DNA of 33,456 bases from a bacterium (GTDB lineage: Bacteria; JACRDZ01; JAQUKH01): positions 1 through 33,456 of the forward strand of contig JBFMCF010000003.1 of assembly GCA_040754625.1 (NCBI GenBank), given 5' to 3'. Every line of letters begins with the position of its first letter. Within the stretch, counting starts at the first letter, position 1. Positions 1 through 33,456 of this stretch are shown one piece after another. The notes under the pieces were generated by a model that searched no databases, was not told the origin of the DNA, and saw only the letters and a list, made by a program, of their open reading frames with translations. Position numbers and translations under genes: made by a program.

Positions 1-43
1 GGCTGCGCAATCCCGCCCAAAATTATTTCTTCCCTAAAAGAAA

Positions 44-58
44 ACGTAGTGCCTACGT
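44..58. repeat. Short perfect inverted repeat downstream of deoB
   Basis: ACGTAG, a 3-base spacer, then CTACGT. The 244 bases before the deoB stop hold no gene I can support. They are AT-rich with a few chance promoter-like boxes (for example TATAAT at 205-210). The repeat has no T-run after it on either strand, so it is not a clear terminator. Confidence 0.35.
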
Positions 59-244
59 CTGCCTGAAATCAGCTAATTACTTATCAAATAAAGAAATTTA
101 TTTTCGAGGTGTCAAAGTTCTGTAAATGAAAAAGTTGATACATGGTTTAATGTGCTTTTTTCAAAAACCCTTGTTATTTTTCATAGCATTATTATTATGG
201 CAATTATAATAATATATTTAGTTGTGAGCTAAGTTCTGATTTCC

Positions 245-1405
245 TTAGATTATATTTTTTCCATACCCCGTACCTGAAATTTCAAACAATTCCGCAATCG
301 TCGCCCCAACATCAGAAAAAGTCTGCCGGATACCCAAATCTTTGCCAATCTGAATTTTCTTCCAATATACAAGAAGTGGCACATATTCACGGGAGTGATC
401 GGTGCTTGGCGTGGTCGGGTCGTTGCCGTGGTCCGCGGTAATTATTAAGACATCGTCAGGCGTTAATATTTCGATAATTCTGGGGAGCTGGCTGTCAAAA
501 TATTCCAAGCCTTTCGCGAAATCAATATAATTATTGCGGTGGCCCCAGAGCATATCAAAATCAACTAATGTATATGCAATCAAGCCTGTCTTTTTATATA
601 ACGAAACTTCAATCAGTTTTTCTATTCCCTCGACGTTTGATGTAACCTCATGTTTTTCATCAAATCCTATTCCCGCGAATAAATCATAAATCTTGCCTAT
701 TGCTATTGTGGGAATATTATGTTTCTGTAAATTTTCAATGACTGTAGGGCCGTGCGGTTTGACAGGAAAATCTTTGCGGTGAGGCGTGCGTTTGAAGTTT
801 CCGGGAGTTCCCATGAAAGGCCTGGCAATTACCCTCCCGACTGAGTGTTTGCCTGTAAGTAAATTTCTGGCAGTCCTGCAAATATCGTATAATTTTTCAA
901 GAGGGATAATATCAACGTGGGCGGCGATTTGGAAAACACTGTCTGCGGAAGTATAGATTATCGGTTTACCGGTGGAGAGATGTTCTCCCCCAAGTTCATC
1001 TATTATTACAGTCCCTGACGCGGTTTTATTTCCCAATATTCCCGGGATGTTTGTTTTTTCTATAAACTTTGCGATTATTTCTTCTGGGAATCCGTTTGGA
1101 TAAGTCGGGAATGGTTTGATTAATGGCAACCCCATTAGTTCCCAGTGGCCTGATATGCTGTCTTTGCCAGGGGATATTTCCTGCATTTTTCCAAAACTGG
1201 CGGAAGGTGACTCTGTTTTTGGGACACCGGAGATAGGGATAATATTACCTAAACCTAATTTTGCCAGATTTGGCAAATTAATCCCGTTCACTTTTTTTGC
1301 AATATTTGCGAGTGTATTACTTCCCCTGTCCCCGTATTCTGCTGCGTCAGGGAGTTCCCCAACACCTACACCATCTAAAACAATTAAAATAATTCTATTA
1401 ATCAT
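245..1405 (-). CDS. deoB: Phosphopentomutase
   Basis: Interconverts ribose or deoxyribose 1-phosphate and the 5-phosphate, linking nucleoside salvage to central carbon metabolism; cytoplasmic, alkaline phosphatase superfamily. At 386 residues it has the usual family length. Visible motifs are the metal-binding start (ILIVLDGVGVGE, residues 6-17), the GHWELMG block (86-92), and the C-terminal ADHGNDPTTPSTDHSREYVP metal site. ATG at 1403-1405 is preceded on the minus strand by AAGGA at good spacing. One oddity is DSISGHWE: Ser83 stands where the Bacillus cereus enzyme has its catalytic phospho-threonine (Thr85, DTMTGHWE). Ser is chemically suitable in this superfamily, so activity is likely. 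The gene stands alone, divergent from the Mg2+ ATPase. Confidence 0.96.
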   Translation of the reverse strand: MINRIILIVLDGVGVGELPDAAEYGDRGSNTLANIAKKVNGINLPNLAKLGLGNIIPISGVPKTESPSASFGKMQEISPGKDSISGHWELMGLPLIKPFPTYPNGFPEEIIAKFIEKTNIPGILGNKTASGTVIIDELGGEHLSTGKPIIYTSADSVFQIAAHVDIIPLEKLYDICRTARNLLTGKHSVGRVIARPFMGTPGNFKRTPHRKDFPVKPHGPTVIENLQKHNIPTIAIGKIYDLFAGIGFDEKHEVTSNVEGIEKLIEVSLYKKTGLIAYTLVDFDMLWGHRNNYIDFAKGLEYFDSQLPRIIEILTPDDVLIITADHGNDPTTPSTDHSREYVPLLVYWKKIQIGKDLGIRQTFSDVGATIAELFEISGTGYGKNII

Positions 1406-1435
1406 GAATATTCCTTGATATTATTGAATGTCTAA

Positions 1436-1463
1436 ATACTAACATATTTATTATTTTGGTCAA
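1436..1463 (-). promoter_or_regulatory. deoB promoter candidate
   Basis: On the minus strand, TTGACC (1458-1463) is followed by a 16-base spacer and TAGTAT (1436-1441), with TG one base upstream as an extended -10. The -35 lies where the -35 of the divergent ATPase promoter would fall, so the two promoters probably compete. Confidence 0.5.
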
Positions 1464-1478
1464 GAAAAAATAGGATTA

Positions 1479-1487
1479 TGTTATAAT
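1479..1487 (+). promoter_or_regulatory. Extended -10 promoter for the Mg2+ ATPase
   Basis: TGTTATAAT is a perfect extended -10. There is no good -35 at 17 bases, which extended -10 promoters tolerate. Transcription would start near 1494, giving a leader of about 50 bases. That is too short for the known M-box or mgtA Mg2+ leaders. Confidence 0.55.
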
Positions 1488-1545
1488 ATCAAATCACGCA
1501 AATGAACTTTTGAAAAAAATCAGAAGCTGATTCCAGGACAAAAAG

Positions 1546-4152
1546 ATGAACGCATCATCAGAAACGAAAAAAAAGCCGCCGGCGGGAAGTAAACAGAAAC
1601 CGCAGGTGCTGGACTTTGATTATATAGGTTGTCCGGCCGATATTTTGCTGGGTAAATTTGCTTCCTCTGAAAAAGGACTGACTGAAAAAGAGGCTAAAAG
1701 GCGCCTTGCTGAATATGGTTACAACGAACCCGCCAAGAAAAAGAAAAGAAGCCTTCTCTTTCAAATTCTTTCCAAATTTGTTAATCCATTAGTAGTGGTT
1801 CTTTTGATAATAGCCGTATTTTCAATGTATTTCGGGGAAAAGATAAGCGCTGTTTTAGTTTCAATGATGGCGGTGATGAGTGTTTTCCTGTCGTTTATAC
1901 AGGAATACCGCGCCGGCAAGGAAGCGGAAAAGCTCAGTGAAATGGTGCGGGCGACCGCGACAGTGTTCAGGAACGGGAAGTCGAAGGAAATCAAGATAAG
2001 AGAGATAGTACCCGGGGACATTGTCGATTTATATGCGGGTGACATGATACCCGCGGACCTTCGGATAATCTCATGCAAAGATTTGTTTATCAACCAGGCT
2101 TCATTGACCGGGGAATCATTCCCGATAGAAAAATCTGCCGGGCCTGTAAAACCGGGGACCAGCGCCATATCCGAACTTTCCAACATAGCGTTCATGGGTT
2201 CCAGCGTTGTAAGCGGGACTGCGATTGGAATCGCCGTTAAAACAGGGATTTCCACGCAATTCGGCGAATTATCAAGGAAACTTGCCACGCAAAGAACAGA
2301 AACAAGTTTTGATAAGGGCATAAATAAATTTACATGGCTTATGATACGTTTTATGCTCATACTTGTGATAATTATTTTCGCGATAAACACTTTTACGAAA
2401 GGTGATGTTGTTAACGCCCTTCTTTTTTCCCTGGCAGTAGCCGTGGGGCTTACTCCTGAAATGCTTCCGATGCTTGTTGCGATAAACCTTTCCAAGGGCG
2501 CGATAGCCATGTCTAAAAAACAGGTCATAGTAAAGCACCTGAACGCGATCCAGAATTTTGGCGCCATGGATGTCCTCTGCACGGATAAAACAGGCACCCT
2601 CACAATGGATGAGATAATTCTTGAAAAACATTGCGATGTTACAAGAAGAGAAAATGAAGATGTGTTAAGGCTTGCCTACATTAACAGCTTTTACCAGACT
2701 GGCCTTAAGAATATCCTTGACAGGGCGATTTTGAAACATAAAAAACTGCTGATAAAACAATATAAAAAGGTCGATGAAATACCTTTTGATTTTTCAAGAA
2801 AGATAATGTCTGTGGTTGTTGAATTTGAGGGAAAACAGAGAATTATTTCAAAGGGAGCGCCGGAAGCAATATTTAAAAAATGCAATAAATATGAACTGGA
2901 TAATGAGATATATGATATGGATTATCTTCTCCTTCCGGATTTGAAAGATGAATGGGACAAGTTAAGCGCTGAAGGGTTCAGGGTCCTCGCTGTCGCTTAC
3001 AGGGATTTTTCCGGGAAAAAGGACGTATATTCCAAGGAAGACGAAAATAATTTGATACTGAAAGGCTATGTCGCCTTTTTAGACCCCCCGAAACCGACTG
3101 CGAAAGACGCTATTGAAGCAATGAAGAAATTCGGCGTGGAATTTAAAGTATTGACCGGCGATAATGAACTTGTCACAAAAAAGATATGCAGTGATGTGGG
3201 CCTTGATGTTAAGGGTTTAGTTACAGGCGACAAAATTGAAAACATCAGTGATAAAGAACTCCAGGAACTGGTCAAGACAACAACGATTTTCGCCCGGCTT
3301 GCGCCGCTCCAGAAAGAAAGGGTGATTCACGCCCTGCATGAAAATAACCATATTGTCGGGTACCTGGGTGACGGGATTAACGACGCGCCCGCGTTAAAGG
3401 CTTCTGATGTCGGGATTTCCGTGAATAACGCGGTTGATATTGCTAAAGAATCCGCTGACATTATACTTCTTGAGAAAAGCCTCATGGTGCTTGAAGACGG
3501 TGTCATTGAAGGGAGAAAGACGTTCGGGAACATAATAAAATATATAAAAATGGGGTCGAGTTCAAATCTCGGCAATATGTTCAGTATGACAGGCGCGAGC
3601 CTTTTTCTGAAATTTCTGCCGATACTGCCGATCCAGATACTCTTAAATAATTTTCTGTATGATTTGTCCCAGATAGCCATACCGGCTGACGGGGTGGACA
3701 AAGAGTATCTCACAAAACCCAGGCCGTGGAACGTCGAATCGATTAAAAAGTATATGATTATAATCGGCCCCATCAGCTCAATATTTGATTTTATAACCTT
3801 TGGGGCGTTATGGTTTTTATTCCATGAAAAATTTGACGCCGGATATTTTCAGACAATATTTCATACAGGCTGGTTTATGGAATCGCTCTGCACCCAGACA
3901 CTTGTCATACATATTATACGGACAGGCAAGATACCCTTTGTCGAAAGCAAACCGAGCAAATTCCTGATTTTTTCGTCCATTCTTATCATAACTGTAGGAT
4001 TTATGATTCCCCTGTCTCCCCTGGGAAAATATTTCAGATTTGCCGTCCCGCCGGTTTCCTATTTCGCGGCGCTTGCGGCTATAGTTATTGCTTACCTGTT
4101 TATGGTTTACCAGGTTAACAGGTGGTTTATCAAACGATATGGGTATGATTGA
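1546..4152 (+). CDS. mgtA: Mg2+-importing P-type ATPase (P3B, MgtA/MgtB type)
   Basis: Inner-membrane ATP-driven importer of Mg2+. The 868 residues are close to the ~900 usual for MgtA. Landmarks in order: cation-ATPase N-terminal domain (about 20-75), first membrane pair (about 75-120), actuator domain with TGES (188-191), TM4 motif PEMLP (304-308), phosphorylated Asp347 in DKTGTLT, nucleotide-binding domain, hinge GDGINDAPAL (from 608), and TM6 with NNFLYDLSQ around Asp706. That last motif and GDMIPADLRI fit MgtA/MgtB rather than Ca2+ or Na+/K+ pumps. ATG 1546 has AGGA 7 bases upstream. No MgtC or Mg2+-sensing leader is visible. It ends 26 bases before the next gene, which has its own promoter. 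Confidence 0.95.
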   Translation: MNASSETKKKPPAGSKQKPQVLDFDYIGCPADILLGKFASSEKGLTEKEAKRRLAEYGYNEPAKKKKRSLLFQILSKFVNPLVVVLLIIAVFSMYFGEKISAVLVSMMAVMSVFLSFIQEYRAGKEAEKLSEMVRATATVFRNGKSKEIKIREIVPGDIVDLYAGDMIPADLRIISCKDLFINQASLTGESFPIEKSAGPVKPGTSAISELSNIAFMGSSVVSGTAIGIAVKTGISTQFGELSRKLATQRTETSFDKGINKFTWLMIRFMLILVIIIFAINTFTKGDVVNALLFSLAVAVGLTPEMLPMLVAINLSKGAIAMSKKQVIVKHLNAIQNFGAMDVLCTDKTGTLTMDEIILEKHCDVTRRENEDVLRLAYINSFYQTGLKNILDRAILKHKKLLIKQYKKVDEIPFDFSRKIMSVVVEFEGKQRIISKGAPEAIFKKCNKYELDNEIYDMDYLLLPDLKDEWDKLSAEGFRVLAVAYRDFSGKKDVYSKEDENNLILKGYVAFLDPPKPTAKDAIEAMKKFGVEFKVLTGDNELVTKKICSDVGLDVKGLVTGDKIENISDKELQELVKTTTIFARLAPLQKERVIHALHENNHIVGYLGDGINDAPALKASDVGISVNNAVDIAKESADIILLEKSLMVLEDGVIEGRKTFGNIIKYIKMGSSSNLGNMFSMTGASLFLKFLPILPIQILLNNFLYDLSQIAIPADGVDKEYLTKPRPWNVESIKKYMIIIGPISSIFDFITFGALWFLFHEKFDAGYFQTIFHTGWFMESLCTQTLVIHIIRTGKIPFVESKPSKFLIFSSILIITVGFMIPLSPLGKYFRFAVPPVSYFAALAAIVIAYLFMVYQVNRWFIKRYGYD

Positions 4153-4160
4153 TTTGATTA

Positions 4161-4169
4161 TGTTATAAT
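4161..4169 (+). promoter_or_regulatory. Extended -10 promoter directly before the SprA-like gene
   Basis: TGTTATAAT ends 9 bases before the GTG start at 4179. A start site 6-8 bases downstream of the box would leave only 0-4 bases of leader, so the mRNA may be leaderless. No Shine-Dalgarno sequence precedes the GTG. Confidence 0.5.
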
Positions 4170-4178
4170 AACTGGATT

Positions 4179-7100
4179 GTGAAGCAGAAAAAAGGGTTTT
4201 CTTTTAAAACAGCAACTTTTGGTTTTTTTATATTTTTCTTTTGTTTTAAAAATGTTTCCTTTGCGTCTGATGAAGGTTTGATCCCTCCTTTTAGTTCCTA
4301 CGATGAAAAATCCCTGATGGATATTTCCGGCCGAAAATTAATACGTTTTACATTGGACGAAAAAAAATATTCGTCCCCTTACCAGGAGAACAAATATGGT
4401 TTTAATATCGACCAGGAACTGCAGGTGAGAATCCAGGGTGTCGCGCGCAGGAAACTGCATTTTGACATTGATTATGACGATACGCGCGAGGAAAAAAATA
4501 AAAACAGGATTTCGGCAATATATGTCGGGGATGATGATGAAATTGTCCAGAGGGCGGCTTTCGGCTACATACCTTTGAATATTTCCGAGACTGAATTTAT
4601 CTCTTATAATAAAACCACCTTCGGGTTTTACCTGGAAACCCAGTTTGATGCCGAAAAAACTCTGGAAGGTAAAAGAAAATATTCAGGGATAAACTACCCG
4701 GACCGCGCCCCTGAACCTGTTTACCCGAATTTAAAGATTAAAACGCTTGTGGCATTCAGTGAAACCCAAAGCGAAAGAAAAGAATTTTCGGGTGAATTTA
4801 AAAAAGCTGAAAATGATATTAAGGACATAGGATACATCAAGTCCCGCTATTTTCACGTCTATGATAATAAAAATGAACTTCCGGTGAGGGATGTCAGGAT
4901 TTATCTGGATGACCAAAATTCGTCCAATAATTACAATACAAATCGTTTTACCGCGGAAGGCACAAACGGAAGCCGTTATGAAGGTGAATTTGTTGAACTT
5001 CAAAACGGCAGTGAATGGACAATAGACGAGAAAACGGGCAGGATTAGTTTTTTTGTTCAAATCAAGGAAAATTATGTAATAGCGGCAAGTTATAACGATT
5101 CCAGCGGGAAAAGGTATGAGAAAAAAATAATAAGAGATGAAAATGACACAGGTTACTTCTGGCAGTACCGGGTGCAAAATATTTACTTTTTAGGCAGTAA
5201 AAATATCGACCCGAGATTTTTTACCATAAAAATTACGGATGTATTCGGGAGAGAGAAAGACCCCGCGACTTCAAGAGAGTACATCGATATCCTGAAGCTG
5301 GACAGTGATCCAAAAGACGGGAGGATAGACTCAAGGTGCATAGATTACGATTACGGCCTTTTGGTTTTTCAGGATGACCTGCCTTTCCAGGTTTTAAACC
5401 CGTCGGTTTATGAAAAATATCCCGTGCCTGAATTTACAATCCATGTAAGTTACAGGGCTTTTACTAAAGAATATTTTTTAAGGCCCGGTATAATTCCGGG
5501 AAGTGAAAAAGTTTACATCAGGGGAAAGCTCCTGAAAAGAACCGCGGATTATAATATTGATTATAATATCGGCCTGCTTTATTTTTTAATAAACATAGAA
5601 GAAGATGCTAAGATAATTGTGGATTATGAGTATTTCCCTTTTGGATTAAATTCCCAGACCACGATAACAGGTATGCGCGCGGAATATGAGCCCGCGGCGA
5701 ATTTAAGCATGGGTGCCACGTATATTATAGAAAAAGGGATTGAACGGAAGACCGGTTTCCAGCAGGCAAAAGAGAGTCCGGCCAAAGACACAATTTTAGG
5801 TGCGGATGCCAAAATAAAATTTAATATTGAAGATATGCAGGTAATCATTCTCGGGGAAATTGCCAAATCTTTTGTTGACCCAAATACCGGAAACAGGCTC
5901 TCAATAAACAACATGGAAGAAGATAAAGTATCTGATGAAATAACGACAAATACCGAAAAGTGGTCTGTAGTTTCCGGCATCCCGGCCGGAGAAGCGGCAA
6001 AAGGCGACATTTTGGAAATAAATGAAATAAATGTAGGGCATAACGAGGAAGAGAATGGAAAATCCCTGTTTATAAAAAACCAGGGAACGAACTGGGGAGG
6101 AACGATATATTCTTTTTCAAAAGAGGCATTGGATTTCAGCCGGCGGGAATTTATTGAAATCTGGATAAAGAGCGATACAAAAAGCGGGACATTAAATATA
6201 GATTTGGGAGAGATAAACGAAGATGCCGACAACGACGGTATTTTGGACACAGAAGATGAGGACGGAGACGGCAAATTAGGAAATGAAGAGGACACCGGTC
6301 TTTATTATTATGATGAAGTGGCTGGAAAAGACAACAAAAAACTTGATACAGAGGATCTGGACGGGGACGGTTTTTTGGAATCCAAAAACAATTATTTTAG
6401 TTTCCGGCTGGATCTCGCGGATTTTCCGGATAACATAAATCCGGAATGGGTTGGCAGGTCTGAAAACGGATGGACATTGTTGAATATTCCTTTAAGTTTA
6501 GCGCTGAAAACAGGCGCGGCCGACTGGCAGGTAATTAAGTATCTCAGGCTGTGGCTGAAAGGCCGGGGTGACGCAACAATAAATACATTTAAGGTTATTG
6601 GCCGGAGCTGGGACCCGGGTAAAGTTAAACTTGGCAATGGCACCGTGGAAGAAAATGAAAGGTTTGCCGTTCGTTTAAACAATGAGGGTGAAACGGGAAT
6701 CATATTGGACAACACGGAGTTAAATGACTATTTATATATTAATTACAGTTTATTGATGGAATATTCCCTGCGCTCAGGCGAAGAAGGATTTACTCAATGG
6801 AATTTTTCAGAATTGATGGATTTTTCATCTTACAGAATCCTGCATTTCTGGCTCAAACAGGATACCGGGCAGAACGCGGGGAACGAGGCCTTTTTCATAC
6901 GGCTCGGGGCAGATGAAGACAATTATTATGAATTTACTGTCCCGGTGAAAGATATTCCGAATAGCTGGTATAACGATGGATTTGACGTCGGGCTTTTTGA
7001 TGATGACGGGGACAAAATCCCGGACGGGTTAAAAAAAACAGGAAACCTTGTTTCTCTTTACAAAATAAAATTTATCCGTGCCGGTATCCGGAACTTTGAG

Positions 7101-8828
7101 TCTGATGTCCCTGAAAAAAGAAAAATTTACATGGATGAAATAATGTTAAGAGAAAGAATAAAAAAGAAAAGTGAGGCGAAAAAAGTCGCAGTGAAAGCGG
7201 AAATTAAAGATAAAATGGATTTCTATTTTGATTTCCGGCAGTGGGGCAGGGATTTTAAAACTATAGGCCGGGATATGGAAACCCAGGAAAGAAATATGAT
7301 GCGCGTGTCAGCCAATATAACCTATCTTGAATTTTTTCCTGTTACTTTGAATCTGGAAAATGAGGATAAATATCCCCGGGAGGACAAATATGGCGTATTG
7401 TCCCTGGAAGAAATTAATGACGCAAAAACCAGAAAAGACGGAGTATCCGCTGTTTTGAAACTGCCGGACAACCCAAGGTTCTTCTCGTTTAATTATGAAG
7501 ATAACGATGTAAAGGCGATAAGTTTACAGCGGAAAACGAACCAGGATATTTATACCTACGGTTTTGAATACAATGTTCCGGAGTATTCACTTGTTGACCG
7601 GTTAAAACTCAATCTCGGGTTAAAACGTTTTCGCGAGACACAGGATTATAATCTGGAGGGATTTTCCAGGTTTCTTAATTCTGATTCCCGTTCACTGGGA
7701 GTGGGGTATTCACCCGTAAAATATTTTGATATGGATTATTCATGGCGCAAGGTCAAAGAGGTAAACGAAAAAACCATCTGGTATCCGTTAAGCCGCGACC
7801 AGCGGGGGATAGTAAATATGGAGCCGTTCAGAAATTTAAATGGTCTTTATAACCGGTTTAGAAGTTCGGTTGATTATAAAGAAAGGTTTTTAAGCGGCAG
7901 TGAATCGGGTTTGAAAGACGCTAATGTTTCGGGAGAGGCGGAATGGCAGTTGGACGCGAAGCCGAGCAGGTGGTGGACGGGTATAAACCCTTTATCTGTC
8001 AACCAGACTATTCGTGTAACAAAATCCGCGATATTTGACAACATTAATAATGGGGCCGGGTTTTCCTCGCTTGTTAAAAAACTTAAGGCGGGAACAATTA
8101 CAGAACAGGACCTTGCGACTAAAGAAATTAACTCGGAAAATTATTACGCTCTCGGGTCCCGTTATAATCTGAGTCCCCCGCTTGTTGTTAACGCTCGGTA
8201 CAGCCTTCAGCGCGAGAAGCAGACGATTTTCGAAAGTATTTTCAACACACGGACCAGGGTTTCATCGGCAGGGCTGAATTACGATTTAAAAAGAGATTTA
8301 TTTTTCTTTGATAAAATTACGGAACACTCGAACCTGGACCTGAATTACACGCAAAAAAGAATTTTAAAAGAAGATATTTCCGAAAAAACCGTCTCAAACC
8401 CTTTTGTCTCATTATTAACCGGGTGGACGAGGCGATTTTCGACAAATTATTATTTCTCTTTCAGGGAGGAAAAGGAGAATGTCCACCGTGAAGTAAGGGT
8501 GAAAGAATTAAGGGTATATGAACCCAACCTGGAATTGATATACAAATTTGACCTGCCCGCAGTGCTTCGTTTTGCCAAAACAAGGATTGATTTTACAAAC
8601 CGCGCCAGGTGGCTGACAGGTATAAAAATGGAACTTACGAGCACAAAAAATTATCCTGAGTATGATTCAAGCAGAAAATACAATTATAAAACAAGGTTTG
8701 ATTATGACCTGACCGAATTTCTTTTATTCAGCCTTGATTTCCAGTATGAGGTTTTCAAAAACAAGTCCCAGCTTGAAAAAGATTACAATTTGTTTAAAGC
8801 CGCCAGCGAATGCGTGATTACATTTTAA
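4179..8828 (+). CDS. Giant SprA-like outer-membrane protein, candidate type IX translocon
   Basis: 1549 residues. The GTG start is fixed by a good signal peptide (KQKK, a Phe-rich core, cut near SFA/SD at about 29-31). Seen: long beta-rich repeats; aspartate-rich Ca2+-binding stretches at about 682-705, 722-740 and 938-952 (DADNDGILDTEDEDGDG and similar); a basic helix near 985-1000; then amphipathic strands to the final residues ECVITF, typical of outer-membrane barrels. Known of SprA: phrases such as 'FxEIWxKS...LNxDLGxINED' and 'FFIRLGxDxxNYYEF' are very similar to the periplasmic/plug region of Bacteroidota SprA, the T9SS translocon. The protein is shorter than Flavobacterium SprA (about 2400). 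Inference: a SprA-family translocon. The alternative is an unrelated giant surface barrel protein. It stands alone between mgtA and the toxin-antitoxin island. Confidence 0.65.
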   Translation: MKQKKGFSFKTATFGFFIFFFCFKNVSFASDEGLIPPFSSYDEKSLMDISGRKLIRFTLDEKKYSSPYQENKYGFNIDQELQVRIQGVARRKLHFDIDYDDTREEKNKNRISAIYVGDDDEIVQRAAFGYIPLNISETEFISYNKTTFGFYLETQFDAEKTLEGKRKYSGINYPDRAPEPVYPNLKIKTLVAFSETQSERKEFSGEFKKAENDIKDIGYIKSRYFHVYDNKNELPVRDVRIYLDDQNSSNNYNTNRFTAEGTNGSRYEGEFVELQNGSEWTIDEKTGRISFFVQIKENYVIAASYNDSSGKRYEKKIIRDENDTGYFWQYRVQNIYFLGSKNIDPRFFTIKITDVFGREKDPATSREYIDILKLDSDPKDGRIDSRCIDYDYGLLVFQDDLPFQVLNPSVYEKYPVPEFTIHVSYRAFTKEYFLRPGIIPGSEKVYIRGKLLKRTADYNIDYNIGLLYFLINIEEDAKIIVDYEYFPFGLNSQTTITGMRAEYEPAANLSMGATYIIEKGIERKTGFQQAKESPAKDTILGADAKIKFNIEDMQVIILGEIAKSFVDPNTGNRLSINNMEEDKVSDEITTNTEKWSVVSGIPAGEAAKGDILEINEINVGHNEEENGKSLFIKNQGTNWGGTIYSFSKEALDFSRREFIEIWIKSDTKSGTLNIDLGEINEDADNDGILDTEDEDGDGKLGNEEDTGLYYYDEVAGKDNKKLDTEDLDGDGFLESKNNYFSFRLDLADFPDNINPEWVGRSENGWTLLNIPLSLALKTGAADWQVIKYLRLWLKGRGDATINTFKVIGRSWDPGKVKLGNGTVEENERFAVRLNNEGETGIILDNTELNDYLYINYSLLMEYSLRSGEEGFTQWNFSELMDFSSYRILHFWLKQDTGQNAGNEAFFIRLGADEDNYYEFTVPVKDIPNSWYNDGFDVGLFDDDGDKIPDGLKKTGNLVSLYKIKFIRAGIRNFESDVPEKRKIYMDEIMLRERIKKKSEAKKVAVKAEIKDKMDFYFDFRQWGRDFKTIGRDMETQERNMMRVSANITYLEFFPVTLNLENEDKYPREDKYGVLSLEEINDAKTRKDGVSAVLKLPDNPRFFSFNYEDNDVKAISLQRKTNQDIYTYGFEYNVPEYSLVDRLKLNLGLKRFRETQDYNLEGFSRFLNSDSRSLGVGYSPVKYFDMDYSWRKVKEVNEKTIWYPLSRDQRGIVNMEPFRNLNGLYNRFRSSVDYKERFLSGSESGLKDANVSGEAEWQLDAKPSRWWTGINPLSVNQTIRVTKSAIFDNINNGAGFSSLVKKLKAGTITEQDLATKEINSENYYALGSRYNLSPPLVVNARYSLQREKQTIFESIFNTRTRVSSAGLNYDLKRDLFFFDKITEHSNLDLNYTQKRILKEDISEKTVSNPFVSLLTGWTRRFSTNYYFSFREEKENVHREVRVKELRVYEPNLELIYKFDLPAVLRFAKTRIDFTNRARWLTGIKMELTSTKNYPEYDSSRKYNYKTRFDYDLTEFLLFSLDFQYEVFKNKSQLEKDYNLFKAASECVITF

Positions 8829-8834
8829 AAAATC

Positions 8835-8863
8835 TTGATTCTGGCATATAAATAAATTATACT
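8835..8863 (+). promoter_or_regulatory. Sigma-70 promoter of the antitoxin remnant
   Basis: TTGATT (8835-8840), a 17-base spacer, then TATACT (8858-8863). It lies just upstream of an AGGAGG ribosome-binding site (8875-8880). Confidence 0.65.
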
Positions 8864-8873
8864 GCTGGTATAA
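8857..8873. promoter_or_regulatory. Palindromic operator candidate over the -10 box
   Basis: TTATAC, a 5-base spacer, then GTATAA, covering the -10 box and the presumed start site. This is the usual place for an autorepressing antitoxin to bind. The half-site TATAC/GTATA recurs in the palindromes at 9022-9055. Confidence 0.5.
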
Positions 8874-8884
8874 CAGGAGGAAAT

Positions 8885-8944
8885 ATGTCAACAATAAAAA
8901 CAGCCATTTCAATTGACAAAAAACAGGTTATGACGCAAGAGTAA
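8885..8944 (+). pseudogene. Truncated antitoxin-like gene (19 codons)
   Basis: ATG 4 bases after a perfect AGGAGG opens a 19-codon frame (MSTIKTAISIDKKQVMTQE) ending in TAA. The start 'xIKTAISIDK' looks like the N-terminal DNA-contacting strand of ribbon-helix-helix antitoxins. The helices that should follow are missing, and I see no continuation in another frame up to 9115. It has a full promoter and operator candidate but no body, so I read it as a decayed antitoxin whose control region survives. A genuine short peptide gene cannot be excluded. Confidence 0.5.
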
Positions 8945-9021
8945 AAATCCGGAAGGAGAATTACTATAAATATGAAAATGGAAGATGAATGCCGGTAAAA
9001 TAGGTAATAATATGAAAAAAT

Positions 9022-9055
9022 TATACTAAAGTATAATATAATATACTAAAATATA
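9022..9055. promoter_or_regulatory. Tandem palindromes upstream of the HTH-PIN promoter
   Basis: TATACTAAAGTATA (9022-9035) and TATACTAAAATATA (9042-9055) differ at one base and are 20 bases apart start to start, about two helical turns, so two dimers would sit on the same face. They share the TATAC half-site with 8857-8873. They lie just upstream of the -35 box at 9064. The whole stretch is AT-rich, which weakens the case. Confidence 0.45.
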
Positions 9056-9063
9056 AAATAATA

Positions 9064-9092
9064 TTGAAATTTGCCAGTGTTTGGTATATAAT
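9064..9092 (+). promoter_or_regulatory. Sigma-70 promoter of the HTH-PIN operon
   Basis: TTGAAA (9064-9069), a 17-base spacer, TATAAT (9087-9092). Transcription would start near 9099, and an AAGGAGG ribosome-binding site follows at 9101-9107, so the leader is very short. Confidence 0.7.
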
Positions 9093-9115
9093 TATCAGTA
9101 AAGGAGGAGTGATTT

Positions 9116-9403
9116 ATGATTAATGAAGTTATGACTGCTGAGCAGTTGGCTAAATATTTGCAATTAGATGAGCAGACGGTTTATCGTAAAGCGCGTGTTG
9201 GCCAGATTCCTGCTGTGCGTATTGGGAAGATTTTAAGATTCAAGAAAGATGTGATCGATGGATGGTTGCGATTGTCTTCTTTTAAGTGGTCATCCGCTAA
9301 AAGAGAAGAATTAAGAAAATGGGGAGAAAATTATGCTAAAGCCAGTGGGTTGAAAGAAGAAGACGTCCAAAAAGCCATTAATAAGAAGAGATACGGCAAA
9401 TGA
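9116..9403 (+). CDS. Excisionase-family HTH protein, probable antitoxin of the PIN toxin
   Basis: 95 residues. Residues 5-52 form a MerR/excisionase-type winged helix (HTH_17 style): MTAEQLAKYL, then DEQTVYRKARVGQIPAVRIGK and LRFKKDVIDGWL. A charged helical tail (about 55-95) ends in KAINKKRYGK. ATG 9116 lies 8 bases after AAGGAGG, and the stop overlaps the PIN gene start as ATGA, so the two are translationally coupled. Known: such small HTH proteins often precede PIN-domain ribonuclease toxins. Inference: the HTH binds the operon's own promoter and the tail neutralises the toxin. Phage-type excisionase is less likely, because no integrase is nearby. Confidence 0.75.
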   Translation: MINEVMTAEQLAKYLQLDEQTVYRKARVGQIPAVRIGKILRFKKDVIDGWLRLSSFKWSSAKREELRKWGENYAKASGLKEEDVQKAINKKRYGK

Positions 9404-9834
9404 TTAAGGTCGTTCTCGATACGAATATTTTTATCTCAAGTATTTTCTGGAAAGGCAATCCTCGCCGTATTATTGATTTAGCTGTAACAAATAAAATTAA
9501 ATCTGTAACCTCGCCGGATATTCTTCATGAAATAGAAACAGTCTTATTTGAAGATTTCCCAGAAATACCTTATGAAAAAATAGAAGAAATTATCAAAGAT
9601 ATACTTAGTTACTCATATTTGGCGGCAGTCGATGAAATTATCGTTAAAGATCTGCGGGACATTAAAGATACTAAAATTATCTCTTGCGCTGTAAGCGCGA
9701 AAGCGGATTATTTAGTTACCGGAGATAAAGACCTTCTTATTTTAAAAGAATACAAGGGTATAAAGATTTTAAATTCAAAAGCTTTTCTTAATTTATTTGA
9801 AGGGTGGGATTCGGCCACCCATCCTGAGAAGTGA
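9400..9834 (+). CDS. PIN-domain ribonuclease toxin (VapC-like)
   Basis: 144 residues, a complete PIN domain of the 'putative toxin, PIN family' (COG1569/TIGR00305) type. The acidic metal-binding residues are visible: Asp in VVLDTNIFIS at the N-terminus, Glu in DILHEIETVL, Asp in DIKDTKIIS, and Asp in VTGDKDLL. It would cleave RNA in the cytoplasm when free of its partner. It overlaps the upstream HTH gene by 4 bases. The last residues (EGWDSATHPEK) extend beyond the usual domain end and are encoded by a small hairpin repeat (9802-9820), so the original C-terminus may have been altered. Confidence 0.88.
   Translation: MIKVVLDTNIFISSIFWKGNPRRIIDLAVTNKIKSVTSPDILHEIETVLFEDFPEIPYEKIEEIIKDILSYSYLAAVDEIIVKDLRDIKDTKIISCAVSAKADYLVTGDKDLLILKEYKGIKILNSKAFLNLFEGWDSATHPEK
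9802..9820. repeat. Hairpin at the 3' end of the PIN gene
   Basis: GGGTGG, a 7-base loop, then CCACCC; a second pair, ATCCT (9821-9825) with AGGAT (9843-9847), follows at once. No T-run follows, so it is not a clear terminator. It may be part of a dispersed intergenic repeat that now supplies the last PIN codons. Confidence 0.4.
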
Positions 9835-9856
9835 AATGACGAAGGATTTTCAATAA

Positions 9857-10609
9857 ATGGAAAAAATAAAAATAACCTTTTTAGGCACGAACGGATGGTA
9901 TGACACAAAGACAGGGAACACCATCTGTGTTTTGATTGATTGCACGGATTATTATATTGTTCTGGACGCGGGAAACGGTTTCGGAAAACTTGACAGGCAT
10001 ATCGATCAGAATAAACCTGTTTATATTTTTTTAAGTCATTTCCACCTGGACCATATTATAGGCCTGCACACGCTGGCTAAATTCAGGTTCAAAAAAAAGC
10101 TTTATATTATAGGGCAAAAAGGGACAAGAAATATTTTAAAAATTTTTTTAAACTGGCCGTTTACACTTCCGAGAAAAAACCTGAAATTTAAAAGCGAAAT
10201 AATCGAGGTGCCCAAAGAATTAAATAAACTTCCTTTTAAGGCAAGAGTTTTACCGATGCTTCACGCATCACCCACACTGGGAATAAGGCTTGAAATCGAA
10301 AATAAAGCAATCACATATTGTCCTGATACCGGCTACTGCGAAAACGCGGTCAAATTATCGAAAAACGCGGATTTGTTAATCGCGGAATGCGCCTATACTC
10401 TTGATTTTAACATCAAAAACTGGCCGCATCTGAATCCGGAAACAGCCGCGAGAATCGCGAAGAAATCCGGTGCCAAAAAGCTTATACTCACGCATTTCGA
10501 CGCTGGTAAATATCCCGATTTTAAATCAAGAAAAGATGCCGAATCAATAGCCAGAAAAATATTTTCTGAAACTATCGCGAGCCGTGACGGAATGAAGAAA
10601 GAAATTTAA
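9857..10609 (+). CDS. MBL-fold metal-dependent hydrolase, RNase Z-like
   Basis: 250 residues, metallo-beta-lactamase fold. The metal motif SHFHLDH (His61, His63, Asp65, His66) is complete. Further ligands are probably His136 (MLHASPT), Asp in YCPDTGYC, and His in LILTHFDAG. The layout resembles the RNase Z/arylsulfatase branch, but the long flexible arm of true tRNase Z is not evident, so I do not claim tRNA processing. It starts the plus-strand cluster and ends one base before the ABC ATPase start. The Shine-Dalgarno (AGGA) is weak and rather far from the ATG. Confidence 0.85.
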   Translation: MEKIKITFLGTNGWYDTKTGNTICVLIDCTDYYIVLDAGNGFGKLDRHIDQNKPVYIFLSHFHLDHIIGLHTLAKFRFKKKLYIIGQKGTRNILKIFLNWPFTLPRKNLKFKSEIIEVPKELNKLPFKARVLPMLHASPTLGIRLEIENKAITYCPDTGYCENAVKLSKNADLLIAECAYTLDFNIKNWPHLNPETAARIAKKSGAKKLILTHFDAGKYPDFKSRKDAESIARKIFSETIASRDGMKKEI

Positions 10610-10610
10610 T

Positions 10611-11342
10611 ATGCCAATCGTAGAAATAAAATCACTTGCAAAATATTACGGTTCCCTAAAGGCAGTAGATAATATAGGCCTGGAAATAATAAAAGGCGAA
10701 TGTTTTGGTTTCCTCGGGCCTAACGGCGCCGGGAAAACCACGACAATGGGGATTATTTATTGTTTCATGCCGCCAACCTCCGGGAACGTAAATGTTTTTG
10801 GGCTTGATGTGATGAAAAATCCAGGTGAAATAAAATCGAGGATTGGCGTAATGCCGCAGGATGACAACCTTGACCCTGATCTGAGTGTTCTGGAAAATCT
10901 GATTGTTTACGCGAGATATTTTGATATTCTTAAAAAAGATTCTTTAAAAAAAGCGGATGAACTTCTTGGTTTTATAGATTTAAAAGACAGGAAAGACACG
11001 AATATCAATGAATTATCAGGCGGCATGAAGCGGAGGCTCCTTCTCGCACGCGCGTTAATAAATAATCCCGAGATGCTTATTCTCGATGAGCCGACTACAG
11101 GGCTTGACCCGTATAGCCGGCGTTATGTATGGGAAAAACTGGAGCATCTCAAATCAAATAATACTACGATTATTTTAACCACTCATTACATGGAAGAGGC
11201 AATGAGGCTCTGTGACAGGGTGGCGATCATGAGTGAGGGGAAAATATTGGCCGTCGATTCACCTTCAAAGCTGATAGAAAAACATGGCGGAAACCTGGAA
11301 GAGGTTTATTTGAAACTTACGGGCAAAGGTCTTGAGACGTAA
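10611..11342 (+). CDS. ABC-2 type exporter ATPase, NodI/DrrA-like
   Basis: 243 residues with every ABC landmark: Walker A GPNGAGKT (36-43), Q-loop in VMPQDDNLDP, signature LSGGMKRR, Walker B MLILDEPTTGLDP, and switch His in TTHYMEEA. The wording 'GVMPQDDNLDPDLSVLENL' and 'PYSRRYVWEKL' matches the NodI subfamily, which works with a NodJ-like permease. That permease is the next gene. The substrate cannot be read from the sequence; relatives export lipid-linked, polyketide or oligosaccharide compounds. Confidence 0.93.
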   Translation: MPIVEIKSLAKYYGSLKAVDNIGLEIIKGECFGFLGPNGAGKTTTMGIIYCFMPPTSGNVNVFGLDVMKNPGEIKSRIGVMPQDDNLDPDLSVLENLIVYARYFDILKKDSLKKADELLGFIDLKDRKDTNINELSGGMKRRLLLARALINNPEMLILDEPTTGLDPYSRRYVWEKLEHLKSNNTTIILTTHYMEEAMRLCDRVAIMSEGKILAVDSPSKLIEKHGGNLEEVYLKLTGKGLET

Positions 11343-11361
11343 AATTTAACGTCTTATTTCT

Positions 11362-11382
11362 TTTTATGGTAAAATCATAAAA
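11362..11382 (+). promoter_or_regulatory. Palindrome around an extended -10 box before the permease
   Basis: TTTTATG, a 7-base spacer, CATAAAA. It encloses TGGTAAAAT (11367-11375), an extended -10 shape. It lies in the 55-base gap between the ATPase and permease genes and may give the permease some separate expression. AT-rich, so chance is possible. Confidence 0.35.
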
Positions 11383-11397
11383 GCTGAAGGAGATGCT

Positions 11398-12153
11398 GTG
11401 AAAATAAAAAGGGTATTCAGGGTCTGGCAGAGAAATTTTACCGTGTATACCAAGTTGTATAAATCCAGTATAGCCCTGAATTTTGCTGACCCTATATTTT
11501 ATCTTGTTGCGATGGGTCTGGGGCTTGGCTATTTTGTGAAAGAAATAAACGGAGTGCCATACATAAAATTTATCGCTACGGGCATTATCGCGTCTTCTTC
11601 CGCGTTTGCCGCGGTCTATGAATGCACCTACGGAACATATGTCCGGATGACGTTTCAAAAAACTTTTGACGCGATACTCGCGACACCGGTCAATATAGAC
11701 GACCTTGTCGCGGGAGAATTAATCTGGGGCGCCACAAAGAGTATGTTTTACGGCACGGTAATTATAATAGTCATATCTGTTTTTGGGATGGTTGATTCGC
11801 CGTTGATAATATTATGCATCCCCATGCTTTTTATCGGCGGATTGATTTTTGCCGAAATATCGGTTATTTTTGCGGCAATTGTGCCGGGTATAGATTCTTT
11901 TAATTATTTTTACACGCTTTTAATGACACCGGTATTTCTTTTTTCAGGAATATTTTTCCCCCTTGATAACATGCCGGGAATACTTTCCAAAATATCATTT
12001 TTAAATCCGTTATATCATCTTGTTAATATCTGCAGGGCATTTTCACAGGGAGGAAATTTAAGTGTTATAATGGATATAATCTGGATTGTTGCTGCGGCTG
12101 TTCTGGTTTCGCCATTCCCTTTCAGGTTGATAGAGAGGAGGATAATAAAATGA
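11398..12153 (+). CDS. ABC-2 type exporter permease, NodJ/DrrB-like
   Basis: 251 residues with about six hydrophobic segments, starting after a basic head (KIKRVFRVWQRNFTVYTKLYK). The family phrases 'NFADPIFYLVAMGLGLGYFV' and 'PVFLFSGIFFPLDNMP', plus 'LNPLYHLVNICRA' near the end, are characteristic of ABC-2/NodJ permeases. The start is GTG 11398, set by AAGGAGA 5 bases upstream; the ATG at 11393 runs straight into a stop. It pairs with the ATPase upstream. The stop overlaps the next gene start as ATGA. Confidence 0.92.
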   Translation: MKIKRVFRVWQRNFTVYTKLYKSSIALNFADPIFYLVAMGLGLGYFVKEINGVPYIKFIATGIIASSSAFAAVYECTYGTYVRMTFQKTFDAILATPVNIDDLVAGELIWGATKSMFYGTVIIIVISVFGMVDSPLIILCIPMLFIGGLIFAEISVIFAAIVPGIDSFNYFYTLLMTPVFLFSGIFFPLDNMPGILSKISFLNPLYHLVNICRAFSQGGNLSVIMDIIWIVAAAVLVSPFPFRLIERRIIK

Positions 12154-13154
12154 AAAATAAAAGCAAAGAAGCGTTATTTTATAAAAAACTTGATAATAAG
12201 AAAGCGCAATGCATACTTTGCCCAAAGCACTGTGTAATCCCGTCTGATAAGGCCGGTTTCTGCAGGGCGAGGGAAAATGTTGAGGGTATACTTTACGCGG
12301 TCAACTACGGGCAGACCGCGTCATCGCCGTCGCTTGACCCGATCGAAAAAAAACCTTTGTATCATTTTTACCCCGGGTCACTGATACTTTCCCTCGGCGC
12401 CAACAGCTGCAATTTCGCGTGTAAAAACTGCCAGAACTGGAGCATTTCGCAGGTTGAAATCAATACGATACCCATATCTCCCAGGGAACTTTCGGATCTC
12501 GCGAAAAGGACAAATTCCCTGGGTGTTGCCTATACCTACACGGAACCTTTTACATGGTATGAGTTTGTCCTGGAAACGGCCGGGTTAATCAGGGACATGG
12601 GCATGAAAAACGTTCTCGTCACAAATGGTTTTGTGGAGGAAGAGCCTTTAAAAAAGATTTTACCGCTGATAGACGCGTTAAATATCGACATAAAATCAAT
12701 GAATGATGATTTTTACAAGAAAGTCTGCGCCGGCAGGCTGGAACCGGTTTTAAAGACGGTTGAATTGTCCGCGAAAACATCGCATGTTGAAATCACCAAT
12801 CTTGTAATACCGGGCTTGAACGATTTAGAATCTGATTTTCATAAATTGGTTGACTGGCTGAGCGCTGTGGCAGGGCCGGATGTTCCCCTGCATTTTTCCC
12901 GTTACTTTCCAAATTATAAAATGGAAACGGGATCGACCCCCGTTACGGTACTTGAAACCGCGAGAAAAATAGCCAGGGAAAAACTTCATTATGTTTATGT
13001 CGGCAACGTGCCGGATATTTCCGCTAACACGACTTATTGCCCGAAATGCAATAATGAGCTTATCCAGAGGGTAGGTTATTCCATTAAAAAAACTGGATTA
13101 AAGGAGGGGAAGTGCGTAAAATGCGAAACCAAAACCGCCGGAATTGGGTTATAG
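12150..13154 (+). CDS. amrS: AmrS-type radical SAM enzyme (AmmeMemoRadiSam family)
   Basis: 334 residues. The radical SAM cluster is Cys87-x3-Cys91-x2-Cys94 (SCNFACKNCQNW). An N-terminal Cys set (CILCPKHCVIPSDKAGFCRAR, about 20-40) and a C-terminal zinc-ribbon-like set (YCPKCNN...GKCVKCE) give the AmrS layout rather than plain pyruvate formate-lyase activase. The family makes a 5'-deoxyadenosyl radical; its physiological substrate is not settled. Usual partners AmrA (AMMECR1) and AmrB (Memo) are absent from this window. An AGGAGG inside the permease gene precedes ATG 12150. The C-terminal residues overlap the start of apbE by 43 bases. Confidence 0.9.
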   Translation: MKNKSKEALFYKKLDNKKAQCILCPKHCVIPSDKAGFCRARENVEGILYAVNYGQTASSPSLDPIEKKPLYHFYPGSLILSLGANSCNFACKNCQNWSISQVEINTIPISPRELSDLAKRTNSLGVAYTYTEPFTWYEFVLETAGLIRDMGMKNVLVTNGFVEEEPLKKILPLIDALNIDIKSMNDDFYKKVCAGRLEPVLKTVELSAKTSHVEITNLVIPGLNDLESDFHKLVDWLSAVAGPDVPLHFSRYFPNYKMETGSTPVTVLETARKIAREKLHYVYVGNVPDISANTTYCPKCNNELIQRVGYSIKKTGLKEGKCVKCETKTAGIGL

Positions 13155-14128
13155 CGTTAAGCGTTATTTTTGCATTGCTGAATATTTCATGCGACAAATA
13201 CAGAAAAACCGAAGAAACCAGGTTTATAATGGGGACTATCGTTGATATTAAAATCTACCGGGCGGAGAAGGAAAAAGCCCGGGCTGTAATTAAAAAGGCG
13301 TTTGACGAAATTGAACGGATAGATAAATTATTCAGCCACTATAAGGAAGATAGTATTATTGCAAAGATAAATAATAACAGCGGGAGATGGATAGAAGTGC
13401 CTGGAGAAGTATTGAATTTAGTGGATAGGGCCGTGAAATTTTCTGATTTAACAGGGGGGGCTTTTGATATTACTATCGGCCCGGTTGTCAACCTGTGGGG
13501 TTTTGGACCCTCACGAAACCGCCGTGTGCCTTCCCGCGCGGAAATTTCCGATAAACTTTCTCTTGTTAATTATAAAAACATAGAAATTGATAAAGAGAAA
13601 AACAGAATAAAAATAAAGAAAGGAATGAGGCTGGACATGGGCGGGATAGCCAAAGGTTACGCGGTGGATTGCGCGGTAAAAATTTTAAGGGAAAATGGTA
13701 TTAATAACGCCCTGGTCAACGCGGGCGGGGATATTTTCGTAATGGGAGAGAAAAAAAAGGAAGAGTTTTTTAATATAGGAATTCAGCATCCAAGAAAAGA
13801 AAAAGAAATTATACAAAGCCTTAAAGTTTCTGATGTTTCTGTAATCACATCGGGAGATTACGAAAATTATTTTATTGAAGACGGCAAAAGATACCATCAT
13901 ATTTTTAATCCAAAAACAGGATACCCGTCAAACCTGTGCCAGAGTGTCACAATTATCACAAGAAGCCATGCCGTGGATATTCTCTCGACAGGAATTTTTG
14001 TCCTTGGCCCTGAAAAAGGGATAGAACTGGTAGAATCGATTCCCGGTGCGGAATGTTTTATTATAGACGAATCAGGAAAGATTATAAAATCGAAAGGATT
14101 TGATAAATATATTGCGAAAACTAATTGA
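13112..14128 (+). CDS. apbE: FAD:protein FMN transferase (ApbE), probable lipoprotein
   Basis: 338 residues. Attaches FMN covalently to threonines of periplasmic or membrane redox proteins such as Rnf/Nqr subunits. Seen: ApbE opening 'TRFIMGTIVDIKIY', 'GGAFDITIGPVVNLWGFGP', the flavin site 'LDMGGIAKGYAVD' and 'ALVNAGGDIFVMG', and the C-terminal 'HHIFNPKTGYPS'. A signal peptide ends in LLNISC (Cys about 25), a plausible lipobox, so it is probably lipid-anchored. GTG 13112 is preferred over ATG 13121 because AAGGAGG (13101-13107) lies 4 bases from the GTG and 13 from the ATG. Its end overlaps the convergent phosphoesterase gene by 8 bases. No obvious flavoprotein target is nearby. Confidence 0.92.
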   Translation: MRKMRNQNRRNWVIALSVIFALLNISCDKYRKTEETRFIMGTIVDIKIYRAEKEKARAVIKKAFDEIERIDKLFSHYKEDSIIAKINNNSGRWIEVPGEVLNLVDRAVKFSDLTGGAFDITIGPVVNLWGFGPSRNRRVPSRAEISDKLSLVNYKNIEIDKEKNRIKIKKGMRLDMGGIAKGYAVDCAVKILRENGINNALVNAGGDIFVMGEKKKEEFFNIGIQHPRKEKEIIQSLKVSDVSVITSGDYENYFIEDGKRYHHIFNPKTGYPSNLCQSVTIITRSHAVDILSTGIFVLGPEKGIELVESIPGAECFIIDESGKIIKSKGFDKYIAKTN

Positions 14129-15290
14129 TTACCCTGAAAATAAACGGCGGTTCAAGTTTGCGGAGTTCCACTTCCAGTTTTCTGCCTTCCGCTTTTACAA
14201 AAAGGTAATTGTAAAAATCTTTTTTGGATTCAAGTTTCGCGCCGCCGCCGCCTGAAATATAATATTTCACGCCTTTTCTTTCCGCATAGGCATAACTATG
14301 TATGTGGCTTGCAAATACATATCTGATTTTTTTCTTTACAAATATTTCCTCAAGATGCCATGCATTTTCTTTATTTTTCATCGCGTAATTTTCACCAGGG
14401 CGCGGGTCAAAAACAGGTATATGCATGAATACAATTGATTGTTTTTTTGGATTTTTATCTATATCTTTTTCAAGCCATTCAAAATCTTTCTTTGAGAAAT
14501 CACCCCTGGAATTATTAATTACAATAAAATGAAAATTACTGTAATTGAAACTGTAATTAGTGTTCCCGAATAAAGCTTTGAAATATTTTTCACCTATGGG
14601 ATCGACAAACTCATGGTTCCCGATTACCGGGAAAAAAGGGGAAGGGACATTTTTAATCTGTTCCTTAAAACGGCGGTATTGATACGGGTGACCGGAATTG
14701 ACCATATCACCAAGATTAATCCAGAATGCCGGTTTGGCCGATTTAATTTCTTTCTCAAACTGTTTGTAAATAAAATAACTTCCGCGCTTGTTTGTAAAAG
14801 GGTTTTCACTTCCTCTTGTGTCCCCGATTACCGCGAAACTGAATTTTTCATTTTCTTTTTTGGGAAAGATTTTTATCCCGGATACGGCGTTTTTGTCCAA
14901 TTCAAGTTTAAAAAGGAAGCTCCCGTTCAATTTTTTTATTTCAGCCTTGCCTGTAATTTCAGTATCCGAATTTTCCGTGTCAATATTTTTGACGACAAGG
15001 ACCAGATTTATTTTGGAAGCGCTTTTATTTTTTATTTCCGCCGAAGGGTAAAAAGATTTCGCAAATATTGTAAACACCGTTTGGTAGCAGTTTGTTATAA
15101 CAGAATCTTTAAGGGAAATATCAATCTGGCCGGATGAATAAGCGGATTCCCCTGAGAATGGTTCATCTATTTTTATCTGTTCCCCGAAATAAAGATGATA
15201 AATAAAAAGAAATATTATAATTGTAATAAAAAAATTAATCAGAAGATAATACTTATTTATCCTGCGGTTGGTATGGTTTAATTCCTTCAT
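14121..15290 (-). CDS. Membrane-anchored metallophosphoesterase (calcineurin-like)
   Basis: 389 residues. An N-terminal membrane anchor (about 13-33, YYLLINFFITIIIFLFIYHL) is followed by a small beta domain (about 45-150), then the phosphoesterase domain from about 150. Metal motifs: GDTRG, LGDMVNSG, GNHEF, MHIPV and ASHIHSY. The last is normally GHxH; here the Gly is Ser, but both His are kept. The likely place is the periplasmic face, acting on a phosphoester I cannot identify; relatives resemble purple acid phosphatase-like enzymes. Its start codon overlaps the rimO stop (TAATG), so it is translationally coupled to rimO. Confidence 0.87.
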   Translation of the reverse strand: MKELNHTNRRINKYYLLINFFITIIIFLFIYHLYFGEQIKIDEPFSGESAYSSGQIDISLKDSVITNCYQTVFTIFAKSFYPSAEIKNKSASKINLVLVVKNIDTENSDTEITGKAEIKKLNGSFLFKLELDKNAVSGIKIFPKKENEKFSFAVIGDTRGSENPFTNKRGSYFIYKQFEKEIKSAKPAFWINLGDMVNSGHPYQYRRFKEQIKNVPSPFFPVIGNHEFVDPIGEKYFKALFGNTNYSFNYSNFHFIVINNSRGDFSKKDFEWLEKDIDKNPKKQSIVFMHIPVFDPRPGENYAMKNKENAWHLEEIFVKKKIRYVFASHIHSYAYAERKGVKYYISGGGGAKLESKKDFYNYLFVKAEGRKLEVELRKLEPPFIFRVIN

Positions 15291-16693
15291 TAACCTGTTA
15301 TTTCTCCTATTAAATCATAATGTTTCGCCTGTACGATATTCACTGTGTAAAAATTGCCTATTCTTATTTTTCTATTTGATTTCACGCGGGTGTTTCTAAT
15401 CCAGACCGTGTTATCTATTTCAGGCGCGTCAGATTCAGTGCGCCCGTAAAAAGAATAATTTTTATCCGTCGAAATCCCGTCTACTAACACTTTTATCTTT
15501 TGCCCCGCGAGTCTTTTGTTTTTATTTAACGAAACCGATTTTTGCGTGTTCATAAGTTCATGGTATCTTTCTTCCTGTATATGCCTTGGGATACGGGGTT
15601 TGAAGGAGAAGGCCCTTGTCCCTTCCTCAGGAGAATATTTAAACGCCCCCAGCCGGTCAAATTTTTGCTCTTTGACAAAATCCAGCAATTCATGAAATTC
15701 TTTGTCGGATTCAGTCGGGAAGCCGACAATAAAAGTTGTTCTCACGGCTATTTGAGGTATTTTATTTTTTATTTTTTCAAGAAGATCCAGTATAAGTTTT
15801 TTAGTGACCCCGCGGTTCATTTTCTCGAGAATCCTGTCGTTAATATGCTGGAGAGGCAGGTCGATATATCTTAAAATGCGTTTTTCACTGCTTATCATAT
15901 CCAGGAGCTCTTCTTTGAAATGTTTGGGGTGCGTGTAAAGCAGGCGTATCCATGGAATGTTTGTATTGACAATAATTTCTTTCAGCAATGCTGGCAGGCT
16001 GGTATTATTTTTTAAATCATTTCCGTATGCCGTTATATCCTGGCCGATAATATTTAGTTCTTTCAAATGCCTGCTGCTGGAAAGAAAACCTAATTCTTTT
16101 TTTAAATCCTTCCACGGCCTGCTGCGATAAGGTCCGCGGATTGAGGGGATAGAACAGTAGTGGCATCTATTAGAACACCCGTCTGAAATTTTTAAATATG
16201 TATAATGGTTTGGTGTTAAAGGAACCGTGCGGATTGAAGCATGATGGTCTGGAAGGCTGCTTACCCTGATTTCTCTTTTCGCATCCAGGCAGTTTTTAAT
16301 GATTTCATTTATTCCGGAATATTTGCCCGGGCCCACAAAAGCGTCTGCTTCTTTTAATTCGGCAAACGCGTTTTTTTTATACCGCTGAGGCAGGCACCCC
16401 GCGACTATAATTAGTTTTATTTGCCCAGTATTTTTTAACTGGTTGAGCTTAAAGATTGTATCAATCGATTCTTCCGCCGCCTCTTTGATAAAACAACAGG
16501 TGTTTACAATTGCTATTTGGGCGTCGGATATATTTGTTATTTTAAATTTTTCGCGGGATATAAACCCCAGCAAGGTTTCAGCATCAACCAGATTTTTCGG
16601 GCAGCCCAGGTTTATTAGTCCAATGTTTAATTTTACCCCGCTTTTTTTTCTGTAATTATCATCTAAACTAATCATTGTTGTTTTAAAAAGCAA
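15290..16693 (-). CDS. rimO: Ribosomal protein S12 methylthiotransferase
   Basis: 467 residues. Adds a methylthio group to an aspartate of ribosomal protein S12 with two 4Fe-4S clusters. N-terminal UPF0004 domain cysteines are Cys31 (LGCPKN), Cys66 (NTCCF) and Cys100 (AGCLPQR). The radical SAM motif is Cys173-x3-Cys177-x2-Cys180 (DGCSNRCHYCSIP). A TRAM domain closes the protein (about 400-467). 'NLGCPKNLVDAE' and 'GQDITAYG' favour RimO over MiaB. The start is uncertain: TTG 16693 gives about 20 residues more than usual, and ATG 16675 (MISLDD) is the alternative; neither has a strong Shine-Dalgarno. It lies 54 bases after the PorV-like gene. Confidence 0.93.
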   Translation of the reverse strand: MLFKTTMISLDDNYRKKSGVKLNIGLINLGCPKNLVDAETLLGFISREKFKITNISDAQIAIVNTCCFIKEAAEESIDTIFKLNQLKNTGQIKLIIVAGCLPQRYKKNAFAELKEADAFVGPGKYSGINEIIKNCLDAKREIRVSSLPDHHASIRTVPLTPNHYTYLKISDGCSNRCHYCSIPSIRGPYRSRPWKDLKKELGFLSSSRHLKELNIIGQDITAYGNDLKNNTSLPALLKEIIVNTNIPWIRLLYTHPKHFKEELLDMISSEKRILRYIDLPLQHINDRILEKMNRGVTKKLILDLLEKIKNKIPQIAVRTTFIVGFPTESDKEFHELLDFVKEQKFDRLGAFKYSPEEGTRAFSFKPRIPRHIQEERYHELMNTQKSVSLNKNKRLAGQKIKVLVDGISTDKNYSFYGRTESDAPEIDNTVWIRNTRVKSNRKIRIGNFYTVNIVQAKHYDLIGEITG

Positions 16694-16747
16694 TAACTTT
16701 TTATTTGTTCCCTGCGCTTTCGTATTCCAAAAAGGGCGGGTTTCATG

Positions 16748-17668
16748 TTAAAATCTTATACTGAGGGAAACACGGTGGCTGTCTTCCAGTATTTCATGGC
16801 GGGCGTAAGCGTAATTGATTTCATAAGCCTCTTTTTTAAATCCAAGCCCGGCGGTTATTTCATTTGTGTCAGTTGTATAACCTCCTCTCAGGGAAATCAA
16901 TCTGGCGATTATGTATTCAATCCCGATATGTTCTTTTAAATCCCGTTTTTTAATTAAATCTAAACCCAGTGAAAAGGTAAATTTATCAGGGATTGTATAA
17001 GCGGCACCTGTATTGAGTTTTACAGAAACGGAATCGGATACTTCTTTAAGTTTTATTTTCGGCTGGATTATATTTTGAAGCACTAATCCAAACCGGAAAT
17101 TCCGCCAGTAATAGAGAGAACCGATATCGGCCCCGAAACCGGAATCTGAATATGTATATATTTTCTGCGATATCATTTTGAACGTAAGCCCCAAATCAGT
17201 ATTTGATATAAGCCCGTTAATTCCGTAGGACAAAAGAAAAGCCATATCGCGGTTTTTGAAATTTTCGCCTGTCGGCAAGGCCTGTTCGTTGTATCCTGTT
17301 ATCCCGTTTACGGAGGAAATGATTGCATTCAGGCCTACGGCGGTTTGCAGTTTATCATAACCATAATTTACATTGAAAGGCCACGCGAAAGCAATATTTT
17401 CATTTTGAAGACCTTCCACCATGCTGAATGGTTTATTATACATAAACATAATTTCTTTTTTATGAAGCTGTGCCAGCCCCGCGGGATTCCAATACGACGC
17501 GCTTGCATCGTCAGCTATGGCGGTAAACGCTTTTCCCATGCCGAGGGCGCGGACACTCTGCCCGATTTTTAAAAAAGCGGCCGCGTCGCCCGCGTCCTGG
17601 GATTCAGCAAGAACTATAGGGCTTATAAGACATATAAGACTTATTAAAATAAAAAATTTGTTTTTCAT
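16748..17668 (-). CDS. PorV/PorQ-family outer-membrane protein
   Basis: 306 residues. Signal peptide (MKNKFFILISLICLISPIVLA), then the family opening 'AAAFLKIGQSVRALGMGKAFTAIADDASASYWNPAGLAQL', which is the signature of PorV/PorQ (UPF0164) barrels, a FadL-related fold. The final strand ends SHRVSLSIRF, an aromatic C-terminus typical of BAM substrates. In T9SS, PorV is the shuttle that takes cargo from the SprA/Sov translocon. Here its start overlaps the stop of the FnIII protease by 4 bases, so the two are co-translated. PorV-like proteins also occur where T9SS is unproven, so the role is an inference. Confidence 0.85.
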   Translation of the reverse strand: MKNKFFILISLICLISPIVLAESQDAGDAAAFLKIGQSVRALGMGKAFTAIADDASASYWNPAGLAQLHKKEIMFMYNKPFSMVEGLQNENIAFAWPFNVNYGYDKLQTAVGLNAIISSVNGITGYNEQALPTGENFKNRDMAFLLSYGINGLISNTDLGLTFKMISQKIYTYSDSGFGADIGSLYYWRNFRFGLVLQNIIQPKIKLKEVSDSVSVKLNTGAAYTIPDKFTFSLGLDLIKKRDLKEHIGIEYIIARLISLRGGYTTDTNEITAGLGFKKEAYEINYAYARHEILEDSHRVSLSIRF

Positions 17669-20460
17669 TTAATCACCGCGATTTTTCCGGTCCGGTCCTT
17701 TTTAGACATGTTGTCATTAGCTTCGACAATAAAAATGTACACACCGCTTGAGACCTGGCGGCCTTTGCCGTTTTTCCCGTCCCAGTAATAATCATAAACA
17801 GGGACATTAGCGACGGGCTGGCTGTTGTTATTGTCAGCTAAAACATTATTTATTTTTAAAACAAGTTCGCCTGCGATGTCAAAAATGTAAAGGGTCGCTT
17901 CGATACCGGAGGTGTTTTCTAATTGATACCTTATGGTGGTGTTTCCCGAATATGTGGGATTTGGATAGTTAAACGCTTTAAGTGTTACACTTGCCTGTGT
18001 ACGGCTGCCGGTGTCGGGCTCTGAATAATTTCCTGTTGTATCAAGCGAAATCGCCGTATAGTAATATGTTTGACCGACAATTATATTGTTGTTATCTATC
18101 AGGGTAGAATCAGTCCCTTCATAAATACCTGTGCCGTCGTTTACATCAGCCGGGTGTGAAATTTCTTTCCTCCTGATAAATATTTTTTTAAGATCCGCGA
18201 CTGTCGGGTTTTTCCAGTTAAGGAATATTTGATTGTTTACCCCGACTGCCTTGAAATTTGTCGGCGGCGGCGAAAAATCATCTTTTGCCTGTACGGGGCC
18301 TGTGGTATCGGAATAAGAATAGTTGGGATGTTCATCCTCAGCCCGGACATAGTAATAATAATCAGTATAGTTTGCCGCGGTTGTATCGTGAAAAATTATG
18401 TTCCCCGCGTCTATCACACTCGCGGTTTGAAAAGGGCCCGCGAGGTTTGTCGCCCTGAAGATAGTATAATTTTTAACATCATTGGCCCCGGTTCCGTCAT
18501 CGGTTGATTTTGTCCACGTTACATCAATACTGCCTCCTTCATCTTTAGGTGTATCTATGGCCTTGACATTTGCAGGAGCGCCCGGCGGCAGATTATCTAT
18601 CGCAATGGCCGTGGATTCAATCTCTGCTGTTGTTTCATAATTAAACCATTTGTCCCTGGGCCGTATCTTGTAGTAAAAGTTTGTTTTGTTTTTTGGAACA
18701 ATATTAGTAGTAGTGTAGGTCACGGAACCATTTGGATTGACGCTATTGACGAGCGCGAATCCTGTGCCTGATGATGTGCTTCGAAAAATGTCGTAACTTT
18801 CCACATCCGTAGTATCATTCGGCGATGCGGACCATGTAAGCGAAATAATAAAACCCTGGTCAGCGGGCACATCGGATACGGTCAGGGCGGGTACAATCGC
18901 GGGTGCTGTGGTATCATTGGAAAAACCGTATCTATATGGAAATTTTGTTAAATCAGACCTTAAATGAGCGGTCTCATAGATACCCGGGATTAGAATTACC
19001 GTGTCAAAAGATGAATTAATAGTTATCCCCCCCGCATTTTGCGCGTCCAGCGTAATAGCCGTGTCTGTATAGGTGGTCCCGAATTTTGTTAATACAGATG
19101 CGTTCCATGTAAGGTTGCCGGAAGATGATTCACTGCCGTCAAACATTATCCTTATACTTGTCCCGCTTTTGTTAAAAAGAAGATAATTTGATCCAAGGTG
19201 TCCCGGTATTTTCCCGGTGGAGGGAGTTGTTGCCGGGGCGGACATATAATCGGATGTAGTATTGTATATGTATAAAGTGTCATAAAGAGCGCCGTCGTCA
19301 TAATGTGTTCCGTCATCATTTTTCCCTGTGATATAATTCCACACGGTAAATTTCGCGAAAGCGGAGGATAGATTACTGCTTTTGGTCCTGAGCCTGGTGT
19401 CAAGGATGTTGAAAACATTCGGGCTTGTAACAGATTTGGCATCTTCAAAAAAATTTTTCAGGATACCGGAGAAATTTTTTTCGAGAAAAATAGGCCAGAT
19501 CCCGCTGCCGTATTTATGAATATTTGATGTTGTGTCAAAATCTAAAGGTATTTCAGGCTGGGAGAACCATCTAAATTCTCCTTTTATATAGCGGTTGATA
19601 TAATCGTTAATGTTAGGATAAACCTGGTCCTCAAACCATACAGCCGAAGCTTCCAAAAACCACTCGTCCACGTTTTGATTATAGCTGAACTGGATTGCGT
19701 GAAAAAATTCATGGGCCGCCGTTATCCTGGCAAAATTTTCGGGGCTTTGACTTGTATCAAACTGGGCAGTTGAATTGAATTGCCCTGACGCAGTAGCATA
19801 ATCATTATCCATAACAATAAAACTGTATTTTATATAGTCATTACCTCCCGCTGGCCGGTTCTCGGGTTGTGTCCATCCGAAGGTACCGGGAAAGTTTTCT
19901 CCGAGGTCAATCAGGTAAACGTCGTATTTGGAATCACCGCCGTTGTCGTCCGCGGACCTTTCCGATAAATTAGCATAATCATCAGGAGGGGGGCTGAAGC
20001 CCTTATTTGTAACCCCGGCGGCATAACTTGATTCGAATGCCTCTGCAACTATTTTTATGAAGCTTTCCGTTGAAGCATCTTTACCGTCTGAAGTATAGAA
20101 AATTTTAAAATGGGTGGTGTCAAAAGAGGCATAAGTAGTATTATAAGCCACATTAATAACAAGATTGTCATCATTTATTTTTTGATAAAGAGGGTCAGTC
20201 GGCCTTAAAAGAACCGGTTTCAGTAAATCTTGCGTGGAAGATGAAAGTTTATTCCAGTTTTTATTTACTTTATTTAAAAACATAGTCATATCAACGTTGT
20301 TTTTTAAAGATTTGGGCGGTGTTTTTCCATAGGAAAGATAAGGTTTTGAAGTCAGGGTGCGCCATTCTTTTAATATTTCACTTTCAATATTTTCATTCGC
20401 GTAAATGGCGGTTAAAGGTAAAATAATAATTAAAAAAAACAAACAAATATGTTTTCTCAT
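17665..20460 (-). CDS. Secreted zinc metalloprotease-like protein with FnIII repeats and T9SS-type C-terminal domain
   Basis: 931 residues, resembling the 'MXAN_6640 family putative metalloprotease'. Signal peptide (MRKHICLFFLIIILPLTAIYA). The metzincin-like site is H250-E-F-F-H254 in 'AAHEFFHAIQF', with a likely third ligand Glu in 'WFLEASAVWFED' about 15 residues on. Three fibronectin III-like domains follow at about 530-625, 630-730 and 735-835. The last ~90 residues (NYPNP...TTIRYQL...DIAGELV...WDGKN...SSGVYIF...GKIAVIK) match the FlgD-Ig/T9SS type A sorting domain. Inference: a surface or secreted protease delivered by a type IX-like route. The promoter is 8 bases before the start codon, and PorV follows with a 4-base overlap. 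Confidence 0.85.
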   Translation of the reverse strand: MRKHICLFFLIIILPLTAIYANENIESEILKEWRTLTSKPYLSYGKTPPKSLKNNVDMTMFLNKVNKNWNKLSSSTQDLLKPVLLRPTDPLYQKINDDNLVINVAYNTTYASFDTTHFKIFYTSDGKDASTESFIKIVAEAFESSYAAGVTNKGFSPPPDDYANLSERSADDNGGDSKYDVYLIDLGENFPGTFGWTQPENRPAGGNDYIKYSFIVMDNDYATASGQFNSTAQFDTSQSPENFARITAAHEFFHAIQFSYNQNVDEWFLEASAVWFEDQVYPNINDYINRYIKGEFRWFSQPEIPLDFDTTSNIHKYGSGIWPIFLEKNFSGILKNFFEDAKSVTSPNVFNILDTRLRTKSSNLSSAFAKFTVWNYITGKNDDGTHYDDGALYDTLYIYNTTSDYMSAPATTPSTGKIPGHLGSNYLLFNKSGTSIRIMFDGSESSSGNLTWNASVLTKFGTTYTDTAITLDAQNAGGITINSSFDTVILIPGIYETAHLRSDLTKFPYRYGFSNDTTAPAIVPALTVSDVPADQGFIISLTWSASPNDTTDVESYDIFRSTSSGTGFALVNSVNPNGSVTYTTTNIVPKNKTNFYYKIRPRDKWFNYETTAEIESTAIAIDNLPPGAPANVKAIDTPKDEGGSIDVTWTKSTDDGTGANDVKNYTIFRATNLAGPFQTASVIDAGNIIFHDTTAANYTDYYYYVRAEDEHPNYSYSDTTGPVQAKDDFSPPPTNFKAVGVNNQIFLNWKNPTVADLKKIFIRRKEISHPADVNDGTGIYEGTDSTLIDNNNIIVGQTYYYTAISLDTTGNYSEPDTGSRTQASVTLKAFNYPNPTYSGNTTIRYQLENTSGIEATLYIFDIAGELVLKINNVLADNNNSQPVANVPVYDYYWDGKNGKGRQVSSGVYIFIVEANDNMSKKDRTGKIAVIK

Positions 20461-20468
20461 AATGCGAA

Positions 20469-20477
20469 ATTATATCA
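20469..20477 (-). promoter_or_regulatory. Extended -10 promoter directly before the protease gene
   Basis: On the minus strand TGATATAAT ends 8 bases before the ATG at 20460. As with the SprA-like gene, the transcript would start at or next to the start codon, and no Shine-Dalgarno is visible between them. Confidence 0.5.
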
Positions 20478-20556
20478 TAAAATGATTTTACTGCAATACT
20501 TTTTATTTAAACGGTTAAATTATACAAAATCCTGAAAAAATCCTAAAAAAAATAGC

Positions 20557-20585
20557 TTGACAAATGAAACAAATAGTTGTAATAT
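20557..20585 (+). promoter_or_regulatory. Promoter of the PEP-CTERM gene
   Basis: TTGACA (20557-20562), a 17-base spacer, TAATAT (20580-20585). The start site would be near 20592, giving a leader of about 140 bases before the ATG at 20733. Confidence 0.65.
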
Positions 20586-20657
20586 TTATCTAAATTCGTT
20601 GAAAAGTATTGATATAAGTTTGTTTATTTAAAGGGCATAGGTCATAATTGAGGACAT

Positions 20658-20692
20658 AAGCCACTTTCTATACGAGTAGAAGTGGCTTTTTT
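20658..20692 (+). terminator. Intrinsic terminator inside the PEP-CTERM leader (attenuator candidate)
   Basis: AAGCCACTT (20658-20666) pairs with AAGTGGCTT (20680-20688); an inner CTA/TAG pair extends the stem and six Ts end it. It lies about 66 bases after the predicted start site and 40 before the ATG. The gene upstream runs the other way, so no plus-strand gene needs a terminator here. Bases 20631-20663 upstream could form an alternative structure. Confidence 0.7.
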
Positions 20693-20732
20693 ATTGAAAA
20701 ACAAGACGGAAAGGAAAGGGGGTGAAAAATAG

Positions 20733-21713
20733 ATGAAAAAGTTTTTAATTTTTATAGCGTTAGTTTTGTTGGTTGCTTCAAGCAGTTCATATGCGGCGAT
20801 GTCAAACTTTGTAACATACACCGCGGAAGGAGCTGGAATTAGTATTGATGCCCTTGGGATAGGTGATTATACGACAGGGACTTTACAGGCGGAAATACCT
20901 GTTGGCGCTGAGATTTACCGCGCCTATCTTTATTCCGCAAGCGTATGGTCAAGCGGACTTTCAAATGTTGAATTTCAAGGCGGCACTTTAATCTCAAATG
21001 CCTCCAGCAGGCTTGACACGGGAGCCAAAAATGCAAATTCCGCCAGTGAAAACAGGTGGGATGTTACTTCACAAGTCACATCATTAGTCGGAGGTGGAAG
21101 CGGTACTTTTAATTTCAATGTTAAAGAACTGGGTTATCTTGACGGAGAAATTTTAGCGGTTGTGTATAAAGTAGCCGGCAACCCTGTTAATACGGCATTT
21201 ATTTTCGATGGTGAATTGTCAACAAGCGGAGACAGTTTTAATGTTAACCTGACTACTCCATATTCAACAACTGACACTGCTATTATGTCGCTTGGTATTT
21301 CCTATGGTTATCAGGGATATGGAGATCAATATACACAAGTTGATATTAATGGGACCCGTTTAACAACCAGCGCCGGAGGAAACGAAGATGGCGGTGAGGT
21401 TGCACAAAATGGGTATTTAATTACAGCTGGTGGTGTTGGGGACAGCATTGCTAATCCTGCCAATCCTTACGCTACTCCGCCTTATCATGGGCATTATGAC
21501 GATGAATTATACAACATTGGGACTTTATTATCAAATGGGACTAATGTAATTACACTAAGCACGCTTAATCCGTCAGCCGATGATAATGTGTTTTTTATGG
21601 GGCTTACGGTTAGGGGAGAAGCTGTAGTTCCACAGATTCCGGAACCAGGTACGATGATGCTTCTGGGCTCATTGTTAATGGGTATGGTCGGGTTGAAAAA
21701 AGTAAGAAATTAA
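20733..21713 (+). CDS. PEP-CTERM sorting-domain protein
   Basis: 326 residues. Signal peptide (MKKFLIFIALVLLVASSSSYA, cut near 21), a beta-rich body with no domain I recognise (about 22-295), then the sorting signal: IPEPG, a hydrophobic stretch, and a basic end KKVRN. The IPEPG motif marks it for an exosortase (XrtA type) that would process it at the inner membrane for export to the surface or matrix. No exosortase is in this window. ATG 20733 is preceded by a purine-rich AAAGGGGGTGA. Expression is probably controlled in the leader (see terminator). A terminator follows the gene, so it is monocistronic. Confidence 0.9.
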   Translation: MKKFLIFIALVLLVASSSSYAAMSNFVTYTAEGAGISIDALGIGDYTTGTLQAEIPVGAEIYRAYLYSASVWSSGLSNVEFQGGTLISNASSRLDTGAKNANSASENRWDVTSQVTSLVGGGSGTFNFNVKELGYLDGEILAVVYKVAGNPVNTAFIFDGELSTSGDSFNVNLTTPYSTTDTAIMSLGISYGYQGYGDQYTQVDINGTRLTTSAGGNEDGGEVAQNGYLITAGGVGDSIANPANPYATPPYHGHYDDELYNIGTLLSNGTNVITLSTLNPSADDNVFFMGLTVRGEAVVPQIPEPGTMMLLGSLLMGMVGLKKVRN

Positions 21714-21733
21714 TTTTTGTCAAAAATAATTAG

Positions 21734-21767
21734 AAAGGATGTGTTGTTTAAATGCAGCACATCCTTT
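21734..21767 (+). terminator. Intrinsic terminator after the PEP-CTERM gene
   Basis: A 13-base-pair stem (AAAGGATGTGTTG with CAGCACATCCTTT, one G-U) with an 8-base loop, followed by a T-rich tail. It separates the PEP-CTERM gene from the TPR gene. Confidence 0.85.
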
Positions 21768-21780
21768 TTCTATTTTTTGG

Positions 21781-21809
21781 TTGAGAAATATTCTAACCTA
21801 TGATATATT
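21781..21809 (+). promoter_or_regulatory. Promoter of the TPR gene
   Basis: TTGAGA (21781-21786), a 17-base spacer, TATATT (21804-21809), with TG one base upstream of the -10. The start site would be near 21816. Confidence 0.6.
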
Positions 21810-21843
21810 AAACGCAGAATTAAAAATAAGAAGGCCATAAACA

Positions 21844-23691
21844 ATGTACAACGGAAAGCGGTTTCTAATTATAATATCGATTCTATCTGTTATTTTCATA
21901 CGTTCAAACCCTGTGACAGCGGTTAAAATCGAAAATTTTGATATTGGGCAGGATACCGCTGTCATAAAAGGATTTATGTTTGAAAAAGACCTTGTTCCTG
22001 ACAGGAATAAAGTTTTTTCAGAAATAATCCAGCTTATAAACTCAGGAAAATATGAAGAAGCTGTTAAAAAAACAAACGAAATTATTAAAAATAACCCCGG
22101 TTTGCCCCAGGCCCACGAGATACTCGGAACAGCCTTGATCCTGAAAGGTGATATTGATAAAGGATTAATTTCTTTAAAGAAGGCGGTTGAACTGGACCCG
22201 AAACAGGGTTTTGTTTATACTAAAATCGGCAATGTTTATATGATGAAAAAAGATTACGGGAAAGCGAAAAAGGAATTCTTGACCGCCCTTGAAATAAACA
22301 ATAATGATAGAAGGGCGCATCAATGGCTGGGTATTGTATATGAAAAAGAGGGGGAATTTAATAAGGCGGTGGAGCATTATGAAAAAGGCTTAACAGGAGA
22401 AATGCCGGGGAACATTGAAATAAAGGTCAACATATCCCGCTTGTATAATCTTTCATCCAGGTTTTCCGAAAGTGTGAAACTTCTTGAAGGTTTAATAGAT
22501 AAAAACAATAAAGATGTTACCGCGCACATTGTGCTGGGCAACGCTTATCTTGGCTTAAACAGATTGGATAAGGCTGTCGGGGAGTTTAATATTGTGCGCA
22601 GTCTTGAACCTGATACCGAAAGGGCTGCTTTACTTTTAGGTATAGCATACAGGGAAAAAGGGGATTTAAACGAATCCGTAAAAGAGCTGGAAAAAGTCAT
22701 AAAAATTAAGCCTAAAGAGTCGGTCGGTTATTATCAAATTGGAGAAACTTTGCTTAAAATGGGGCAATATGACCGGGCAATTGATAATTATAATATAGCA
22801 AAAGGATTTAATCCTAAACCGGATTTTATCAAGAAAAGAATTGCTGAAATCTATTTGTTCCAGAAAAAATACCCTGAGGCGATAAAAATATGCAAGGCAT
22901 TATCTGAATCCAAAAATGCCGATGCAGATATTTATTCACTTCTTGCGGCAGCATATCAACTGAATAAACAGCTTGATCTGGCGGAAAACACTTTAAAATC
23001 CATGACAGCTAAATTCCCGGGAAATGCCTTTTCTTTTTACAGCCTGGGATTATTTTACAGCCAGACTGGAAAATACAGCCAGGCAATTGAAAAATACAAT
23101 AAAGCGCTTTTAATTTCCCCCGGCGATGTTAAAATTCTAAGGGTCCTGGCCCTTGCCCATGACCAGGCAGGCAATAAAGAAAAAGCAATTGAAATTACAA
23201 AAAATATTATAGCTATTCAAGCTGATAATAATGTTGATAAGTTTTATCTTGCAACACTTTATGACACTGACTCTAAATATGAAAAAGCAAAAGAACTTTA
23301 CAGGGAAGTCATCGCCAAACAACCCGACCATCCTTTTGCGTTAAACAATCTTGCGGTTATACTTTCCAGCGAAGGTAATTTTGAGGAGGCAATTAAACTA
23401 TCCAAAAAAGCAATTTCACTTGATCCTAAAAGCGGGATTATTTCCGATACACTGGGCTGGATTTATTTTAAGCAGAATAAAATAAAAGAATCTCTTGAAC
23501 TGCTTAAAAAATCAGCTTCTTTAACCAGTCACCCGACTGTATTTTTTCACCTTGGCATGGCTTATTATAAAAACAATCAATCAAAAGAAGCGCTGGAACA
23601 GTTTCAAAAATCAATTAAATTATCGGACAAATTTCCCGAGTATAAAGAATCGAAATCAATGGTGGAAAAATTATCCTCCCGGTCAAAATAA
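21844..23691 (+). CDS. Exported tetratricopeptide-repeat protein
   Basis: 615 residues. An N-terminal signal peptide or anchor (about 6-24, FLIIISILSVIFI) is followed by about fifteen TPR units from about 55 to the end; the repeats show the usual G/Y-A-P spacing (for example 'GKYEEAVKKTNEIIKNNPG', 'GDIDKGLISLKKAVELDP'). No catalytic domain is present, so it is a protein-protein scaffold, most likely facing the periplasm. PEP-CTERM/exosortase loci often carry a large TPR protein; this one is shorter and has no lipobox, so a link to the upstream PEP-CTERM gene is only suggested by position. It has its own promoter; a GAAGG lies about 9 bases before the ATG. Confidence 0.85.
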   Translation: MYNGKRFLIIISILSVIFIRSNPVTAVKIENFDIGQDTAVIKGFMFEKDLVPDRNKVFSEIIQLINSGKYEEAVKKTNEIIKNNPGLPQAHEILGTALILKGDIDKGLISLKKAVELDPKQGFVYTKIGNVYMMKKDYGKAKKEFLTALEINNNDRRAHQWLGIVYEKEGEFNKAVEHYEKGLTGEMPGNIEIKVNISRLYNLSSRFSESVKLLEGLIDKNNKDVTAHIVLGNAYLGLNRLDKAVGEFNIVRSLEPDTERAALLLGIAYREKGDLNESVKELEKVIKIKPKESVGYYQIGETLLKMGQYDRAIDNYNIAKGFNPKPDFIKKRIAEIYLFQKKYPEAIKICKALSESKNADADIYSLLAAAYQLNKQLDLAENTLKSMTAKFPGNAFSFYSLGLFYSQTGKYSQAIEKYNKALLISPGDVKILRVLALAHDQAGNKEKAIEITKNIIAIQADNNVDKFYLATLYDTDSKYEKAKELYREVIAKQPDHPFALNNLAVILSSEGNFEEAIKLSKKAISLDPKSGIISDTLGWIYFKQNKIKESLELLKKSASLTSHPTVFFHLGMAYYKNNQSKEALEQFQKSIKLSDKFPEYKESKSMVEKLSSRSK

Positions 23692-23738
23692 TCACCTTAA
23701 AAACACTTATTTGTTAAAATATCTGCATACCTTTTTTA

Positions 23739-23767
23739 TTGATTTTATTTATTATGAGAAGTATAAT
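23739..23767 (+). promoter_or_regulatory. zapA promoter
   Basis: TTGATT (23739-23744), a 17-base spacer, TATAAT (23762-23767). The start site would be near 23774, about 22 bases before the ATG. Confidence 0.7.
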
Positions 23768-23795
23768 CAGGTAGTGTTGAAAGCCGGAGGTGTTT

Positions 23796-24095
23796 ATGGA
23801 TGAAACTAAAAAGGGAATTACAGTTGATATTTTTGGTTCAGAATATACTATCAGGGGCAAAGAGTCACCGGAATATATAAGAGAAATTGCGGGGTATGTA
23901 AATAAAAAAATGGAGGATTTGTCCCGGAAATCCACTCTTATTTCTCCCCAGAAAATAGCTATTTTATCGGCTGTAAATATTACTGACGAATATTTTAAAT
24001 TAAAAGCGGAAAAACAAGGTGTTAAAAATTTGGTAAAAGAAAAATCAAAATCAATTTATAAACTGGTTTGCGATGAAATAGAGAAATTATCTTGA
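23796..24095 (+). CDS. zapA: Cell division protein ZapA
   Basis: 99 residues. ZapA crosslinks FtsZ filaments at the division ring. Seen: the family opening 'GITVDIFGSEYTIRGKESPEYIREIAGYVNKKMEDL', then a helical region (coiled-coil dimer/tetramer part) to the end. The start is set at ATG 23796, because GGAGG (23786-23790) is 5 bases upstream; the in-frame GTG at 23790 would overlap that site. It heads the housekeeping run. The TGA stop overlaps the -35 box of the next promoter. The strong promoter and RNA-like segment downstream echo the zapA-ssrS neighbourhood known in many bacteria. Confidence 0.85.
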   Translation: MDETKKGITVDIFGSEYTIRGKESPEYIREIAGYVNKKMEDLSRKSTLISPQKIAILSAVNITDEYFKLKAEKQGVKNLVKEKSKSIYKLVCDEIEKLS

Positions 24096-24120
24096 AATTA
24101 AATTTGAAATTAGTTATAAT
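24092..24120 (+). promoter_or_regulatory. Promoter of the candidate 6S RNA
   Basis: TTGAAA (24092-24097), a 17-base spacer, TATAAT (24115-24120). The start site would be near 24127, five bases before the closing stem begins. A second TATAAT lies at 24125-24130. Confidence 0.7.
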
Positions 24121-24126
24121 TAATTA

Positions 24127-24318
24127 TAATTCCCTGCTTTGTTCGAAAAGAATGATTTATTTTGATTCAACACCAATCTAAAAAGGAATCCGTGCTTTGG
24201 ATAAGGATTACGGGTCCCGGCATTAACGGGAATGTAAGAATTATTCAAGAGGATACCTACCTGTTATTTACCAGGGTCTTAAAATTATCATTCTTTTACG
24301 GCAAAAGCGGGGATTTTT
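24127..24318 (+). ncRNA. ssrS: Candidate 6S RNA
   Basis: About 190 bases, the usual 6S size, directly downstream of zapA as in many bacteria. Folded by eye: closing stem of CCCTGCTTTG (24132-24141) with CAAAAGCGGGG (24302-24312) and AAAAGAATGAT (24146-24156) with ATCATTCTTTT (24287-24297); large central bubble (24157-24183 opposite 24259-24286) with a small hairpin CCTG/CAGG (24260-24275) on its 3' side; apical stem AGG-A-ATCC (24184-24191) with GGAT-A-CCT (24251-24258), GGATAA/TTATTC, TTAC/GTAA and CCCG/CGGG, with a GCATTAA loop. This is the 6S layout that mimics an open promoter and binds housekeeping RNA polymerase. A U-rich stretch after the closing stem could end transcription. tmRNA is unlikely: there is no tRNA-like end. 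The call rests on structure and position, not on a covariance score. Confidence 0.68.
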
Positions 24319-24466
24319 ATTTAGATGGACTTTAGACTAAAAAAGATATTAAAATCTTTGGTCTATGTCTATAGTCTCTACTTTAAATTTAATTTGTTTG
24401 TGGTTTGGTATTTTTTATTATGAAGTTGAATATTAAGCTATTGCCGAAGATTGGTCGATAATAATT
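24319..24466 (+). other. Gap between the candidate 6S RNA and smpB, with one hairpin
   Basis: No gene seen. A hairpin at 24333-24365 pairs TAGACT with GGTCTA and AAAGAT with ATCTTT; GTCTA-like words repeat on its right side (24361-24380). There is no T-run after it. No convincing promoter or Shine-Dalgarno for smpB is visible. Confidence 0.4.
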
Positions 24467-24946
24467 ATGAAACAGCTAAATGTGGGGGATGATAAAAAGA
24501 AGATAGTTTGCCGGAACCGCAAGGCAAAATATAACTATTTTCTGCTGGAGGCGGTTGAGGCCGGCATAGTTTTAAAAGGGACAGAGGTAAAATCTTTAAG
24601 GCAGGGCAAAGGGTCTCTGGAAGACGGTTTTGCAAGGCTTGAAAAAGATGAGGTTTATTTATATAATTGCCATATAAGCCCGTACGAATATGGCAACCGT
24701 TACAATGAAGATCCCAAAAGGGTCCGTAAGCTTCTTCTTCACAGGGCTGAAATAGAACGTTTGAGGGGGAAAACAGAACAAAGAGGATTAACCCTTATTC
24801 CTGTTATGCTTTATTTCAAGAACGGGAAAATTAAGGTTGAGCTGGCTTTAGCCAGGGGGAAGAAGAATTTTGACAAGCGGGATGATATTAAAAAACGGGA
24901 AGCGGACAGGGAAATGGAACGGGCCAGACATATAAGGTTTAAATAG
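24467..24946 (+). CDS. smpB: SsrA-binding protein SmpB
   Basis: 159 residues, family length. Brings tmRNA to stalled ribosomes for trans-translation. Seen: 'NRKAKYNYFLLEAVEAGIVLKGTEVKSLRQGKGSL' (beta-barrel core that binds the tmRNA tRNA-like domain), 'HISPYEYGN', 'RKLLLHRAEI', 'GLTLIPVMLYFKNGKIKVELALARGKK', and a basic C-terminal tail (KKREADREMERARHIRFK) that enters the mRNA channel. The tmRNA gene itself is not in this window. It ends one base before the amidase start, so they are probably one transcript. Confidence 0.96.
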   Translation: MKQLNVGDDKKKIVCRNRKAKYNYFLLEAVEAGIVLKGTEVKSLRQGKGSLEDGFARLEKDEVYLYNCHISPYEYGNRYNEDPKRVRKLLLHRAEIERLRGKTEQRGLTLIPVMLYFKNGKIKVELALARGKKNFDKRDDIKKREADREMERARHIRFK

Positions 24947-24947
24947 C

Positions 24948-26174
24948 ATGAAATACAGGATTTTTGTTTTTTTCTTTTTCCTCAGCAGTTTGGTTTTTGC
25001 GCAGGGAAACCAATATCAAGTAATTTTCCGGGACAACGGGAGACACGAAGAAATTGCTTCCCAAAAGATTAACGGGAGAGAATATTTCCCGCTTGATAAT
25101 TTGCAAAAAATATTTTCTCTCGGCAAAAATCTGCAACTGGCGTCGAAAAAAATAGAGTTGACTTATAAAGATAAAAAGGTCTCTTTTTTTATCGGAAGCA
25201 AAGAAGTAAGAATCGGAAGCCATATAAAACAGTTGTCTTTGCCTGCCAGGGAAGAGAAAAAAAAATATTTTTTGCCGGTTGAGGTAATAACCAAGGTTTT
25301 GCCGGAATTGCTGGCAAAGGAAATTAGTTATAAAAAAGACGACAAGGCTTTTATAGTTTTCGATAAAAAGGATGAACCTGAATCAAAATCAAAGGATGTT
25401 TTTACCGCTGTTAGACCAAAAACGGATGCTGCCGGTAAAAATGGGAATAAAACAAAATCTTTTGTTCTGCCTTCAAATAAACCAGCGATTTATACAGTGG
25501 TTTTGGACCCGGGGCACGGCGGTATTGACCCCGGGGCTATCGGTCCCACGGGATTAAAAGAAAAAAATGTTGTTTTGGATATCGCATTAAAAATAAAAAA
25601 ATTGTTAACAAAGAATTTAGGGGTCCATGTAATTTTAACAAGAGATAAGGATGAGTTTATTCCATTGCGGAAAAGAGCGGCTATTGCCAACAATGCAAAA
25701 GCCGACCTTTTTATAAGCCTGCATACTAACGCGTCCCGGCGTTCATACGCCAACGGCATAGAAGTATATTTTTTGTCCGCCGCAATGGATGATGAATCGC
25801 GCGCCGTTGCCGCATTTGAAAATGAAGCCGTAAAATATGAAAGAAAGAATAAAAAGGCGTCTGATGTTGAATTTGTGCTTTGGGATATTGTCCAGACAGA
25901 GCATATCCAGACAAGCCGCATATTGGCGGGCATTCTCGGCGAGCAGATGAAAAAAAATTTGTCATTGAGAAACCGCGGCGTAAAGTCCGCTCCGTTTCTT
26001 GTCCTGGAGGGGGCTAATTCTCCGTCGATCCTCGTAGAAATGGGTTTTATAACGAATAAACAGGAAGAAAATAACCTGAAGAAAGAAAGTATCCGCGCGG
26101 GTTATGCCCAGCAGATATTTAACGGTATTCTTGCTTTTAAGACCAAATATGAAGGTGTTGGAGGTAAAAAGTAA
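24948..26174 (+). CDS. N-acetylmuramoyl-L-alanine amidase (Amidase_3) with N-terminal beta domain
   Basis: 408 residues. Signal peptide (about 1-19, KYRIFVFFFFLSSLVFA), then a copper-amine-oxidase-N-like or AMIN-like beta domain (about 25-125), a linker, and a zinc amidase domain (about 180-402). The zinc site is readable: His in DPGHGGIDPG, Glu in LKEKNVV, His in ISLHTNAS, and the catalytic Glu in ILVEMGF. It cuts the amide between MurNAc and L-Ala in peptidoglycan, in the periplasm, usually at the division septum. The long insert 'AMDDESRAVAAFENEAVKYE' is usual for the AmiC group. The neighbours (zapA, GerMN protein, murI) fit an envelope-growth cluster. Confidence 0.93.
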   Translation: MKYRIFVFFFFLSSLVFAQGNQYQVIFRDNGRHEEIASQKINGREYFPLDNLQKIFSLGKNLQLASKKIELTYKDKKVSFFIGSKEVRIGSHIKQLSLPAREEKKKYFLPVEVITKVLPELLAKEISYKKDDKAFIVFDKKDEPESKSKDVFTAVRPKTDAAGKNGNKTKSFVLPSNKPAIYTVVLDPGHGGIDPGAIGPTGLKEKNVVLDIALKIKKLLTKNLGVHVILTRDKDEFIPLRKRAAIANNAKADLFISLHTNASRRSYANGIEVYFLSAAMDDESRAVAAFENEAVKYERKNKKASDVEFVLWDIVQTEHIQTSRILAGILGEQMKKNLSLRNRGVKSAPFLVLEGANSPSILVEMGFITNKQEENNLKKESIRAGYAQQIFNGILAFKTKYEGVGGKK

Positions 26175-26750
26175 ATGCCAAAAAAGGGCGGCGGGTCAAA
26201 AATTGTTTTTTTTGGAATTATTATCATTTTGCTGGCAGGCGCCGGGTTTTATTATATTAAATATTTTTCAAAAAGACCTAAAAAAGCTGTCCGGCCGATT
26301 TATTCAGAGACTGCTCCAAAGATAAAAGATTCAGATGAAAAGATGAAAATCAGCCTTTATTTTTCTTCTCCCGATGATGAACATCTGATTGTTGAATCCC
26401 GTGAGATTTACAGGACTGTTTCAAAAATTGACCAGATTAAACAGGCGGTTATAGCCCTGGTAGAAGGCCCGGATAAAGACCTGGACCCGGTTATTCCTGA
26501 AGGGACAGTGCTGAAAGAAGTATTTCTTGATAAAAACGGTACAGCCTATGTGGATTTCAGCGCGGAGTTTGTAAAAAACCATCCCGGCGGGAGTTCAGGC
26601 GAGATTATGACTGTTTACGGAATAGTAAACACATTGTGCGCCAATTTCCCTGAAGTTAAAAGCGTCCAGATACTTGTCGAGGGAAAAGAAATAGAAACTA
26701 TTTCCGGGCACCTGGATACACGGTATCCGTTCTCAATGAAAAATATTTAA
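26175..26750 (+). CDS. Membrane-anchored GerMN-domain protein
   Basis: 191 residues. A short basic head (MPKKGGGSK), one membrane segment (about 10-30, IVFFGIIIILLAGAGFYYIKYF), then a GerMN domain (about 55-180): 'KISLYFSSPDDEHLIVESREI', 'QIKQAVIALVEGP', 'VIPEGTVLKEVFLDKNGTAYVDFSAEFVKNHPGGSSGEIMTVYGIVNTL'. GerMN is a non-enzymatic domain first described in sporulation/germination protein GerM, but it is common in non-sporulating bacteria beside amidases and murI. The domain would lie in the periplasm. It starts directly after the amidase stop, with GGAGG about 11 bases upstream. Confidence 0.88.
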   Translation: MPKKGGGSKIVFFGIIIILLAGAGFYYIKYFSKRPKKAVRPIYSETAPKIKDSDEKMKISLYFSSPDDEHLIVESREIYRTVSKIDQIKQAVIALVEGPDKDLDPVIPEGTVLKEVFLDKNGTAYVDFSAEFVKNHPGGSSGEIMTVYGIVNTLCANFPEVKSVQILVEGKEIETISGHLDTRYPFSMKNI

Positions 26751-26754
26751 TATT

Positions 26755-27549
26755 ATGATACAACCAATCGGCATTCTGGATTCGGGAGCAGGCGGGTTGA
26801 CGATTGCAAAAGAGATTGTTAACCTCCTGCCTTTTGAAGATATAATTTATTTCGGAGATAATCTTTATTGTCCGTACGGTGATAAGACTATCGAAGAAAT
26901 ACGGAATTTATCCGCCAGGCTGGTAAAATATTTTATTGGACAAAACTGCAAACTGGTTGTGGTTGCCTGTAACACGGCCACGGTGGCCGGGATTGATTAT
27001 CTTCGTTCTAAATTCGATATTCCCCTGGTGGGTGTTGTTCCTGTTGTTAAAACCGCCGCTAATCTTACTAAAACCAATACTTTTGGCGTGATTGCCACGA
27101 AGTTTACCATTGAGAGCAATTATCAGAAGGAATTAATCCGGAAGTTCGCGCCGGATAAAAGGGTAATAAACCAGCCCTGTCCCGGAATTGTGGAGTTAAT
27201 AGAAAAGAATAATATAAAAAAAAATGAAATTGAAATAGAAGGCTTGTTGAGGAAATATTTAACTCCGCTTCTTAAAGAAAAAATAGATGTCCTGGCCCTA
27301 GGTTGCACGCATTACGCGCTTGTCCGCAATTTAATTCAAAAAATAACCGGGCCGGGTATTCATATCCTCGATTCAGGAGAAGCTGTTGCCTGCCAGGTGA
27401 AAAGAGTTTTAACAAATAATAACCAGTTAAACGGATTAAGGGAACCGGCATACAAATTTTACTGCAGCTCTTCTTCTGAAAATTTTGGTAAAATGGTAAA
27501 AACAATTTTTAAAAGTGATAAAATAGTGATTGAAAAAATCAATCCGTAA
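26755..27549 (+). CDS. murI: Glutamate racemase
   Basis: 264 residues, family length. Converts L-Glu to D-Glu for peptidoglycan precursors in the cytoplasm. Catalytic pair: Cys in [10 protein letters not shown] and Cys in [10 protein letters not shown]. Other family marks are '[16 protein letters not shown]' at the N-terminus, '[13 protein letters not shown]', and 'GVVPVVKTA'. The ATG starts 4 bases after the GerMN stop with no clear Shine-Dalgarno, so translation is probably coupled. It continues the envelope cluster. Confidence 0.97.
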
Positions 27550-27569
27550 ATAGAAAGGCAGATTTTGAC

Positions 27570-28310
27570 ATGAGTAAAATTTTACGTCCGGACGGCAGAA
27601 AATACAATGAAATAAGAAAGGTAAAGGTGACCCGTAATTTTATTAAATTCGCGGAGGGGTCGGTACTTTTTGAAATGGGAGAGACAAAAGTAGTTTGTAC
27701 CGCTTCAATTGAAAATAAAGTCCCGCCTTTTTTAAGGGATTCAGGCCAGGGATGGATTTCAGCGGAATATAATATGATTCCGCGTTCCTCGGAAATAAGA
27801 ATTCCAAGAGAGGGGTTGTCCATAAAACCCAGGGGGCGGACACAGGAGATCCAGCGGATTATAGGAAGGAGCCTGCGGAGCGTGGTCAATCTTGAGAACC
27901 TGGGGGAGCGGACAATATGGCTGGATTGTGATGTTATACAGGCCGACGGAGGGACGCGGGTGGCTTCGATTACCGGATCGTTTATCGCGCTGTATGACGC
28001 TATCAGGCATGTTAAAAAGGAAGGAAAGATGAAAGACAGAATATTAAGGGATTTTATCGCGGGCGTCAGTGTAGGGAAAGAAAAAGACCAGAAACTGCTG
28101 GATCTTTGTTTTAAAGAAGATTCGGCGGTTGACCTGGATTTAAATGTTGTAATGACCGCGGGAGGCCGGTATGTGGAAATTCAGGGGACAGGGGAAAAGA
28201 GGCCGTTTGAAAAACAAGAGCTGGAAGAACTACTGGAATTGGCGGGTAAAGGCATTAGGGAGCTTATAAAGATTGAAAAAGAGGTTTTGAAAACGGAAGA
28301 ATTAATATAG
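27570..28310 (+). CDS. rph: Ribonuclease PH
   Basis: 246 residues. Trims 3' ends of tRNA precursors by phosphorolysis. Family marks: '[19 protein letters not shown]', '[17 protein letters not shown]', '[31 protein letters not shown]', and the catalytic region '[29 protein letters not shown]'. AAAGG lies about 10-12 bases before ATG 27570. It is separated from rdgB, its common partner, by a 188-bp foldback element, which may weaken or end the shared transcript. Confidence 0.97.
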
Positions 28311-28338
28311 TGTTGTGCAGCCAATTTTAGGATAGTAG

Positions 28339-28526
28339 TATAGGGTGTTGCCTGATTTTTTGCTTTAGTCAACTTTTTTGAATAAATCTAAGGCTCATTT
28401 TGGACGATTTCCACAATCCTATCTAATAGCATTATCTTGCGTCGTGGAAATCGAAATTCCAAAATTTCGCCAAGATTTATTTACAAAAATGTTTTAATTT
28501 CGCAAAAAATCAGGCAATACCCTATA
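28339..28526. mobile_element. Foldback/MITE-like element with 25-bp terminal inverted repeats
   Basis: The left end 28339-28363 (TATAGGGTGTTGCC...) and right end 28502-28526 (...GGCAATACCCTATA) are inverted copies matching at 24 of 25 positions. Inner arms also pair: AATAAATCT (28381-28389) with AGATTTATT (28473-28481), ATTTTGGA with TCCAAAAT, and CGATTTCCAC (28405-28414) with GTGGAAATCG (28444-28453). The whole 188 bp can therefore form one long imperfect hairpin. There is no coding capacity. The ends begin and end with TATA, so a TA target duplication, as left by IS630/Tc1-type elements, is possible. Confidence 0.75.
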
Positions 28527-28551
28527 GCACATGACTAACTAAGGAGAAAAT

Positions 28552-29178
28552 TTGGATATTGTTGTGGCAACCCGGAATAAAGGGAAACTGAAAGAGATTA
28601 AGGAGATACTTAAGGGTTTAGATGTTAACCTTCTATCATTAGATGATTTTTCTGATTTGCCTGATGTAGTAGAAGATGGATTGACGTTTAAGAATAATGC
28701 GCTAAAAAAAGCGAAAATTATTTCTGAAATAACTGGATTCCCGGTTATTTCAGATGATTCGGGACTTCAGATTGATGTTTTGAACGGCCAGCCGGGAATA
28801 CATTCCGCAAGGTTCTCAGGGGATAACGCGAAAGACGCTGATAATATAAAAAAAGTCCTGGATTTAATTAAAGATGTACCGGAACAAAAAAGGACGGCAA
28901 GATTTAAAGCTGTCCTCTGTTTATATTTTTCAAAAAGGAAAGTAAAATTTACTGAAGGGACATGCGAGGGCAGGATGATTTTTGCTCCACGAGGGGAAAA
29001 TGGTTTTGGGTACGACCCTATTTTTGTCCCGAAAGGTTATAAAAAAACATTTGCGGAACTTAGTGGAAAGACAAAAAACCGTATCAGTCACAGGGCAAAG
29101 GCGATGAAGGAAATGAAGAAGATAATAGGCTCTATGGTAAAGGGTGCGGGCTCTGGGGCAAGAAAGTTTTTTTCTTAG
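28552..29178 (+). CDS. rdgB: dITP/XTP pyrophosphatase (HAM1/RdgB)
   Basis: 208 residues. Hydrolyses non-canonical purine nucleoside triphosphates such as ITP and XTP to keep them out of DNA and RNA. Family marks: 'VVATRNKGKLKEIKEIL', 'PVISDDSGLQIDVLNGQPGIHSARFSG', 'GENGFGYDPIFVPKGY', 'SHRAKAM'. The start is TTG 28552, with AAGGAG 5 bases upstream and the family's usual first residues (MDIVVATRNKGK). After AMKEMKKI, where the family normally ends, the last ~16 residues (GSMVKGAGSGARKFFS) are largely encoded by a dispersed palindromic repeat. The enzyme core is intact. Confidence 0.95.
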   Translation: MDIVVATRNKGKLKEIKEILKGLDVNLLSLDDFSDLPDVVEDGLTFKNNALKKAKIISEITGFPVISDDSGLQIDVLNGQPGIHSARFSGDNAKDADNIKKVLDLIKDVPEQKRTARFKAVLCLYFSKRKVKFTEGTCEGRMIFAPRGENGFGYDPIFVPKGYKKTFAELSGKTKNRISHRAKAMKEMKKIIGSMVKGAGSGARKFFS

Positions 29179-29232
29179 CCCCTCCCTGGGGCAGGAACCT
29201 TTTTGAGACTATACCCTTGACCCAAGACCCTT
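29140..29232. repeat. Palindromic intergenic repeat, copy 1, forming the rdgB 3' end
   Basis: Begins AAGGGTGCGGGCTCTGGGG, contains the hairpin GGGGCAAGAAA / TTTCTTAGCCCC and an alternative GCCCC/GGGGC pairing, and ends with TATACCCTTGACCCAAGACCC just before the next ATG. AAGGGT (29140-29145) pairs with ACCCTT (29213-29218). It is clearly alignable with copy 2 at 32515-32606. Confidence 0.6.
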
Positions 29233-30969
29233 ATGCGTACAATATTAGTTATTTTTTTTATAATTTTAGCCTTATTTTCTTCTACTTACGCCTTTACCTC
29301 AACAAACTTAAACGGGCAGGAAATCAATTCGGAAGAAGATATTTACCGGTTTTACCATGAAGGGTTGATAGAATATTTTGACTACCTGCGTCTTTTGGAC
29401 ATCTTTGAAAATAAGATTGATATTAATCAGGCGGGCATTGAGGATTTGCTGGATTTGCCGGGCATTGACATAAAAACAGCCGAAAGAATTATAGAATACC
29501 GTGAAAAATCAGGGGACTTTTCCAAAATTTTCGACCTTCAAAAAGTCCCATTATTATCAAAAGATGTTTATAAAAATATCAGAAACTTTGTTGATATATT
29601 TCCTTTAAAAGAGGGCGGTTTAGTCCGCGTTAAACTCGAAGAAGACCCTCTTGATGATGAAGGGCTTTATGTTTATCACAGGCTCCGGTATCAAACGCCC
29701 TGGTTCGGTTTTGGATATATTTTGGAAAGGGACGAGGAGGTTGATAATTATTCGATAGAAAACGGAAATCCAAAAAAGCAGGACGAGGAAATCAAATTCC
29801 GTTTAAAAAAGAAATATGTTTTACTTAAGGATTTTTTTGGCATAAAGAATATTACAGCGGGTGATTACACACTTAGATTCGGGAAGGGTTTGGTCATTGG
29901 GAATTCTTACAGCAGAAATAGAATCGGGATATTGCCGGACCTTTCCCTGTATGATAAATTTTTTGGGACCGCCCTGGAATTAAAAATAAATTGTGTTACA
30001 TTAACCCCTTTTTATTCAAAAAACAAGCTTAATAATAATGGTTTCCCGGATGTTTACCAGGAAGAAATAAAAGGATTAAATACAATATTTGATGTGACGA
30101 AATATTTTAATTTAGGAGGAACGTATTATAAATCCGGAATAAAAAAGGATTTCGATTTTAATCTAAACGGCTATCCGGACGGTAATGAGGCGGAAGTTTC
30201 AGGCATGGATTTTTCTTACAGGTATGGATCCTTTAGATTTTCAGGGGAAACAGCTAAAGTTAAAGGAAAAGGCGGCGGCAAATATATGGAATTATATTAT
30301 GATTTAAAAAAAGTTTTTTCTCTAATCTCTTTTCGCGATTACGCGCCGGATTTTTATAATCCCCACAGCCAGTCTTTCTCCCAGGAAGATGATGAGCCTG
30401 ATGACAGGGATGAAAGGGGATTTTATTTTGAATCAAATTTCAAATTCAGAAGGGACTTTACTATTAGAACATCTTTTGACCAATGGTCCCATCCTGGAAG
30501 AAAAATAACGGACAGGGAATTGACCGGGCAGATAAGTTATTATCCCGTATCATTTTTACGTTTATGGTTAAAACGCAGGATTAGAGGCGAAGATTTGTAC
30601 GGACAAGAAGATAAGGGAATAAAAGATTATATAGACGGAAGATTTTACATATGGAGAAAATTTGAACTGGATGTTTTTTACGGACAAAATGAAAATAAAG
30701 AATTTGGAAGTGAAAATATTGTTGATAATTTTTGGGGAACAGAAGTAAAATTAGAGAGTGATAAAAATATTTTTCTTATACGGGCAAAATTTAATGACGA
30801 TAATATTACTATCGCGGGGGATAAAAAAAGAGAATACTATTTTTACGCGAAATTAAGAGAAATCAAACAAGTTACATTAAGTTTTAGTTTTAGAGCCGTG
30901 CATTCGAGTGAAGATATTTTCCCGAATCCCGAGGAGATATACAGAATAGTTTTTGATTGTGTCTGGTAA
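29233..30969 (+). CDS. Exported helix-hairpin-helix protein with a predicted beta-barrel
   Basis: 578 residues. Signal peptide (about 1-20, RTILVIFFIILALFSSTYA). Residues about 55-115 form a ComEA-type helix-hairpin-helix pair: 'IDINQAGIEDLLDLPGIDIKTAERIIEYREKSGDF', 'DLQKVPLLSKDVYKNI'. The remainder (about 130-578) is rich in alternating aromatic strands ('YVYHRLRYQTPWFGFGYILERDE', 'YTLRFGKGLVIG', 'FRFSGETAKVKG') and ends VFDCVW, like an outer-membrane barrel. Similar HHH-plus-barrel proteins are found in Bacteroidota/Chlorobiota-type genomes; their function is not established to my knowledge. ComEA homology suggests DNA binding outside the cytoplasm, perhaps at uptake, but that is inference. 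No Shine-Dalgarno is visible; the start follows repeat copy 1. Confidence 0.72.
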   Translation: MRTILVIFFIILALFSSTYAFTSTNLNGQEINSEEDIYRFYHEGLIEYFDYLRLLDIFENKIDINQAGIEDLLDLPGIDIKTAERIIEYREKSGDFSKIFDLQKVPLLSKDVYKNIRNFVDIFPLKEGGLVRVKLEEDPLDDEGLYVYHRLRYQTPWFGFGYILERDEEVDNYSIENGNPKKQDEEIKFRLKKKYVLLKDFFGIKNITAGDYTLRFGKGLVIGNSYSRNRIGILPDLSLYDKFFGTALELKINCVTLTPFYSKNKLNNNGFPDVYQEEIKGLNTIFDVTKYFNLGGTYYKSGIKKDFDFNLNGYPDGNEAEVSGMDFSYRYGSFRFSGETAKVKGKGGGKYMELYYDLKKVFSLISFRDYAPDFYNPHSQSFSQEDDEPDDRDERGFYFESNFKFRRDFTIRTSFDQWSHPGRKITDRELTGQISYYPVSFLRLWLKRRIRGEDLYGQEDKGIKDYIDGRFYIWRKFELDVFYGQNENKEFGSENIVDNFWGTEVKLESDKNIFLIRAKFNDDNITIAGDKKREYYFYAKLREIKQVTLSFSFRAVHSSEDIFPNPEEIYRIVFDCVW

Positions 30970-30992
30970 ATGGAAAAATCTGTCCAATTAAC

Positions 30993-31021
30993 TTGACAAT
31001 GCAATCAAATTATTGTAAACT
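30993..31021 (+). promoter_or_regulatory. Promoter of the AbiE-type operon
   Basis: TTGACA (30993-30998), a 17-base spacer, TAAACT (31016-31021). The start site would be near 31028, about 35 bases before the ATG. Confidence 0.65.
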
Positions 31022-31031
31022 GTTTCCGCAG

Positions 31032-31049
31032 ATAATCATTATTGATTAT
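31032..31049. promoter_or_regulatory. Palindromic operator candidate of the AbiE-type operon
   Basis: ATAATCA, TTAT, TGATTAT: a perfect 7-base inverted repeat between the presumed start site and the AbiEi start codon. AbiEi antitoxins are known to bind inverted repeats at their own promoter. Confidence 0.5.
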
Positions 31050-31062
31050 ATAGGGAAATGAA

Positions 31063-31698
31063 ATGAATTATACAGAATTTAAAAACAAATTTCAGGGACT
31101 GCCTGTTATTTTGAGCAGAGAAGTTGAAAAGCAGGGAAAAGACAGGCAGGTCGTTCGTAATCAGCTTAACCGCTGGCAGGATAAGGAATTAATTATCAAG
31201 TTGAAGCGGGGGATGTATCTTTTGAATGAAAATGACAGGAAGATCAATCCCAGCCGCAGTTTTATTGCCAATCAGCTGTTTTGGCCTTCATATGTAAGCC
31301 TGGAATACGCGCTTGGTTTCTATGGGTTAATTCCGGAAAAAGCCGTGGATGTAACCTCGGTTACCACAAAAAAAACGTACTGTCTTGAAAATGGATTCGG
31401 CCGGTTTGTTTATCAGCACATTAAACCTTCGGGATTCAGAGGTTTCAGGAGCGTGAAAGAGGAAGGCGGGATTTCATTTTTTATCGCCGAACCCGAGAAG
31501 GCGGTAGTTGATTTTTTATATCTAAATCTCAGAAAATTCGCGCGTTCTTCAGGCGATGTGTTCAGAGATTCTTACCGTTTTCAGAATCTGGGCATATTGA
31601 GAAAAAGAAGGATTATTGAACTGGCGCGGCTTTTTGGAAATAATGGCTTAACAAAAGCTGTGCGTGAATTTTGTGATTTCATAAAAGAGGAAAATTAA
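31063..31698 (+). CDS. AbiEi-family antitoxin (type IV toxin-antitoxin)
   Basis: 211 residues. The N-terminal winged-helix part (about 1-60: 'FKNKFQGLPVILSREVEK', 'NQLNRWQDKELIIKLKRGMYLLNE') precedes the AbiEi core ('SFIANQLFWPSYVSLEYALGFYGLIPE', 'DVTSVTTKKTY', 'FFIAEPEKAVVDFLYL'). Known: AbiEi neutralises the AbiEii nucleotidyltransferase without direct complex formation and represses the operon; the pair can act in abortive phage infection. The toxin starts 3 bases downstream. It has its own promoter and a palindromic operator candidate. The weak AGGGA lies about 9 bases before the ATG. Confidence 0.88.
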   Translation: MNYTEFKNKFQGLPVILSREVEKQGKDRQVVRNQLNRWQDKELIIKLKRGMYLLNENDRKINPSRSFIANQLFWPSYVSLEYALGFYGLIPEKAVDVTSVTTKKTYCLENGFGRFVYQHIKPSGFRGFRSVKEEGGISFFIAEPEKAVVDFLYLNLRKFARSSGDVFRDSYRFQNLGILRKRRIIELARLFGNNGLTKAVREFCDFIKEEN

Positions 31699-31701
31699 AA
31701 A

Positions 31702-32505
31702 ATGATCGAAATTATTAAACAACAGTTTAGCCAAAATATGTCAACTGAAGAAAAAACCAACAGGGCGCGTGAATTTCTGCAAATTGCAGCTTTAAAGATT
31801 ATTTATGAAAAAAAGTTATTTGACAATATTACTTTTACGGGCGGCACATCTTTAAGAGTTTTGTTTAACCTGAGGCGTTTTTCAGAAGACCTTGATTTTT
31901 CGCTGTCCAAAAAGAAGGGGTATGATTTTGCTGTATTAAACTCGGAGCTTATTAACGGATTTAGCCTCCAGGGTTTGAAAGTGGAATCCTCGTTTAATGA
32001 AGAAAAAACTGTTCACAGTGCTATGTTTAAATTTACCGGATTGCTGAAAGATCTGGGGCTTTCTCCGCTGAAAGAACAAAAATTATCTATTAAAATTGAA
32101 GTTGATTCAAATCCGCCTGATGGGGGGCATATCCAGAATACTTTTGTGAATAAAATCTATCTTTTTAATGTGGCGCATTTTGATTTGCCGTCAATGTTAG
32201 CGACCAAACTGCATGCCTGTTTTTACAGAAAATTCACCAAAGGAAGAGATTTTTACGACTTTTTTTGGTATTTAGGAAATAAAATTAAGCCGAACTTCAC
32301 GCTGTTTAACAATGCTGTGTTGCAGACCGAAGGCTATAATCCGGAAATTGACGAGGGTAGTTTTAAAAAATTTCTTATGGAAAATATTGAAAAAGTGGAT
32401 TTTGATAAAGCCAAAAAAGATGTGGTGAGGTTTTTGGAAGATAAGTCTGAAATAAATCTTTTTGATTTAAAAGTACTCAAAAGTGCCATTGAATCAGTAT
32501 GGTAA
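31702..32505 (+). CDS. AbiEii/AbiGii-family nucleotidyltransferase toxin
   Basis: 267 residues. DNA polymerase beta-like nucleotidyltransferase: 'FTGGTSLRVLFNLRRFSEDLDFSL' holds the GGT(S/A)LR and DLDF catalytic motifs, and 'MLATKLHACFYRKFTKGRDFYDFFWYL' is the conserved second block (K...RDxYD). Such toxins transfer nucleotides to RNA (tRNA in studied relatives) or bind GTP, halting growth. It is full length and directly follows the AbiEi antitoxin, so the system looks intact. A palindromic repeat starts 9 bases after its stop. Confidence 0.92.
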   Translation: MIEIIKQQFSQNMSTEEKTNRAREFLQIAALKIIYEKKLFDNITFTGGTSLRVLFNLRRFSEDLDFSLSKKKGYDFAVLNSELINGFSLQGLKVESSFNEEKTVHSAMFKFTGLLKDLGLSPLKEQKLSIKIEVDSNPPDGGHIQNTFVNKIYLFNVAHFDLPSMLATKLHACFYRKFTKGRDFYDFFWYLGNKIKPNFTLFNNAVLQTEGYNPEIDEGSFKKFLMENIEKVDFDKAKKDVVRFLEDKSEINLFDLKVLKSAIESVW

Positions 32506-32514
32506 AAAAGGCTG

Positions 32515-32606
32515 AAGGGTGTAGGTTCTATGGTGAGATGGTTTTTCCCATAGGCCCTTGAGCCTTGAGCCAATACCCTTTTTGACCAAAGCCTGGAGCT
32601 AATATT
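32515..32606. repeat. Palindromic intergenic repeat, copy 2
   Basis: AAGGGTGT (32515-32522) pairs with ATACCCTT (32573-32580), GGTTC with GAGCC, and CTATGG (32528-32533) with CCATAG (32548-32553). A direct duplication, CTTGAGC CTTGAGC (32557-32570), makes a bulge on one arm. It aligns with copy 1 at 29140-29232 and, like it, stops just before a start codon. Confidence 0.6.
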
Positions 32607-33317
32607 ATGCAACCAGTGTTAAAAGTGGATAATTTAATTTCCGGTTACGGACAGCTTGAAATTGTAAAAGGAGCATCTTTAAAAGTTTCAAAGGATGAAA
32701 TTGTTTCTATAATCGGCCCGAACGGAACAGGCAAATCGACTTTATTAAAGAGCATTTTTGGATTGGTTAAAAAATTCAACGGCAGTGTTTTTTTTAATGA
32801 TAAAGATATAACAAATCTAAAGCCGTATCAAATCGTCCGGAACGGTGTATGTTTTGTCCCGCAGGATAATAATGTTTTTCAGTCATTGACTGTGAAAGAA
32901 AATCTGGATATGGGTGCTTTTGTGCGCAAGGATAATTATGATAAAAGTATAGAAGAAGTTTTTAAAATTTTCCCTCTTTTAAATAATTTTAAAGATAAAA
33001 AAGCGGGGGATTTATCCGGCGGCCAACAAAAAATGCTTGCGATAGGCATGGCTTTGATGTTAACCCCGGAGCTTTTGCTTCTTGATGAACCTTCCGCGGG
33101 CCTTGCCCCCAATATGGTTGAAGAAATGATGAGGAAGATTAAAATGATTAACAGGGAGGAAAATGTCGCTATTTTGATGGTTGAACAGAACGCAAAAAAG
33201 GCTTTGTCTGTTTCGAACCGGGGATATGTTCTTTCCATGGGCAAAAATGAGTTTGAAGATACCGGGGAGGCGCTTTTAAACAATCCGGATATCGGCAGGC
33301 TCTATCTTGGAGAATAA
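32607..33317 (+). CDS. livF: Branched-chain amino acid-type ABC transporter ATPase (LivF-like)
   Basis: 236 residues. Walker A GPNGTGKS (37-44), Q-loop in CFVPQDNNVFQSLTV, signature LSGGQQKMLAIGMAL, Walker B LLLLDEPSAGLAPNMV, switch region 'ILMVEQNAKKAL'. The phrases 'SGYGQLEIVKGASL' and 'EPSAGLAP...MVEQN' are LivF marks. LivF normally works with LivG, LivH, LivM and a binding protein to import Leu/Ile/Val or similar compounds. None of these is upstream here, and only about 140 bases remain downstream, so partners may lie beyond the window or the gene may be an orphan. No good Shine-Dalgarno is visible. Confidence 0.87.
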   Translation: MQPVLKVDNLISGYGQLEIVKGASLKVSKDEIVSIIGPNGTGKSTLLKSIFGLVKKFNGSVFFNDKDITNLKPYQIVRNGVCFVPQDNNVFQSLTVKENLDMGAFVRKDNYDKSIEEVFKIFPLLNNFKDKKAGDLSGGQQKMLAIGMALMLTPELLLLDEPSAGLAPNMVEEMMRKIKMINREENVAILMVEQNAKKALSVSNRGYVLSMGKNEFEDTGEALLNNPDIGRLYLGE

Positions 33318-33340
33318 AATATATCCTGCTTAAAAAGGAC

Positions 33341-33451
33341 TATCCCCAAAAAATAGACATAGAAAACAGTAAGTAGTTGTGAAATAAGGAATAAATAAAA
33401 AAAGGAAGTGTAAAAGCATAATTTTTTATATTTTTCAAAAAAATGGGGATA
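33341..33451. repeat. Inverted repeat at the window edge
   Basis: TATCCCCA (33341-33348) and TGGGGATA (33444-33451), each flanked by A/T runs, face each other across about 95 AT-rich, apparently non-coding bases. Similar 'xTxTCCCCA/TGGGGAxA' ends occur around IS200-like (Y1-transposase) elements, but no transposase is visible before the window ends. Confidence 0.35.
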
Positions 33452-33456
33452 CTTTT

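Follow-up and report, generated by a model that had tools for sequence, protein, structure and literature searches.

The stretch of DNA analyzed here (the window; 33,456 bases, the entire contig C3 of a 2.75-Mb genome in 138 contigs that is 98.3% complete and 0.05% contaminated) probably encodes a SprA-family outer-membrane translocon for the export of proteins with a type IX-like domain at their C terminus. SprA/Sov is the giant outer-membrane channel of the type IX secretion system (T9SS) of Bacteroidota, and the window genome does not belong to Bacteroidota. The observations behind this reading are homology to SprA, a matching predicted fold, genes for PorV-family barrels paired with genes for sorting-domain proteins, and no detectable GldL, GldM, or GldN. 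The T9SS, thought to be confined to one bacterial group, thereby looks older, wider-spread, and differently powered. The channel gene and its features are as follows.

4179..8828 (stop included), + strand: SprA-family outer-membrane channel protein of 1549 aa, from the open reading frame, TIGR04189, a family profile against 6h3i, and a structure match.
4179..4268, + strand: Sec-type signal peptide region (residues 1–30), with the SprA body directly after it, from the sequence.
6213..6377, + strand: Asp-rich, Ca2+-binding-like loops (residues 679–733) in the soluble insert, from invariant columns (alignments A1 and A3) and the profile alignment to 6h3i.
8784..8825, + strand: C-terminal strand ending in Phe, from F1549 in relatives and the modeled strand.

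The reading frame has a GTG start and zero internal stops. A preliminary description of this DNA had listed a signal peptide, a beta-rich body, Asp-rich repeats, and a C-terminal strand with a terminal Phe, and all of these are present: the N terminus is hydrophobic and signal-peptide-like (MKQKKGFSFKTATFGFFIFFFCFKNVSFASDEG), the body is long and beta-rich, and the chain ends in ...ASECVITF, with the terminal Phe (F1549) found in at least 90% of 38 relatives. A C-terminal strand with a terminal Phe is typical of BAM-inserted barrels. Promoter and terminator scans around sprA gave scores no better than shuffles, and an mgtA–sprA operon (26-base gap) was dropped because a different gene precedes sprA in a second species of the genus (hereafter the sister species).

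The main idea of the preliminary description, a SprA relative working outside Bacteroidota, is supported, and neither of the two results named there as refuting it turned up: a SprA HMM hits the protein significantly, and the predicted fold resembles solved SprA ahead of all else. The NCBIfam model of SprA/Sov (TIGR04189) matched the protein in four stretches with 99 bits (E 1.2e-28); since this is below the equivalog cut-off of 200 bits, we file the protein, by its sequence score, as a SprA relative rather than as a SprA equivalog of the Bacteroidota type. None of the Pfam families scored above its own cut-off on it. The sister species has a homolog of equal length that is 75% identical, and another genus of the phylum has one with 32% identity across ∼1000 residues. 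Profiles were needed for wider searches, as a single-sequence scan of genome contigs with the window SprA gave no matches and phmmer with the single protein found no SprA in the PDB. A profile of 16 relatives (A1) matched the PDB entries of Flavobacterium johnsoniae SprA (6h3i and others related to it) in an alignment spanning SprA residues 38–2375 (E 1e-209), and a narrower profile of five sequences, none from Bacteroidota (A2), also reached SprA in the PDB (E 2.5e-17). As judged from these alignments, homology to SprA is significant across nearly the whole SprA length.

Structure prediction, which had been suggested as a check, also pointed to SprA before anything else. Two overlapping parts of the protein, residues 32–1231 and 390–1549, were modeled with AlphaFold2 using 38 homologs (mean pLDDT of 78.1 and 77.5, respectively; pTM 0.50–0.57). 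The best Foldseek matches of both models were the four SprA chains in the PDB (8gl6, 8gl8, 6h3i, and 6h3j), with E-values of 3.8e-55 to 5.1e-39 for the first model and 2.4e-47 to 1.0e-35 for the second; the next matches followed at 6.3e-8 and 2.8e-5. The TM-score against the SprA chains was ∼0.5 by query length and the rmsd 13–15 Å, in line with the divergence, flexibility, and partial coverage of the models. The partial models thus support a SprA-like global fold, strand number aside. In both models, a smaller portion is similar to carbohydrate-binding modules of family 11.

The protein is shorter than the Bacteroidota channel, as had been proposed: it has 1549 residues versus 2403, and this compact channel, ∼850 residues shorter than the SprA studied so far, may be of use for structural work. 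Part of the difference lies at the N terminus. In a comparison of 57 SprA proteins, the window SprA had 78 residues ahead of the conserved Gln of the first barrel block, versus ∼200 in long SprAs; the number of residues before the first conserved block was 78–87 in the window phylum, ∼180–230 in many other lineages, and 206 in the Bacteroidota-like control genome G206. Relative to long SprAs, the proteins of the window and its phylum are missing ∼110–130 N-terminal residues. In F. johnsoniae, the SprA N terminus lies folded within SkpA and connects the channel with the periplasmic assembly (PMC10994853); by the length comparison, the window SprA does not carry this extension.

The Asp-rich repeats (residues ∼679–733: INEDADNDGILDTEDEDGDGKLGNEEDTG ... 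KLDTEDLDGDG) had been described as Ca2+ loops in the plug region, a placement that the analysis did not support. The loops align to SprA residues ∼1020–1190, in the soluble insert, where F. johnsoniae SprA keeps SED, DVGLDG, and DVEDINRD; an insert with Asp-rich motifs is therefore common to both proteins. The F. johnsoniae “Plug” is a separate protein. Across 38 relatives, E681, D682, E692, D693, D705, D723, E725, and D726 are invariant or near-invariant. Because relatives and F. johnsoniae SprA keep the aligned motifs, we read the loops as an inherited, family-wide trait and not as a special plug. They probably bind Ca2+ and probably make the soluble insert stiffer.

The strongest functional evidence comes from genes of the same window that encode a PorV-family barrel and a sorting-domain protein; the features found there are as follows.

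17665..20460, − strand: candidate cargo, a 931-aa metalloprotease of the MXAN_6640 family with a signal peptide and a C-terminal type IX sorting domain, from NF045524, TIGR04183, and FlgD_ig.
17668..17967, − strand: C-terminal sorting domain of this cargo (residues 832–931), NYPNP ... YIFDIAGELV ... WDGKNGKGRQVSSGVYIFIVEA ... GKIAVIK.
16748..17668, − strand: PorV/PorQ-family barrel of 306 aa, candidate shuttle for the cargo, from NF033709.

The cargo scored 187.5 bits against NF045524 (cut-off 140), and its last 100 residues scored 23.3 bits against TIGR04183 (cut-off 23); the FlgD_ig score was 27.5 bits. The barrel scored 134.5 bits against NF033709 (cut-off 90), and the start codon of its gene overlaps the stop of the cargo gene. 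Both proteins are kept in the sister species (70% identity for the cargo and 78.8% for the barrel), and the barrel is 38.7% identical in G002, a member of the window phylum. Elsewhere in the genome, two further sorting-domain genes, for an M6 metalloprotease (contig C78) and a lamin-tail-domain protein (contig C17), each have a PorV-family gene immediately downstream, which scores 173.4 bits on C78 and a weak 47.2 bits on C17 against the NF033709 cut-off of 90; there are also several weaker PorV-family paralogs. All three cargo–PorV pairs recur in the sister species (G001), and one type recurs in G002. Two of the cargo proteins were visible at E ≤ 0.001 and the third through its pairing with a PorV-family gene. 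Two loci exceeded the TIGR04183 cut-off in the genome search with marginal scores, sorting-domain scores lying near the cut-off throughout (21.7 to 28.2 bits vs. 23, varying by search), and the third sorting domain was recognized only as FlgD_ig-like. Some other SprA-positive genomes have 64–150 cargo genes. The TIGR04183 model also matches in Deinobacterium chartae, one of the control genomes. The preliminary description missed the PorV-family and cargo genes in the window, their one-to-one pairing, and the scarcity of GldM among SprA-bearing genomes.

These pairs combine traits of two known pathways. The type A pathway of P. gingivalis and F. johnsoniae also joins a Por_Secre_tail/FlgD_ig sorting domain with a PorV-family barrel, and PorV caps the lateral SprA gate and is the carrier of type A cargo (PMC10994853). 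In F. johnsoniae, one PorV serves all type A cargo, and type B cargo proteins have their own downstream SprF (PMC12618676). Here, a PorV-family gene lies directly downstream from each sorting-domain gene; this arrangement, with dedicated PorV genes for cargo with type A-like tails, thus differs from that of F. johnsoniae. The gene order, cargo and then its own shuttle barrel, is that of type B SprB–SprF, but the shuttle here is of the PorV family (NF033709) and weakly PorP/SprF-like (TIGR03519, 27 bits of 90.55), and the C-terminal domain is type A-like.

The preliminary description had also suggested a look for porL, porM, and porN homologs in the genome, and none were found. Models of GldM (TIGR03517), GldL (TIGR03513), and GldN (TIGR03523) had no match at E ≤ 0.001 in 22 genomes (G000–G003 and 18 others), of which 20 were SprA-positive by TIGR04189, including the window genome (98% complete, rounded); in the same set, PorV_fam was found in 22/22 and TIGR04183 in 20/22. 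In the control genomes G065 and G206, all three models scored strongly, and by these three models we found no likeness here to the GldLM/PorLM motor and GldKN/PorKN ring. Across 290 genomes, TIGR04189 was found in 116 and GldM in two, with both together only in G206. The simpler channel, with its short N terminus, and the missing energy chain fit together. The other control, G065, has genes for GldL, GldM, GldN, and a GldK-like protein (locus L187) and no TIGR04189 or PorU match; it is either the reverse case, a motor without SprA, or a genome in which sprA was missed.

An ordinary T9SS, complete with a PorLM-type motor and a PorKN-type ring that have diverged too far for the models, would account for the SprA, PorV-family, and sorting-domain genes, and the window genome even encodes a C25 peptidase with a PorU-like region (NF033707, 235 bits of 420). 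We nevertheless consider such a hidden machine unlikely. In the genomes searched, matches to the GldM, GldL, and GldN models were either strong (106–394 bits; G065 and G206) or absent at E ≤ 0.001, with no intermediates, and the N-terminal segment through which F. johnsoniae SprA is linked to SkpA and SprE (PMC10994853) is largely missing here. The C25 peptidase was not counted as PorU because it has no sorting domain, its locus is exosortase/polysaccharide-like, and the sister species (G001) has no strong counterpart.

Relatives of the window SprA are widespread. A profile-guided scan yielded 80 named loci from phyla including Elusimicrobiota (with Endomicrobia), Aerophobota, Lindowbacteria, Firestonebacteria, Fermentibacteria, Cloacimonadota, Zixibacteria, WOR-3, TA06, and Poribacteria. 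The window phylum, with four genomes in the sample, is distinct from those of G206, Candidatus Endomicrobiellum (G059, locus L107), and Lindowbacteria (G032, locus L130). The GldLMN-bearing G206 shares only the domain with the window genome, in keeping with the non-Bacteroidota host first proposed. Published papers confine the T9SS to the FCB group; the SprA relatives described here, in Elusimicrobiota, Aerophobota, Lindowbacteria, and others, speak against this. Among open-licence PMC papers, we found none that describes SprA in Elusimicrobiota or Aerophobota.

The neighborhoods of these loci show recurrent partners. Genes for lptF/lptG-family permeases lie beside sprA in 39 of the compared loci (L037, L039, L047, L049, L062, L068, L070, and others up to L133), mostly divergently and as the next one or two genes; they come from Elusimicrobiota, Fermentibacteria, Firestonebacteria, Lindowbacteria, and several further phyla, and Pfam LptF_LptG was confirmed for two of the 39. 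In 32 loci, sprA is followed by a gene for a comF-like phosphoribosyltransferase. This lptF/lptG and comF-like neighborhood was not seen in the window. At L107, the 1.3-Mb genome of Candidatus Endomicrobiellum agilis (G059) encodes a 1766-aa SprA and has no TIGR04183 match and weak PorV matches only.

Such a retained SprA in so small a genome, together with the lptF/lptG neighbors in several phyla, could mean that the SprA-fold channel serves mainly outer-membrane biogenesis or lipid/LPS traffic, the pairs of sorting-domain and PorV genes being coincidental or secondary. This seems improbable to us for the window genome, where lptFG are not adjacent to sprA and three conserved cargo–PorV operons are found. 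PorV-family matches occurred in all SprA-positive genomes tested, and G003, a SprA-less member of the window phylum (78% complete), has no TIGR04183 match and weak PorV matches.

A tree of SprA was built on profile columns with a quick method; several deep forks have low support, and the window pair and locus L063 form long branches. In this tree, the window protein groups with the sister species, the phylum member L063, and Lindowbacteria, and sits beside its own phylum member G002. The set is nested in a clade of 32 rows with good support, whose other members come mainly from Aerophobota, Firestonebacteria, and Elusimicrobiota; Cloacimonadota, Zixibacteria, and the Bacteroidota control fall outside it. 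Because rows mostly sort by phylum, the tree fits vertical descent, with the deep forks being weak. A functionless relic or a recently transferred sprA, which the sub-cut-off TIGR04189 score and the few cargo genes might suggest, is highly improbable given the intact 1549-codon frame, its full-length, 75% identical counterpart in the sister species, the conserved start-to-Phe architecture, and the position of the window protein beside G002 among rows that mostly group by phylum.

Under the favored reading, an exporting SprA-family translocon, the tail-bearing proteases would cross the inner membrane by Sec. The C-terminal domain of a cargo protein would then enter the SprA cavity and bind loops on the PorV-family barrel paired with that cargo, which would be docked at the lateral gate; cargo and shuttle would exit sideways together. 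SprF keeps type B cargo on the cell surface, and the shuttle here may hold its cargo there in the same way. In F. johnsoniae, the substrate loads without energy, and release needs the motor and SprE (PMC10994853); organisms with no such motor would therefore release passively or by another motor. With no recognizable PorLM-type motor or GldN ring in the window genome, release may thus be unpowered, or a different motor of the envelope, for example a TolQR/ExbBD-type complex, may drive it.

A broader proposal, which we put forward tentatively as possible though short of probable, is that this is an ancient, widespread type 9-like translocon, in which SprA works with PorV shuttles matched one-to-one with cargo and with no PorLM motor, in many phyla beyond Bacteroidota and the FCB group; the motor, the ring, and the N-terminal SkpA coupling of Bacteroidota might then be later additions. 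The finding of the channel together with shuttle and cargo, and with GldL, GldM, and GldN undetected, makes two questions testable: the role of the motor in transport and the order in which the machine was assembled.

Several other genes and loci deserve mention. A PEP-CTERM protein (20733–21713, + strand; TIGR02595 18.6 bits, cut-off 16) adjoins the cargo–PorV pair of the window. A TPR protein (21844–23691) was not claimed as an SprE/PorW analog because its best family is PEP-CTERM PrsT. The C25 peptidase with the PorU-like region lies in an exosortase/polysaccharide-like cluster on contig C122 (locus L169). An HTH and PIN-domain pair (9116–9834, + strand) lies between sprA and the MBL/radical SAM/ApbE genes, which come directly after sprA in the sister species. 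A 578-aa protein (29233–30969, + strand) carries a signal peptide and ComEA-like helix-hairpin-helix repeats; its long C-terminal part is barrel-like and has Trp as the last residue, and it is possibly a DNA-binding outer-membrane protein. The window also encodes an AbiEi/AbiEii-type toxin–antitoxin pair (31063–32505, + strand). Finally, in five Endomicrobia loci (L101, L102, L106, L108, and L111), a PorV-family barrel fusion protein is encoded directly before sprA; that of L101 has 583 aa, with a PorV-family barrel (60 bits) fused to a long C-terminal part that seems rich in repeats.
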